Position numbers and translations under genes: made by a program | Part shown: positions 1 through 60,420 of the stretch, piece by piece | Numbering within the stretch: position 1 is the first letter of the stretch | Layout of the letters: each line of letters opens with the position of its first letter | From: an uncultured Burkholderiales bacterium | GTDB lineage: Bacteria; Pseudomonadota; Gammaproteobacteria; Burkholderiales; Burkholderiaceae_C | NCBI GenBank assembly: GCA_903820745.1 | Contig: CAIJIT010000178.1 | Location: 1-60,420, forward strand | Length of the DNA stretch: 60,420 nucleotides | Direction of reading: 5' to 3' | The notes under the pieces: model-generated | Database searches by the model: none | What the model was told of the DNA's origin: nothing | What the model saw: only the letters and a program-made list of their open reading frames with translations

Positions 1-141
1 GGTCTTGCAATAAGGCCATGGACCTGCTGGGGGTGTGAGGGTTTGCATGATCGTGATGTGAACGCTGCTCGCAATATCCTGTCAAAGTTCAGAGCCGGCT
101 GCGGACATGCAGCCCCTGCAGAGCGAATCCCCGCCCTTTAG
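1..141 (+). CDS. tnpB: TnpB C-terminus, partial (IS200/IS605 family)
   Basis: The frame is open from the first base and ends at TAG 139-141, giving the last 46 residues of a TnpB protein. The visible part has a CxxC half of the zinc ribbon (CWGC), then LHDRDVNAARNIL. That is the conserved end of the TnpB/RuvC-like family, where the Asp belongs to the RuvC III catalytic site. TnpB is an RNA-guided DNA endonuclease that helps keep IS200/IS605 elements in the genome. The 5' part is cut off by the window edge. Compared with the right-hand copy it differs at L-to-W, E-to-G, R-to-G and one codon near the end, so the two are separate copies. No tnpA is visible. Confidence 0.85.
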   Translation, partial: GLAIRPWTCWGCEGLHDRDVNAARNILSKFRAGCGHAAPAERIPAL

Positions 142-148
142 GGCGGGG
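129..148 (+). repeat. IS right-end hairpin
   Basis: A perfect 8-bp stem CCCCGCCC / GGGCGGGG with a TTTA loop overlaps the tnpB stop codon. Subterminal hairpins of this kind are recognised by the Y1 transposase in IS200/IS605 elements. In TnpB systems this region also forms the 3' part of the guide RNA. Confidence 0.8.
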
Positions 149-489
149 AGGATGTCAAGTCAAAGTCCCTGAAAGCGTAGCGATTGGCCTTTGCCAAAGG
201 CGCGCAGAGCATTTCAAGCGGGACAGCGCTGTGGTCAGCATTGACAAGGACGATGTATGACTGCCCCGGCTCGCAATCGATGTCGATCGACAACAACCAG
301 TAGCAAGGGAAGTCGTCGCCTTCAGCCTGGCAGAACTGACCCAACACGCTCTGGGTTTCGTTGACTGTTGCGGCGTACATGCCGGCGCCGGCATCGAGAT
401 TACCGATGCGCCAGTCGCCAACGGCCTGGGCTTTGGCCCACATAGGCGAGGCAACCCGCCACCAAGAACTTTCTTTGCGCTGCTTCCAT
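138..489 (-). pseudogene. small secreted protein, frameshifted and truncated by the IS
   Basis: The mature part (start at about 443) reads QAVGDWRIGN, then a GMYAATVNE stretch, and ends in YAFRDFD. It resembles a proteobacterial family of small exported proteins of unknown function, recognised only by general pattern. After RDFD the frame runs straight into the IS end, so the last residues LTSSPP are encoded by the element and the native C-terminus is lost. Upstream, an AAGGAGG ribosome site at 499-505 precedes an ATG at 487-489 that starts a signal-peptide-like segment (MEAAQRKFLVAGCLA). That segment is one frame off from the mature part, which suggests a single-base insertion near 444. The gene is most likely dead at both ends. 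Confidence 0.55.
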
Positions 490-631
490 CTCGGCCGACC
501 TCCTTGTTGAAAGGCAAGGCTAGCGCCGAATCAGCCGGCTTTGGCATCGCGCGCCCTCAGCTTTGAGCGAAGGCACTACCAGCTTTGGGGGGCACCCCTA
601 TGGGCAAAGTTGACAGTCGCCATAGCGCCGC

Positions 632-668
632 AACCCGGCCTCGGGCAAGGCCGGGCCGGGTTGCTTTG
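632..668 (-). terminator. GC-rich hairpin downstream of the CHRD gene
   Basis: GCAACCCGGC and GCCGGGTTGC form a 10-bp stem 14 bases past the CHRD gene stop. No run of T follows on the minus strand, so termination efficiency is uncertain. It could also serve a bidirectional role. Confidence 0.4.
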
Positions 669-681
669 AGGTCACCGCTGA

Positions 682-1122
682 TTACTTGGGCATCAACTGG
701 CCGCGAATTTCGCCGCCCTTGTTGGCTGCCGTATGGATGTTGACATACCATTTTCCGGCCATCAGGTCAGCGACCTGTGCGGCTGTCAGCGTGGCCTGTC
801 CTTCGATCGGATTGGCCGAAACGGCAAAAGGAACGACCACGCCGGCATTGGCGCCAGCAGCAGCAGGGCCGTGGATGTGGGCCGCGGTTGCCGGGCCCGT
901 CAAGCCGGCATAGCTGATCTTCCAGGACAACAAGCTGCTGTCCTTTTTAAACGTGGCTTCAGCCGTGCCGGTGGCGCTCGATGCATTCGGCGGCACTTCA
1001 TTGCCTGCCGACAACTGCGCGGATAGCGCCACGGTATTGGCGGGTTGCAACATGCCGCAACCCGCTAGGCCGATTGCCGCCGCCATCAAAGCCAGCTTCA
1101 GGTGACGTCGAATGGAAATCAT
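682..1122 (-). CDS. CHRD domain lipoprotein
   Basis: This is a 146-residue protein with a lipoprotein signal peptide: basic start MISIRRH, hydrophobic core, lipobox LAGC with the lipidated Cys at about residue 22. The rest is one CHRD domain, with ATGTAEATF, the AHIHGPA segment, and the typical end KWYVNIHTAANKGGEIRGQL. CHRD domains occur in chordin and in many bacterial surface proteins; no biochemical role is established for the bacterial ones. The start is supported by CTGGAG a few bases upstream of the ATG. It appears monocistronic, between the broken exported gene and an MFS gene. Confidence 0.8.
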   Translation of the reverse strand: MISIRRHLKLALMAAAIGLAGCGMLQPANTVALSAQLSAGNEVPPNASSATGTAEATFKKDSSLLSWKISYAGLTGPATAAHIHGPAAAGANAGVVVPFAVSANPIEGQATLTAAQVADLMAGKWYVNIHTAANKGGEIRGQLMPK

Positions 1123-1308
1123 TTTTTTCTCCAGATTATTTGTGGAAACAAACCAGGCGGCGGCGCTGTAGGCCGCCCTGCCCTGCGGCTGACAATTTTT
1201 CTATCAGCTGAATTGATTCTGCCGGAAGCGCCGGCGGTGCGTACGCACTGACTCGCAATCCCCCCTGTTCGGGGATCAGTAATACTCCGGCAACATGCCT
1301 CCCCACGT

Positions 1309-2520
1309 TCAACCCATCCGGTCGCGCTGTGCCAGCGTCGGAAACAAACGCAGCCAGATCGCCGCGACGAGCAAGGTGCAGATCCCGCCTGTCACCACCG
1401 ATCCGACCGGGCCGAACCAGGCGGCGGTGGCGCCGGACTCGAATTCACCGAGTTGATTCGAAGCGCCGATAAAGATCGAGTTGACCGCCGCGACCCGGCC
1501 GCGCATCTCGTCGGGCGTTTCCAGTTGCACCAGGGTCAGACGGATCACCACGCTGATGCTGTCGGCCGCGCCGGTGATCACCAGGGCGATCAAGGACAGG
1601 CCGATATGGGTCGACAGGCCGAAGACGACGGTTGCCAGACCGAACAGGGCAATGCCCGAGAGCATGCGATGGCCGACTCTGCGGTGCAGCGGCCAGCGCA
1701 TCAGGGCCAGCGACATCACCAGTGAACCCACGGCGGGCGCCGCGCGCAGCAGCCCCAGACCCACCGGGCCGGTGTGCAAGATGTCACGGGCATAGATCGG
1801 CAGCAGCGCTGTGGCCCCGCCGAGCAGGACGGCAAACAAGTCCAGCGAAGTCGCACCAAGCAGCAGTTTGTTCTGCCAGACAAAGGCGACGCCGGCGAAT
1901 ACCGTGCGCCAATTCGCGGCCAATGTCGAGGGGCGATGCTGATAACGCACTGCCAGGGTCAGGCCGCCGGCGATCAGCAGCAGCAAGGCACAGATGCTGT
2001 AGACCGTCACTGCCCCGTTCAGGTAGAGGACGCCACCCAACGCTGGTCCGCAAATGATGGCAGCCTGCATGCCGCTCGAGCTCAATGCGATGGCGCGCGG
2101 CAACAGATCGGTCCGCACCAGCGACGGAATCAGGGCCTGTTGAGCCGGGCTCTGGAAAGCGCGCACGGCACCCAGGATCACCGAGACCCACAGAATCAGC
2201 CCGCGCGTGGCAAAGCCGCCATCGGTCGCCGCCACCAGCAAAACGGCCACGGCCGCCTGCAGCAGCATGCACACAGCGAAGATACGGCCGCGATGCAAAC
2301 GATCGGCCAGATGCCCGGCCGGCAAAGTCATCAGCAAAGCCGGCAAGAACTGGAATAGCCCCACCAGGCCCAGATCCCAGGCGCTGGAAGTGATGTCATA
2401 CATCTGCCAAGCCACCGCGACCATCAGCATTTGATTGGCCGTAACGCCGGCCAAACGCGCCAGCCAAAAGCGGATGAATTGTGTTTGGGCAAGCAGCTGC
2501 GAGATTTGGCTTTTCGGCAT
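1309..2520 (-). CDS. MFS transporter, DHA3/EntS-like
   Basis: A 403-residue integral membrane protein with about 12 hydrophobic segments. The MFS loop 2-3 motif is visible as GHLADRLHRGR at about residues 68-78. The arrangement (FIRFWLARL near the start, VAWQMYDIT, later LTLVQLETPDEMRGRVAAVNSIFIGASNQLGEFESG) is that of the DHA3 group, which includes the enterobactin exporter EntS and macrolide exporters. No siderophore genes lie nearby, so the substrate is unknown. The ribosome site is weak. The gap 1123-1308 before it holds only short inverted repeats (1258-1276) and the CHRD promoter region. Confidence 0.8.
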   Translation of the reverse strand: MPKSQISQLLAQTQFIRFWLARLAGVTANQMLMVAVAWQMYDITSSAWDLGLVGLFQFLPALLMTLPAGHLADRLHRGRIFAVCMLLQAAVAVLLVAATDGGFATRGLILWVSVILGAVRAFQSPAQQALIPSLVRTDLLPRAIALSSSGMQAAIICGPALGGVLYLNGAVTVYSICALLLLIAGGLTLAVRYQHRPSTLAANWRTVFAGVAFVWQNKLLLGATSLDLFAVLLGGATALLPIYARDILHTGPVGLGLLRAAPAVGSLVMSLALMRWPLHRRVGHRMLSGIALFGLATVVFGLSTHIGLSLIALVITGAADSISVVIRLTLVQLETPDEMRGRVAAVNSIFIGASNQLGEFESGATAAWFGPVGSVVTGGICTLLVAAIWLRLFPTLAQRDRMG

Positions 2521-2550
2521 CGGCCGAGCTTAGCAGCGCCGGGCTGAAAA

Positions 2551-4548
2551 TCAGAAATGAAGCCCTTTCATCATCTGCTGCAGCGCCAGGGCTTGAGCAG
2601 AGAGTTCAGTCTCACCGGTTCCAGTCGATTGATCGGTTTTGGTGTTTTCAGGAAACATCCGGAAGCTTGTATTCATGATGATCTGCGCCACCCTGGGCAG
2701 AGCCGTGTGCAGCACTTCACCGAATACTCCGAGGCGGGTGCTCAGTCGCACCGGGCGTTCAATGCAAGCCTGCACGACCAATGCCGCGGCATCTTCAGGA
2801 TCCAGCGCAGGCACGCTGTCGTAGATCCTTGTCGGCGCGATCATCGGCGTGCGCACCAGCGGCATATTGATGGTCGTGAAGGTGATGCCCTGGTCGGCGA
2901 ACTCGCTCGCAGCGCAACGGGTCCAGGCGTCGAGCGCCGCCTTACTGGCGACATAGGCCGAAAAGCGCGGCGCGTTGGTCAGCACCCCGATGCTGGAGAT
3001 ATTGACCACATGGCCGCTGCGCTTAGCCACCATGCCGGGCAGCAAACCCAAGGTAACGCGCAGGCAACCAAAATAATTCAACTGCATCGTGCGCTCGAAA
3101 TCGTGAAAACGTTCATAGCTGTTCTCGATCGCGCGGCGGATCGAACGGCCCGCGTTATTGATCAGGAAATCAACACCGCCAAATTTTTCGTCCAGCCAGC
3201 AGAGCATTTCATTGCAGCTTCGCTCATCGGCGATGTCGGCCGAATAGCTGTGAATCTGCGCTTGAACTCCGGCCGCTGCCTGGATGGCCTTGACCGCGTC
3301 GGCGAGTTTGTCCGCACCGCGCGCGCAGATGATGGTGATCGCCCCGGCCGCCGCAAACTTCATGGCCGAGGCCAGACCGATGCCCGATGAGCCCCCGGTG
3401 ACCAGCACCACCCGCCCGGCCACTGCTCCCTTCAGGCTGCGGTCGATGAACAGATCCGGGTCGAGATGCCGCTCCCAATAATCCCAGAGCCGCCAGGCAT
3501 AACTGTGCAGATCTGGGCAAGCGATGCCCGAGCCTTTCAAGGCGAGTTCGGTTTCACGGCAGTCAAAGCGCGTCGGGTAATTGACGAAGGCGAAGATGTC
3601 CTCAGGCAAGCCCAGGTCCTTCATCACCGCACGCCGGATCCTTCGCACCGGGGCCAGCGCCGCCAAGGATTTCTTGACGGCCTGGGGAATGAATCCCAGC
3701 AGGGCGGCGTTGACGAACAGGCTCATCTTCGGGGCATGGGCGGCGATCGAAAAAATGTCGAGCACCTCGCCCACCCGGTAACCGACCGGATCCACCAGAT
3801 GAAAGCAACGCCCGCTGTTGCCGGACTGATGGCTGAGATGGTCGAGCGCAGCCACGACAAAGTCCACCGGCACGATATTGATTCGACCGCCCTCCAGACC
3901 GATGGCCGGCAGCCAGGGCGGCAGTATTTGACGCAGGCGTTGAATCGGCTTGAAGAAGTAATAAGGTCCGTCGACCTTGTCCATCTCGCCGGTCCTAGAG
4001 TCCCCCACCACAATCGCCGGACGGTAGATCGTCCAAGGGCATCGGCACTCGCTGCGGACAATCTTTTCGCCCTCATGCTTGCTCAGGAAATAGGGATGAT
4101 CCAGGCCCTCGGCCTGCTCGAACATATCCTCGCGGAACACGCCCTCGTACAGGCCGGCGGCGGTGATCGAAGAGATATGGTGAACATGCCCGGCATCGAT
4201 CAGTGCCGCAAATTCGACCAGCTTGCGAGTCCCCGCAACGTTGGCCCGCATCTGCGAGTCTGCATCGGCTCTCAGGTCATAGACTGCGGCCAGATGGTAG
4301 ACATGATCGATCTGCCCTTTCAAGCGCCTGATGCTTTGGTCGCTGACACCGAGATTGGGGGCACTCAGATCGCCGAAAACCGGCAGCGCACGCGCCTTGC
4401 CAACGCCCCAGAAAGCCAGCAACTCGGGTAGCTTGCTGCGGCTTTCCTCCCGCAACAGGAAATGGACGCTGCTGGCGCGATGCGACAACAACTTTTTGAC
4501 CAGACGTTTGCCGATGAAGCCAGTGGCTCCGGTAACAAAATATTGCAT
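2551..4548 (-). CDS. alcohol-forming fatty acyl-CoA reductase (two SDR domains)
   Basis: A 665-residue fusion of two short-chain dehydrogenase-type domains. The N-terminal extended SDR domain has the nucleotide motif TGATGFIG at residues 6-13 and a YxxxK pair in HPYFLSKHE. The C-terminal classical SDR domain (about residues 385-610) has TGGSSGIG, NNAG, the NISSIG serine and YVASK. Length, domain order and many blocks (GEMDKVDGPYYFFK, FHDFERTMQLNYFG, NMPLVRTPMIAPT) match the bacterial long-chain acyl-CoA reductases that reduce fatty acyl-CoA to fatty alcohol with NADPH (Marinobacter FAR type; mycobacterial relatives are similar). Start: ATG at 4548 has AAGGAG seven bases upstream, and the longer in-frame extension does not. 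It is divergent from the phasin gene, suggesting a link to storage lipid. Confidence 0.8.
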   Translation of the reverse strand: MQYFVTGATGFIGKRLVKKLLSHRASSVHFLLREESRSKLPELLAFWGVGKARALPVFGDLSAPNLGVSDQSIRRLKGQIDHVYHLAAVYDLRADADSQMRANVAGTRKLVEFAALIDAGHVHHISSITAAGLYEGVFREDMFEQAEGLDHPYFLSKHEGEKIVRSECRCPWTIYRPAIVVGDSRTGEMDKVDGPYYFFKPIQRLRQILPPWLPAIGLEGGRINIVPVDFVVAALDHLSHQSGNSGRCFHLVDPVGYRVGEVLDIFSIAAHAPKMSLFVNAALLGFIPQAVKKSLAALAPVRRIRRAVMKDLGLPEDIFAFVNYPTRFDCRETELALKGSGIACPDLHSYAWRLWDYWERHLDPDLFIDRSLKGAVAGRVVLVTGGSSGIGLASAMKFAAAGAITIICARGADKLADAVKAIQAAAGVQAQIHSYSADIADERSCNEMLCWLDEKFGGVDFLINNAGRSIRRAIENSYERFHDFERTMQLNYFGCLRVTLGLLPGMVAKRSGHVVNISSIGVLTNAPRFSAYVASKAALDAWTRCAASEFADQGITFTTINMPLVRTPMIAPTRIYDSVPALDPEDAAALVVQACIERPVRLSTRLGVFGEVLHTALPRVAQIIMNTSFRMFPENTKTDQSTGTGETELSAQALALQQMMKGLHF

Positions 4549-4712
4549 CGCAAGCTCCTTGACCAATCGATTCAAGCGCTGATCAATCAATGCAAGGTTG
4601 CGGAGGCGCATTTTCGCTGGGGAGACGGGCGCACATACTTGGCTCTGCCACCCGGGATAAGCGGTGCGTTTTTGAAACTTTTATGCAACGACATTCACAA
4701 AGGATAGACACC

Positions 4713-5459
4713 ATGGTCAAGAAACTTCAGAAGATGGCAGGCAAGGGCAAGTCCAATGGCGGTTCGGGTGCGGCGATGCCGGACAGTCAGTTCGCGCAAA
4801 GCGTCAAGGACTCGGCACAGCAGATCTGGTCTGCAGGGCTTGGAGCTTTCTCCAAAGCACAGGGCGAAGGCAGCAAGGTTTTTGAAGCGCTGGTCAAGGA
4901 AGGAATGAACGCCCAGAAGCGCACCCAGGCGGTCGCTGAAGAAAAGTTCGTTGCAATGGCTGGCAAAGTCTCGGACCTGGCCGGCGATGTCAGCAGCAAG
5001 GCGGGCAAGCAGTGGGACAAGATGGAAGCCATCGTCGAAGACCGAATCGCCCAAGCGCTGAAGCGCCTCGGCGTGCCTTCGACCAAGGATCTTGAGGCCC
5101 TGAATCGCCGCATCGATGCATTGAGCAAGGGCGCCAAGACAGCGCCAAAAACTGCTGCCGCACCGAAGCCAGCGGCAAAGGCCGTCAAACCGGTGGCCAA
5201 ACCGGTGGCCAAGGCGGTGGCAAGACGAAGTAAAAAGGCGGCAGCAAAACCGGTGGCCAAACCGGCGGCAAAGGCGTCAATAAAGCCTGCCGCGAAAACT
5301 GCAGCAAAGGCAACGCCAACGATCAAGACAGTGACCAAGCCGGTGGCCAAGAAAGCGGCCAAAGTGGCGGTCGCAGCCTTGCCAAAAGCGGCACCCAAGA
5401 GCGCCGCCAAGGCTCCACAAGTTGTGCCTGCAGCGCCGGCGCCCGCAGCACCGATCTGA
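4713..5459 (+). CDS. phasin / PHA granule-associated protein with histone-like tail (PhaF/PhaI family)
   Basis: A 248-residue protein in two parts. Residues about 20-130 are an amphipathic helical phasin domain (SAQQIWSAGLGAFSKAQ, KVSDLAGDVSSKAGKQWDKME, then ALKRLGVPSTKDLEALNRRIDAL). The rest is a low-complexity tail of Lys, Ala and Pro with repeated KPVAK/KPAAK units, like the H1-type tail of PhaF that binds DNA and helps granules segregate. Such proteins coat polyhydroxyalkanoate granules. Start: ATG 4713 follows AAAGGA; the reading frame extends upstream without a ribosome site. The 164-base gap to the acyl-CoA reductase must hold both divergent promoters; I see no clear consensus there. 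Confidence 0.8.
   Translation: MVKKLQKMAGKGKSNGGSGAAMPDSQFAQSVKDSAQQIWSAGLGAFSKAQGEGSKVFEALVKEGMNAQKRTQAVAEEKFVAMAGKVSDLAGDVSSKAGKQWDKMEAIVEDRIAQALKRLGVPSTKDLEALNRRIDALSKGAKTAPKTAAAPKPAAKAVKPVAKPVAKAVARRSKKAAAKPVAKPAAKASIKPAAKTAAKATPTIKTVTKPVAKKAAKVAVAALPKAAPKSAAKAPQVVPAAPAPAAPI
5187..5360 (+). repeat. Lys-Pro-Val-Ala coding repeats in the phasin tail
   Basis: The 12-base unit AAACCGGTGGCC occurs in tandem at 5187-5198 and 5199-5210, again at 5247-5258, and in diverged form near 5338. Each unit encodes KPVA. The repeats explain a long but false open frame on the opposite strand and could expand or contract by slippage. Confidence 0.7.
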
Positions 5460-5608
5460 GCCCGGCCGCTTGTACCCGGCGGCAGGAATCGGCAGGCCTT
5501 GCCGCGCAGGCGGGTTTGCCGTACCGGGAATCCGGCCGGCGATCATGTCCGCCGATCCCCTGCGGCGCGTACGCAGCATACGAATCTGGCAAGGTCTAAA
5601 CTGTGGCC

Positions 5609-6295
5609 ATGATTCGACTGTTTGTTGGTCTCGGCAATCCGGGGCAGGAATATGAAAACACACGCCACAACGCCGGGTTTTGGTGGGTCGATGCGCTGGC
5701 ACGCGAACTCGGCGCCACCCTGCAGGTGGAGCGCAACTATTTCGGAAAAGTTGCCAGGGTCAACAGCCCACGCGGCGCGGCCGGGCCGATCTGGCTGATC
5801 GAGCCGATGACCTATATGAATTTGTCAGGCAAAGCAGTGGCTGCGCTGGCACGCTTTTACAAGATCGAGCCTGAAGAAATTCTGGCCGTCCATGACGAAC
5901 TGGACCTGGATCCAGGCCAGATGAAGATCAAGCAGGGCGGCAGCGCTGCAGGACACAACGGATTGAAGGACCTGCAAGCGCAACTCGGTTCGGCCAATTT
6001 TTGGCGCCTGCGACTGGGCATCGGACATCCAGGCAACCGCGGCGAAGTGGCCGATTATGTGCTGCGTCGACCGCCACTGGCCGAGCGCTTGGCGGTCGAC
6101 GACTGCATAACCAAATCACTCGATGCGGTCGACTTGCTGCTGGCAGGCGACATGGCGCGGGCGCTGATGAAGGTTCATGCCAAACCGCCAAGGCCGAAAT
6201 TGCCCAAGCCACCGCCCTCCGGGCCTGCGGCAGAACCGATCATGGAGATTGCGCCATGTCTTTCACCAACTACTTTGCGCGATCAACCTGCCTAG
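5609..6295 (+). CDS. pth: peptidyl-tRNA hydrolase
   Basis: Cleaves peptidyl-tRNA released from stalled ribosomes, recycling tRNA. The N-terminus [24 protein letters not shown] carries Asn10 and His20, the conserved catalytic pair, and the third residue lies in [11 protein letters not shown] at about residue 93. MTYMNLSG and GHNGLKD are also family signatures. The protein is 228 residues, longer than the usual about 190. The extra C-terminal part is Pro-rich ([15 protein letters not shown]) and overlaps the next gene by 40 bases. A GTG two codons upstream (5603) is possible; ATG 5609 matches the family N-terminus. In relatives pth often follows rplY and prs, which are absent here. Confidence 0.92.
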
Positions 6296-6699
6296 CCCTC
6301 GTTGCGGTTTGCGTCGCCGCGGCGGCACAGACCCAAGCACAGCAGGCCAAGATCTACCGCTGCGGCGCCGATGGCCGCGATTTGCGCGATTCGCCCTGCC
6401 CGGTCGGCTCGCAGGCCAGCGCCGCGCAAATCATCTTCGACCAACCGAGCCAGGCACAGTCGCGGGGTGCACGTGAGCAGATGAGCAAAGATGCAAAGCT
6501 CGGTCGCGAGCTTGAGCAGGACCGGCAAAAGCAGGAGGCGGATGCGCGCCGCCATGCCGGCCCGGCCATCGGCATCAACGGCCTGCCAGCGCTGCCCAAG
6601 CCAGCCAGCGCGGCTACCCCGGTCAAGACCAAGCAGCCGCACGCACACAAACCAGCCCATGCGGCCAGCGCCAGTCATGCGGCCTCAAGCGCCAGATAG
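6256..6699 (+). CDS. small exported protein, DUF4124-like
   Basis: A 147-residue protein with a cleavable signal peptide (hydrophobic stretch [12 protein letters not shown], likely cleavage after TQAQA/QQA). It then has [18 protein letters not shown], the short N-terminal motif of periplasmic proteins in the DUF4124 group. The rest is charged, then a low-complexity tail of Ala, His, Lys and Pro. The start is inside the 3' end of pth in another frame, with GGAG eight bases upstream, so translation is probably coupled to pth. Function unknown. Confidence 0.7.
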
Positions 6700-6711
6700 A
6701 ATGACGTATTG

Positions 6712-6920
6712 TTGGTGCTCGTGCAGGCATTGCGCCTGTGCAGTTAAACGGGAATCAGAAAGGTGCGATCCAGCGGATCAATCCCAACCTGAGCTGTCCC
6801 CGCAACGGTAAGTGGATAGAGCTTTTCGAAGCTCCAACTTTTGTACTCGCTCCACTGGCGTTCTTTGAACGCTGGGAAGGACTCAAAGGTCAGATCCACC
6901 AGCCCGGATACCGGCCAACA
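6712..6920 (+). promoter_or_regulatory. cobalamin riboswitch
   Basis: This leader carries the signature blocks of the AdoCbl riboswitch in the right order: GTTAAACGGGAATC near 6742, GGTGCGATCC, then the B12-box core AGCTGTCCCCGCAACGGTAAG split over 6792-6812, CTGGGAAGG near 6871 and the closing CCCGGATACCGGCC at 6903-6916. It lies upstream of btuB-btuF-btuC-btuD, and cobalamin binding should reduce expression of this uptake operon. Confidence 0.95.
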
Positions 6921-6924
6921 AAGT

Positions 6925-6981
6925 GATCGGCCAGGACAATGGCCGATCGTTTCACGAGCGCCTGCGGGAAACTGGCGCTCG
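6925..6981 (+). promoter_or_regulatory. tandem hairpins after the riboswitch (expression platform)
   Basis: Two perfect hairpins follow the aptamer: GATCGGCC/GGCCGATC (6925-6948, loop 8) and CGAGCGCC/GGCGCTCG (6955-6981, loop 11). The second is followed by GCTGCTTTGTTGCTT, a moderately T-rich stretch, so it may be the terminator that responds to cobalamin. Both lie before the btuB start at 7007. Confidence 0.6.
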
Positions 6982-7006
6982 GCTGCTTTGTTGCTTGCTT
7001 TCTTCC

Positions 7007-8914
7007 ATGACCCTTGCTTACAGGCGTTTCGAACGCCCCGGGCTGACCACGACCGTGGCAGCTTCCCTCGTCCTGTTCGGCGGCCTGCTGCATGCCAGAA
7101 CTTTTGCTCAGTCCAACCCGGCCAAACTGGATCCGGTCGTCGTCACGGCAGCCAGATCCCCGCTCAAACTGAGCGAGTTGCTGGCCGACGTCACCGTCAT
7201 CACCCGCGTCGACATCGAACGTCAGGCCTTTGGCGGCATCGACGATTTGCTGCGCAATAGCGGCGCCGTCGAAATGACCCGCAATGGCGGCCCCGGTTCG
7301 GTCAGTTTTCTCTATATCCGGGGCGCAGAAACGCGTCACAGCCTGGTCCTGATCGACGGCGTTCGCGTCGATTCGCAAGCGACCGGCGGCGCGCCCTGGG
7401 AATCGATCCCGCTGAGCGAAGTCGAGCGGATCGAAATCGTCAAAGGCCCGGCCAGCGCGATGTACGGTTCGGACGCGATCGGCGGGGTGATCCAGATCTT
7501 CACCTTCAAAGGCAATGCCAAGACCCAGCTTCAACTGGGCCTGTCGACAGGCAGCCTGGGCACCCATCGGATTGACGGCAATCTGCGCGGCAGCCAGGGC
7601 ATTCTTGATTACGCGTTGGCGGCCTCGACCGAACAGAGCCACGGCTTCGTGCTGGTCCCGGACCCGAAAAATTACTATGCGACGCCGGGCGACGTCGGCT
7701 ATCAAAAACACAGCTGGAGCACCCGCCTGGGCCTGCAGCTGAGTCCGCAAGACCGATTGGAGTTGAGCGGCATGGTGAGCCATCTCGATGCTGAAATGGC
7801 CGCAGGAGGCGGCGCTATCGGTCATGCGATCGAGGACAACAAGCTCGGGAAATTGAGCTGGCATCGGCAATGGTCGGCCGCCTTGAACAGCCAGCTGAGT
7901 TACGGCGAATCCAACGTGAACTACGACCTGCCGGTATTTGATTACCGGGCCGAAACCCGTATTCGCAGCTACGCAATGGAAAGCAACTGGCGGCTCACCG
8001 ACGAACAGCGGCTGCTCTTCGTTCTGGAGCGCAAGGAAGACGCGCTCAACAGCCCCGGCTTCACTGCGACCGGTGGCTCCAGGGCAAGCCGGGCTGAAAA
8101 CGGCGCAGCGCTGGGCTACTTTTTGACAAACGGCCGCTTCGATCTGCAAGCCCACGCCAGGCATGACCAAGACTCCGAGTTCGGCGGCGCCAACACCGGC
8201 AGCTTCGGCATCGGCTACCGCATGACCGATGGGCTGCGCCTGGTTGCCTCGACCGGCAGTTCGTTTCGTGCACCGACGCTATATCAACAAGGTAGCGGCC
8301 TGGGACCGAACCTGGCACTACCAGGAGTCCGACCCTTGAAAGCCGAATCAGGCCAGAACAGGGAACTCGGGCTCAGGTATGAGGGCCGGGGCACCGAATG
8401 GTCTGTCACCGCTTATCGCAACCTGATCAGCAATTTGATCGACTTCAGTGGCTCGACCAACAGCTGCGCGTTCTTCTCGGACTACGGCGGCTGCTATGGC
8501 AATGTGCAGGCCGGTTTGTTACAGGGGCTGAGTCTGGCTGGCAGCATGCAGACGGGAAATCTGCACCTTGCCGGAACGCTCGACCTGCAAGCCCCCAAGG
8601 ACCTGAGTACCGGCCTGCTGCTGGCGCGCCGTGCCCGGCAATATGGCACGCTGCGTGCTGCGATGCCGTTGGCGAACTGGCAGTTCGGGGCCGGGCTGCA
8701 ACTGTCGGGTCAGCGCTATGACAACGCCGCCAATACCCTGCCGCTGGCCGGCTACGCATTGCTCAACCTCGACGCGCATTGCCCGCTGACGCCGCAATTG
8801 CGTTTACAACTGAATCTGGACAATGCGCTGAACCGCGTTTACCAGACCGCGGGGGGCTTTGCCCAGGCGCCGCGGACCGTGATGGTCGGCCTGCGCTACA
8901 GCCCTGCGCTATAA
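7007..8914 (+). CDS. btuB: TonB-dependent vitamin B12 receptor BtuB
   Basis: Outer-membrane receptor for cobalamin, 635 residues. It starts with a signal peptide (hydrophobic TVAASLVLFGGLLHA), then the TonB box region LDPVVVTA near residue 42. The plug domain has IRGAETRHSLVLIDGVRVDSQ and ERIEIVKGPASAMYGSDAIGGVIQI, and a beta-barrel runs to the end. The plug sequence is of the BtuB type. The last residue is Leu, not the common aromatic. The chosen ATG gives a proper signal peptide; the reading frame runs further upstream into the leader hairpins. First gene of the riboswitch-controlled operon. Confidence 0.9.
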   Translation: MTLAYRRFERPGLTTTVAASLVLFGGLLHARTFAQSNPAKLDPVVVTAARSPLKLSELLADVTVITRVDIERQAFGGIDDLLRNSGAVEMTRNGGPGSVSFLYIRGAETRHSLVLIDGVRVDSQATGGAPWESIPLSEVERIEIVKGPASAMYGSDAIGGVIQIFTFKGNAKTQLQLGLSTGSLGTHRIDGNLRGSQGILDYALAASTEQSHGFVLVPDPKNYYATPGDVGYQKHSWSTRLGLQLSPQDRLELSGMVSHLDAEMAAGGGAIGHAIEDNKLGKLSWHRQWSAALNSQLSYGESNVNYDLPVFDYRAETRIRSYAMESNWRLTDEQRLLFVLERKEDALNSPGFTATGGSRASRAENGAALGYFLTNGRFDLQAHARHDQDSEFGGANTGSFGIGYRMTDGLRLVASTGSSFRAPTLYQQGSGLGPNLALPGVRPLKAESGQNRELGLRYEGRGTEWSVTAYRNLISNLIDFSGSTNSCAFFSDYGGCYGNVQAGLLQGLSLAGSMQTGNLHLAGTLDLQAPKDLSTGLLLARRARQYGTLRAAMPLANWQFGAGLQLSGQRYDNAANTLPLAGYALLNLDAHCPLTPQLRLQLNLDNALNRVYQTAGGFAQAPRTVMVGLRYSPAL

Positions 8915-8922
8915 GAGATGTG

Positions 8923-9813
8923 ATGCCCAACGCTGCAACCAAGATCGCCAATGGCTTGATGCTGGCTGCGGCATTGTTCGCGCAGCCCGGCATGGCCTGG
9001 GCGGCAGGTTTCAGTATCAAGGATGACCTCGGGCACCAGCAGCAGTTCAGCGAAGCGCCTCGCCGCATCGTCAGCTTGCTGCCCTCGCTGACCGAGACCG
9101 TCTGTGTGCTCGGGGCCTGCGAACGACTGGTCGGCGTTGACCGCTATTCCGACTTTCCGGCGCAGGTCAACAAGCTGCCCAAGCTGGGCGGCCTTGACGA
9201 CCTCCAGATCGAAGCAATCGTCGCCTTGAGGCCCGATGTGGTGATCCTGTCACCCGCGTCGCGCGTGCATGAGCGACTCGCTGCGCTGGGTCTGAAGGTC
9301 ATGGTGCTGGAAGCCACCCGTCAGGCCGATGTCAAGCGCGTGCTCTTGAAGCTCGGCGAGTTGCTGGGCACACAAGATGGGCTGAAGATCTGGCAGCAAA
9401 TCGATGCTGCGATTCACCTGGCAGCGGCCAGCGTGCCTCCTGCCGCCCGGGGTTTGACGGTTTATTACGAAGTCGACAGTGCCCCTTATGCAGCCGGCGA
9501 AGCCTCCTTCATCGGCGAAATGCTGACCCGCCTGGGCGCCAGGAATATCGTCGGCAAGGCGCTCGGACCCTTCCCAAAACTAAACCCTGAATTCATTGTG
9601 CGCGCCAACCCGCAGGTCATCATGATCGCCCAAGGCAGAGCGGAAAATCTGGCCGGCCGCCCCGGTTGGCAGAACATCCGGGCCTTGCGCGACAAGCATG
9701 TCTGCCAATTCGACTCGGCCTTGTCCGACTTGATGGGCCGGCCCGGCCCGCGCATGGCAGAAGCTGCACAGGCGATGGCCCGCTGCCTGAGTGACATCGG
9801 AGGCAAACCATGA
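8923..9813 (+). CDS. btuF: periplasmic cobalamin-binding protein BtuF-like
   Basis: A 296-residue substrate-binding protein of an ABC importer. A signal peptide (LMLAAALFAQPGMAWA) is followed by APRRIVSLLPSLTETVCVLGACERLVGVDRYSDFP, LGGLDDLQIEAIVALRPDVVIL and later GRPGWQNIRALRDKHV. This is the two-lobed, long-helix family that binds vitamin B12 or ferric siderophores. Its position behind a cobalamin riboswitch and btuB makes cobalamin the likely ligand. It starts eight bases after btuB and its stop overlaps the permease start (ATGA at 9810-9813). Confidence 0.88.
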   Translation: MPNAATKIANGLMLAAALFAQPGMAWAAGFSIKDDLGHQQQFSEAPRRIVSLLPSLTETVCVLGACERLVGVDRYSDFPAQVNKLPKLGGLDDLQIEAIVALRPDVVILSPASRVHERLAALGLKVMVLEATRQADVKRVLLKLGELLGTQDGLKIWQQIDAAIHLAAASVPPAARGLTVYYEVDSAPYAAGEASFIGEMLTRLGARNIVGKALGPFPKLNPEFIVRANPQVIMIAQGRAENLAGRPGWQNIRALRDKHVCQFDSALSDLMGRPGPRMAEAAQAMARCLSDIGGKP

Positions 9814-10811
9814 CCCGCAGCAAACCCTTGAGCCTGATGCTCGCCCTGCTGCTGATCGCCTGCCTGCTGGGCTTGCTCAGCGTCGTCGTTGGCAGCAGCG
9901 GTTTTTCGCTCGATTGGCTGGTCGGCGCCGACCCCGTCCAGCAGCAAATCCTCTGGCAGATTCGCCTGCCTCGCTCAAGCGGTGCCTGGCTGGCCGGCGC
10001 GTTGCTGGGACTTGCCGGTGCGGTCGCACAAGGGCTGTTCCGCAACCCGCTGGCCGACCCCTATCTGCTCGGTGCTTCATCGGGTGCCGGGCTCGGCGTG
10101 GCAGCGCTGCTGGCCCTGGCAGGAACTTCACCGCTGGCCGCCAGTTGGTGGCTGCATCTGGGCCTGACAGGTGCGGCATTTTGTGGCGCAGTCGGGGCCG
10201 TCATGCTGACGCTGATCCTGGCCCGTGGCGTCGAGCAAACGATGCGCTTGCTACTGGCAGGCGTCATCGTTGGCGTCGTGCTCGGTTCGGTGACTGCGCT
10301 GCTGATGCTGGTGGCGCCCGAGATCATGCGGCCGATGCAGGCTTTCATGCTGGGAACAACCGGCTTTCTGGGCTGGCCCAGCGTGCTGCTGATGGGCCCG
10401 CTGCTGCTGGCCTGCCTGCTGGCGGCCTTGGGCGCCAGCCGCGCCCTCGACGCGATGACGCTCGGCGAGGCCACAGCGGCTTCACTCGGCGTGCGCTTGA
10501 ACATCGTGCGCATGCTGCTGATCGCCGTGCTGGCCCTGGCCACAGGCGCGGCGGTAGCACAGGCCGGATTGATCGCCTTTGTCGGCCTGGTGGCACCTCA
10601 TCTGGTGCGCAGCCGGCTGCATTGCAACCACAGTTGGCTATTGCTGCTGTCGGCCTTGACCGGCGGCGCGCTGCTGATGGGGGCCGACATCCTGGCGCGC
10701 TGGCTGCTGGCGCCGCAAGAGCTGCCGGTCGGCGTCGTCACTTCGCTGCTCGGCGGGGCCTACCTGCTCTGGCTGATGCATCGCCAACCTTTGCTGGAAC
10801 GCCGCAGATGA
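9810..10811 (+). CDS. btuC: cobalamin ABC transporter permease BtuC-like (FecCD family)
   Basis: A 333-residue inner-membrane permease with about ten hydrophobic segments. It shows the FecCD family blocks RLPRSSGAWLAGALLGLAGAVAQGLFRNPLADPYLLGASSGAGLG, TLGEATAASLGV (the coupling-helix region that contacts the ATPase) and AGLIAFVGLVAPHLVR. It works as a dimer with BtuD. It overlaps btuF by four bases and btuD by four bases (ATGA at 10808-10811), so the three importer genes are translationally coupled. Confidence 0.9.
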   Translation: MTRSKPLSLMLALLLIACLLGLLSVVVGSSGFSLDWLVGADPVQQQILWQIRLPRSSGAWLAGALLGLAGAVAQGLFRNPLADPYLLGASSGAGLGVAALLALAGTSPLAASWWLHLGLTGAAFCGAVGAVMLTLILARGVEQTMRLLLAGVIVGVVLGSVTALLMLVAPEIMRPMQAFMLGTTGFLGWPSVLLMGPLLLACLLAALGASRALDAMTLGEATAASLGVRLNIVRMLLIAVLALATGAAVAQAGLIAFVGLVAPHLVRSRLHCNHSWLLLLSALTGGALLMGADILARWLLAPQELPVGVVTSLLGGAYLLWLMHRQPLLERRR

Positions 10812-11629
10812 AGATCGCCATCAACACCGACCTGCAGGCCGTGGCGCTGCAGGAACAGAACATCCTCACCGACATCGAGCTGACGCTGACCCAGGGCAGC
10901 TGGACCGCCATCGTCGGCCCGAATGGCGCCGGCAAATCAACCTTGTTGCGCGCTATCGCCGGCCTGCTGCCGGTGCAAGGCCGGGTCGACCTGCTCGGCC
11001 GCGACCTGGCGCAATGGCCGGCCAAGGAGCGGGCCCGAGCCATGGCCTGGCTGGGCCAGAACGAGACCAGCTCGAACGAGCTGCGCGTCTACGAAGTGGT
11101 GATGCTGGGCCGCTTGCCGCATCAAGCCTGGCTGGCACCGCCGAGCCCTGCCGACCATGCGGCCGTGGCGCTGGCCATGCAGCAGACGCAGAGCTGGGAC
11201 TGGCGCGATCGCCCGCTCGGCCAACTCAGCGGCGGTGAGCGCCAGCGCGTGCTGCTGGCGCGCGCCCTGGCGGTGCAGGCCAGGGTCTTGTTGATGGACG
11301 AGCCGCTGGCCCATCTGGATCCGCCGCATCAGGCCGACTGGCTCGAACTGGTGCGTGAGCTCATCGCTGCGGGTGTGGCCGTGGTGAGCGTGTTGCACGA
11401 GCTGAACATGGCCCTGCAAGCCGATACGCTGGTCATCATGCAGGGTGGGCAGGTCAGCTGGCATGGTGCACCGAAGCTGGTACAGACGCGGGCCGCGCTG
11501 CAAGCTGTGTTCGACCACCGTCTGCATCTGGTCGAGGTTCAGGGGCAATGGCTGTCGCTGCCCTGCGCGCCTGCCGCTGCGCCGGCGCCAGCCAGCAATG
11601 TCCGGCCTTTGAAAGCCCAGCAGGACTGA
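10808..11629 (+). CDS. btuD: cobalamin ABC transporter ATPase BtuD-like
   Basis: A 273-residue ATPase. Walker A GPNGAGKST is at about residues 37-45, then the signature LSGGERQRV, Walker B RVLLMDEPLAHLD and the H-loop in VLHELNMAL. It belongs to the FepC/BtuD type of importer ATPases. A short Ala/Pro-rich tail extends past the conserved domain. The stop lies only three bases from the stop of the convergent ferredoxin gene, so no dedicated terminator fits between them. Confidence 0.9.
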   Translation: MKIAINTDLQAVALQEQNILTDIELTLTQGSWTAIVGPNGAGKSTLLRAIAGLLPVQGRVDLLGRDLAQWPAKERARAMAWLGQNETSSNELRVYEVVMLGRLPHQAWLAPPSPADHAAVALAMQQTQSWDWRDRPLGQLSGGERQRVLLARALAVQARVLLMDEPLAHLDPPHQADWLELVRELIAAGVAVVSVLHELNMALQADTLVIMQGGQVSWHGAPKLVQTRAALQAVFDHRLHLVEVQGQWLSLPCAPAAAPAPASNVRPLKAQQD

Positions 11630-11632
11630 ACT

Positions 11633-12010
<378 letters not shown>

Positions 12011-12018
12011 TCATGCCC

Positions 12019-12516
12019 TCAAAGCTTGGCGATGCGGGCTTGCAGACGCAAGTTGACCGACGGCGAGACGAACTTGGAGACATCGCCGCCGAGCGTGGCG
12101 ATCTCGCGCACGAAGGTCCCTGAAATGAACTGGTATTGATCCGACGGCGTCAGGAAGACGGTCTCGACATCGGGCATCAGCTGTCGGTTCATGCCGGCCA
12201 TCTGGAATTCATATTCAAAGTCACTGACTGCCCGCAGTCCCCGCACCACCACCTTGCCGCCATTGGCGACCACGAAATCGCTCAACAAGCCGCGAAACGG
12301 GATCACTTCGACATTCGGGTATTTCGCCGCCAACTCCTTGGCGATCTCGAGTCGCTCGTCGACGCCGAACATCGTCTTCTTGTGATGACCCACCGCAACC
12401 GCAACGATCAGGCGTTCAAACAAACGGCTCGCACGGCGCATCAGGTCTTCATGGCCCAAGGTCATCGGGTCGAAGGTACCAGGGTATACGGCGGTGAGTA
12501 CGGTCACAGAGGTCAA
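12019..12516 (-). CDS. coaD: phosphopantetheine adenylyltransferase
   Basis: Fourth step of coenzyme A synthesis: adenylation of 4'-phosphopantetheine. The N-terminal nucleotidyltransferase motif is [15 protein letters not shown], with the (T/H)xGH-type signature. [31 protein letters not shown] is the conserved distal block. The frame has no good ATG near this end. A TTG at 12514-12516 with GAGGAG six bases upstream gives 165 residues, close to the family norm, and a downstream GTG (12505-12507) is the alternative. Lies between rsmD and the ferredoxin gene. Confidence 0.9.
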
Positions 12517-12545
12517 GCGGGACTCCTCGGTTGCAAACGGGCCGA

Positions 12546-13109
12546 TTATCCGCTGCGCCGCAACAACTGGTAATGCACAGCACCAGCACGCGCCCAACGC
12601 CAGGCCTCAAGACCCCATTCGGGTGGCGCTGCGATCAATTCCGGCGCTTCGACATAGACAAAGCCGCCAGCCACCAGCAGCGGTGCCGCAGCCTGCAGCG
12701 CGGGCATCAACAGCTGTTGCTGGAATGGCGGATCGAGCAGTACCAACTCAAAGCTTGCCGGCGCTGCCCTGGTCATCCAGATCAGCGCATCGGTGCATTC
12801 GACCCGCAGGATTTTTTCGGCCTTCAGCCGCGCCCTGCTGGTCTGCAGGCTGCGAACCAGATCGGCATCGCGTTCGAGCAGCAGCACGGTTGCGGCACCG
12901 CGAGACGCGGCCTCGAAACCCAGCGCGCCGCTGCCGGCAAAGGCATCGAGCACGCGCCAATCGCCAAGGTTCTGGCCAAGCCAATTGAACAAGGTTTCGC
13001 GCACCCGATCGGGGGTCGGGCGCAGACCCGGCTTGTCGGCGACCGGCAGCTTCGAACGTTTCCACTGGCCACCGATGATCCTGACTTCATTGGCCACAGT
13101 TTTTTTCAC
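12546..13109 (-). CDS. rsmD: 16S rRNA (guanine966-N2)-methyltransferase
   Basis: A 187-residue SAM-dependent methyltransferase. It has [35 protein letters not shown], the SAM-binding [19 protein letters not shown] and the catalytic DPPF motif in LLDPPFQQQ. It modifies G966 of 16S rRNA in the assembled 30S subunit. The start is GTG (13107-13109), overlapping the hisF stop as GTGA, so it is translationally coupled to the histidine operon. In many relatives hisI and hisE occupy this place. Confidence 0.92.
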
Positions 13110-13867
13110 AAGCGCACCGGAATCCCGCGCGCAGCCATCAAGGCCTTGGCCTCGCCGACCGTATGTTGGCCGTAATGAAAAATACTCGCCGCCAGCACCG
13201 CATCGGCGCCACCGATCTGCACGCCGTCAGCCAGATCGTCGAGCGAGCCGACGCCGCCCGAAGCGATCACCGGCACCATCACCGCGTCGCTGACCGCACG
13301 CGTCAACTGCAGATCAAAGCCGCTGCGGGTGCCGTCACGGTCCATGCTGGTCAGCAGGATTTCACCGGCGCCCATCATGGCCATCTGTTGGGCCCAGGCC
13401 ACCGCATCGAGGCCGGTGTTCTGGCGCCCGCCATGGCTGTAGACATCCCAGCCGGTCGCGTCGGCGCGGCGCTTGGCATCGATCGCGACGACGATGCATT
13501 GGGCGCCATATCGGTCCGAGGCGTCGCGGATCAGTTGCGGATTGGCCAAGGCTGCCGAGTTGAAACTGACCTTGTCGGCACCGGCGTTGAGCAATCGCCG
13601 CACATCGGCCACTGCGCGCACGCCGCCGCCAACCGTCAGCGGAATGAAGACCTTCGAGGCCACCGCCTCGATGATGTGCAGGATCAGATCGCGCCCGTCC
13701 GAGGTCGCGGTGATGTCGAGAAAGGTCAGCTCGTCGGCGCCTTGCTCGTTGTAGCGTGCGGCAATCTCGACCGGATCGCCGGCATCGCGCAGCTCGAGAA
13801 AGTTGACCCCTTTGACGACCCGGCCACCGGTCACATCGAGGCAGGGAATGATCCGTTTGGCAAGCAT
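13106..13867 (-). CDS. hisF: imidazole glycerol phosphate synthase, cyclase subunit
   Basis: The 253-residue (beta/alpha)8 barrel half of the HisF-HisH complex. It uses ammonia from HisH to convert PRFAR to imidazole glycerol phosphate and AICAR. The N-terminus [20 protein letters not shown] carries the first catalytic Asp, and VAIDAKRR the second. [16 protein letters not shown] and [13 protein letters not shown] are phosphate-binding loops. The start at M13867 is set by the family N-terminus. It follows hisA by four bases. Confidence 0.95.
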
Positions 13868-13871
13868 CAGC

Positions 13872-14615
13872 TCAGGCCAGACCCAGCAGATCGGCGCGCT
13901 GCTGCCCCAGGGCAAAGTCGAGGTCGCCGGTATAGATCGCGCGGCCGCAAATCACGCCCTGGATGCCTTCATGTTCGACGGCGCAAAGCGCATCGATGTC
14001 GGCCAGATTGGACAGTCCTCCCGATGCAATCACCGGAATCGACAGCGCCCGCGCCAGCGCGACGGTCGCGTCGATGTTGATGCCGGTGAGCATGCCGTCG
14101 CGGCCGATGTCGGTATAGATCACGCCTTCAACACCATAGTCCTGGAACTTCAGCGCCAGATCGACCACGTCATGCCTTGTCAGCTTGCTCCAGCCGTCGG
14201 TCGCGACCTTGCCGTCGCGCGCATCGAGCCCGACGATGATGTGGCCCGCAAACGCGGTCGCTGCGTCATGCAGGAAACCGGGGCTCTTCACCGCAGCAGT
14301 GCCGATGATGACGTAGGAGATGCCGTCGTCCAGGTAGCGTGCGATCGTGTCGAGGTCGCGGATGCCGCCGCCGAGTTGGATCGGAATTTCTTCCCCGACT
14401 TCGGCAACGATCGCCTTGATCGCAGCCTCGTTGACCGGCTTGCCGGCAAAAGCACCATTCAGGTCGACCAGATGCAGGCGCCGCGCGCCGGCATTGATCC
14501 AGGCCCGGGCCATTGCCGCCGGGTCTTCACCGAAGGTGGTGGAATCATTCATATCGCCTTGTTTGAGGCGAACGCAACGACCGTCTTTCAGGTCAATGGC
14601 AGGGATCAGCAGCAT
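13872..14615 (-). CDS. hisA: ProFAR isomerase
   Basis: Phosphoribosylformimino-5-aminoimidazole carboxamide ribotide isomerase, 247 residues, a (beta/alpha)8 barrel related to His[23 protein letters not shown] has the first catalytic Asp, and [16 protein letters not shown] the second. [16 protein letters not shown] and [13 protein letters not shown] are the phosphate-binding segments. The start is chosen at the conserved MLLIPAIDL; the frame is open further upstream. A 61-base gap separates it from hisH. Confidence 0.95.
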
Positions 14616-14676
14616 GGTCAGGATAAAAAAATTGAAAGATAACGACCGCATGAACCACAAGAAGGCCAGGCCGTTC

Positions 14677-15327
14677 TCACGGATTCCAATGCAGGAAATT
14701 GCGATACAGAGTCAGCCCCAGCGCCGCGCTCTTCTCAGGGTGGAACTGGGTGGCAAAAATGTTATCCCGGGCCACGGCACTGGTAAAGCCCAGACCGTAG
14801 TCGGTCTGGCCAGCAATGTGGCGCGCATCTGACGGTGCAGCGTAAAAACTGTGCACGAAGTAGAACCAGGACTGATCGGGCACATCCGCCCAGAGCGGAT
14901 GCGGACTTGTCTGCGTCACCTGGTTCCAGCCCATTTGGGGCACCTTGTAGCGGCTGCCATCAGGCTGCAGTTGACCTTCGAGTTGGAAGCGTTTGACGAC
15001 TCCCGGAATCAGCCCGAGGCCCGGTTGGTCCTGCTCTTCGCTGTGATCGAGCAGCATCTGCATGCCGACGCAGACACCCATCAAAGGCTTGCTCGCCGCG
15101 GCCTCCAGTACCGCTTGCTTGAGCCCGGAACCAGCCAGCTCATTCATGCAATCGCGCATCGCGCCCTGCCCAGGCAGCACGACACGTTCGGCCGCATGGA
15201 CTTCATCAGGGTCGGCCGTGATCAGCACTTCGAGCCCCGAGCCCTGCGCCACATGCAGCACCGCTTGCGACACCGAGCGCAGATTGCCCATGCCATAGTC
15301 GACCACGGCGACCGTTCTTCTTGTCAC
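14677..15327 (-). CDS. hisH: imidazole glycerol phosphate synthase, glutaminase subunit
   Basis: A 216-residue class I glutamine amidotransferase that feeds ammonia to HisF. The nucleophile lies in [16 protein letters not shown], the His/Glu pair in [10 protein letters not shown], and [17 protein letters not shown] is the conserved N-terminus. The start is GTG (15325-15327) with AAGGGA upstream, overlapping the hisB stop by one base. The frame continues upstream inside hisB but without family similarity. Confidence 0.94.
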
Positions 15328-15923
15328 TACAACGATCCCTTGGTCGACGGGATCATGCCAGCCGAGCGCGGATCCGGCGTCATCGCCATGCGCAGCGCGC
15401 GGCCGAAGGCCTTGAAGATCGTCTCGCATTGGTGATGCGCGTTGCGGCCCTTCAGATTGTCGATATGCAGCGAAACCAGCGCATGGTTGACGAATCCCTG
15501 GAAGAACTCATAGGTCAGTTGCGTGTCGAAGCCGCCAATGCCGCCGGCGCTGAAATCGACGTCCATCTCCAAGCCAGGCCGGCCCGAAAAATCGACCACC
15601 ACGCGCGACAAGGCCTCGTCCAGCGGCACATAGCTGTGCCCGTAACGGGTGATGCCGGTCTTGTCGCCGATCGCCTTGGCGACTGCCAGGCCCAGCGTGA
15701 TGCCGACATCTTCGACCGTGTGGTGACCGTCGATATGCAGATCGCCCTTGGCCTCGATGTCGAGATCGATCAGACCATGGCGCGCGATCTGGTCGAGCAT
15801 ATGGTCGAAGAACCCGATGCCGGTGTTGAGCCTTGCCAGGCCCGAGCCGTCGAGGTTGACGCGAACGGTGATCTGCGTCTCTTTGGTATTGCGCGAGACT
15901 TCGGCGATACGGGCATCGTTCAT
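15327..15923 (-). CDS. hisB: imidazoleglycerol-phosphate dehydratase (monofunctional)
   Basis: A 198-residue enzyme that dehydrates imidazole glycerol phosphate to imidazole acetol phosphate. Two manganese-binding His clusters are seen: [16 protein letters not shown] and [33 protein letters not shown] is also conserved. It has only the dehydratase domain; the histidinol phosphatase domain found in E. coli HisB is absent, so another phosphatase must act. It overlaps hisC by four bases. Confidence 0.95.
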
Positions 15924-17005
15924 GGCAGGCTTTCCTTCAATGCGGCCAGCATGGCCTGGTTTTCTTCGGCGCTGCCGATCGTGATGCGCAGGCAGTTGGC
16001 CAGCGCCGGATGCGCGGTCGAGGAATTCTTGATCAGCACACCGCGCGCCTTCATGGCGGCGAAGGTGAACGCCGCATCGGCGACACGCAGCAGAATCATA
16101 TTGCCCTGACTGGGGAAGGGCTGCACGCCGGGCAGCGCTTGCAGCGCGGCAAACACCAGTTCGCGTTGGGCGCGCAACTGGGCAGCCTGCGCCGCATAGA
16201 CCTCGGCATGTTCAAGCGCGAACAGGCCGGCCTCGGCATTCAGCACGCCAATATTGAAGGGCGGGCGCAGTTTCTCGACCTCGGCGATCAGCGCCGCGCG
16301 CCCGATCAGGTAGCCGATGCGAACGCCGGCCAAGCCGAACTTGCTCATCGTGCGCATCACCAGCAGATGCGGGTGGCGCTGCAGCAGCGGCATCGAATCG
16401 GCCGAGGCAAAAGGCTGATAGGCCTCGTCCATCACAACCAGCCCTGGCGCCGCCTCGATGATCTGCTCGATCACGTCAGCGTCCCAGAGGTTGCCGGTCG
16501 GGTTGTTCGGATAGGCCAGATAGATCAAGACCGGCTGCTGCTCGGCAATCGCCTTAAGCATTGCCGGGCCATCGAGCTCGAAATCGGCGCGCAAGGGCAC
16601 GCCGATAAATTCCAGCCCCTGGTAACGCGCCGAAATTTCGTACATGACAAAGCTCGGCACCGGCGACAGCGCCTTGGCGCCGGGCTTGGCAGTGGCCAGG
16701 CTGAGCATCGAAATCAGCTCGTCCGAGCCGTTCCCCAGCGTGATCCCACAGCCTTCGGGCATGCCGGCGTGCCGGGCCAGCGCAGCCGCGAGGTCCTGCG
16801 TGCGCTCGGCCGGATAGCGGTTGATCGCCACAGCGCCCAGGCGCTCACCGAGTTGTCTTTGCAACTCGGCTGACAGCCTGAACGGGTTCTCCATCACGTC
16901 GAGCTTGACCATTCCGGCACTCGACTGCACCGGATAAGCATGGGCGGCGCGCACATCGTCCCGAATGCAGTGGATGGCTCGATTCAAGTCTTGCTGCATG
17001 CTCAA
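15920..17005 (-). CDS. hisC: histidinol-phosphate aminotransferase
   Basis: A 361-residue fold-type I PLP enzyme that transaminates imidazole acetol phosphate. The PLP lysine is in [15 protein letters not shown], the aspartate in [11 protein letters not shown], and [13 protein letters not shown] and [12 protein letters not shown] are family blocks. It overlaps hisD and hisB by four bases each, in line with a tightly coupled operon. Confidence 0.93.
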
Positions 17006-18333
17006 ACTTCAGCTCCGGGCTTGTTCAAACGCATCTCGGCCGCCATCGCATGGCCTTGCAGGCCTTCGCCATAAGCGAGTTCAGCAGCGATCGGGCCGAG
17101 CCTTTGCGCACCGGCCTGGCTGACTTCGATCAGGCTGCTGCGCTTTTGAAAATCGTAGACACCCAGCGGCGATGAAAAACGCGCGGTGCCTGAAGTCGGC
17201 AACACATGGTTCGGTCCGGCGCAATAGTCGCCCAGACTCTCGCTGGTGTAAGCCCCGAGGAAGATCGCCCCGGCATGGCGCAATAGCGGCTCCCAGCGCT
17301 GCGGATCGCGGCTGGAGACCTCCAGATGCTCCGGCGCGATGCGGTTGCTGATCGCGCAGGCTTCTTCCATCGAGCGGGTCAGGATCAGCGCGCCGCGGCC
17401 TTCGAGCGAAGCGCGGATGATCGCCCGGCGCGGCATCTGCGGCAGCAAGCGGATGATCGCTTGGCGCACCTGCTCGATATAAGCCGCCTCGGGACACAGC
17501 AGGATGCTCTGCGCCAGTTCGTCATGTTCGGCTTGGCTGAACAGGTCCATCGCCACCCAATCGGGCGGCGTGCTGCCGTCCGCCAGCACCAAGATCTCGC
17601 TCGGGCCGGCGATCATGTCGATGCCGACCTGACCGAACACATGCTTCTTGGCGCTGGCCACATAGGCATTGCCCGGACCGGTGATCTTGTCGACGCGCGG
17701 AATCGTCGCCGTGCCGTAAGCCAAGGCTCCGACCGCCTGCGCGCCACCGATCGTGAACACTCTGTGCACACCGGCGACATGGGCGGCGGCCAACACCAGT
17801 GGATTTTTCTCGCCGCCCGGCGTCGGCACGACCATGATGATTTCGGGCACGCCGGCCACCTGGGCCGGTATCGCATTCATCAGCACGCTGCTCGGATAAG
17901 CGGCCTTGCCGCCCGGCACATAGATGCCCACCCGGTCGAGCGGCGTGACCTTCTGCCCGAGCAGCGAGCCGTCTTCATCGCGGTAACTCCAGCTCAGGCC
18001 GCTGTGGATTTTCTGCCGCTCGTGATAGCTGCGTACGCGCAAGGCAGCGGCACTCAAGGCATTGCGCTGTGCCGGGCTGATCGCTGCAAAAGCGGCTTGC
18101 ATCTCGTCTTGCGTCAGCTCGAGTTCGGCCATGCCCGCCGCCTGCAGATGGTCGAAACGGGCCGTGTACTCGAGCACCGCCGCATCGCCCCGGGCCTTCA
18201 CGTCGGCCAGAATCTGCGCCACCCGCTCCTCGATCGCCGTATCTGTCTCGGCCGACCAATGCAGCAGGCGCAAGAAATCGGCTTCGAAGCCGGCATCCGT
18301 GGTGCTGAGTTGGCGCAGCTTGATCATGTTCAC
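17002..18333 (-). CDS. hisD: histidinol dehydrogenase
   Basis: A 443-residue zinc enzyme that oxidises histidinol to histidine in two NAD-dependent steps. The family signature [16 protein letters not shown] is followed by AEHDE, and zinc-ligand regions are visible near APEHLEVSS and [19 protein letters not shown]. It starts inside the hisG stop (four-base overlap). Confidence 0.95.
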
Positions 18334-18971
18334 TTCTGCACAGCAGCCGCGAAAGCGTCAATCATCCGGCGCAGCGGGTCGCGCTTGAGCTTCAACGCCG
18401 CCTGGTTGACAACCAGGCGCGAGGAAATTTCCATGATCTTTTCGACCTCGACCAGATGGTTCGCCTTCAGGGTATTGCCAGTCGAGACCAGGTCGACGAT
18501 CGCATCGGCCAAGCCTGTCAGCGGCGCCAGCTCCATCGAACCGTAAAGCTTGATCAGGTCGACATGCACGCCCTTGTCGGAAAAATGCTGGCGCGCGATC
18601 TCGGTGTACTTGGTCGCTACACGGATCCGCGAACCCTGCTTGATCGCCGCGGCGTAATTGAAATCGTCACGCACCGCGACGCTCATGCGGCAGCGGGCGA
18701 TGTTCAGATCGAGCGGCTGGTACATGCCTTCGCAACCATGCTCGAGCAGCACATCACGGCCGACCACGCCAAGGTCGGCACCGCCATATTGCACATAGGT
18801 CGGCACATCGCTGGCGCGCACCATCACCACTTGCACCTCGGGGTTGTTGGTCGCCAGAATCAGTTTGCGCGAAGTCTCGGGGTCGTCGAGCACAGTGATG
18901 CCTGCAGCTTTGAGCAGCGGCAGCGTCTCTTCAAAAATGCGCCCTTTGGACAGCGCCAGCGTGATCATCAC
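18330..18971 (-). CDS. hisG: ATP phosphoribosyltransferase, short form
   Basis: First committed step of histidine synthesis. At 213 residues it is the short form: [39 protein letters not shown] and the phosphate loop [18 protein letters not shown] are present, and the C-terminal feedback-regulatory domain of the long form is absent. Short HisG enzymes need the HisZ regulatory subunit, an HisRS paralogue, and no hisZ lies in this window. It overlaps murA by four bases. Confidence 0.94.
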
Positions 18972-20233
18972 GACACCCGCTCGATGTCAGCACCGATCGC
19001 GCGCAGCTTGTCTTCCATCCGGTCATAGCCGCGGTCCAGGTGATAGATGCGCTCGATCACCGTTTCGCCCTTGGCCACCAGACCGGCGATCACCAGGCTG
19101 GCGGAAGCGCGCAGATCGGTCGCCATCACGGTGGCGCCCGACAAGCGTTCGACACCAGTGACCACCGCGGTGTGGCCGTCGATCTCGATCCTGGCGCCCA
19201 ATCGCACCAACTCGTTGACATGCATGAACCGGTTCTCGAAGATCGTCTCGCTGATCTTGGCGGTGCCGGTGGCGATGCAGTCGACGGCCATGAACTGGGC
19301 CTGCATATCGGTTGGAAATGCCGGATATTCGCTGGTCCTGAAACCGACTGCGAGCGGCCGGCCCGAAGCCTGGACGCGGATCCAGTCAGCACCCGATTCG
19401 ATGCTGACACCGGCAGCGCGCAGCTTGTCGATCACCGCGTCGAGATGCTGCGCCTGCGCGCCCTTCAGCAGCACATCGCCGCCAGCAGCAGCAACCGCGC
19501 ATAGAAAAGTGCCCGCCTCGATGCGATCGGGAACGATACGGTGCGGCAACTTCGGCGCATGCAGACTGCTGACGCCCTGGATGCGGATACGGCTGCTGCC
19601 TTGGCCTTCAATCTTCGCGCCCATCGCAATCAGCATTTCGGCCAGGTCGCCGATTTCGGGCTCTTGCGCGGCGTTTTCAAGCAAGGTCTCGCCATCGGCC
19701 AGCGCCGCGGCCATCAGGAAATTCTCGGTCCCGGTGACAGTGACCATGTCGGTGGTGATGCGCGCGCCCTTGAGCTTGGCCGTCCTGGCGATGATGTAGC
19801 CATGCTCGACGTTGATCTGCGCGCCCATTGCTTGCAATCCCTTGATGTGCTGATCCACTGGGCGCGAGCCGATCGCGCAGCCGCCGGGCAGCGACACGGT
19901 GGCATGGCCGAAGCGCGTCAGCAAGGGCCCGAGCGCCAGGATCGATGCGCGCATCGTCTTCACCAGCTCATAGGGCGCTTCGGGCTTGGTCACCAGGCCG
20001 CCATTGATCGTCACCTCGTCACTGCGGGTTTCGCTGCGCTCGGCAGTCGCACCCATATTGCGCAACAACTTCAACATCGTTGCGACGTCATGCAGGCGCG
20101 GCACATTGTGCAAAGTCACCGGCTCGGTCGTCAGCAGCGCTGCGCAGAGCTCGGGCAGCGCTGCGTTCTTGGCGCCTGAAATCAAGACTTCGCCGGCCAG
20201 CGACCGGCCACCGCGGATAAGGAGTTTGTCCAT
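18968..20233 (-). CDS. murA: UDP-N-acetylglucosamine 1-carboxyvinyltransferase
   Basis: Commits UDP-GlcNAc to peptidoglycan by transferring enolpyruvate from PEP. The 421-residue protein starts [27 protein letters not shown]. The catalytic Cys, target of fosfomycin, is in [16 protein letters not shown], so no resistance-type Cys-to-Asp change is seen. It sits between ibaG and hisG, an order widely kept in betaproteobacteria. Confidence 0.95.
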
Positions 20234-20317
20234 GCTTGTTGCTCTGGCTGTTGCTCGTACAGTTCTGGCCGCTGGCATCTCGCGCCATGCCGGCACCCGC
20301 CGCTTGAGCGGGGTTGA

Positions 20318-20587
20318 TCAGTGGACTTGCGCTGTACCAGCCTCAGAGCTGGCAGCCCATTCGGCCGGGGTAATTGTCTTCATCGACAAGGCATGGATCT
20401 GCTCGCGCATGCGCTCACCCAGAGCCTGGTAGACGCGCTGGTGTCGCCGCACACGGCTCAAACCGTCGAACTCTGCCGACACGATGGTTGCGAAGAAATG
20501 CCGACCATCACCCTCGACCTGGCAGGTTTGGCAGGCAAGCCCGGCTTCAATGTATTGCTGAACCTCAGCTGGCGTAGGCGATGACAT
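20318..20587 (-). CDS. ibaG: BolA/IbaG family protein
   Basis: An 89-residue BolA-like protein. The family core is visible as VEGDGRHFFATIVSAEFDGLSRVRRHQRVYQALGERMREQIHALSMKTITPAEW, including the His used with monothiol glutaredoxins to bind a [2Fe-2S] cluster. IbaG is encoded next to murA in many proteobacteria and is linked to iron-sulfur trafficking and envelope stress. Start M20587 fits the family; a nearby upstream ATG (20596) is less likely. Confidence 0.88.
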   Translation of the reverse strand: MSSPTPAEVQQYIEAGLACQTCQVEGDGRHFFATIVSAEFDGLSRVRRHQRVYQALGERMREQIHALSMKTITPAEWAASSEAGTAQVH

Positions 20588-20630
20588 GGTCTGCATTCTA
20601 AAGGTTGGCGCTGGCGATACTGTGCATTGC

Positions 20631-21401
20631 TCAGTTGCGGATCTTGTAGCCACGCCGCAGCAACTCCAACGCAATCCCCGCCACCAGCAGCAAGCTGGAC
20701 CCTGCGACCGACAGACTCAACCAGGGCGAGACATCGCTGACGCCGAAAAAGCCATGCCTGAAGCCATCAATGATGTAGAAAAACGGGTTCAGATGGCTGA
20801 AGCCCAGCCAGAAAGGCGGCAGCGAATGCACCGAATAGAACACGCCTGAGAGGAAGGTCATCGGCATGATGATGAAGTTCTGGAAACCGGCGAGCTGGTC
20901 GAATTTTTCGGCCCAAAGCCCGGCGATCAGCCCCAAAGCCCCCATCATCGCCGAGCCGATGATCGCGAACAGCAGGATCCACAAGGGCTGAGCCAGACCT
21001 AACGGGGCAAAAAAGCAGGTCACCGTCACGACACCCAGACCGACAGTCAGGCCGCGCACCATCGAAGCGCCGACATAAGCCAGGAACCAGGCCCAATGCG
21101 ACAGTGGCGTCACCAGCAGGAAGACCAGATTGCCGGTGACCTTGCTCTGGGTCAGGCTCGAACTGCTGTTGGCAAATGAGTTCTGCAACACGCTCATCAT
21201 CACCAGGCCGGGGATCAGAAAGCTGGTGTAGCCGACCACGCCATAGACCTTCACATGGTTCTCCAGCGCATTGCCGAAGATCAGCAGATAAAGCACCGCC
21301 GTCAGCACTGGCGCGGCGACGGTCTGAAAGCTGACCTTCCAGAAGCGCAGCACCTCCTTGTAAAAAAGCGTGCGCGCACCGCGCAATTGAATCCCGCTCA
21401 T
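20631..21401 (-). CDS. ABC-2 type transporter permease (YadH-like)
   Basis: A 256-residue membrane protein with about six hydrophobic segments and the ABC-2 family pattern: RTLFYKEVLRFWKVSFQTVAAPVLTAVLYLLIFG, FIIMPMTFLSGVFYSVHSLPP, and a final LNPFFYIIDGFRHGFFGVSD. It pairs with the ATPase encoded just upstream, overlapping by four bases. Homologues of the YadGH type adjoin the ibaG-murA locus in betaproteobacteria. The substrate is unknown. Confidence 0.85.
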   Translation of the reverse strand: MSGIQLRGARTLFYKEVLRFWKVSFQTVAAPVLTAVLYLLIFGNALENHVKVYGVVGYTSFLIPGLVMMSVLQNSFANSSSSLTQSKVTGNLVFLLVTPLSHWAWFLAYVGASMVRGLTVGLGVVTVTCFFAPLGLAQPLWILLFAIIGSAMMGALGLIAGLWAEKFDQLAGFQNFIIMPMTFLSGVFYSVHSLPPFWLGFSHLNPFFYIIDGFRHGFFGVSDVSPWLSLSVAGSSLLLVAGIALELLRRGYKIRN

Positions 21402-22321
21402 GCCGCCACCCCGGCGCTTGCAACATGTTCCTGCATGATTTCCAGAAACACATCCTCCAGGTCGGCGCGGCCGATTTCCAGATCTTCAACCGGGCATTGC
21501 GCCAGCCGCAGTGCGGCCAGAATCTCCTCGACTTCAGCGGCATCGCGCGACTTGATCTGCACACTGCGGCCGGTGACTCGCGCCTGCGCTTGCAGTGCCA
21601 GCGGCAAAACACCATCGGTCTTGAACCGCAGCATCGTCGAAGCGCGGCCGCGTAGCAGCTCGGAAGTGCTGTTCAACGCCACCACCCGGCCCGACTTCAG
21701 CATCGCGATGCGCTGGCACAGGGCTTCAGCCTCTTCCAGGTAATGCGTGGTCAACAGCACCGTACTGCCTTCGCGGTTCAGCCGGGCGATGAAATGCCAC
21801 AGCGTCTGGCGCAACTCGACGTCAACGCCAGCAGTCGGCTCGTCCAGCACGATCACCGGCGGGCGATGCACCAGCGCCTGCGCCACCAGCACGCGGCGCT
21901 TCATGCCGCCCGAGAGTTGGCGCATATTGACATCGGCCTTGTCGGTCAGGCCGAGGTTTTCCAGCAACTCGTCAATCCAGTCATCGTTGTGATGGACGCC
22001 GAAATAGCCGCTCTGGATCCGCAAGGATTCGCGCACATTGAAGAACGGATCAAAGACCAATTCCTGCGGCACGATACCCAGCGATCGCCGGGCTTGGGCG
22101 TAGTCGCGTACGACATCATGGCCCAGCACCGTCACCTGACCGCCACTGGCCTGCGCAAGACCAGCGAGGATGCTGATCAAGCTGGTCTTGCCGGCGCCGT
22201 TGGGGCCCAGCAGACCGAAAAACTCGCCTTGGGCAATATCGAAGCTGACGCCATCGAGGGCCCGGACCTGGCCTGAGCGGTAGCTTTTGCTGACGTTTTT
22301 GAATGAGATGGCGGCTTGCAT
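21398..22321 (-). CDS. ABC transporter ATPase (YadG-like)
   Basis: A 307-residue ATPase partner of the ABC-2 permease. Walker A LLGPNGAGKTS at about residues 38-48, signature LSGGMKRRVL, Walker B VIVLDEPTAGVD and H-loop TTHYLEEAEAL are all intact. The C-terminal 80 residues are the variable domain common in drug- and polysaccharide-export ATPases. It is the first gene of the minus-strand directon that runs through murA and the his genes to the ferredoxin. Confidence 0.88.
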   Translation of the reverse strand: MQAAISFKNVSKSYRSGQVRALDGVSFDIAQGEFFGLLGPNGAGKTSLISILAGLAQASGGQVTVLGHDVVRDYAQARRSLGIVPQELVFDPFFNVRESLRIQSGYFGVHHNDDWIDELLENLGLTDKADVNMRQLSGGMKRRVLVAQALVHRPPVIVLDEPTAGVDVELRQTLWHFIARLNREGSTVLLTTHYLEEAEALCQRIAMLKSGRVVALNSTSELLRGRASTMLRFKTDGVLPLALQAQARVTGRSVQIKSRDAAEVEEILAALRLAQCPVEDLEIGRADLEDVFLEIMQEHVASAGVAA

Positions 22322-22463
22322 AGCTGCACATTGTAAGAAAGGACAAGATATGCGCTGAATAGGGGGCTTGCCTGGACCTTCAGGGTGCCAAAATCAGCGG
22401 CAGACAAAGCGCTGGACAGCATGGCCTGGCTGCGCATTCTGCTGACGGCCCAAGGAGACGGCA

Positions 22464-23237
22464 ATGACTGCATGGACCCCCTTCCCCTACGACAACAAGG
22501 CCTTTCAATACAGCGCCGCAGCGCTGAAGAAACAATGGCCCCGCCTGCATGGCGGCGACGCCGAGCCTTGGCCCGAGGAGGCTGCGGTCATCAAGGCTTG
22601 GACCCTTTTTCATGCCGGGATGTTCGAACAAGCTCGTGGCGCCGGACTGGCTGCAGGTGGCGACGGCATCACCGTGGCCAACAAGGCGCAGGCGATCTAT
22701 GCCCAATACCTGGAGAAAAAGGAAAAGACCAAACTCGAGATGTTTCTTGAGGTGGCCGAGCGCGCTCATCAACAGCAGGCCAATACACCCGCGAATCCAA
22801 ATGCCTGGTATTGGCAGGCCTATGCGATCGGCCGCTACAGCCAGGGCATCAGCGTGGCCAAGGCCTTGACGCTGGGCCTCGGCAGCAAGGTCAAGCAGGC
22901 CTTGGAAAAAACCATCGACTTGCAGCCCCGGCATGCCGATGCGCATATCGCGCTGGGCACCTTTCATGCCGAGGTGATCGACAAGGTTGGACGTCTGCTG
23001 GGGCGCACCCAGGGCGCTGATGCAGCGACCGGCTTGAAGCTGTTCGAGAAGGCCTTGAAGCTGAACCCTGGCAGCGCGATCGCGATGATCGAACGCGCCA
23101 ACGGCCTGGTCATGCTCGAAGGCGACAAGCGTCTGCAGCAAGCCGAGACGCTCTATGCCCAAGCTGCAGCAAGCCAACCGCTCGACGCGATGGAATGTCT
23201 TGACGTGGAGATGGCCAAAGCCGAGATGGCTGACTGA
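22464..23237 (+). CDS. TPR-like helical-repeat protein of unknown function
   Basis: A 257-residue protein without signal peptide. Helical repeat character is visible (ANKAQAIYAQYLEKKEKTKLEMF, NAWYWQAYAIGRYSQGISVAKAL, DLQPRHADAHIALGTFHAEVIDKVG, KLFEKALKLNPGSAIAMIERANGLVML), with TPR-like Ala/Gly spacing in the last two. The start follows GGAGACGGCA. I do not recognise a specific function. It lies alone between the ABC-2 exporter and the vapBC remnant, and its stop is five bases from the convergent toxin pseudogene. Confidence 0.75.
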   Translation: MTAWTPFPYDNKAFQYSAAALKKQWPRLHGGDAEPWPEEAAVIKAWTLFHAGMFEQARGAGLAAGGDGITVANKAQAIYAQYLEKKEKTKLEMFLEVAERAHQQQANTPANPNAWYWQAYAIGRYSQGISVAKALTLGLGSKVKQALEKTIDLQPRHADAHIALGTFHAEVIDKVGRLLGRTQGADAATGLKLFEKALKLNPGSAIAMIERANGLVMLEGDKRLQQAETLYAQAAASQPLDAMECLDVEMAKAEMAD

Positions 23238-23242
23238 GCCTG

Positions 23243-23698
23243 TCAGCCGCTGAGCAATTCGAGGTCCAGCCCTTGCACCACGAAGCTCCCAAAATCGCGG
23301 TCCAGCGTGACCAACCGCAGCCCACCGGTGATCGCGAAGGCTGCCAGATACGCATCCATCCAGACTTTTGGCGAGGCACTATCCAGCGCCGCCGACTGAC
23401 GCCAGATGGCATACAAACCGTTCGCCTCGTCCCGAAATTCGACCTGAGGCAAGGCTTGCAATGCCTCCAAGGCCACCCAGGTATCGCAGTTACTTAAACC
23501 ATCGGCGCCATAAAATTTTGAAATTGCCGGTTTAGACAGCAACCTTAGAAAGCTTTGCTGGGTTACACGACACCATCTTGCGGGTTGACCGGGCTCGCCC
23601 TGCTGCAGCGCTTGTTGCGCCACAGTATGGAAAGGATGGCTGGTGAAGACCGCCGCCAACTACAAATTGGTGTCAAACAGGTAGGCCGGCACTCTCAC
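23243..23698 (-). pseudogene. vapC: VapC-family PIN-domain toxin with in-frame TAG
   Basis: Reading from GTG 23698 or 23692 gives PAYLFDTNL, then TAG (23660-23662), then LAAVFTSHPFH and a full PIN domain to SGLELL-type end (WMDAYLAAFAITGGLRLVTLDRDF). The PIN fold needs the first Asp, here in FDTN, joined to the rest. Family members usually have Trp at the stop position (DTNLW), and TGG-to-TAG is one base change. The distal frame alone lacks the first catalytic Asp, so it should be inactive. The start overlaps the antitoxin stop, as is normal for vapBC. Confidence 0.8.
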
Positions 23699-23978
23699 TG
23701 TCCGCACTGAATTGCGCTTGTTGCTCCACAGCAAGCAGATCCAAGACGCTGATCCGGCTAGACCTTGCATCGCTGCGGCAAAGGATGAAAGGCAAACCCT
23801 CCGGCCCAATCTGGACCATCGAGCCATGCGGTGGTGCTTGTCGTGGCCGCGGTGCTGCCATTCCCAACCCAGTCCGGATGAACTCAGCAGCCAGATCGCG
23901 CAACGTACGGCCCTGCATGACAGCCCGCAACTTCATTTCGCGAATCAGCTCTTCTGGCAAATCGAATGTCGCTTTCAT
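23673..23978 (-). CDS. vapB: VapB-type antitoxin
   Basis: A 101-residue protein. The N-terminal MKATFDLPEELIREMKLRAVMQGRTLRDLAAEFIRTGL has the beta-helix-helix pattern of ribbon-helix-helix DNA-binding antitoxins, and the remaining part is the likely toxin-binding tail. Its stop overlaps the start of the broken vapC gene by about 20-26 bases. The frame is intact although the toxin is not, so it may now be an orphan repressor. Confidence 0.75.
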   Translation of the reverse strand: MKATFDLPEELIREMKLRAVMQGRTLRDLAAEFIRTGLGMAAPRPRQAPPHGSMVQIGPEGLPFILCRSDARSSRISVLDLLAVEQQAQFSADSESAGLPV

Positions 23979-24027
23979 AGGAGCCAGCTTACCCGCTAGC
24001 CAGCTTGCTGGCCATTTTATTGCTTCG

Positions 24028-25632
24028 TTAGCCCTTCCATGGCACCGGTGCAGCCGCGAACGCCTGCAGCATCGGCAAGGCCTGCTGTTTGAGCAGATCG
24101 CGTCTGGCGCTGAACCAGGCCAGGGCGAACCAGGCTTGCGGGCCTTGCGTCAGTTGCGCTTGACAAGCTTGCAGGGCCAGCGCCAGGTCATTGAGCTCGC
24201 CCAGCACTTGCTGAGCTTGTTTCAAGGGCTTGAGGCCCCGCCGCAGCCGCTCTGCATCGAACAAACCAGCAGAAAATTCGATGCCGTAGCGCAGCCGTTT
24301 CAGGCGCTTGCGCAAGCGGTGCCGGCCTTCATCGTCGAGTTCGGCAAAGCCGACAGCATCGACGCAGGCCCGTGCATGCCAGCGCCTCAGACGCCGACGC
24401 AACAAGCGACCTAACGGCGCTGGTTCGGCGCCGGGATCAGCAAGCTCGTTGAGCGCCTCGATCATGCCCAGCAGGTCCAGCAGGAAATTCTGCGCAGGCG
24501 AGTCGCGCACCACCAATGCTGGCGGCACCGCTTCAGAAATCGGGCTGACAAAGGCGAAAGCTGGCTCGCCCGCACTGACCCCAGCCGATGCAAAAGCAGC
24601 CTCCAGCAAGGGCGCCCAATCGGCAGCCAGCATGTCGCTGTCACGCGCGGCACCCAATTGCCGGAACAGGTTCGCCGCCCCTTCAGCCAAGGCTTGCGCG
24701 CGGAGCGAATGCGCAGCCAACTCGGGCCGGTCAAACAAACGCAGACCGCTGCGCAAGCGACGCAGCCCGACTCGCAACTGGTGCACATGCTCGGCCACAT
24801 GGTTGCCGCTGGCGATCTGGCTGGCATTGGCCAGAATCTGTTCCTGGCAAGAGCACAGCACCTGCTGCAAGGCCTGCTGAAACCTCATCGCGGCATGGAT
24901 GGCAGTCGCCTGGGCCATCCGCGCCGGCGCCATGGTCAATTCGCGCGCCAGTAGATCACCGAGCTGATTCTTCTTGCGTCCGTCCAGCCAGAGCCCAAGG
25001 CGCAAGGCATGCTGGCGCGCCACTTCGAGCACTGCCTGCGGCTGGCCGCTCAGAAGTTCAATCTCGAGCTCGCAGACCGCCGCCCGTTGCGGTTGGCCGG
25101 CTGAACCTGCCAGCAGCTCGCCTTCGTCAAATACCAGCTCCACCCTGCCACGACCGACCCGCAATTGGCGGCGGCATCGCTGGATATCGGTGCGGAATAT
25201 GCACTGCAGCGCATCGGCTGGCTGCCCCTCCAGCAGCGCGGTCAAACTGGCGCCGAGCTGCTCCTGACTATGCCGATACGGATCGAGCGCCGGGAATTCT
25301 TCGCCTTCGGCCGGGCCAGCCTCGAGCCGGACTTGATGTTCATGGCGAGTCAAACTATCGCTGCCACCGCCCTTCAAAGTCTGGAACCATGCGCCGTCCT
25401 CACGCCGCAGCCGCAAAGCCAGTCCGGCCGCAGCCAACTTGCGCCCGACCGTATCGAAATAAAAGGCCTGCAAGCGCTGCGGCTTCGCGGGTTTATCCCC
25501 GGTGACCCAATGCCGCGCTGCATCGCGCCGCTCTGCTGGCACTTGGAATTTCAGCTCGACCTCCAAAATCGGAGATGATGGCGCCTGAGCTGGCGCTGGA
25601 CTCAAGCCATTTTTAGACGATTTAGCCAACAA
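24028..25632 (-). CDS. CYTH-CHAD domain protein
   Basis: A 534-residue fusion. The N-terminal CYTH domain (about 22-215) starts with EVELKF, the ExExK triphosphate-tunnel motif, and ends near DGRKKNQLGDLLARE. The C-terminal CHAD domain (about 245-530) is helical and His/Arg-rich: HVHQLRVGLRRLRSGLRLF and RHRLRKRLKRLRYGIEFSAGLF, whose basic faces bind polyphosphate. CHAD proteins of Ralstonia locate to polyphosphate granules. The start is a TTG pair at 25627-25632 behind AGGGAG. Adjacent genes encode an acyl-CoA-binding protein and a PHA-system protein, fitting an inclusion-related neighbourhood. Confidence 0.85.
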   Translation of the reverse strand: MLAKSSKNGLSPAPAQAPSSPILEVELKFQVPAERRDAARHWVTGDKPAKPQRLQAFYFDTVGRKLAAAGLALRLRREDGAWFQTLKGGGSDSLTRHEHQVRLEAGPAEGEEFPALDPYRHSQEQLGASLTALLEGQPADALQCIFRTDIQRCRRQLRVGRGRVELVFDEGELLAGSAGQPQRAAVCELEIELLSGQPQAVLEVARQHALRLGLWLDGRKKNQLGDLLARELTMAPARMAQATAIHAAMRFQQALQQVLCSCQEQILANASQIASGNHVAEHVHQLRVGLRRLRSGLRLFDRPELAAHSLRAQALAEGAANLFRQLGAARDSDMLAADWAPLLEAAFASAGVSAGEPAFAFVSPISEAVPPALVVRDSPAQNFLLDLLGMIEALNELADPGAEPAPLGRLLRRRLRRWHARACVDAVGFAELDDEGRHRLRKRLKRLRYGIEFSAGLFDAERLRRGLKPLKQAQQVLGELNDLALALQACQAQLTQGPQAWFALAWFSARRDLLKQQALPMLQAFAAAPVPWKG

Positions 25633-25727
25633 AGCTCCCTTCTGACAAGTCGATTGTCTGCGGACAGCTCATCCTCTAGCTGTCCGAGCGCAAAGATCAC
25701 CATCCTCACAAGCAACCAGGAACATCA

Positions 25728-25988
25728 ATGAACCTCAAAGACCAATTCGAAGCCGCAGTCGCAGCCTCGAAAAATCTGCCCGAACGCCCCGACAACATGA
25801 CTTTGCTGAAGCTCTACGGCCTCTACAAACAGGGCAGCAGTGGCGACATCAGCGGCGACCGCCCCGGCTTCACCGACATGATAGGCCGGGCCAAATGGGA
25901 TGCCTGGAATGCCATGCAGGGCGAGAGCCAGGAATCGGCGATGCAGGCCTATATCGACCTGATCGAGGACCTGCAGGAATCAACCTGA
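25728..25988 (+). CDS. acyl-CoA-binding protein
   Basis: An 86-residue four-helix ACBP: LKDQFEAAVAASKNLPERPDNMTLLKLYGLYKQGSSGD, then DMIGRAKWDAWNAMQGESQESAMQAYIDLI. The conserved Tyr and Lys that contact the CoA moiety are in YGLYKQ and KWDAW. It binds long-chain acyl-CoA with high affinity and may supply lipid-synthesis or PHA enzymes. The start follows AGGAAC. It lies divergent from the CYTH-CHAD gene, and its stop overlaps the convergent PHA-system gene by nine bases. Confidence 0.93.
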   Translation: MNLKDQFEAAVAASKNLPERPDNMTLLKLYGLYKQGSSGDISGDRPGFTDMIGRAKWDAWNAMQGESQESAMQAYIDLIEDLQEST

Positions 25989-26300
25989 CTGCGGGCCTTT
26001 GGCAGGTTTTGTTCTTGCCAGCAGCAGGTCCAACTCGCGCTCGACCTCGCCTTCAATACGGGATTTGAACGCCCCGAGCAGAAAGCCCAGGCTGGCCTGC
26101 AATTCGAAGTGATCGGCAGTCACGATCAACCGGCCCTTGACGCCTGAGCGGCTGAACTCGACGCTATCGCTGGTTTCGCCCTGGAGGATCCGGCAAGCCA
26201 TGGCGAACTTGGTTTCGACCTGCGCGGCCCAGGCTTGGGAGATTTCGCGCGCCTGCGCCAGCCCCAGATGGTGATCACGGTGAATCCTGATGTCGGCCAT
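25980..26300 (-). CDS. polyhydroxyalkanoic acid system family protein
   Basis: A 106-residue soluble protein starting MADIRIHRDHHLGLAQAREISQAWAAQ, with later GRLIVTADHFELQASLGFLLGAFKSRIEGEVERELD. This is the small PHA_gran_rgn family often encoded near PHA granule genes; the molecular role is not established. AGGAG precedes the ATG. It is two bases downstream of the aminopeptidase stop on the same strand and may be co-transcribed with it. Confidence 0.85.
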   Translation of the reverse strand: MADIRIHRDHHLGLAQAREISQAWAAQVETKFAMACRILQGETSDSVEFSRSGVKGRLIVTADHFELQASLGFLLGAFKSRIEGEVERELDLLLARTKPAKGPQSG

Positions 26301-26301
26301 T

Positions 26302-27348
26302 TTATTGATCTCCTGACAATTGCAATCGTCGTTCCTGCCGGGGCAAGGCGGCCAGCCGCCTCACTTCAGCGTAAAAGGCCGTCCAGTCCGAACCCTTGCG
26401 CAGGAACATTGTTTCGAAGGCCGGGCTCAGGTCGGAATAGGCCGAGAGCAGGGACAGACTGGCGTTGTTGGCGTCGGCAAACCAGCCCTCGTAGCCTTGA
26501 TGACCGGCCCAGGATCCGGCCTTCAACTGCAAATATTCGGCTCGCATCGCCTGCATCAATTCAGCCTTGCCAGCCCGTTTCGCGGCATCGCTGCCAGCGC
26601 TGGCGTAAAGCGCCTGCAGTTGCAGCCGGTAGGCTCTGGTCATGGAGGCAAACTGCTCGCGGCGCTGGTTGGCGCGAAGGTATTGTTCGCGCGCCGCCGC
26701 ATTGCCTCGGGTCTGCAACCAAGTCGCCGCGCCAAGACGCTCGACGGCGGTGGCGAATGACTCATTGAATTGGGTATCGTCAGCCGCGTAAGCGACCTGA
26801 TGCGCAAGCTCGTGAAACATCATCCGCGCCAGCTCGGCTTGCGGGTAGGCAATGAAGGTATTCAACAGCGGATCACCGCCCAACCAGTTGCTCCAGCCCA
26901 GCGTTGAATAGGCCGGCACGCCGTAAACCAGCGCTTCCAAGCCTTCGACGCGCAAGCTGGCGGCATAGGCCTCAGCTTCGGTACGGTCGAAATAGCCGCG
27001 GTAGCCAACGCAACCCATCAGCGGGAAGCACCAGGTTTTCAGCTCCAGGCTCAGCTCGGGGGTGGCCACCACATTCCAGACCGCAGCCTTGCGCCCCAGA
27101 TCGGCATAACGGCGGTAGCTGCTGTTGTCGGGCAAATGCAGCCGTTCGACCGAGAAATCGCGCAAGTCCTGACTCAAATGCAAGCGCTCGCGCATGGTCT
27201 TGTCGGTGGCGGGATCGGCCAGCAATTCGTCCACCGACTTGGCTGCGACCAGCAACTGCAAATGCCCGCCCAGCGACTGGGCCAGATAGGCCGGCTGAGC
27301 GCAAGCGGTCAACAACAGCGAAAGCAACAGGGTCAGCCTGAAACTCAC
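26302..27348 (-). CDS. predicted lipoprotein aminopeptidase (zinc, HExxH)
   Basis: A 348-residue protein. The signal peptide VSFRLTLLLSLLLTACAQ ends in a lipobox (LTAC). The metalloprotease motif HELAHQ is in ARMMFHELAHQVAY, followed by FNESFATAVE, which supplies the third zinc ligand. YGVPAYSTLGWSNWLGGDPLLNTF is characteristic of the predicted aminopeptidase family PF10023. The start is GTG at 27346-27348, overlapping the molybdopterin oxidoreductase stop (GTGA), so the two are translationally coupled although no functional link is known. Confidence 0.82.
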   Translation of the reverse strand: MSFRLTLLLSLLLTACAQPAYLAQSLGGHLQLLVAAKSVDELLADPATDKTMRERLHLSQDLRDFSVERLHLPDNSSYRRYADLGRKAAVWNVVATPELSLELKTWCFPLMGCVGYRGYFDRTEAEAYAASLRVEGLEALVYGVPAYSTLGWSNWLGGDPLLNTFIAYPQAELARMMFHELAHQVAYAADDTQFNESFATAVERLGAATWLQTRGNAAAREQYLRANQRREQFASMTRAYRLQLQALYASAGSDAAKRAGKAELMQAMRAEYLQLKAGSWAGHQGYEGWFADANNASLSLLSAYSDLSPAFETMFLRKGSDWTAFYAEVRRLAALPRQERRLQLSGDQ

Positions 27349-29381
27349 GCCGCGGCGACCTCGACCAGGCAATCGTAAAAAGACGGCGCCCGGCCGATGT
27401 CGGTCAGCTGCTGATGCGTGACTTCATTGACATTGCTGCCATTGGCACCGAGCTTGCGCCACCAGATTCCCATGCCATTGACAACGCCAGGCCTGGCGCG
27501 CGGGCTGAGCTTCAGCCGGCATTGGTAGCTGCCACGGTCATTGAAGATGCGCACCATCACGCCATCGGCCAAGCCGCGCGCGGCGGCGTCATCGGCATGG
27601 ATCTCGAGCAGCGGCTCGCCTTCGATGTCGCGCAAACTCTTCACATTGACGAAGCTCGAATTGAGGAAATTGCGCGCCGGCGGCGAGATCATCGCCAGCG
27701 GATAACGTGCTGCCAGTGCCGGGCTCGAACGCTGGCTTTCGTAGTTGGCCAGATAGTCGGCACCTGCAGCTTGGGCGCGGCCGTTCGGGGTCAGGAACTG
27801 CCCGTTCGCAAACGGTGCATCGGGCAGGGGCAGGCTGTGCCAACCGGTCTGCCGCAATTGGTCGAAATCGATTTCGCTGCTGAAAGCCTGGCGTGCCAGT
27901 TGTTCATCGGTCTCGGCAAAGCAGGCCTCGGTGAAACCACAAGCTGCGGCCAGTTCGCGAAAGATCTGCGTATTCGGCTTGGCTTGCCCCAGTGGAGTGA
28001 TCGCGGGTTCGTTGATCAACAGGTCGGTGTGCCCATAGCTGCTCTGGACGTCGAGATGCTCGAGCTGGGTGGTGGCCGGCAGCACATAGTCGGCCAGGTC
28101 GGCGCTGTCGGTGTGGAAATGCTCAAGCACGACGGTGAACAGGTCGGCACGCTGAAATCCGCGCACGACCTTGGGCGATTCGGGCGCTACCGCGACCGGG
28201 TTGCTGTTGTAGACAATCAGCGCCTCGATCCGCGGGCCGAATTCGGGCGATCTATCGCGCAACAGGTCGTCGCCGATCGTGCTCATATTGATCCAGCGCG
28301 GACTGCGCCCGGCCAGCAGATCGGGCCGCTCGATTGCCGGATTCTTGTATGGCGCGAACCAGCCCGAACTCGACAGCAACAAACCACCCGCAGGATGACG
28401 CCAGGCGCCGGTCAGGCAGGGCAGCAGCGCGATCAATCGCACCGCATTGCCGCCGCCGCGAACCCGCTGCATGCCGTAGTTCAAGCGGATCGCAGCGGGC
28501 GCGGTCTGTCCATAATCACGCGCCAGATTGCGTACCTCATCAGCACTGATACCGCAAACTTCGGCGACCCGCTCGGGCGGCCAGGCCAAAGCCTTTTGCC
28601 GCAACTCGCCCCAGCCGTCGACATGATCGCGCAGATAGTCATGGTCGAGCCAGCCATGGGTGATCAATTGCTGCATCAGTCCCAGCGCCAAGGCCCCGTC
28701 GGTGCCGGGCAGCAAGGCGATATGTTGGTGGCATTTGTCGGCTGTTTCGGTCTTGCGCGGGTCGATGCAGATCAGCTTGGCGCCAGCCCGTTTGGCCTGC
28801 ATCGCATGGCTCCAGAAATGCAGATTCGATGCGATGGAATTGCTGCCCCAGATCAGGATCAGGCGGCTTTGGGCAAAAAAGCGCAGATGCATGCCGACCT
28901 TGTGGCCATAGGTCGCGCTCAAAGCCGCGCCGCCTGCTGAGGCGCAGATCGTGCGATCCAGCCGCGAAGCGCCGAGCCGGTTGAAAAATCGCCCGGCCAT
29001 TGCTTCGCCTTGCAGCAGACCCATCGTGCCGGCATAGCTGTAAGGCAGGATCGCTTGAGGATCGCGCGCAGCAATCGCTTGCAACCTGGCCGCGATGTCG
29101 GTCATAGCCTGATCCCACGACACCGGCTCAAAGCGCGGCGCCTCGGTCTTGGCGCTGACTCGCTTCAAGGGCTGCAGCAGGCGCTCGGCGTGATAGGTCC
29201 GCTCGGCGTAGCGCGACACCTTGGTGCAGATCGAGCCCTGTGTGGCGGGATGGTCTGGATTGCCCTGCACCTTGATCGCGACGTCATCTTCGACAGTGAT
29301 TCGCAAGGCGCAGGTATCCGGGCAATCATGGGGGCAGGCGCCATTGACGATGCGGGTGATTTTCAAGGCCGGGCTGTTCAT
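27345..29381 (-). CDS. molybdopterin oxidoreductase (DMSO reductase family)
   Basis: A 678-residue enzyme. The N-terminal CPHDCPDTCAL with a later Cys in GSICTKV binds a [4Fe-4S] cluster. The protein then follows the bis-MGD pattern: GTMGLLQGEAMAGRFFNRLGASRLD, LILIWGSNSIASNLHFW, LICIDPRKTET, HIALLPGTDGALALGLM and a C-terminal dinucleotide-binding domain with HADDAAARGLADGVMVRIFNDRGS. No Tat signal is seen, so it is probably cytoplasmic. The substrate cannot be told; formate dehydrogenase/BisC-type relatives are candidates. Start M29381 is chosen by the family N-terminus. Confidence 0.85.
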   Translation of the reverse strand: MNSPALKITRIVNGACPHDCPDTCALRITVEDDVAIKVQGNPDHPATQGSICTKVSRYAERTYHAERLLQPLKRVSAKTEAPRFEPVSWDQAMTDIAARLQAIAARDPQAILPYSYAGTMGLLQGEAMAGRFFNRLGASRLDRTICASAGGAALSATYGHKVGMHLRFFAQSRLILIWGSNSIASNLHFWSHAMQAKRAGAKLICIDPRKTETADKCHQHIALLPGTDGALALGLMQQLITHGWLDHDYLRDHVDGWGELRQKALAWPPERVAEVCGISADEVRNLARDYGQTAPAAIRLNYGMQRVRGGGNAVRLIALLPCLTGAWRHPAGGLLLSSSGWFAPYKNPAIERPDLLAGRSPRWINMSTIGDDLLRDRSPEFGPRIEALIVYNSNPVAVAPESPKVVRGFQRADLFTVVLEHFHTDSADLADYVLPATTQLEHLDVQSSYGHTDLLINEPAITPLGQAKPNTQIFRELAAACGFTEACFAETDEQLARQAFSSEIDFDQLRQTGWHSLPLPDAPFANGQFLTPNGRAQAAGADYLANYESQRSSPALAARYPLAMISPPARNFLNSSFVNVKSLRDIEGEPLLEIHADDAAARGLADGVMVRIFNDRGSYQCRLKLSPRARPGVVNGMGIWWRKLGANGSNVNEVTHQQLTDIGRAPSFYDCLVEVAAA

Positions 29382-29442
29382 GCCCGAACTATTGCATATC
29401 GCCAACATCCCGGCTTGGCAATATGGCTTTATGCTGGCCCTG

Positions 29443-29853
29443 ATGAGTCAAGCCGATTCCGACTTACCTGCCCTTTTGCTATCGATGGCACCGATCAAGC
29501 ATCCGGGCGTCTATGTCTTCGCCTCGCTGCCACAAGGCTCCAATGCGGCAGGGCTAGAGACCATCGCCAGCATGCTCGAACCGGAAGGTTTGACCGTCAT
29601 CGTCACCGAAGCGCAGGCGATCAAGGCAGGGCTGGTGATCCTGTTCCGCGCCAGCTGGATCACGCTGCAAGTCCATTCCGATCTGCATGCCGTCGGACTT
29701 ACCGCCGCTGTTGCGACTTCATTGAGCCGGGCGGGCATCAGCTGCAATATCGTCGCCGGCGCGTTTCACGATCATCTGTTTGTTCCCGTTGAAGCGGGCG
29801 AAGCAGCCATGGCCGCCCTGCTTTCTTTGAACAAGCTCCAAACGTCGAATTGA
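29443..29853 (+). CDS. ACT domain-containing protein
   Basis: A 136-residue protein related to the small two-ACT-domain family (COG3602-like). HPGVYVFASLPQG, LTVIVTEAQA, then WITLQVHSDLHAVGLTAAVATSLSRAGISCNIVAGAFHDHLFVPVE are its blocks. Members probably bind amino acids; no enzyme activity is known. The start is uncertain: M29443 matches the family, and the open frame extends upstream into the divergent oxidoreductase. No strong ribosome site is visible. Confidence 0.78.
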   Translation: MSQADSDLPALLLSMAPIKHPGVYVFASLPQGSNAAGLETIASMLEPEGLTVIVTEAQAIKAGLVILFRASWITLQVHSDLHAVGLTAAVATSLSRAGISCNIVAGAFHDHLFVPVEAGEAAMAALLSLNKLQTSN

Positions 29854-29928
29854 TTGAAGCCCGGACAGGCGACGATTCGGCAACAAATCGCTGACCAAGT
29901 CACCCAGCCAAGCTGCTCAACCAACAGA

Positions 29929-30231
29929 TCAAGTCCGTTGCATTTCTTCCCGAATCGTCCTGCGCACGAGCCCTTCGAGCGATTCGGCTTGAATTGCCAA
30001 CTTCAAGGCTTCATTGATCAAGGTCTGATAGCCGCGTTCACCGGCCTTTGCCTTGAAATGTTCAACCACCATGCCGTCCAGGAAAATATTTACGCGTTGC
30101 TTTCTCGGCAGCAGTTTTCCGGCAACGCCGCGCTCGCGAATCAATAGTTTTCCTGCAGCAATGTCCGCGCGACGAAGTGGCGGCGCTTCACGCTCATCCG
30201 TTGAAATTTTCACGGTAGATGATTTTTTCAT
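29929..30231 (-). CDS. brnA: BrnA-type antitoxin
   Basis: A 100-residue protein whose middle part RKQRVNIFLDGMVVEHFKAKAGERGYQTLINEALKLAI is a ribbon-helix-helix DNA-binding domain of the BrnA/CopG kind. It overlaps brnT by 38 bases, in the usual toxin-first order. BrnA neutralises BrnT and represses the operon. The reading frame is intact. Confidence 0.85.
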   Translation of the reverse strand: MKKSSTVKISTDEREAPPLRRADIAAGKLLIRERGVAGKLLPRKQRVNIFLDGMVVEHFKAKAGERGYQTLINEALKLAIQAESLEGLVRRTIREEMQRT

Positions 30232-30472
30232 ATCGGTCTGCCCTGCGCATCGAAATGACGCGGATATTGTTTTCAGTTTCTGCCGTCACGATCACTACCA
30301 ACACCTCGCCCAACGGCCCCAAAGTTACAAACCTTTCCTCGCCATAGTTGTGGCGACGATCCTCAAAGGTCACGGTCTGCCCCGTTGCGACGACTTGTTC
30401 CGCGTCCGCCAAGTCGAGCCCATGCTTGTTCAGATTGATCGCCTGCTTGGCCGGATCAAATTTGTATCGCAT
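30194..30472 (-). CDS. brnT: BrnT-type ribonuclease toxin
   Basis: A 92-residue toxin with the BrnT pattern: MRYKFDPAKQAINLNKHGLDLADAEQV, DRRHNYGEERFVTLGPLGEVLVVIVT, then IRVISMRRADRYEKIIYRE. BrnT is a RelE-fold mRNA interferase. Start M30472 fits the family. No ribosome site is present, but a promoter (30479-30507) would start transcription at about the A of this ATG, so the mRNA may be leaderless. Unlike the nearby vapBC pair this system looks complete. Confidence 0.88.
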   Translation of the reverse strand: MRYKFDPAKQAINLNKHGLDLADAEQVVATGQTVTFEDRRHNYGEERFVTLGPLGEVLVVIVTAETENNIRVISMRRADRYEKIIYRENFNG

Positions 30473-30478
30473 AACGAA

Positions 30479-30507
30479 AGTATGTGTATAAATATGTGTA
30501 ATGTCAA
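30479..30507 (-). promoter_or_regulatory. candidate brnT promoter
   Basis: On the minus strand TTGACA (30502-30507) and CATACT (30479-30484) are separated by 17 bases. The expected start point, about seven bases further, is at the brnT ATG. The spacer carries an A/T-rich ACACATATTTATACACA stretch that could be the BrnA operator; this is inference. Confidence 0.6.
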
Positions 30508-30599
30508 GACTGAGCCTAAATCCTGCATACGGAATTGATAAACTCCCGCTCCTGCTCACCCAACCAGCCGCAGCCTGTTGCTGCCGCCAGACTCCCTCG

Positions 30600-32393
30600 A
30601 TGACCCTGACCCAGATGCTTGCCGGTTTTGTGCGCCGGCATTGGTTTTCCTATGCCGGCTCGGCACTGATGCTGGGCGTAATCGCACTGCTGACGGTCTG
30701 GATCCCACGCCAAGTCGGGCAGGTCATCGATGGGCTGGTTGCGGGCTCGCTGCAAGGCCAGGGCTTGCTGTTCGAGCTGGGCCTGCTGGTCGGCATCGGC
30801 TCGCTGATCTATCTGCTGCGGGTCGGCTGGCGGTTGGCTTTGTTTGCCGCAGCCTTTCAGCTCGGCAAGGAGTTGCGCACCAGGCTGTATCAGCGGATGA
30901 CCTTGCAGGGTCCGGCCTTTTTTCAATCGACCCGCACCGGCGACCTGATGGCCTTGGCCACCAATGACATTGATGCGGTCGAGATGGCTGCTGGCGAAGC
31001 GCTGCTGGCGGCATTCGATGGCTCGCTGACCTTGATCCTGGTGCTGTTCATGATGACTGCAAGCATCGACTGGCGACTCGGCCTGGCCGCCTTGCTGCCC
31101 TTCCCCTTCATGGCCTTCGCCTTCTGGTATGTCTCCAACCAAGTGCATCTGGCCTGGCAAAGCTCGCTCGAGCGCTTCTCGAACCTGAATCACCATGTAC
31201 AGGAAGGCTTGGGCGGGGTACGGACCTTGCGCGCGCTGGGTCTGGTCAAGCTGAACCATCAGCAGTTCGGCGAACTGGCAGACAGCGCCTCGCAAGCCAG
31301 CTACAGCGCCCAACGCTGGGAGGCAGCTTTCGAGCCTACCGTCGGCATGACGCTGGGCGCAGCAACGGTGATTGCGCTGGGTCTGGGCGGCATGCTGGTG
31401 GCGCAGCAGCAACTGACGCTCGGCCAATTGACCGCGTTCACGATGTACCTGGGCCAGCTGATCTGGCCAACCTTCGCTGCCGGCTGGGTGCTCTCTATGC
31501 TCGAGCGCGGCCGCGCCGCCTGGGCAAGACTGGCGCCAATGCTGGAGGCTCCCTTGGCCCTGGTCGACGCGGGCCAGTCCGGCATGCCGGCGCAGGCCGT
31601 GATCCGTTTCGAAGCGCTTGATTTCAGCTACCCGCAGGCGCAACGCAAGGCGCTTGAAAACATCACGCTGCAGCTCGAACCCGGTCGCACGCTGGGCCTG
31701 GTCGGACCAACCGGATCGGGGAAATCGACTTTGCTGCGCCTGCTCTTGCGCCAGTTCGAACCCGATGCCGGCCGGCTCTTGATCAATGCCGAGCCGCTTT
31801 GTGACATGCGTTTGCAGGCCTTGCGGATGGGTCTGGCCTGGGTGCCGCAGGAGCCCTTTTTATTCTCGGCATCGATTGCCGAAAACATCGCCCTGGGCAA
31901 TCCGCAAGCCGCCCCAGCGCAGATCGAACAGGCAGCGCGGATGGCCGCTGTTCACGATGACATCCAGCGCTTGCCGCAAGGCTATGCAACCGAGGTCGGC
32001 GAGCGCGGCATAACCTTGTCGGGCGGTCAGCGCCAGCGCGTGGCGATTGCCCGGGCCCTGTTGCAGATGAGCGGCCAGAACGCCGGCCAGAACGCCGCCG
32101 ACGAGATTGGTGCGCAGATCTTGCTGCTCGACGATGCCTTGTCAGCCGTCGACACCGGCACCGAAACGCTGATCCTCGAACAGATGCGCCAACTGCGGCA
32201 ACAGCGGCCTGAATGCAGCGCCATCATCGTCAGCCACAGGCTCAGCGCGGTGATGGACGCCGACCAGATCATCGTGCTGCGCCAGGGCTTGATCACTGAG
32301 CAAGGCCGGCATGATGAGCTGCTCGAGCTCGGTGGCTGGTACGCGGCGCAATGGCGCTATCAACAACTCGAGGCCAGCATTGATGCTCAGTGA
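30600..32393 (+). CDS. ABC exporter half-transporter, MdlA-like
   Basis: A 597-residue protein with a six-helix transmembrane domain (about 1-310) followed by an ATPase domain: Walker A GPTGSGKST, signature LSGGQRQRVAIARALL and Walker B ILLLDDALSAVD. The residue after the Walker B Asp is Asp where the catalytic Glu is expected, as in the degenerate half of heterodimeric exporters such as E. coli MdlA. The signature motif is canonical. The ATG has no clear ribosome site; the open frame runs 33 codons upstream. It overlaps the next gene by 11 bases. Confidence 0.87.
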   Translation: MTLTQMLAGFVRRHWFSYAGSALMLGVIALLTVWIPRQVGQVIDGLVAGSLQGQGLLFELGLLVGIGSLIYLLRVGWRLALFAAAFQLGKELRTRLYQRMTLQGPAFFQSTRTGDLMALATNDIDAVEMAAGEALLAAFDGSLTLILVLFMMTASIDWRLGLAALLPFPFMAFAFWYVSNQVHLAWQSSLERFSNLNHHVQEGLGGVRTLRALGLVKLNHQQFGELADSASQASYSAQRWEAAFEPTVGMTLGAATVIALGLGGMLVAQQQLTLGQLTAFTMYLGQLIWPTFAAGWVLSMLERGRAAWARLAPMLEAPLALVDAGQSGMPAQAVIRFEALDFSYPQAQRKALENITLQLEPGRTLGLVGPTGSGKSTLLRLLLRQFEPDAGRLLINAEPLCDMRLQALRMGLAWVPQEPFLFSASIAENIALGNPQAAPAQIEQAARMAAVHDDIQRLPQGYATEVGERGITLSGGQRQRVAIARALLQMSGQNAGQNAADEIGAQILLLDDALSAVDTGTETLILEQMRQLRQQRPECSAIIVSHRLSAVMDADQIIVLRQGLITEQGRHDELLELGGWYAAQWRYQQLEASIDAQ

Positions 32394-34155
32394 AACCGGC
32401 AAGCCCGACAAGACCTTGCGACCCTGGGCTTCGGTCGGCTTGCTGCTGGAGGCTGCCGCACCCGAACAATCGCAGTTGCAGCGCGGCGTCGGCTGGCTGC
32501 TGGCTGCGGCCAGCCTCGAAGCGCTGGGGCCGATCATGTCCAAATATTTCATCGATGTCTTTTTGCTGCCGCGCCATTTCGATCTGCCGGCGATGGGCTT
32601 GTTGCTGACCTTGTTGCTGCTGACCGGATGGGCAGCGAGCTGGATCCGCTTCGCGCAGTTGACGCGCATGGCCGGCGTCGCGCGACGCTCGGTGCTGCGC
32701 CTGCGCGAGCGCGTCTATGCCCATGTGCTGGCCTTGCCGATGGCTTTTTTCGACAAGGCGATCACCGGCCAACTGGTCAGCCGCGTCACCAATGACACCG
32801 AAGCGGTCAATATGCTGTACCGGCAGGTGCTCTATGTGATGCTCGACTCGAGCATCGTCGTGCTGGGCTCGCTGACCGCGATGGCCTGGCTCGACTGGCG
32901 TTTGATGCTGATCGTCGCGATGCTGGTGCCGGCAATGCTGATCATCATCACGCTTTATCAGCGCCTGAGCGGGCCGGCGGTGGCGCGTTCGCGCCAGCTG
33001 CGCAGCGACATCAATGCGCAGATGGCCGAGAGCATGGCCGGCATGGCGGTGCTGCAGTCAGCAGGTGCGGCGCCGCGCTTTGCCCAGCGCTTCGAGCTCA
33101 CCAACGCCGCGCACCTGGGCGCCAGGCTTGAAGAGTTGCGCGCCAATGCCTGGCTGCTGCGCCCGGCACTGGACCTGCTGAATGTGTTGCTGGTGGTGAC
33201 TGTCATCTACGGCTTCGGCAAACGCGAGCTGTCGGGACTGGAAGTCGGTCTGCTCTACGCTTTTCTCAGTTATATCGGCAGAGTGGTGGATCCGCTGATC
33301 CAGATCACGATGCAGTTCGGTCAGTTGCAGCAATCGATGGTGGCGGCCTCAAGAGTGCGCGCGTTGCTGCAGGAAACCGCGCCAGTCCAGACCACGGTAG
33401 CGGGCCGCGAGATCACGCAGGGCGACATTTCGATCGAGCATTTGAGCTTCGGCTATGACCCAGAACTGCCGGTGCTGCATCAGCTGAGCCTGCAGATTCC
33501 GGCAGGCAGCTTTGTCGGCATCGTCGGCCATACCGGCAGCGGCAAATCAACGCTGCTGTCGCTGCTGCTGCGTTTTTACAGTGCCCAGAGCGGTCGCATC
33601 GCGATCGACGGTCTGCCCTTGTCGAGCATTCCCGACGCAGTTTTTCGAGCGGCCGTGGGCCTGGTGCCGCAGGAGCCTTACCTGATGGCGGCCAGCGCGC
33701 GCGAGAACATTGCAATGGGCCGCGACATCTCCGAGACCGCGATCATCGCAGCGGCACAGGCGGCCAGGATCGACGAATTTCTGGTCGGCTTGCCGCAGGG
33801 CTACGACACCTTGCTCGGTGCGGGCGGTGTGCTGGTCTCGACCGGCCAGAAGCAGTTGATCGCGATGGCGCGCGCACTGGCCGGGGCACCGCTGATCCTG
33901 TTTCTGGATGAAGCCACTGCCAATATCGACAGTGCCACCGAGCAGGTCGTCAGCGAGGCGTTGGAAGCCTTGCGCGGACAAGTCACCATCGTTGCAATCG
34001 CGCACCGGCTCTCGACAATTCGCGCGGCGGATCAGATCATCGTGCTCAACCATGGCCATCTGATCGAGCGCGGCAGCCATGCCGAGCTGATGACGCATGA
34101 AGGCGGCCTGTATCAGCGGCTGGTGCAGTTGCAGGAACTGGCGGCGGCCGAGTAG
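32383..34155 (+). CDS. ABC exporter half-transporter, MdlB-like
   Basis: A 590-residue partner of the preceding gene: transmembrane domain, then Walker A GHTGSGKST and Walker B LILFLDEATANID with the catalytic Glu present. The signature motif is altered to VSTGQKQLIAMARAL, with no LSGGQ. So one half has an altered catalytic Glu and this half an altered signature, which together make one ATP site degenerate. That is the pattern of asymmetric heterodimeric exporters. The substrate is unknown. Confidence 0.87.
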   Translation: MLSETGKPDKTLRPWASVGLLLEAAAPEQSQLQRGVGWLLAAASLEALGPIMSKYFIDVFLLPRHFDLPAMGLLLTLLLLTGWAASWIRFAQLTRMAGVARRSVLRLRERVYAHVLALPMAFFDKAITGQLVSRVTNDTEAVNMLYRQVLYVMLDSSIVVLGSLTAMAWLDWRLMLIVAMLVPAMLIIITLYQRLSGPAVARSRQLRSDINAQMAESMAGMAVLQSAGAAPRFAQRFELTNAAHLGARLEELRANAWLLRPALDLLNVLLVVTVIYGFGKRELSGLEVGLLYAFLSYIGRVVDPLIQITMQFGQLQQSMVAASRVRALLQETAPVQTTVAGREITQGDISIEHLSFGYDPELPVLHQLSLQIPAGSFVGIVGHTGSGKSTLLSLLLRFYSAQSGRIAIDGLPLSSIPDAVFRAAVGLVPQEPYLMAASARENIAMGRDISETAIIAAAQAARIDEFLVGLPQGYDTLLGAGGVLVSTGQKQLIAMARALAGAPLILFLDEATANIDSATEQVVSEALEALRGQVTIVAIAHRLSTIRAADQIIVLNHGHLIERGSHAELMTHEGGLYQRLVQLQELAAAE

Positions 34156-34173
34156 ATCAACTGCCCCTGCGGG

Positions 34174-34359
34174 TCAGAGCAGCAAGGCCAGCCGCTCGAG
34201 GATCAGCGCGGCGAAGAATGCCAGGCCCGCCAGCACCGTCCACTTGATGATGATCAGCCCGCGACGGCGCCAAGCCGGCTGCCCGGTGCCGATGTAAAGG
34301 GCGAAACAGGCCACGCCTGCAAAGAGCAGCAATCCGACGACCAGACGAAAGATCAACAT
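34174..34359 (-). CDS. small two-helix membrane protein
   Basis: A 61-residue protein, MLIFRLVVGLLLFAGVACFALYIGTGQ, a basic loop PAWRRRG, then a second hydrophobic segment IIIKWTVLAGLAFFAALILERLALLL. It starts five bases after lpxC on the same strand, so co-transcription is likely. No function is recognised. Similar short membrane ORFs are often found in such positions in Burkholderiales, but I cannot confirm homology. Confidence 0.6.
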   Translation of the reverse strand: MLIFRLVVGLLLFAGVACFALYIGTGQPAWRRRGLIIIKWTVLAGLAFFAALILERLALLL

Positions 34360-34364
34360 CGCGC

Positions 34365-35300
34365 TTACCAGGCCGGGGCGAGTTCGGCGAATCCCGCCGG
34401 TGCCAGAGCCGCATCATCGAACGCGACGATCTCCCAGGCTTCAGGGTCGGCAAACAGCGCACACAGCAGCTTGTTGTTCAAGGCGTGGCCACCTTTGAAC
34501 GAGGTATAGGCAGCCAGCAAGGGATGACCGGCGACTTGCATGTCACCGATCGCGTCGAGGATCTTGTGCTTGACGAATTCATCGTCGTAGCGCAATCCGC
34601 CGGCATTCAGCACACGGTAGTCATCCACGACGATGGCGTTGTCCATCGAGCCGCCAAGGGTCAGGCCGCGTGAGCGCATCAACTCGATGTCGCTGGTCAT
34701 GCCGAAGGTGCGGGCGCGCGCAATCTCACGCTTGTACTGGCCGGAAGCCATGTCAAAGCTGTACTGCTGACCAGTGGCGGCAACCGCTGGGTTATCGAAT
34801 TCGATCTGGAAGTTCAGCGTATAGCCTTCATGGGGTTCGAGCCTGGCCCACATCAGCTTTTTGCCTTCGCCCTGGCTGACTTCGACCTTCTTCAGGACAC
34901 GCAGGAATTTCTTCGCTGCAGGCTGCAGGTCGATACCCGCACTCTGCAACAGGTAGACAAAGCTCGCGGCGGAACCGTCGAGGATAGGTACCTCGTCGGC
35001 GTTGATGTCGACAAAGAGATTGTCCAAGCCGAGTCCGGCACAAGCCGAGAGCAGATGCTCGATCGTCTGCACCTTGGGAGCCCCCGGGTCGCCGCCCGGG
35101 CTGATCGTGGTGGCCATGCGGGTGTCGCAGACATTGCCGACCCGCACTGGAATATCGACTGCCTGATTCAGATCGACACGGCGAAAGACGATGCCGGTAT
35201 CGGCCGCAGCCGGCCGCAAGGTCAGCTCGACGCGCTGGCCGCTGTGGATGCCGACGCCGACAGCGCGGGTCAGCGACTTGATGGTTCTTTGTTGGAGCAT
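34365..35300 (-). CDS. lpxC: UDP-3-O-acyl-N-acetylglucosamine deacetylase
   Basis: Committed step of lipid A synthesis. The 311-residue zinc enzyme shows [16 protein letters not shown] with the first zinc His, [14 protein letters not shown], and [11 protein letters not shown] with the second His and the Asp ligand, plus [12 protein letters not shown] with the catalytic His. [28 protein letters not shown] is the conserved N-terminus. It starts 11 bases after the histidine kinase stop. In many relatives it follows ftsZ directly or with a different gene between. Confidence 0.95.
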
Positions 35301-35311
35301 GACCCCGATTG

Positions 35312-36763
35312 TCAGTGATTACCCGAAGCCGCATCGTCGACCTTGTCGCGCAACACCGGCAAGCGCAGGCACAACCGGGTGCCGCCATGCGTGCTGGCAT
35401 CGATGTGCAGGGTGCCGCCAAGCCGCGCGGCCCGGCGCTGCTGGCTGCGCAGGCCCCGACCCGGCTGGGCATTGTCGACATCGAAGCCCAGGCCATCGTC
35501 CTCGACCCTGATCTCGACATAGCTGCCATGAAACCGGGTCACCATCCGGACCTTGATCGCGCGGGCATGCTTGAGTACATTGCTCAAAGCCTCCTGCAGG
35601 ATTCTCAACACATGCAAGGCATCAGGGGGTTCCAGCCAATCCAGGGACGGCAGGTCCTGGACATCCCATTCCAATGTCAAACCGCCGGCCTGCAGCCGTT
35701 TGCCCAACCGGTAGCGCATGGTCGCCAGCAGCGACACCAGGTCATGCCCGAGCGGCTCCAGCGAATCGATCACCAGACGCAGATCGTCGACGCATTCGCG
35801 CAGCACTTCGACCACCTTGTCCTGCTCCATGCTGCCCTGCTCGACCGCCACCATGGCCGACAACAGCGACGAGCCGAGGCCATCATGCATGTCCTGCATC
35901 AGCCGCTGGCGTTCCTGCAGCAAGGCGCGGGCAATTTCCGTCTCACGCGAATGCTGGATTTCGGCTTGCAGTTCAGCGCTTTGGCGGGTGAGTTGCCGGT
36001 TCAGTTCCAGCCTGCCCGCTTCGACCGCCTGCATGGTGTCGCTGAAGCGCCGCTGCACCGCGTAAAGGAATCCTGCGGCAAGCAGCAAGATGGCCAATGG
36101 CGTCATTGTTGGCTGGCCGATCCAGGCCCAGCCAGCAAACATGAACAGGTCATGCATGACCAGGGACAAGCCGGAAGTCAAGGCCAAGGCCAGCCAACGC
36201 AATTCAGCCGAGGGCTCACGCATTGCGCACCAGAGCATGTAGAGGCTGCCGACCACTGCTACCAGCAGATCAATGCCGATCTGGAACGGCCCGACATCGC
36301 TGTTCCCTGACCAGGGCAAGGTCACCAAGATTGCGCTCAGCATCAGCACAGCCATGCTGCGTTCGATCAGCGCTTGGCGCTGCCCGGCAAGCCGCAGCAT
36401 CGACAGACAGATCAGCAGGATCGAGGTCGAAGTTGCGGCTGCAGAGAACCATCTGGCCCAGGGTGACAAGCCGGCCGCCGCCGGCTCGATCAACAGGCTT
36501 GCCAATGTTGCCAGCGCGAACCAAAGATAACCCGACTCGGCACGCTGCCTCGCCCACAAGCCCAGCGAGAAAAGTCCCAGCAGCGCCACGGCACCAGCCG
36601 AGCTATTCAAACTATCGGAGGGCAGCGAGAAACCTTGCGCCCAAGCCGGCGCAGCAGACAAAACGGCGAGCAGCGCAGACCCAAAAAAAACAAGCCCGGA
36701 GCGGCAAGCAACAGGCTTCACCGCTTCGGGCTTCTGGTCGGAGCCCGTAACGGGCTCGCGCAT
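35312..36763 (-). CDS. membrane sensor histidine kinase (HisKA_3 type)
   Basis: A 483-residue kinase. A signal-like segment ([20 protein letters not shown]) is followed by about six or seven membrane helices to residue 240, a coiled-coil linker, the dimerisation/phosphoacceptor motif [20 protein letters not shown] with the phosphorylated His, and an HATPase domain ([39 protein letters not shown]). This is the NarX/LytS-like group. No response regulator gene adjoins it. The ATG overlaps the ftsZ stop by one base. A GTG at 36719-36721 is an alternative start, because an intrinsic terminator lies within codons 11-27. Confidence 0.85.
36683..36733 (-). terminator. intrinsic terminator after ftsZ, inside the kinase 5' coding region
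   Basis: On the minus strand AAGCCCGAAGCGG and CCGCTCCGGGCTT form 12 pairs with one mismatch and a 16-base loop, directly followed by G and eight Ts (36683-36690). This is the clearest rho-independent terminator in the window. It begins 30 bases after the ftsZ stop. Confidence 0.85.
36727..36757 (-). promoter_or_regulatory. competing hairpin upstream of the terminator (attenuator-like)
   Basis: Just before the terminator the minus strand has a perfect inverted repeat GAGCCCGTTACGGGCTC (36741-36757). Its second arm CGGGCT can instead pair with AGCCCG of the terminator's first arm (36727-36732) with a 9-base loop, which would break the terminator. The three pairings are mutually exclusive, as in translational attenuators. 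Confidence 0.55.
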
Positions 36764-37983
36764 CAGTCTGCCTGCTTGCGCAAGAAGGCCGGTATTTCGA
36801 TTTCGTCCATGCCGTTCGATGACAAGGCCTCAACCTTGGCTGCAGCCGTGCGGCCATGTCGCCAGACACTCGGCACGCTCAGCCCGGCATAGTCCTTGCC
36901 ACCCATGCTGCCCATACCGGTTTGCCCGACTGAAGCAATCGGCTGACCCAGCACCGGCATATTGTCGGTACCGGTGCGCAGATGCACCTGGTTTTGCTGC
37001 ACCAGCACCGGGGGCTGCTGGCGAACTCGCGGCGAAGACAAGCCGGTTGCGATCACCGTAACGCGCAAGGCATCACCGAGACTTTCGTCATAGGCCGTGC
37101 CGTAAATGATATGAGCCTCATCGGATGCATAGCGCTTGATCGCATTCATCGCATTGCGCGATTCGCTCAGCTTGAAGGTATTGCGGTTGGCCGCGATCAG
37201 CACCAGTACGCCGCGCGCGCCGGAGAGATCAATGCCTTCTAGCAAGGGGCAGGCGACCGCAGCTTCGGCAGCTTTGGTCGCGCGATCCGGGCCGCTGGCT
37301 TGCGCCGTACCCATCATCGCCTTGCCTGGCTCGCTCATCACCGTCTTGACGTCTTCAAAGTCGACGTTGACGAGACCTGGAATATGGATGATGTCCGAAA
37401 TGCCGCCAACGGCATTCTTCAGCACGTCATTCGCATGGGCGAATGCCTGATCTTGTGTGACATCATCACCGAGCACATCAAGCAACTTGTCATTCAGCAC
37501 GACAATCAGCGAATCGACATTGGCCTCGAGTTCGGCCAAGCCTGCATCCGCAGCCTTGGAACGTCGAATACCCTCGAAATCGAATGGTTTGGTGACCACG
37601 CCGACCGTGAGGATGCCCATCTCCCGGGCCACCCTTGCGATCACCGGCGCAGCGCCAGTACCCGTTCCACCCCCCATACCGGCGGTAATGAACAGCATAT
37701 GCGCGCCCTGGATTGCATCGCGGATCCGCTCCTCGGCTTCAATTGCTGCCGCCTTGCCCATCTCGGGTTTGGCGCCTGCACCCAGGCCTGAAGTTCCCAA
37801 TTGCAGGAGTTGATCCGCTTTGGAGCGGTTCAGGGCCTGGGCATCGGTATTGGCGCAGATAAATTCCACACCCAGCACGCCTTGAGCAATCATGTGCTCA
37901 ACTGCATTACCGCCGCCGCCTCCAACCCCGATTACCTTGATTTGGGTACCTTGGTCAAACTCTTCGATCATCTCGATCGCCAT
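36763..37983 (-). CDS. ftsZ: cell division GTPase FtsZ
   Basis: The 406-residue tubulin homologue that forms the Z ring. It has GVGGGGGNAVEHMI at the N-terminus, the GTP signature GMGGGTGTGAAPV at about residue 105, and the T7-loop region. The C-terminal tail DEIEIPAFLRKQAD is the peptide that binds FtsA and ZipA. TAAGGAG precedes the ATG. The 99-base gap to ftsA is AT-rich and purine-rich, unlike the rest of the cluster, and may hold an ftsZ promoter, but no clear consensus is seen. Confidence 0.97.
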   Translation of the reverse strand: MAIEMIEEFDQGTQIKVIGVGGGGGNAVEHMIAQGVLGVEFICANTDAQALNRSKADQLLQLGTSGLGAGAKPEMGKAAAIEAEERIRDAIQGAHMLFITAGMGGGTGTGAAPVIARVAREMGILTVGVVTKPFDFEGIRRSKAADAGLAELEANVDSLIVVLNDKLLDVLGDDVTQDQAFAHANDVLKNAVGGISDIIHIPGLVNVDFEDVKTVMSEPGKAMMGTAQASGPDRATKAAEAAVACPLLEGIDLSGARGVLVLIAANRNTFKLSESRNAMNAIKRYASDEAHIIYGTAYDESLGDALRVTVIATGLSSPRVRQQPPVLVQQNQVHLRTGTDNMPVLGQPIASVGQTGMGSMGGKDYAGLSVPSVWRHGRTAAAKVEALSSNGMDEIEIPAFLRKQAD

Positions 37984-38082
37984 ATAATTTCTCCTTAAGC
38001 AATTGTGCCGTCAATAACTGCGAAAAACCATAGAAATCAAAATTTATTTTTGCTTTTTTCTCGTTTTTCCCGAATTCCTGAT

Positions 38083-39312
38083 TCAAAAATTCCCCAGGAA
38101 CCAATCCTTCGCCCGTCCGAACATTGTTTTCATCGAACCAGCCTGCTGTGCCGCCTTCAAACCCCGGGTGCGCGACAACCTCGCCTCCTCCAGTAAACCC
38201 ATTACCGTCGCCGAACGTGGATTTGCCACCATGTCGGATAAAGCGCCACCATAAGTGGGATTACCACGACGAACGGGTTTCAGAAATATGTCCTCCGCCA
38301 ACTCGACCATGCCCGGCATCACCGCCGAACCGCCGGTCAGGACAATCCCCGAGGACAACAATTCCTCGTAGCCGCTTTCCCTGATGACCTGGTGCACCAG
38401 CGCAAATATTTCTTCGACCCGCGGCTCGATCACCCCCGCCAGCGCCTGTTTGGACAGCATCCGCGGCGCCCTGTCACCCAAGCCCGGGACTTCGACCTGA
38501 TCGGCCGGATCGGCCAGCAACTGCTTGGCCACACCATATTCAACCTTGATTTCCTCAGCGTCCTTGGTCGGCGTGCGCAAGGCCATCGCAATGTCGCTGG
38601 TGATCAAGTCACCGGCGATGGGAATCACTGCGGTATGGCGAATCGACCCTCCGGTGAAAATCGCCACATCGGTGGTACCGGCGCCGATGTCGACCAGCGC
38701 CACACCGAGATCACGCTCGTCGTTGGTCAGCACCGCCAGGCTTGAGGCGCTCGGGTTGAGTACCAGCTGATCGACCTCGAGGCCGCAACGGCGCACGCAT
38801 TTGACGTTGTTCTCGGCCGCGCTCTGGGCGCCGGTGACGATATGCACCTTGACCTCGAGTCGGCCGCCGCTCATGCCGATCGGCTCCTTCACCTCATGGC
38901 CGTCGATGACGAATTCCTGCGGCTCGACCAGCAGCAGACGCTGGTCGTTCGGGATATTGATCGCCTTGGCGGTCTCCACCACCCTGGCCACATCGACCGG
39001 CGTGACCTCCTTGTCGCGCACGATCACCATACCGGTTGAGTTCTGCCCGCGTATATGGCTGCCGGTAATACCTGTGAAAACCCGGCTGATCTTGCAGTCA
39101 GCCATCATTTCGGCCTCTTTCAAGGCCTGCTGAATCGATTGCACGGTGGCGTCGATATTCACGACCACACCGCGCTTGAGGCCATTTGATTGCGCCACGC
39201 CGAGACCGGCGATGCGTAACTCGCCATTGCCCAGGACCTCGGCGACCACAGCCATGATCTTGGCAGTGCCAATATCGAGACCTACGACAAGATCCTTGTA
39301 TTCTTTGGCCAT
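38083..39312 (-). CDS. ftsA: cell division protein FtsA
   Basis: A 409-residue actin-like ATPase that tethers FtsZ to the membrane. Phosphate loops are in LVVGLDIGTAKIMAVV and ALVDIGAGTTDVAIF, and the 1C domain lies between. The C-terminal amphipathic membrane helix is in MKTMFGRAKDWFLGNF. Start M39312 (MAKEYKDLVVGLDIG) is set by the family and by a nearby GAAGAGAA. The open frame extends about 60 codons upstream into the ftsQ end without similarity. Confidence 0.95.
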   Translation of the reverse strand: MAKEYKDLVVGLDIGTAKIMAVVAEVLGNGELRIAGLGVAQSNGLKRGVVVNIDATVQSIQQALKEAEMMADCKISRVFTGITGSHIRGQNSTGMVIVRDKEVTPVDVARVVETAKAINIPNDQRLLLVEPQEFVIDGHEVKEPIGMSGGRLEVKVHIVTGAQSAAENNVKCVRRCGLEVDQLVLNPSASSLAVLTNDERDLGVALVDIGAGTTDVAIFTGGSIRHTAVIPIAGDLITSDIAMALRTPTKDAEEIKVEYGVAKQLLADPADQVEVPGLGDRAPRMLSKQALAGVIEPRVEEIFALVHQVIRESGYEELLSSGIVLTGGSAVMPGMVELAEDIFLKPVRRGNPTYGGALSDMVANPRSATVMGLLEEARLSRTRGLKAAQQAGSMKTMFGRAKDWFLGNF

Positions 39313-39346
39313 GATTTTCTCTTCCTTAGTTTCTTGCGCCAGCCAA

Positions 39347-40156
39347 TCAGGGTTTACCCTGATTCGGTGTCGTCGATATTCCACGCAACCGCACCGCATA
39401 CCCGTCGCCGTGACGCAGATCTGCGGACAACACCTGAGTTTTGTAACGCGAAGTGATTTGTTGATGCGTGCGCATGAATTGCCCAAAGCGCGCAATTACT
39501 TCATCATCGCTGCCACGCCCGATTTCAATCACCGCACCATTCTCGAGCGTCGAGCGCCAGGAACCGCGGCCGGACAGATCGAGGCGATCGATATGTTGGT
39601 CAAGGGGCGCCGCCAGACGCTGCAGACGCGACCACATTTGCAAGAGTGCGGCCGATTTTCCGTTCGGCCCGGCCAAGATAGGCAGCTTCTCATCCTCGAC
39701 ATCGCCCAGATTGGCCTGAAACAGTTCACCGAAGCTGTTCACCAACAGCATCTCGGCGCTGGCACCGCTCTGCACATTGACGCCCACCGCTTCCCAATAG
39801 GCTGCCGGCTGATGCTCTTCAAGCTTGACCCGCAGACGATTGGGCCAGACCCGCTGCAGCGTGGCCCGGCGAACCCAGGGAACCGCCTCGAAAGCATGCC
39901 GCCCGTTTTGCAGATTCATGCTGAGGAAGGACCCCGACAACTTCGGCAGCGCATTGGCCCGCAATGAGGCGATGCTGTTGCGTGTCACGTCGCCTTCGAC
40001 GACGATCGCGCGGATTCCAAAGGCTGGCAAGCGCGCGACCCAGCGCAACAACAACCCGGCCGACAGTAGCAGCAGACCAGCCAACAGCAGGGCTGACACC
40101 GCGTTCATCAGGCGGATGTCGGGTGGCAGCGGGTTGGCGATCGGGGCGGCTGGCAT
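39347..40156 (-). CDS. ftsQ: cell division protein FtsQ
   Basis: A 269-residue bitopic divisome protein. It has a short cytoplasmic N-terminus, one membrane helix (SALLLAGLLLLSAGLLLRW), then a POTRA domain starting FGIRAIVVEGDVTRNSIASLRANALPKLSGSFLSMNL and the FtsQ beta domain (VPWVRRATLQRVWPNRLRVKLEEHQPAAYW). It bridges early and late division proteins with FtsB and FtsL. It starts two bases after ddlB. Confidence 0.93.
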   Translation of the reverse strand: MPAAPIANPLPPDIRLMNAVSALLLAGLLLLSAGLLLRWVARLPAFGIRAIVVEGDVTRNSIASLRANALPKLSGSFLSMNLQNGRHAFEAVPWVRRATLQRVWPNRLRVKLEEHQPAAYWEAVGVNVQSGASAEMLLVNSFGELFQANLGDVEDEKLPILAGPNGKSAALLQMWSRLQRLAAPLDQHIDRLDLSGRGSWRSTLENGAVIEIGRGSDDEVIARFGQFMRTHQQITSRYKTQVLSADLRHGDGYAVRLRGISTTPNQGKP

Positions 40157-40158
40157 GG

Positions 40159-41136
40159 TCAGGCGGTGGTTGGCAGGCTATCCAGCTTCGCCTGGGCAAT
40201 CAGCCACAGGCAGAGCTGCTCATAGGAAATGCCGGCGGCCTTGGCCGACATCGGCACCAGCGAATGCGAAGTCATGCCCGGCGAGGTGTTCATCTCCAGC
40301 AAAAATGGCTTGCCATCGCTGTTGCGCAGCATCAGATCGGCACGCCCCCAACCGCGGCAGCCGAGCGAGCGGTAAGCCGCCAGCACCAGCGCCTGAATTT
40401 CAAGTTCCTGCTCGGCGCTGAGCGCGCCGAGCAGGTAGCGCGTCGTGTCGGTGAAGTACTTGTTCTGGTAGTCGTAATTGCCACCTTCGGCCTCGATCCG
40501 GATGACCGGCAGCGCGATAGCATCTGCGCCTTCTCCAAGCACCGGGCAGGTCAGTTCGGGGCCGTCGATGAACTCCTCGCACAGCAGGCTGCGGTCGAAT
40601 TGTGCAGCGCTGGTTAACGCCGCCTGCATTTCGCTGCTGTTCGACACCTTGGAGATGCCGATGCTCGAACCTTCATGCGGCGGCTTGACGAACAATGGCA
40701 GACCCAGTTCGGCCATCGCCGCTTCGACCACCCGGGTGGACAAGCAGTCGCGGTCGAGGCTCAGCCAGTGCGGCGTGCTGAGCCCATCGGCGCGCCAGAG
40801 CCGCTTGGTGGTGATCTTGTCGATCGCCACGCTCGAAGCCATTACGCCCGAACCGGTGTAGGGAATGCCGAGCAATTCAAGCGCGCCCTGCACGGTACCG
40901 TCTTCGCCATGCCGCCCATGCAGGGCGATGAAGCAGCGGGCAAAGCCTTGCTGCTTGAGCAGATGCAGCGGTTGTGCGGCCGGGTCGAAAGCATGCGCGT
41001 CGACGCCAGAAGATCGCAAGGCCTGCAGCACGCCCGCGCCCGACAGCAGCGAGACCTCGCGTTCGGCCGAACTGCCACCCATCAAGACGGCCACTTTGCC
41101 GAGGGATTGCGGATCGATTGAAAAATCCAGGTTCAT
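40159..41136 (-). CDS. ddlB: D-alanine--D-alanine ligase
   Basis: A 325-residue ATP-grasp enzyme that makes the D-Ala-D-Ala dipeptide for Mur[60 protein letters not shown] and the metal site [18 protein letters not shown] are all present. The dipeptide-specifying Tyr region looks normal (the depsipeptide-type Phe change is not evident). It overlaps murC by four bases. Confidence 0.94.
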
Positions 41137-42554
41137 GGCTGGACGTCCTTCAGCAGTTGAACAGTCAGGCCAGGCACGGCACCGATCGAACCGGCGCCCA
41201 TCACGATCACTACGTCTCCGGCGCGCGCCTGCGCGGCGATCGCCTGCGGCATTGCCGTCACGGCATCGACGAACAAGGGTTCGACCAAGCCGGCCACCCG
41301 CAAGGCTCGGACCAGCGAGCGGCCATCGGCAGCGACGATCGCCGCTTCGCCGGCCGGGTAGACCTCGGTCAGCAACACCATGTCGGCAGTCGACATGACG
41401 CGAACAAAATCCTCGAAACAGTCGCGAGTGCGGGTGTAACGGTGCGGTTGAAAAGCCAGCACAATGCGCCGCCCCGGGAAAGCCCCACGCGCTGCCGCAA
41501 GTACGGCGGCCATCTCGACCGGGTGGTGTCCGTAATCATCGATCAGCGTGAAGCTGCCGCCACCGGTTGCAGGCAGATCACCGAAACTCTGGAAGCGCCT
41601 GCCGACACCGGCGAATTTCTCCAGCGCGGCGACGATCGGTGCGTCGGGCAACTCAAGCTCGGTGGCCACCGCGATCGCCGCCAAGGCGTTCAGCACATTG
41701 TGCACACCGGGCAGATTCAAGGTCACCTTCAACTCCGGGAACTTTTGCTCGGGCTGACCGTAATTGCGCAGCACGGTGAAACGCATCTGTCCGCCGGGCA
41801 AGGCCTGCAGGTCAACCGCGCGGACCTGATTTTCCGGGCCCAGCCCATAGCTGATGACAGGACGCGACAGCAGCGGAATGATCGAGCGCACGCCGGCATC
41901 GTCGCCACACAGAACGGCCGCGCCATAGAAGGGCATGCGATGCAGGAATTCAACAAAAGCCGCTTTCAACCTCGCGAAGTCATGGCCATAGGTTTCCATA
42001 TGGTCGGCGTCGATATTGGTAACCACGGCCAGCATCGGCAGCAAATTCAGGAAGGACGCGTCAGATTCATCGGCCTCGACGACGATGTATTCGCCTGAAC
42101 CGAGCGCCGAATTGGCGCCGGCCCGCATCAGCTTGCCGCCGATGACGAATGTCGGATCGACACCGGCCTCGGCCAGCACCGAGGTGACCAGCGAGGTCGT
42201 CGTGGTCTTGCCATGGGTTCCGGCAATCGCGATGCCCTTTTTCAGACGCATCAATTCGGCCAACATCACCGCGCGCGGCACGACCGGAATACGTCTGGCT
42301 CGCGCCGCGATCACCTCCGGGTTGTCGCCCTTGACCGCGGTAGAAGTCACCACCGCTTGCGCCCCGGCGACATGGGCGGCGTCATGGCCGATCGCGATCT
42401 TCAGGCCCAGGCCGGCCAGGCGCTGCGTGGCTGCACTTTCGGCCTGATCCGATCCCGAGACCTGGTAGCCAAGGTTGTGCAGGATCTCGGCAATGCCGCT
42501 CATGCCGGCGCCGCCGACTCCGACGAAATGGATCTTCTTGACAGCGTGTTTCAT
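41133..42554 (-). CDS. murC: UDP-N-acetylmuramate--L-alanine ligase
   Basis: A 473-residue Mur ligase that adds L-Ala to UDP-MurNAc. The N-terminal Rossmann motif is [18 protein letters not shown], the ATP loop is [13 protein letters not shown] at about residues 117-129, and [22 protein letters not shown] and [13 protein letters not shown] are the remaining catalytic blocks. It overlaps both neighbours by four bases. Confidence 0.96.
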
Positions 42555-43627
42555 GACCGCACCATCGCTTCAATCTCATCCGCCACCCGACTGGCGGCGC
42601 GCGGCCGCGCCAGGCCGCGGGCTTTTTCGGCCATGCTCAACAAGGCAGCGCGGTCAAGACTGCAAAGCAATTGATGCAGATGTTGGGCTGTCAACTGATC
42701 TTGCGGCAGATCGACGGCTGCACCATGCTGGGCCATGAAACGGGCGTTGTCGCGTTGGTGCGAAGTGGTGCTGAGCACCAGCGGCACCAGCAGCGAAGGT
42801 AGTCCGGCAGCGCAAAGCTCGCTGACCGTCACCGCGCCGGCCCGACAAATCACCAGATCGGCCTGAGCCAACGCGGTCGCCATATCGTCGATGAAGGGCC
42901 GCAAATCGCCCTCGACCGCGGCGTCTTTATAGGCCGCTTGCACGGTAGCGAAGTTGGCCTGTCCGGTCTGATGGACGACCAGCGGCCGCTGGTCTTGAGG
43001 CCATAAAGCCAGCGCTTGAGGCAGCGTCTGATTCAGCACCCGCGCACCGAGCGAGCCGCCGACGACGAGCAGCTTCAAGGGCCCGCTGCGGCCGGCAAAG
43101 CGTTGTGCTGGCGGCGCCATTTCCTCGATCTCGGCACGCACTGGGTTGCCTGTGACCACGGCCTTGCGCGTCGATGCCGCAGCAGCGCCGTCAAAGCCGA
43201 AGGCAATGCGGCGCGCAAACGGTTTCAAAGACTGGTTGCTCAGCAGCATCGCCGCATCGGCGTTGACCAGCAGCAGCGGCCTGCGCATCAGCCAGGCCAT
43301 CAGCCCGCCGGGCAAGCAGACATAGCCGCCCATACCCAGCACCGCATCGGCGCGGCGCGTGCTCAAAACCTGCCGGCTTTGGACGAAAGCCTGGATCAAC
43401 TTGAAGAGACCGAAGAAGGCATGCTTGAAGCCCTTGCCACGCAAGCCGGCAAATGCCAGCCGATCGAGCGGCAGTCCAGTCGGCGGCACCAGCTTGTTCT
43501 CCATGCCATGCTCGGTACCGAGCCAGCTGACAGTCCAACCGCGCCGCATGATTTCCTCGGCGACGGCCAGACCCGGAATGATGTGACCGCCCGTACCCGC
43601 AGCCATGATGACGAGGTGGCGGGTCAT
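42551..43627 (-). CDS. murG: UDP-GlcNAc:lipid I GlcNAc transferase
   Basis: A 358-residue GT-B glycosyltransferase that converts lipid I to lipid II at the inner face of the membrane. [20 protein letters not shown] is the first Gly-rich loop, [18 protein letters not shown] the second, and [24 protein letters not shown] the UDP-GlcNAc site. The ATG overlaps the stop of a degenerate copy of the ftsW 3' end, and its GAGGAGG ribosome site lies in that copy. 136 bases separate it from ftsW. Confidence 0.95.
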
Positions 43628-43798
43628 GCGCGGCCTCCTCGCATCAATGGCAAGCCGCTCAGGCGCTGCCTCCGCGCATCAATTGCCGGTTTTGGCTGCG
43701 CCCAAACCGCCATGCAAGACAGCTCTGGCTGCCTTGCCGGCTTTTCGCTGCGCTGCAAGCCGCTCATGCTCGGCCTCCTCGCATGAGTTGGCGGTTTT
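43624..43798 (-). repeat. triplicated ftsW-stop/murG-start junction
   Basis: Three related segments occur in the ftsW-murG junction: 43755-43798 (end of ftsW, coding [10 protein letters not shown] and stop), 43650-43693 (37 of 44 bases identical, coding [10 protein letters not shown] and stop) and 43624-43647 (LMRGGRA and stop, overlapping the murG ATG as ATGA). About 56 bases of unrelated spacer lie between the first two. The simplest reading is an old tandem duplication of a junction that once overlapped directly. Confidence 0.8.
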
Positions 43799-45020
43799 CA
43801 ATGTCAATACGGAGGACGATGGCGAGGGCGACGCAGTTCATCAGGATGGCCGAGCCGCCAAAGCTCATCAAAGGCAGGGTCAGGCCTTTGGTCGGCAGCG
43901 CGCCGAGGTTCACACCCATATTGATGAACGCCTGGCCGCCCATCCAGATGCCGATGCCCTGCGCATACAGGCCGGCGAAAATCCGGTCCAAGGCGATTGC
44001 CTGGCGGCCGATGTGGAAGAGGCGACGCGAAATCCAGAAAAAGGCACAGATGACGATCGCGACGCCGACAAAGCCGAGCTCTTCGCCAATCACGGCGAGC
44101 AGGAAATCGGTATGCGCTTCGGGAAGGTAATGCAGCTTCTCGACACTCGACCCCAATCCCTGGCCGGTCCACTCACCGCGCCCGAAGGCAATCAATGAAT
44201 GGGTCAACTGGTAGGCCTTTCCCTGGGCGTATTTTTCGTCCCAGGGATTCAGGTAGGCGAAGATGCGTTCACGGCGGAAGTCGCTGAAGGTGATCATCAG
44301 CACAAAGGCACCGACCAGCACCGCAACGATCAAGGCGATCATGCGGCCGTTGACACCGCCGAGAAACAGAATGCCCATCGCTATCGCCGCGATCACCATG
44401 AAGGCGCCCATATCCGGTTCGGCCAGCAACAGCACACCAACGACCGCCAACGCAGCGGCCATCGGCCAGACGGCCTGGATGAAGTTCTCCCTGGCCTCCA
44501 TCTTGCGCACCATATAGCTGGCGGCATACATCGCGATCGCCAGCTTGGCCAATTCGGAAGGCTGGAAGTTGATCAAGCCCAGCGGTAACCAGCGGCGCGC
44601 GCCGTTGACACCCTTGCCGACAAAGGGAACCAGCACGATGACCAGCAGCGCCAGCGAGACCACGAACAACCATGGCGCGGCCCGTTCCCAGTAGGCCACG
44701 GGCAACTGCATGACGGTCAGCGCCACCAGCAGCGACAACAGGATCGAAATCGCATGACGCAAAAGGAAATGGGTTGGCAGGTAGTGGCTGAACTTGGGGT
44801 TGTCGGGCATCGCGATCGAAGCCGAATAGACCATCAAAAAGCCCAGGCCCAGCAAAGCGAGCACGACCCAGACCAGGGTCTGGTCAAAACCTGCCAACTT
44901 GGTCGGCTGACCGGCGCCGACATTGACCCAGTCGCGCACCGGGACATCTCCCGCCGGAGCACCTGACCAGCGCGCTTTCAGTCGCGAGGACAGCTCCCTG
45001 ATGGAAGGCATGGCGTTCAT
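43764..45020 (-). CDS. ftsW: lipid II polymerase FtsW (SEDS family)
   Basis: A 418-residue SEDS glycosyltransferase of the divisome, working with FtsI. About ten membrane helices are visible. The family blocks are [73 protein letters not shown] and [20 protein letters not shown], which include the conserved catalytic Asp region and the final SYGGS-like loop (here SFGGS). It overlaps murD by four bases. Its 3' end is partly duplicated downstream. Confidence 0.95.
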
Positions 45021-46675
45021 GCGGCGATTCCCTGTTCCTGCGCCAGCGACTGCACCGCTGCGACAAAGACTTCGGCGCGATGTTCATAGTTGCGGAACAT
45101 GTCGAGACTGGCGCAGGCCGGGCTCAGCAACACCGAGTCACCGCTATGCGCTTGCGCCACGCACCATTCGGTGGCTGCTTCAATCGACGGGAGGAATTCC
45201 AGCAGCACATGGCTGTCGCTCAGTGCTGCAGCGATCTGCTTTGCGTCGCGCCCGATCAGCGCGACTGCCCTGGCATGGCGGGCCACTGGATCCGCCAAGG
45301 GACTGAAGTCCTGGCCCTTGCCATCGCCGCCGAGTATCAGCAGCAGCCTGGCCGGCGCACGGTCCAGCCCCAGACCGCTGATCGCAGCGACGGTCGCGCC
45401 GACATTGGTGCCCTTGGAGTCGTCGTAGAAATCGATACCGTTGATCGTGCCGATATGCTCAACCCGGTGCGGTTCGCCCCGGTATTCCCGCAAGGCATGC
45501 AGCATCGGCGCCAGCGCACAACCGGCGGCTGTCGCCAATGCCAACGCGGCGAGCGCATTGGCCGAGTTATGGCGGCCGCGCACCCGCAATGCATCGGCTG
45601 GCATCAGGCGTTGCAGCGATAGGTCCTCGGGCTCATCCTGTTTGCGCTTGAAAGTCTCGTCGGCTTCACGCGCACGCACCAGCCACGACATGCCGCCTTC
45701 CTGAACCAAGCCGAAGTCACCCGGATGCTGCGGATTGTTGAGTCCGAATCGAACCACTTGTCGTCCCACCAGCTTGGGGCGACCCCGCAACGGTTTGACC
45801 AGCAGCGGCGCCGGCACCAGCGCCTCGACCCTTGGGTCGTCACGATTGACCACGATGATGGCCTGCTCACCAAAAATTCTTGCCTTGGCCTTGATGTAGG
45901 CGGGCATGTCGCCATGCCAGTCGAGATGATCCTCGGTCAGGTTCAACAATGCAGCCGCACTGGCCTCGAAACCCTGCACGCCGTCGAGTTGGAAGCTCGA
46001 CAACTCGAGCACCCAGACCTCGGGCAGGTACAAGAACGAAGGCCCTTTGGGCAAGGGCGGCTTGATGGGTAGCGGCGCTTCATCGAGCATCGCGTCGACC
46101 TGCTCGAGCGTGGTCAACTCAGCCTCGACGATCGCCTTTTCGGGCGCTGCGACCGCCAGCGGCTCCAGATCGAGCGCCGCAGACAGCGCCGTCAACATGC
46201 TGGGCCCGACATTACCGGCCATCGCGACACGCCGCCCGGCGCGTTCGACCAACAAGGCGGTCATGCAGGTCGTCGTGGTCTTGCCGTTGGTCCCGGTGAT
46301 GGCCAGCATTTGCGGCGCATAGCCCCGCTCCTGCTTCAGATCGGCCAGCGCCTGTGCGAAGAGATCGAGTTCCCCCTGCACCGCCAAGCCCTGCTGCCTG
46401 GCCGAGCCAAGCAGGGCTGCGATGCGCGGGTCATGCGGGGCCAGGCCCGGGCTCTTCAGCAGCAATTGCACTCCGTCCAACGCTTGCGCATCCAGCAAAC
46501 CGCTGAAGAAACCCACCTCGGGCAGTTCCTGGCGAAGGCGCTCGAGTTGGGGCGGCTGCTCGCGCGAGTCCCAGACCCGCGTTTGCCCGCCACAGCGCTG
46601 GACCCAGGCAGCCATGGCCAGGCCGGAGTCACCCAGCCCCAGCACCAGCACCTTGAGTCCATGCAGGTTCTTCAT
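45017..46675 (-). CDS. murD: UDP-N-acetylmuramoyl-L-alanine--D-glutamate ligase
   Basis: Adds D-Glu in peptidoglycan precursor synthesis. [68 protein letters not shown] and [15 protein letters not shown] are the Mur ligase motifs. At 552 residues it is about 100 longer than E. coli MurD. Two extra segments account for this: about residues 165-220, Leu/Pro-rich, between the glycine after the ATP loop and LELSSF, and about residues 310-370 before GRHNSANAL. Long MurD forms occur in Burkholderiales. Confidence 0.95.
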
Positions 46676-46679
46676 CGCG

Positions 46680-47858
46680 TCAACGTAGCTTCAAGCTGGC
46701 CAGACCAACCAGACACAGGAGCATCGTGATGATCCAGAAACGCACGACAACCTGCGATTCCAGCCAGCCTGATTTTTCAAAATGATGGTGCAAGGGCGCC
46801 ATCTTGAAGATGCGGCGGCCGGCGCCGTATCTCTTTTTCGTGAACTTGAACCAACTGACCTGGATGATCACCGACATCACCTCGGCGACGAACACGCCGC
46901 CCATGATGCCCAGCACAATTTCCTGGCGCGTGATGACGGCTAAGGTGCCGAGGGCGCCGCCGAGCGACAGCGCGCCGACATCGCCCATGAAGACCTGGGC
47001 CGGGTGGGTGTTGAACCAGAGAAATGCCAGGCCGGCTCCGGCCATCGCGGCGCAGAAAATAAGCAGTTCTCCTGCTCCGGGGATATAGGGTAGCAACAGG
47101 TACTTGGAGAACACCGACGAGCCGGTCACATAGGCGAAAAGGCCCAGGGCCGACCCGACCAGCACCACCGGCATGATCGCCAAGCCATCGAGGCCGTCGG
47201 TGAAATTGACCGCGTTGCTGGTTCCGACGATAACGAAGTAGGACAGGGCGATAAAGCCGAAAACCCCCAGCGGATAGCTGACCGTCTTGAAGAAGGGCAA
47301 AAGCAGGCCCGCTTTGGGTGGCAGGTCGGTCGAAAAACCACTGGTGACCCAGCGCGTGAACAATTGAAGAACGCCAACGATCGATGTCTCCGAGACGCTG
47401 AAGGCCAGATAGAGCGCTGCGATCAGACCGATCAGCGACTGCCAGAAGAACTTCTCGCGGCTGCGCATGCCTTCAGGATTCTTGTCGACCACCTTGCGCC
47501 AATCGTCGACCCAGCCGATCGCGCCGAAGCCCATCGTCACCAGCATCACGATCCAGACAAAGCGATTGTTCCAATCGAACCAGAGCAGGGTCGACACGCC
47601 AATACCGATCAGGATCAGCACCCCGCCCATCGTCGGCGTGCCATTTTTGGAAAGATGCTGCTCGACACCATATTGGCGAATCGGCTGGCCGATCTTCATT
47701 TCGGTCAAGCGCCTGATCACCCAGGGGCCGAAGGCCAGCCCGATCAACAAGGCGGTCATCGCCGCCATCACCGCACGGAAGGTGATGTACTGGAAGACCC
47801 GCAGGAATCCCATCTCAGGGTAGTGGGCCTGCAGCCATTGAGCCAGGCTAAGCAGCAT
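46680..47858 (-). CDS. mraY: phospho-N-acetylmuramoyl-pentapeptide-transferase
   Basis: A 392-residue integral membrane enzyme that forms lipid I from UDP-MurNAc-pentapeptide and undecaprenyl phosphate. About ten helices are visible. [24 protein letters not shown] with the paired Asp, [17 protein letters not shown], and [32 protein letters not shown] (HHH motif) are the cytoplasmic active-site loops. It overlaps murF by 11 bases. Confidence 0.96.
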
Positions 47859-49263
47859 GTTGTGCTCCGACCGACTCGTTCTGCAAAGCGGCGACGACTT
47901 GTTCCATCCGCATGAATCGGGACCCCTTGATCAAGATATTGCGCACTTTCGGCGCATCAGACAAAGCCGCGGTCAACGCGGCGGCATTTTCGAAATGTCT
48001 GGCTTTGCCGCCAAAAGCTGCGGCAGCAGCGGCGGCCGCACGGCCGGCGGTCCACAGCTCTGCCAGTCCACGCGCTAGTGCATAAGCACCAACTTCAGTG
48101 TGGAATGCCGGCCCCTGGTCGCCGACTTCACCCATGTCACCGAGTACCAGCCAGGATCGGCCCGGCAGCCCGGCGAGCAGGTCGATCGCAGCGCGGACAC
48201 TGTCGGGGTTGGCGTTGTAGCTGTCATCGATCACGCTGACCGGCTGACCATCCCGCACCAAGGTCTGCAGTTGCGAGCGGCCCTTGACCGGCTGAAACTG
48301 CTCAAGGCCCGCGACGACCGCAGCCAGCGTTGCGCCCGCAGCCATGGCGCAAGCCGCTGCCGCCAAGGCGTTGCGGACATTGTGCTGACCTGCAACTTTG
48401 AGCAGCAACCGTGCAGTGCCTGCGGGCGACTGCAATTGCAGATCCCAATGGCCAGCGGCTGACCAGCTTGCATTGCCTTGCACATCGGCTGGCCCCTGCA
48501 GCCCGAAGCTGATGACATTGCGCGGTCCCGCCAGTTGCTGCCAGATCGGCGCGCAGGAATCTTCGGCAGGGAAGACCGCGACACCTTGCGGACCGAGCGC
48601 TTCAATCACCGCACCGTTCTCGCGCGCTGCAGCCTCAACCGTCTGCAAGAACTCCTGATGTTCGCGCTGCGCGTTGTTCACCAAAGCGACTGTTGGCGCC
48701 ACCATCGCTGCCAGCGGCGCGATCTCGCCGGGATGGTTCATGCCGAGCTCGAGCACCGCAACGCGGTGCTGCAGCGTCCCGTCCTGGCGCAAGCGCAGCA
48801 AGGTCAGGGGCACACCGATGTCGTTGTTGAAATTGCCTGCCGTGGCCAACGCATGGTGGCCCTGCCACTCAAACAGGATGCTGGCGATCATCTGGGTCAC
48901 CGTCGTCTTGCCATTGCTGCCGGTCACTGCGATCAGAGGCAGATCGAAGCGGCGGCGCCAGGCAGCGGCCAGCAGACCCAGGGCGACCTTCACATCGGGC
49001 ACCAAAATACCGGGCAGCCCGGTCTCGGCCAGACCGTGCTCGGCCAGCGCTGCGACGGCTCCCGATGCGGCTGCCTGTGGCAAAAAATCGTGAGCGTCAA
49101 AGCGCTCGCCGCGCAAGGCGATGAACAGGTCACCAGACTGCAGACTGCGCGTGTCGCTGTGTACACGGATGATCTCGATGCCGCCATCACCGACCAAGGT
49201 CGCAGTTGGCAATGCGGGCAACAGCAGTTGATGGGCTTGCGCCAGCGTCATCATCGTCGTCAT
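47848..49263 (-). CDS. murF: UDP-MurNAc-tripeptide--D-Ala-D-Ala ligase
   Basis: A 471-residue Mur ligase that adds the D-Ala-D-Ala dipeptide made by Ddl[19 protein letters not shown] is the ATP loop, [15 protein letters not shown] and [13 protein letters not shown] the central blocks, and [20 protein letters not shown] the C-terminal domain motif. It overlaps murE by four bases. Confidence 0.95.
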
Positions 49264-50756
49264 AGCCCGGCCCTCGACAGCAGCGCCTGGCGGGCTTCTT
49301 CGAGGTCGGAAAAATGCCTGCGCAAGCCGGCCGATTCCTGGTAATCCTCATGGCCCTTGCCAGCCAGCAACAGTACATCGCGCCGATCGGCGCCGAGTAC
49401 GGCATGCAAAATCGCGGCGCGCCGATCGGGCTCGGCCGAAAAATTCGATGCAAAAGGCAGGCCGGCAGCAATCGCCGTGATGATTGCTGCCGGATCTTCG
49501 TGACGCGGGTTGTCGCTGGTGATGGTGACCCGGTCAGCCAGTCGGGCCGCAACCGCACCCATCAACGGCCTTTTGGCCTGGTCGCGGTTACCGCCGCAGC
49601 CAAACAGACAATGCAGATCACCGCCGCGCGCCGCCGTCAGCGGTTTCAAGGCCTTGAGCGCTTTTTCAAGCGCGTCAGGCGTATGGGCATAATCGACGAC
49701 GACTTCCGGCAGGTCCCGGCCGTTACCGACTCGCTGCATCCGCCCCGGCACCGGCGTGACCCGGCCGATCACTGCAGCGATTGAAGCCAGCGTTTGCCCA
49801 AGCGCACGCAAGCCCCCGATGACAGCGAGCAGATTGGCCACATTGAATTCACCGATCAAGCCAGTTTCGATCAAGACCGGCAAGGCGCCCTGCTCCTGCA
49901 AGGTGAAAGCGATGCCGCCGGCGCGGTAATGCAGCGAGTGCGCGTTCAAACGCGCTGGCGCTTCCAACCCATAGGTCCAGACTTCGAGACGCCCTGCCAG
50001 TTCCGCCGCCAGTTCGGCACCTTTGGCGTCATCGAGGTTGATCACGGCAGCTTGCAACCCGTCGAAGTCAAACAACTCGCGCTTGGCCGACCAATAGGCA
50101 TCCATCCCGCGGTGATAGTCGAGATGGTCTTGACTGAAGTTGGTGAACAGCGCCACACTCGGCGAAAGTCCTGCCAGTCGCTGCTCAGTCAGGCCGATCG
50201 ACGAGGCTTCGATCACGCAGGCCTTGAAGCCCTGATCGGCCATCGAGCGCAAGGCCGATTGCAATTTCACCGGGTCGGGCGTGGTCAGGCCGGTTTCCTC
50301 AATCCTTGCCGGCTGATCCAGGCTTGGCGGCTCGCCAATCCCGAGCGTGCCGATGACGCCGCAGCGTCGACCCAGCAGCGCCAAGGCCTGCGCGATCCAC
50401 CAGGCACAGGAGGTCTTGCCATTGGTGCCGGTCACGGCCAGCACCGAGAGCGCTTTGGAGGGCATCTCATAATAAGCCGAGGCGACCCGCCCGGCTAGCG
50501 CTTTCAAGCCGGTCAGCGAGGCGGTCTGTGCAGCAGGAAATCCAAATCCTTCGACGCCCTCGGCTTCGACCAGGCAGGCGGCAGCACCTGCGGCCAAGGC
50601 TGCAGGCACGAACTTGCGGCCGTCGCTGGCATGACCGGGCCAGGCGATGAAAGCATCACCGGTTTGGACCAATCGACTGTCGGTCTGCAAGCGGCCGCAT
50701 CCCATATGGTGCAACCAGTTTGCTGCAGCCTCGGGAGATTGGAGTCGGTTGGCCAT
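49260..50756 (-). CDS. murE: UDP-MurNAc-L-Ala-D-Glu--meso-DAP ligase
   Basis: A 498-residue Mur ligase. VTGTNGKTSCAWWIAQAL is the ATP loop, TNFSQDHLDYHRGMDAYW and DYAHTPDALEKALKAL are family blocks, and TSDNPRHEDPAAI contains DNPR. That motif marks enzymes that add meso-diaminopimelate, so the cell wall is the Gram-negative A1-gamma type. It starts a few bases after ftsI. Confidence 0.95.
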   Translation of the reverse strand: MANRLQSPEAAANWLHHMGCGRLQTDSRLVQTGDAFIAWPGHASDGRKFVPAALAAGAAACLVEAEGVEGFGFPAAQTASLTGLKALAGRVASAYYEMPSKALSVLAVTGTNGKTSCAWWIAQALALLGRRCGVIGTLGIGEPPSLDQPARIEETGLTTPDPVKLQSALRSMADQGFKACVIEASSIGLTEQRLAGLSPSVALFTNFSQDHLDYHRGMDAYWSAKRELFDFDGLQAAVINLDDAKGAELAAELAGRLEVWTYGLEAPARLNAHSLHYRAGGIAFTLQEQGALPVLIETGLIGEFNVANLLAVIGGLRALGQTLASIAAVIGRVTPVPGRMQRVGNGRDLPEVVVDYAHTPDALEKALKALKPLTAARGGDLHCLFGCGGNRDQAKRPLMGAVAARLADRVTITSDNPRHEDPAAIITAIAAGLPFASNFSAEPDRRAAILHAVLGADRRDVLLLAGKGHEDYQESAGLRRHFSDLEEARQALLSRAGL

Positions 50757-50759
50757 GAC

Positions 50760-52610
50760 TCAGAAGCTCTCTTCGACCGCTTGCAGCTTCTGGTTCGCGA
50801 CGATCTGCGACTTGACATCCAGATCAGGCGGCACACCCAGCAGACGCAGGCTTTGCGCGACCACCTGACTGAACACCGGGCCTGCGACCTCGCCGCCAAA
50901 ATGACCACCGGTCGTGGGCTCGTCGACCATCACCGCGACGATGATGCGCGGCTTGTTGATCGGCGCGATGCCAACGAACCAGGAGCGGTATTTGTGGTCT
51001 GCATACCCCTTGCCTTCCTGCTTTTGCGCCGTGCCCGACTTGCCGCCGACGCTGTAGCCGCTGACCTGTGCTTGCGGCGCAGTGCCCCCCGGGCCTGCGG
51101 CCATTTGCAGCATTTCACGCAACTGCAGCGCGGTCTTCGGTGAGAAAACCTTGATGCCGTGAACCATTTCACCCGGCGGCTTGCGCATCATCGTCACCGG
51201 GATGATTTCGCCGTCGCGGGCAAACACCGTATAGGCTTGCGCCAACTGGAACAAGGAGGCCGACACGCCGTAGCCAAAGGCCATCGTCGCCTGTTCGATC
51301 GGCCGCCAGCTCTTGTAAGGCCGAAGCTTGCCGCTGATTGCGCCAGGGAAGTCGATCTGCGGACGCTGACCAAGGCCGATGGCGGTATAGGTCTCGTGCA
51401 TCTCGCGGGCCGGCATGCTCATCGCGATCTTGACGATGCCGACATTGCTCGATTTCTGGATCACCTGGGTCACGCTCAGATCGCCATGGGGATGCGCATC
51501 CGTCGGTGACCAACCGCTGATGACAATGCTGCGCGGCGAGGTGTTGATCACCGTTTCAGGCGTGACGCGGCCGGTCTCGAGCGCCAGACCGACGATGAAT
51601 GGCTTCATCGTCGACCCTGGCTCGAAAATGTCGGTCAACGCGCGGTTGCGCAACTGCGCGCCGCTGAGATTCCTGCGGTCTCCCGGGTCATAACTCGGGT
51701 AATTGGCGAGCGCGAGGACTTCACCGGTCTGCACGTCGAGAACGACCACACTACCAGCCTTGGCGTTGTGATCAGCCACCGCATCGCGGATGCGCTGATA
51801 GGCGAAGAACTGAACCTTGGAATCAACCGACAGTTCGATGTCATGGCCATTCATCGCCGGGACGGCTTCGCCGATGTCCTCGACGACCCGGCCCAGGCGG
51901 TCGCGCACCACCGAGCGCGAGCCACCGCGGCCCTGCAGGTCTTTCTGGAACGCCAACTCGATGCCTTCCTGGCCCCGCTCTTCGACATTGGTGAAACCGA
52001 CCACATGGGCGGCGGCTTCGCCTTCCGGATATTTGCGCTTGTATTCCCGATCCTGGAATACACCTTTCAACCCGAGGGCCTTGATCTTGGAGGCAGTGGC
52101 ATCGTCAGCCTGGCGTCGCAGCCAGGCGAATTTTGAGGCCGGGTCCAGCCGATGCTCAAGTTCGGCCGGGCTCCAACCTAAAATTCTTCCCAGCGCGAGC
52201 CGCTTTTCAGGGTCGGCGTCGACTTCCTTGGGGATCGCCCAGATTGACGGCACGGCAACGCTGGCCGCGAGCACCTGACCATTGCGATCGTTGATGCGGC
52301 CGCGGCTGGCTGGCAGATCGATCGTGTGCACAAAGCGGGCCTCTCCCTGCTTTTGATAAAAGCCGGTGGCAATCACCTGGACATAGAGCGCGCGGCCGAG
52401 CAGACCGGCAAACGCCAGACCAACCAGCGCCACCAGAAAATGCGAGCGCCAAGGCGGCGTCTTCGAAGCCAGCAAGGGGCTGGTGGAATAGCTGACGCCG
52501 CGCGTACCATGGGTCGCTGCGACCTGCTTGACCGCCTTGGGGCTCTTCGCTGACTGCCTTGCACCGGGCTTGCCTTGCACCGACTTGCTGAACCTGCGCA
52601 GCCATTTCAT
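50760..52610 (-). CDS. ftsI: septal transpeptidase FtsI (PBP3)
   Basis: A 616-residue class B penicillin-binding protein. A cytoplasmic N-terminus of about 55 residues, basic and longer than in E. coli, is followed by one membrane helix (FLVALVGLAFAGLLGRALYVQ). The dimerisation domain comes next, with RGRINDRNGQVLA. The transpeptidase motifs are STMKP (catalytic Ser), SSN and KSGT in VGGKSGTAQK. It overlaps ftsL by four bases. Confidence 0.95.
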   Translation of the reverse strand: MKWLRRFSKSVQGKPGARQSAKSPKAVKQVAATHGTRGVSYSTSPLLASKTPPWRSHFLVALVGLAFAGLLGRALYVQVIATGFYQKQGEARFVHTIDLPASRGRINDRNGQVLAASVAVPSIWAIPKEVDADPEKRLALGRILGWSPAELEHRLDPASKFAWLRRQADDATASKIKALGLKGVFQDREYKRKYPEGEAAAHVVGFTNVEERGQEGIELAFQKDLQGRGGSRSVVRDRLGRVVEDIGEAVPAMNGHDIELSVDSKVQFFAYQRIRDAVADHNAKAGSVVVLDVQTGEVLALANYPSYDPGDRRNLSGAQLRNRALTDIFEPGSTMKPFIVGLALETGRVTPETVINTSPRSIVISGWSPTDAHPHGDLSVTQVIQKSSNVGIVKIAMSMPAREMHETYTAIGLGQRPQIDFPGAISGKLRPYKSWRPIEQATMAFGYGVSASLFQLAQAYTVFARDGEIIPVTMMRKPPGEMVHGIKVFSPKTALQLREMLQMAAGPGGTAPQAQVSGYSVGGKSGTAQKQEGKGYADHKYRSWFVGIAPINKPRIIVAVMVDEPTTGGHFGGEVAGPVFSQVVAQSLRLLGVPPDLDVKSQIVANQKLQAVEESF

Positions 52611-52897
52611 CGCTTGGCTCCCGAGGCGGAAGCTGCGCGATCGTCAGCGGATTGGCGCAGAGCCGGTGTGATCGTTTTCATTTGCAGACGCTGGCGCGCC
52701 ACTTGCTCGACGCGGATGTTGGTCGCCTGAGCGTGGCGTTCGGCTTGCAAGCGCTGGCTGTCGGCCTCCAGGCGCTGCGCCTCGGTATGCGCACGGTCGA
52801 GCGCGGTGAACAGCCGGCGCGCCTCATAGGCATTGCGAACCAGCAACAGCCCGCTGCCCAGCACGAGGAACAACAACAGCATGTTCAGGCGCGCCAT
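52607..52897 (-). CDS. ftsL: cell division protein FtsL
   Basis: A 96-residue bitopic protein: MARLNMLLLFLVLGSGLLLVRNAYEARRLFTALDRAHTEAQRLEADSQRLQAERH. One membrane helix is followed by a periplasmic leucine-zipper-like coiled coil, as expected for the partner of FtsB and FtsQ. Sequence conservation is low in this family, and position between rsmH and ftsI supports the call. It starts three bases after rsmH. Confidence 0.9.
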   Translation of the reverse strand: MARLNMLLLFLVLGSGLLLVRNAYEARRLFTALDRAHTEAQRLEADSQRLQAERHAQATNIRVEQVARQRLQMKTITPALRQSADDRAASASGAKR

Positions 52898-52900
52898 CGC

Positions 52901-53893
52901 TCATTCCGCCCGTCGACGTTTTTGGTGCTCGAGCGGCAACGTCGCTTCGGTGCGCTCGGCCACACGCAGAATCGCCGAACGCGAACGCGGGTTGGCGCGT
53001 ACCTCGGCGTCACTGGGCTTGATTCGCGCCACAGCGCGCAGCGCCAGCGGCTTGGGCTCGGCAAACAAGGCGCGCCGATCGACGAGTTGCTTGCTATGTG
53101 CCGCGATGAAGGTCTTGACGATGCGGTCTTCGAGCGAATGGAAGCTGATGACCGCCATGCGCCCACCCGGCGCCAACAGGTTCAATGCGGCGTTCAGTCC
53201 CTGCTCGAGTTCTTCAAGTTCGGCATTGACGTGAATCCGAAGAGCTTGAAATGTGCGCGTTGCGGGGTTCTGGCCCGGCTCCCGGGTCTTGACCGCACGA
53301 GCCACGAGGTCGGAGAGTTCGTCCGTGCTTCGAACCGGCTTCCCCTCTGCGCGGCGAGCAACAAGCGCTTTTGCAATCTGAACAGCAAACCGTTCTTCTC
53401 CATAGTCCTTGATCACCTCGGCAATTTGACGCTCATCGGCGCGCGCCAGAAAATCTGCAGCGCTCTCGCCACGACTGCGGTCCATGCGCATGTCCAGCGG
53501 TGCGCTGAATCGAAAACTGAAACCGCGCTCCGGGTTGTCAATTTGCGGGCTCGAAACGCCCAAATCCAGCAACACGCCCTGCACCTGGGTGATGCCAAGC
53601 CGGGCCAGGCGAGACTTCATATCGGCAAAGGGCGAATGGACAATCGAAAACCGCGGGTCAGAGATTTTTGCATCGCCCTCGATGGCCGCAGCGATGGCAT
53701 CCAGGTCGCGATCGATTGCCACCAATCGCCCTTCCGGGGCCATTTTTTCGAGCAACAAGCGCGAATGCCCGCCACGGCCAAAAGTGCCGTCCACATAGAT
53801 CGCATCAGGCCTTGTCAGCAACGCTTGGACAGCCTCCTCCAGCAGCACGGTGGTGTGCAGCAACTGCGGCGCGATAGCGGGTGGCAGATCCAT
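52901..53893 (-). CDS. rsmH: 16S rRNA (cytosine1402-N4)-methyltransferase
   Basis: A 330-residue SAM-dependent methyltransferase (formerly MraW) acting on C1402 of 16S r[41 protein letters not shown] is the SAM-binding start, [32 protein letters not shown] the family signature, and [17 protein letters not shown] is near the end. The start overlaps the mraZ stop by one base. Confidence 0.95.
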
Positions 53894-54321
53894 CAGAAAC
53901 TGAAATCCTTGAGGGCTGCAGGCAACTCGGACTGCATCACCTGCGTCTCATGCAAGGCATAGGCCGCTGCATCCCAGAGCTCGAAATGGCTGCCCATGCC
54001 GAGCAGCATCACGTCTTTTTGGAGACCGGCAGCATTGCGCAATTCGGGCGCGATCAAGACGCGACCTGAGGCGTCGATCTCGACGTCGATCGCATTGCCC
54101 AGAAAGATCCGCTTCCATCCGGAAGCCGACATCGGCAAAGCCGCAATGCGGTCACGAAAATTTTCCCAGGCCGGGTGAGGGAACAGCATCAAGCAACCTT
54201 CCGGGTGCTTGGTCACCGTCAATTGCCCGGCACACAGGCCCTGCAACAGGTCACGGTGGCGTGTCGGGACGGCCAGACGCCCCTTGGCATCCATCGCCAA
54301 GGCAGAAGCCCCCTGAAACAC
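53893..54321 (-). CDS. mraZ: transcriptional regulator MraZ
   Basis: An AbrB-fold regulator of the dcw operon. [25 protein letters not shown] and the repeated half [22 protein letters not shown] are the two SpoVT/AbrB-like motifs. There is no ATG at the 5' end. GTG 54319-54321 aligns with the family N-terminus, and a GTG four codons upstream (54331-54333) is the alternative and lies within the MraZ boxes. MraZ represses its own promoter in other bacteria. First gene of the division and cell-wall cluster. Confidence 0.92.
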
Positions 54322-54329
54322 ATATTCCG

Positions 54330-54390
54330 CCACAGCAACCCACTAAAGTGCACTTTTCGCCACTTTAATCACGGAACCGATCCAGGTCAA
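54330..54390 (-). promoter_or_regulatory. mraZ promoter with MraZ-box array
   Basis: On the minus strand TTGACC (54385-54390) and TAAAGT (54362-54367) are 17 bases apart. Starting at the -10 element, heptamers AAAGTGG (54360-54366), AAAGTGC (54350-54356), TTAGTGG (54340-54346) and GCTGTGG (54330-54336) recur with an exact 10-base period. This matches the AAAGTG-N3 repeats described for MraZ operators. The array reaches the putative start codon. Confidence 0.75.
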
Positions 54391-54432
54391 GAAAAATCGC
54401 AAGAAACTCAATGAAATCAAGCACTTAGATTC

Positions 54433-54497
54433 ATACCTTCGAGCGTCAAGGAAGGTATATATCGTTCTAAAATAAGGACTTGCAATATGGTCTGCAA
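54433..54497. other. intergenic inverted repeats between mraZ and the MFS gene
   Basis: ATACCTT/AAGGTAT (54433-54458, 12-base spacer) and CTTGCA/TGCAAG (54478-54497) are perfect inverted repeats. On the minus strand TTGCAA (54480-54485) and TATATA (54456-54461), 18 apart, could form a second, more distal mraZ promoter. Function is inferred only from position. Confidence 0.4.
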
Positions 54498-54523
54498 GTG
54501 GAAGATGAGCTTACCTGGGCCAA

Positions 54524-54558
54524 CAGATGGCGGGCGCCGCTGCAACTCACGCCATCTG
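54524..54558 (-). terminator. hairpin at the end of the Bcr/CflA-like MFS gene
   Basis: CAGATGGCG and CGCCATCTG form a perfect 9-bp stem with a 17-base loop that contains the stop codon of the MFS gene. No T run follows on the minus strand, so it may stabilise the 3' end and may not terminate transcription. Confidence 0.4.
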
Positions 54559-55752
54559 CCGCTTGACCCAGAGCCAGGCCGTCAGGCCGATGCACATCAT
54601 GCCCAGCGAAGTCCAGGCCAGGGCCAGCGTCGAATGCATCACCAACGGAACGATCACGCCGGCAACCAATGCGTTGGCCGCGCTGCCAATGCAGGATTGC
54701 AAGGAAGACGCCATGCCGCGCCGCAGTGGCGCCTCGTCCAGCGCCATCAACGTCACGACCGGCACCATCAGTGACCAGCCGAAGGCAAAGGCCGAAATCA
54801 CTGGCAAGGCCCAGAACGGGCTTGGCGGCAGCAAATAATTCAAACCGACATTCAGGATCGACACCAGCAGCATGATGGTGAAGCCATAACGGATCTGGCG
54901 CTTCGGCTTGATCTTGCCGGCCAGACGGCCGCTCAAAAAGGCGCCGCCCATGATGCCGCCGATCGAAAAGCAGAAAAACCAGAAAAACTGCGTCGGCGCC
55001 AATTGCAGGTGTTCGCCGACAAAGACCGGCGCCGCCAGCACATAGAGAAACAGGCCATTGAACGGGATGCCGCTGGCCAGGGCCAAAGGGACGAAACGCC
55101 GACTGCTGAGCAGGCGGCGGTAGCCGCGCATCAAATGGCGCAGATTGAAGGGCTGAACCGAATCCTTGTGCAGGGTTTCTGGCAGCAGCCGCCAGTTGGC
55201 AACAAACAAGGCGAGGCCGACCAGCATCAGAAACCAGAAGATCGAATGCCAGTTGGCATGAACAAACAAGAATCCTCCGACCATCGGTGCGACGGCCGGC
55301 GCAATACCGAAGAAAATCGTGACCTGCGACATCACCCGCTGCGCTTCAGAAGGGTCGAACATGTCGCGGATGATGGCGCGCGACACCACGATGCCCGCCC
55401 CGGCCGACATGCCCTGCACGGTGCGCCAGAACACCAACTGGCCGATGCTGCCGGCGAGCGCGCAACCGAGCGACGCAAGGCTGAACGCCGCCATGCCCCA
55501 CAGCACGACAGGGCGGCGCCCGAAGCTGTCGGACAGCGCCCCGTGAAACAGATTCATCACCGCAAAGCCAAGCAGATAGCTCGACAGCGTCTGTTGCATC
55601 TGCACTGGCGTCGCGTCAAGGGCTGCGGCGATGCCGGAAAAGGCCGGCAAAAAAGTGTCGATCGAAAAAGGGCCCAACATGCCCAGGCAGGCGAGCAAAA
55701 CGGCCAAGGCCCAGCGCGGTGCGCGCCACAACTTGCTGGCTTCAGGATTCAT
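54547..55752 (-). CDS. Bcr/CflA-type MFS drug efflux transporter
   Basis: A 401-residue protein with about 12 membrane helices. The DHA1/Bcr pattern is visible: LACLGMLGPFSIDTFLPAFSGIAAALDATPVQMQQTLSSYLLGFAVMNLFHGALSDSFGRRPVVL (loop 2-3 motif GALSDSFGRRP) and QGMSAGAGIVVSRAIIRDMF (motif C region). Members export bicyclomycin, chloramphenicol or related compounds, or cysteine. Start M55752 is preferred, and the longer frame upstream is Arg-rich and not membrane-like. It diverges from the oxidoreductase gene. Confidence 0.85.
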   Translation of the reverse strand: MNPEASKLWRAPRWALAVLLACLGMLGPFSIDTFLPAFSGIAAALDATPVQMQQTLSSYLLGFAVMNLFHGALSDSFGRRPVVLWGMAAFSLASLGCALAGSIGQLVFWRTVQGMSAGAGIVVSRAIIRDMFDPSEAQRVMSQVTIFFGIAPAVAPMVGGFLFVHANWHSIFWFLMLVGLALFVANWRLLPETLHKDSVQPFNLRHLMRGYRRLLSSRRFVPLALASGIPFNGLFLYVLAAPVFVGEHLQLAPTQFFWFFCFSIGGIMGGAFLSGRLAGKIKPKRQIRYGFTIMLLVSILNVGLNYLLPPSPFWALPVISAFAFGWSLMVPVVTLMALDEAPLRRGMASSLQSCIGSAANALVAGVIVPLVMHSTLALAWTSLGMMCIGLTAWLWVKRQMA

Positions 55753-55855
55753 CGTCGGGATCAGGGTCTGCTGCACCCGGCGAAGATGCCGGGCCTCTCG
55801 GGCCAGCGGAAGTGTAGCGGCCGCGCCTAAACTGCGGATTTGAACCGGGGGCTGC

Positions 55856-56827
55856 ATGGGTGAGCAATTGAATGTCGGGGTGATCGGTCTGGGCGTGATG
55901 GGTCAGCGCATGCTGGCAAGATTGGCTGCCCATCAACGCTTGCAGGCTGTCGCGGTCTGGGACGCCGATCCGGCCGCGATTGCGAAGACCTTGCAAACCT
56001 GGCCAGACTTGCGCGCCGCCGACAGTGCTGCCGACCTGATCGCTACAGCAGGTCTGCACAGCCTCTACATCGCCACGCCGCCGGCTCCGCACATGACCTT
56101 GTCGGAGCTGGCTTTCGACGCGGGCTTGGCCGTGTTTTGCGAGAAACCCTTGACCGTCGACTTCGTCGCCGCAAGTGCCTGCATCGCCCGTATCGAGCGG
56201 GATAATCTTCGCGCTGCGGTCAACTTCGCCTTGGCCTCGGCACCGGGCTTGGCACAGCTACAAGCAGCTTTTGGCAGCAACTCAAGCATGCCGCTGGGCG
56301 CTTTAAGCGAAGTCCAGCTGGAACTGGCGTTTGCGGCTTGGCCGAGGCCCTGGCAGGCTGCCGCTGGCACCTGGCTGAGCGAGCGCATCGAAGGTGGCTT
56401 CACCCGCGAAGTGCTGTCGCATTTCATCTTCGCGCTGCAGCGCGTGCTCGGACCAGCCGTCGTCAAACACAGCCTGGCCAGCTACCCGACGGACGGCCGC
56501 AGCGCCGAAACTGACTTGCAAGCCTTGCTGCAAATCGGCGCTGTCACGGTGCAAATTTCAGGCCGGGTCGGCGGCAAGTTGGCCGACCAAAACCTGATGC
56601 TATGGCGTGCTGCAGCCGGCGAGATCGAACTGGGCGAATGGTTCAGCCGGTTCGAGCAGCGCGGTGGCAGCAAGCCGCAGGGATTGAGCGGCGACCTTCG
56701 CCAGGCCGCACATTCCGACCAACTGGACCAATGGGTCGCGCTGATCGAAGGTCAGCCGCACAGCCTGCCCGGCTATGCCGAGGCATTGGCCGTGCAACAG
56801 ACGATCGAGGCTTTGCTGACGCCTTGA
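55856..56827 (+). CDS. Gfo/Idh/MocA family oxidoreductase
   Basis: A 323-residue NAD(P)-dependent enzyme. The N-terminal Rossmann motif is VGVIGLGVMGQRMLARL (residues 7-23), then LHSLYIATPPAPHMTLSELAFDAGLAVFCEKPLTVD, where EKP is the family signature with the catalytic Lys. The C-terminal beta-sheet domain is more divergent. The substrate, a sugar or related polyol, cannot be told. No neighbours suggest a pathway. Confidence 0.85.
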   Translation: MGEQLNVGVIGLGVMGQRMLARLAAHQRLQAVAVWDADPAAIAKTLQTWPDLRAADSAADLIATAGLHSLYIATPPAPHMTLSELAFDAGLAVFCEKPLTVDFVAASACIARIERDNLRAAVNFALASAPGLAQLQAAFGSNSSMPLGALSEVQLELAFAAWPRPWQAAAGTWLSERIEGGFTREVLSHFIFALQRVLGPAVVKHSLASYPTDGRSAETDLQALLQIGAVTVQISGRVGGKLADQNLMLWRAAAGEIELGEWFSRFEQRGGSKPQGLSGDLRQAAHSDQLDQWVALIEGQPHSLPGYAEALAVQQTIEALLTP

Positions 56828-56837
56828 AATTTAGTGT

Positions 56838-57206
56838 GAAGCAAGCCGATAGGCCGGATTCTGTGCAGGGCTTGCGTCTTTCGACGCCGGCCCTGTGACC
56901 GCCATTCCTCTTGGCCGGGCATCGCTGCCCGGCTCGGTGCCACCTACCCGCCAGCTCTGCGAGCCGCATCAATACTGGCCTACTTGGTGTTGCTGCGCGT
57001 AGAGATTGCCCGTTTCACCCGATCCTGTTGGCTGCGCCACCAGTCCCGCAAAGCTTGCGCCTTGCACGTTCGATCGACTCGTCTCTGTTGCTCTGATCCT
57101 CGGCTCACGCCGGGCAGCCGTTAACTGCTACGCTGCTCTATGCAGTCCGGACCTTCCTCCAGTGCCATGTTTCCATGCTTGCACCAGCGGCGGTCTGGCT
57201 TGCTTC
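56838..57206 (-). ncRNA. rnpB: RNase P RNA (bacterial class A)
   Basis: The RNA component that cleaves pre-tRNA leaders, about 369 bases. The 5' GAAGCAAGCC and 3' GGCTTGCTTC ends pair as helix P1. GGAGGAAGGTCCGGACTGCA near the 5' third is the conserved P4/CR region, and the 3' end has GAATCCGGCCTAT, the partner strand of the universally conserved core. Between them GCAGTTAAC resembles the ACAGNRA block. Confidence 0.93.
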
Positions 57207-57214
57207 ACTGCGGC

Positions 57215-57220
57215 ATTATC
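57215..57220 (-). promoter_or_regulatory. rnpB -10 element
   Basis: GATAAT on the minus strand lies eight bases before the first base of the RNase P RNA. No good -35 hexamer is seen at the normal distance. Confidence 0.5.
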
Positions 57221-57255
57221 GGTGCAGATGGGCGCCAATGGCCTCACCCGACAGA

Positions 57256-57328
57256 TGACTGCTTGAACAGATCAGGTCAAAATATTTCCTATGACCTACG
57301 ATATTGGCTATTCAAGCCCAAAGCAGTC
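57256..57328 (+). promoter_or_regulatory. nested inverted repeats before the molybdenum hydroxylase operon
   Basis: GACTGCTT (57256-57263) pairs with AAGCAGTC (57321-57328), GCTTGAA with TTCAAGC (57311-57317), and AGGTCA (57273-57278) with TGACCT (57291-57296, spacer 12). The elements are nested about one centre. They could be a regulator site or a structured leader 30-100 bases ahead of the first GTG. Confidence 0.5.
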
Positions 57329-57355
57329 ACTTCTTAACCCCATTCAAGGAACCCC

Positions 57356-57832
57356 GTGATCAATCTGACCATCAATGGCAAGGCCGTCGCAATCGACGCT
57401 GACCCGGAAATGCCGCTGCTGTGGGCCTTGCGCGAAGACCTGCAACTGACCGGCACCAAGTTCGGCTGCGGCATGGCGCTGTGCGGCGCTTGCACCGTAC
57501 ACCTGGACGGTCAGGCCGTTCGCGCCTGCTCGACACCGCTGTCGGCAGCCGCCGGCAAAAAAGTCACCACGATCGAGGGCATCGGCGCCAGCAAAACCGG
57601 CAGCGCGGTGCAAGCCGCCTGGGTCAAGATTGACGTGCCGCAATGCGGCTATTGCCAGAGCGGCCAGATCATGAGTGCCTGTGCGCTGCTGGCGACCAAA
57701 AAGGCCCCGAGCGATGCTGACATCGACAGCGCCATGAGCGGGAACATCTGCCGCTGCGGCACGTACGGCCAGATCCGCGAGGCGATCCATGCCGCTGCCG
57801 CTTCGCTGACTGCCAACCACAAGGCCGCCTGA
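57356..57832 (+). CDS. [2Fe-2S] subunit of a molybdenum hydroxylase (IorA-like)
   Basis: A 158-residue electron-transfer subunit. The plant-type cluster is bound by [21 protein letters not shown], and the second cluster by [16 protein letters not shown] and [16 protein letters not shown]. This two-domain protein pairs with a large molybdopterin subunit, as in isoquinoline 1-oxidoreductase and bacterial aldehyde oxidases. The start is GTG 57356 behind CAAGGAAC. The stop is one base from the next start. Confidence 0.9.
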
Positions 57833-57833
57833 A

Positions 57834-59975
57834 ATGGATCGCTTGCAAACCACCCGCCGCAATTTCTTGAAGTCCAGTGCCGGCTCGGCGCTGCTGATCG
57901 GCTTTGCCTTGCCGCTGTCACTCAAGCGCGTACAGGCCCAGACCAATACCTTCGCACCGAACGCATGGCTGCGCATCACGCCCGACAACCGCATCACCGT
58001 CATCAGCGGCTCGGCCGAGATGGGCCAGGGCGTGCTGACCGCGCTGCCGATGCTGGTGGCCGAAGAACTCGATGCCGACTGGAAACTGGTCAGCGTCGAG
58101 CAAGCACCGGCCGATGCAGCCTATAACAACCCGATGTTCGGCATGCAGGCGACCGGCGGCAGCACCACCATCAGGGCCTTCTGGACGCCCCTGCGTGAGG
58201 CGGGGGCGGCAGCGCGCGAAATGCTCGTCGCTGCAGCCGCTGCCCAATGGCATCTGCCTGCCGCGCAGCTGCGGACCGAGCGCAGCCAGGTGATTGCGCC
58301 CAATGGCAAGAAGCTCAGCTACGGCGCCCTGGTCGCCGCGGCGAGCCAACTGGCGCTGCCGGCCAAGCCGGTGCTGAAAGCGCCAAAAGACTTCAAGATT
58401 CTGGGCAAGCCGACCCGCCGCCTCGACACCCCGGCCAAAGTCAACGGCAGCGCGATGTTCGGCATCGATGCCCGTGTCGATGGCATGCTGGTGGCCGTGA
58501 TGGCGCGTGCGCCTTCGCCCCAGGCCAAGCTCAAGTCGATGGACGAGGCTGCCGCCAAGGCAATCAAGGGCGTGCAAAAAATCATCGCGATACCGAACGG
58601 CGTAGCGGTGCTGGCCGATGGTTTCTGGGCCGCCAAGAAAGGGCGCGATGCGCTGGCAGTGCAATGGGATCTCGGCGCAGATTTGCTGTCGAGCGCCAAG
58701 GTCACAACGATGCTGACAGAGGCCGCCACCCAAGCGGCTGGCAGCAGCGGCGCCATTGCATTCAAGCAGGGCGAAGCGGCTGTGGCCGATGCGGCGCAGC
58801 GCCTCAGCGCCAGCTATGAAGTGCCCTATCTCGCCCATGCCTGCATGGAGCCGATGAACTGCCTGGCCTGGGTCCAAGGTGACAACGTGACGATCTGGGC
58901 CGGCACGCAAAGCCAGGGTCCGGCGCAAGGCATTCTGAGCCAGGTGGCGCAGGTCACGCCGGCCAAGGTCAAGGTCAACACGATGCTGCTCGGTGGCGGC
59001 TTCGGGCGTCGCTTTGCGCCTGACTTCACGATCGACGCGACGCTACTGTCCAAGCTCAGCGGCAGCCCGGTCAAGCTGATCTACACCCGTGAAGACGACA
59101 TGGCAGCTGGCTATTACCGTCCTGCAGCGCTGGTGCAGTTCAACGCGGCGCTCGACGCCAAGGGCCAGGCCACGCTGCTCAGCGCCAATGTGGCTGCCCC
59201 GTCGATCATGGCTGGCAGTGGCTTCATGGCGCTTCCCGCAAGCGGTGTTGACGCCATGGCTGTCGAAGGTCTGGCCGACCACCCCTACGACATTCCGAAT
59301 CAGCGCATCGCCTATGGCCGCGCAGAACCCGGCCCACAGGTCTGGTTCTGGCGTTCGGTCGGCAGCTCGCAAAATACCTTCTTCATCGAAAGCTTCATCG
59401 ACGAGCTGGCCCATGCCGCCAAGGCCGACCCGCTGCAGTTCCGCTTGGCAATGCTGAGCAAGAAACCGCGTCACCGGGCGGTGCTGGTGGCAGCGGCGGC
59501 CAAAGCCGGCTGGGGCAAACCGCTGCCGGCCGGCGTCAAGCGCGGCATCGCGGTGGCCGAGAGCTTCGGCAGCTATGTCGCCCAGGTGGTGGAAGTCTCG
59601 GTGGCCAAGGATGGCAAACCCCGCGTACACCGCGTCACCGCCGCGGTCGACTGCGGCATGACGGTCAACCCGCTGACGATCGCGCGCCAGATCGAAGGGG
59701 CGATCTGCTTCGGCCTGACAGCCGCGCTTTACGGCAAGGTCAGCTACAAGGATGGCCGCGTCGAGCAGGGCAACTTCCACGACTACCCGGTCGTTCGCAT
59801 GAACGAGATGCCCAAAGTCGAAGTGCATATCCTGCCCAGTATGGAAGCGCCCGGCGGCATCGGCGAGCCCGGCACACCGCCGATCGCGCCGGCCGTCACC
59901 AACGCGATATTCGCTGCCACCGGCGTGCGCTTGCGCAGCTTGCCGATCGACAGCGAGGCGCTGAAACGCGCCTGA
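57834..59975 (+). CDS. Tat-exported molybdopterin subunit of a molybdenum hydroxylase (IorB-like)
   Basis: A 713-residue enzyme of the xanthine oxidase family. The N-terminal [10 protein letters not shown] is a twin-arginine signal followed by a hydrophobic stretch and QAQ cleavage region, so the complex acts in the periplasm; the small subunit has no signal and is probably carried along. [29 protein letters not shown] and [21 protein letters not shown] hold the cofactor loops, and the Glu of GEPG is the catalytic base. Substrates are N-heterocycles or aldehydes. No cytochrome or XdhC chaperone gene follows. Confidence 0.9.
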
Positions 59976-60008
59976 GCGTCTGATCATCTGGGCCGACGGC
60001 CTGGATGA

Positions 60009-60209
60009 TCATTCCGCTGGCGGGAAACCCTCTTCACTCAAAGCCGCCACCAGCGCTTCGCGCTTCGCGCTGGTGCTGACCTGCACCTGTCGGGCCGGGC
60101 GGTCGATATGGACTTGGGCTTCCGAGTCAAGCGCGAGCAGCGTCTTGGTTACCGTTGCGGCGCAATGCCCGCAAGTCATGTCGGGCAGATGGAATTGAAA
60201 TTCGTTCAT
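60009..60209 (-). CDS. heavy-metal-associated (HMA) domain protein, CopZ-like
   Basis: A 66-residue single HMA domain: FQFHLPDMTCGHCAATVTKTLLALDSEAQVHIDRPARQVQVSTSAKREALVAALSEEGF. MTCGHC is the metal-binding CxxC loop for Cu(I) or a similar ion. It may be a copper chaperone; no copper ATPase lies in the window. The stop is 34 bases from the end of the convergent molybdenum hydroxylase gene. Confidence 0.88.
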   Translation of the reverse strand: MNEFQFHLPDMTCGHCAATVTKTLLALDSEAQVHIDRPARQVQVSTSAKREALVAALSEEGFPPAE

Positions 60210-60290
60210 CGCTTGTCGCTCCTGAGCATCTTTGCGCCAGCTTAACCGCTTCAGGTTGCCTGATGGTTGACACTAGGCAGTTGACATCCT

Positions 60291-60310
60291 CCCCGCCCTA
60301 AAGGGCGGGG
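60291..60310 (-). repeat. IS right-end hairpin (right copy)
   Basis: Identical 8-bp stem CCCCGCCC/GGGCGGGG with loop TAAA on the plus strand, overlapping the tnpB stop. Confidence 0.8.
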
Positions 60311-60420
60311 ATTCCCTCTGCAGGGGCTGCATGTCCGCAGCCGGCTCTGAACTTTGACAGGATATTGCGAGCAGCGTTCACATCACGATCATGCAAACGC
60401 TCACACTCCAAGCAGGTCCA
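60298..60420 (-). CDS. tnpB: TnpB C-terminus, partial (right copy)
   Basis: The last 40 residues of TnpB on the minus strand: a CxxC (CLEC), ERLHDRDVNAARNIL, then KFRAGCGHAAPAEGIPAL and stop. The frame is open to the window edge, so the gene may be intact outside. The CxxC pair and RuvC III Asp are kept. Confidence 0.85.
   Translation of the reverse strand, partial: WTCLECERLHDRDVNAARNILSKFRAGCGHAAPAEGIPAL

Follow-up and report, generated by a model that had tools for sequence, protein, structure and literature searches.

The window analysed here, a 60,420-nt stretch of DNA from an uncultured Burkholderiales bacterium, carries on its minus strand an ftsZ gene (36763..37983; 406 aa with Tubulin and FtsZ_C domains), a histidine kinase ORF (35312..36763; 483 aa) and lpxC (34365..35300; 311 aa), with the kinase sitting between ftsZ and lpxC. 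The kinase ATG (36763-36761) overlaps the TGA stop codon of ftsZ (36765-36763) by sharing its last base, as an earlier note on this DNA had described, and the four short arms that this note placed at the start of the kinase frame lie where it put them. Arm 1 (GAGCCCG, 36757-36751) and arm 2 (CGGGCTC, 36747-36741) form a small stop-proximal hairpin on the minus strand (hairpin 1, GAGCCCG-TTA-CGGGCTC, 36741..36757, -12.6 kcal/mol), and arm 3 (AAGCCCG, 36733-36727) and arm 4 (CGGGCTT, 36698-36692) close a stronger one, followed by a single G (36691) and then by a tract of eight T residues (36690-36683). Between arms 3 and 4 lies a further stem that was overlooked in the first reading, and the whole minus-strand hairpin (36692..36733) reaches -26.1 kcal/mol. 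This element thus has the layout of an intrinsic terminator, with a stable G+C-rich hairpin, then G and T8, and the T8 tract (36683..36690, minus strand) falls inside kinase codons 25-27 (Val-Phe-Phe), codons 22-27 corresponding to arm 4 plus the T tract. Pairing of arm 2 with arm 3 (CGGGCT with AGCCCG, 9-nt loop, hairpin of -11.0 kcal/mol) is also possible, as had been claimed, and in the window sequence the terminator and antiterminator pairings are mutually exclusive, as in trp-type attenuators.

The 89-nt stretch that holds these elements folded at -42.5 kcal/mol (z -3.99) and beat 200/200 dinucleotide shuffles, indicating that the hairpins are more than chance. A generic terminator scan over 15 kb returned 13 sites where 12.0 were expected, which does not exceed chance, so that a single site means little and the case for a terminator rests on conservation among relatives. 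No Rfam family reached its gathering score in 36000-38200, where the three matches were all microRNA models below that score. A presumed Rfam motif named 'ftsZ-DE' had no match in the same interval, and among the matches listed by a literature search for that name there were only apparent chance word matches. The idea that terminators with exactly these arms are a common genome repeat was also dropped, as only 3 occur in the genome.

We searched 59 related genomes, and additionally named genomes, and the results place the window among Roseateles/Paucibacter-like Burkholderiales. We used 34 loci at which an ftsZ gene is followed by this kinase, namely the window (L001), L016, L018 and the named L031-L061. 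The window arrangement is shared only by L031 and L032, which are contigs of genomes G014 and G017 and whose kinases are 88% and 87% identical to that of the window; at the remaining 31 loci, kinases are about 51-66% identical in the best segment. Using a strict search, a hairpin with a T tract was found to begin at most 110 nt from the ftsZ stop in 29/34 loci, and the gene-end position of the terminator is kept in relatives although its sequence differs, with changes that preserve pairing between the terminators of L034, L036, L039 and L040 (judged by eye). At L033, L044, L050 and L057, the hairpin is strong (-26 to -36 kcal/mol) and the T tract weaker. At L018 (genome G024), no convincing terminator was found after ftsZ, a looser rule giving a -16.5 hairpin with a poor tail that was not counted; there, the kinase frame opens 8 nt past ftsZ in another lineage.

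The stretch between the ftsZ stop and the terminator is itself structured in relatives. Over 31 loci, its mean z against shuffles was -1.61, whereas the coding sequence just ahead of it gave +0.39 (p 1.6e-7) and a control segment at +170 gave +0.19 (p 6e-6; both by paired test), and an earlier structure run had given z below -2 in 15/33 loci. A hairpin of -9 kcal/mol or better lies between stop and terminator in 24/30 loci. The near-identical L031 and L032 were left out of the 31-locus test, L018 was excluded from both structure runs for want of a terminator, and terminator starts were set by hand for 12 loci in both runs. Both the small 1:2 hairpin and the strong 3:4 terminator of the earlier note are supported, as structures kept in relatives. 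One possible role of the stop-proximal structure is to hold the terminating ribosome away from the terminator; alternatively, it may be part of a 3'-UTR RNA.

The kinase of the window differs from those of its relatives at its N-terminus. It has a HATPase_c domain (39.5 bits, against a cut-off of 26.4) and a weak HisKA_3 match, and it is without the long N-terminal region of the relatives: 7TMR-DISM_7TM was not listed for it and was above cut-off in 5/5 relatives scanned, and its alignments with the 31 more distant loci begin no earlier than residue 39. Judged by its sequence, the window kinase is a 7TMR-DISM relative that has diverged or lost parts. Ahead of the matching segment, the open frame spans 222-448 residues in 30 distant loci and only 125 in L048, whose upstream part is short, whose likely kinase start lies about 40 nt past the terminator, and which looks like an intermediate stage.

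The kinase frame of the window extends backwards across the terminator as far as the ftsZ stop, and in-frame starts are found at offsets 0 (ATG), 42 (GTG), 102 and 153 (TTG), 174 (GTG) and 204 (TTG) from the ATG. The GTG at codon 15 (36719..36721, minus strand) lies inside the terminator hairpin and would give a typical signal peptide by eye, and the starts at offset 102 and beyond lie past the terminator (TTG at 36661 and 36610, GTG at 36589). Starting at the ATG or at this first GTG gives an N-terminus that resembles a signal peptide and ends in AWAQ (by eye), whereas later starts do not; the first 43 codons (36635..36763, minus strand) then comprise a terminator-derived part followed by the signal-peptide-like segment. 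The kinase could alternatively start at one of the TTG or GTG codons past the terminator, and the overlap would then merely be an open frame, as it seemingly is in 11 other loci. In 19/34 loci the kinase frame is closed until past the terminator, so that the kinase must start beyond it there. Outside the window clade, the frame is open over all or part of the terminator in 11 loci (L034, L035, L037-L040, L048, L050, L056, L057 and L061), most of which, when inspected by eye, have a signal-peptide-like start further downstream; none could be seen for L038 and L061. After the ftsZ terminator, 11/34 loci (L016, L033, L035, L037, L038, L044-L047, L049 and L051) carry the sequence TGTGGCATGCT, which would correspond to an extended -10 promoter; it is absent from the window, even allowing one mismatch, and no kinase promoter was found in the clade.

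Within the three genomes of the clade, the overlap is almost invariant. Only 1/80 post-stop sites varies, compared with 40/323 in the kinase sequence that follows (p 0.0015), and this sole variable site is in the apical loop. The 44 segments of 80 nt in which no more than one site varies all belong to one single run over this element, with starts from -23 to +20, the mean number of variable sites per segment being 10.2. When the kinase genes of the window genome (G000) and G014 were compared, no third position differed in codons 1-27 (0/27), where a single amino acid was changed; codons 28-55 had 2/28 third-position differences and six amino-acid changes, and 81/428 third positions (19%) differed in codons 56-484. 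At 19% per codon, the chance of 0/27 is about 0.3%, and the lack of third-position changes in codons 1-27 points to a constraint on the nucleic acid. The near-perfect conservation extends to the spacer and the loops, beyond what a plain terminator would require, and it would be compatible as well with a regulatory RNA or with constraint on the N-terminus of the protein.

According to the earlier note, arms 2 and 3 would serve as an antiterminator. The arms are invariant within the three-genome clade, leaving no covariation to score there, and when they were compared among relatives, the 2:3 pairing did not appear to be selected: over 30 loci, the arm 2:arm 3 duplex averaged -8.59 kcal/mol within species and -9.17 kcal/mol across species. 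A rougher first run over 32 loci had given -9.57 and -9.49 kcal/mol, respectively. The window duplex (-11.7) was equalled or beaten by 26% of cross-species pairs (27% in the first run), and the 2:3 complementarity is unremarkable since both hairpins share the same AGCCCG/CGGGCT stem. Several hairpins were over-extended in the first run, which kept L031 and L032 and in which L018 and L052 yielded no arm pair; the repeat used mainly strict terminators and counted the clade once, L031, L032 and L018 being left out and L061 giving no arm pair.

Folding of the nascent window RNA with arm 1 blocked favoured 2:3 until arm 4 emerged and the terminator thereafter (P34 above 0.9), the terminator still winning at equilibrium. 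As a control we used an E. coli trp leader sequence, which has arms 1-4 with the AGCCCG/CGGGCT type of stem seen in the window, and its folding behaviour, including that at equilibrium, was the same. Equilibrium folding was consequently dropped as a disproof of attenuation, since folding alone neither shows nor excludes it; the pairing probabilities of 0.85 (window) and 0.5 (trp control) are not comparable, as the arm definitions set ceilings of about 0.86 and 0.6. Unlike the trp leader, the window has no leader peptide with regulatory codons, and its arm 1 begins at the third codon of the very ORF that would be controlled. Reading by eye, we saw no leader ORF with regulatory codons and no stalling signal before the terminator; the ORF that follows ftsZ across the arms is the kinase itself.

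A comparable arrangement is the ribosome-mediated attenuation of bmrBCD in Bacillus subtilis (PMC4191407), where a terminator-like structure with a predicted alternative anti-terminator pairing is located in coding sequence ahead of the genes under control, and where reporter fusions showed control responding to ribosome-targeting antibiotics. There, a separate upstream ORF, bmrB, carries the structure, whereas here there is no leader ORF and the structure is a predicted one. Compared with intrinsic terminators in general, the element after ftsZ has the same G+C-rich hairpin and T tract and is present in relatives; it differs in that, in the clade, it falls within the beginning of the downstream ORF, such that a kinase start at the ATG or GTG would make its T tract coding. 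A literature search, to which subscription journals were mostly closed, found nothing on ftsZ-lpxC attenuation, on an 'ftsZ terminator' or on antiterminators of ftsZ or the dcw genes, and the main text of a paper found through a general search on overlapping terminators (PMC7815308) mentions neither ftsZ nor lpxC.

The other end of the kinase gene bears on lpxC. On the minus strand, a -10-like element, GACAAT (35308..35313), stands 7 nt before the lpxC ATG and downstream of the ftsZ terminator, and we propose a leaderless start there. Among 46 lpxC loci (33 of the kinase type and 13 further family members, L183-L195), a [TG]ANAAT hexamer ends 4-9 nt ahead of the lpxC start in 39, and the same test slid upstream averaged 0.2 positive loci, with a maximum of 1. 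It failed in seven of the 46, four of which have GACACT, and ahead of ftsZ it was positive in 10/39 loci. These sequences suggest leaderless lpxC transcription in the family; a literature search on leaderless lpxC found no relevant paper. At one locus (L189, genome G023), the ftsZ-lpxC gap is only 9 nt and the TAA stop of ftsZ is part of a TAAAAT element before lpxC.

The -10-like pattern was also considered as a signature specific to lpxC and rejected, as it has matches in 39/59 genomes and before other genes too, 9/30 loci inspected holding lpxC; a control with the pattern reversed had no match in most genomes, G010 and G024 being exceptions with 5-9 per strand. The element has the appearance of a promoter in general use, from which transcripts would have a short leader or none at all. 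The dcw operon of Burkholderia cenocepacia (PMC7761207) also has a gene between ftsZ and lpxC, there encoding a thioredoxin reductase, and RT-PCR gave no product across ftsZ and this next gene, nor across the next gene and lpxC; no intrinsic terminator was predicted after ftsZ in that species, unlike in the window. The earlier note had proposed that translation of the division genes sets lipid A synthesis through lpxC. Considering the promoter-like element of lpxC itself and the B. cenocepacia RT-PCR results (PMC7761207), this step is unlikely, and so is a control of lpxC by the ftsZ terminator.

Combining the computed structures, their conservation, the synteny, the overlap and the lpxC motif, we infer the working of the predicted terminator, the kinase start and the mode of kinase and lpxC transcription as follows: with a probability of about 0.8, this is an ordinary conserved ftsZ terminator onto which a shortened kinase gene slid in one small clade, and the terminator stayed under selection despite the coding overlap. 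The 3' end of ftsZ would have a small post-stop hairpin followed by a strong intrinsic terminator, at which the division-gene mRNA would end, and in most relatives the 7TM histidine kinase would begin past this terminator, in some of them with a promoter-like motif in between. In the window clade, the kinase would have lost its long N-terminal sensor region together with the spacer, and its best-looking start and signal peptide would thereby fall in the terminator, with codons 22-27 made from the last arm and the T tract. The 2:3 complementarity would be a by-product of the stem common to both hairpins. Kinase mRNA would arise from partial read-through, possibly aided by ribosomes restarting at the overlapping ATG, or else from an unseen promoter inside ftsZ, and lpxC would be transcribed from its own promoter directly ahead of its ATG. 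Several points speak against this reading: the invariance in the clade includes spacer and loops, the kinase could start at a TTG or GTG past the terminator, no kinase promoter was found in the clade, the 15-kb terminator scan did not exceed chance, the B. cenocepacia operon is without a predicted intrinsic terminator after ftsZ (PMC7761207), and nascent folding with arm 1 blocked favours 2:3 until arm 4 emerges.

This folding behaviour, shared with the trp control, together with an exact geometry and the high conservation in the clade of the entire stretch, hairpin 1 and spacer included, is what could be expected from the ribosome-mediated attenuator of the earlier note, in which a ribosome at the ftsZ stop or kinase ATG would cover arm 1, 2:3 would form, the terminator would fail and the kinase (and lpxC) would be transcribed. 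We nevertheless regard such a device as very improbable, considering that the 2:3 pairing is no stronger than across species, that a short leader ORF or control codons were not seen in the stretch read, that lpxC has its own promoter-like element, and that a ribosome finishing ftsZ should itself reach arm 1, which would leave little off state during ftsZ translation. Restricted to the kinase, attenuation is possible, with a low probability.

A simpler translational relief, in which ribosomes restarting at TGATG would trail RNA polymerase and melt the terminator such that kinase output is proportional to ftsZ translation with no 2:3 switch, is a tentative possibility; it is compatible with the terminator reading rather than exclusive of it, and would fit the overlap of the kinase ATG with the ftsZ stop, the frame that is open through the terminator in 3/3 clade genomes and the lack, in the window, of the promoter-like motif of the relatives, although translation may instead begin at the GTG within the hairpin or at a TTG or GTG further on. 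If termination was relieved only by ribosomes restarting at the ATG, with or without 2:3, the kinase would act as a readout of FtsZ synthesis while the same bases encode its signal peptide, and we consider this stricter coupling unlikely. It is rather improbable that the ftsZ 3' UTR, made of hairpin 1 and the terminator with its U tail, is released as a small RNA for which the structure has been kept: the structured stretch ahead of the terminator across 31 loci and the U-rich tail would suit this, but hairpin sequences differ widely among species and no Rfam family reached its gathering score in 36000-38200.

If the reading as a conserved terminator overrun by a shortened kinase gene is right, it exemplifies how a terminator at the end of a gene may turn into coding sequence and still keep its function as RNA, alongside an apparent intermediate (L048) and a contrasting terminator-less lineage (L018). 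In this group, lpxC would then be separated from division-gene transcription, which bears on the idea of a coupling between division and lipid A synthesis at the transcript level.

Two further observations concern FtsZ itself. A VIT/VWA-domain protein encoded elsewhere in the window genome (G000:C308:652-2664, plus strand; loci L132 and L229) contains an internal copy of a segment of the FtsZ linker, GGKDYAGLSVPSVWRHGRTAAAK, that is identical to that of the window FtsZ while its DNA differs, and it has the C-terminus AEIPAFLRKQAD, close to the FtsZ C-terminal peptide (EIPAFLRKQAD). A relative that is 93% identical (G014:C120:2416-4443, locus L230) ends in DDVEIPAFLRRQARQTGCGSL; where the linker copy would be, it carries a PAVWR motif. 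From these peptides, the protein looks like a mimic of the FtsZ tail, and a literature search found nothing on such a mimic. Among the 59 related genomes, full-length matches occur in G000 and G014 only, the partial ones being a 34-residue edge match in G017 and N-terminal matches of 24-30% in G057, G022 and G031; the search for the tail peptide covered 18 genomes of the genus. Finally, genome G034, from a member of the same family, carries a tandem pair of ftsZ-like genes (G034:C1:3288501-3291076), which are 73% and 68% identical to the window FtsZ.
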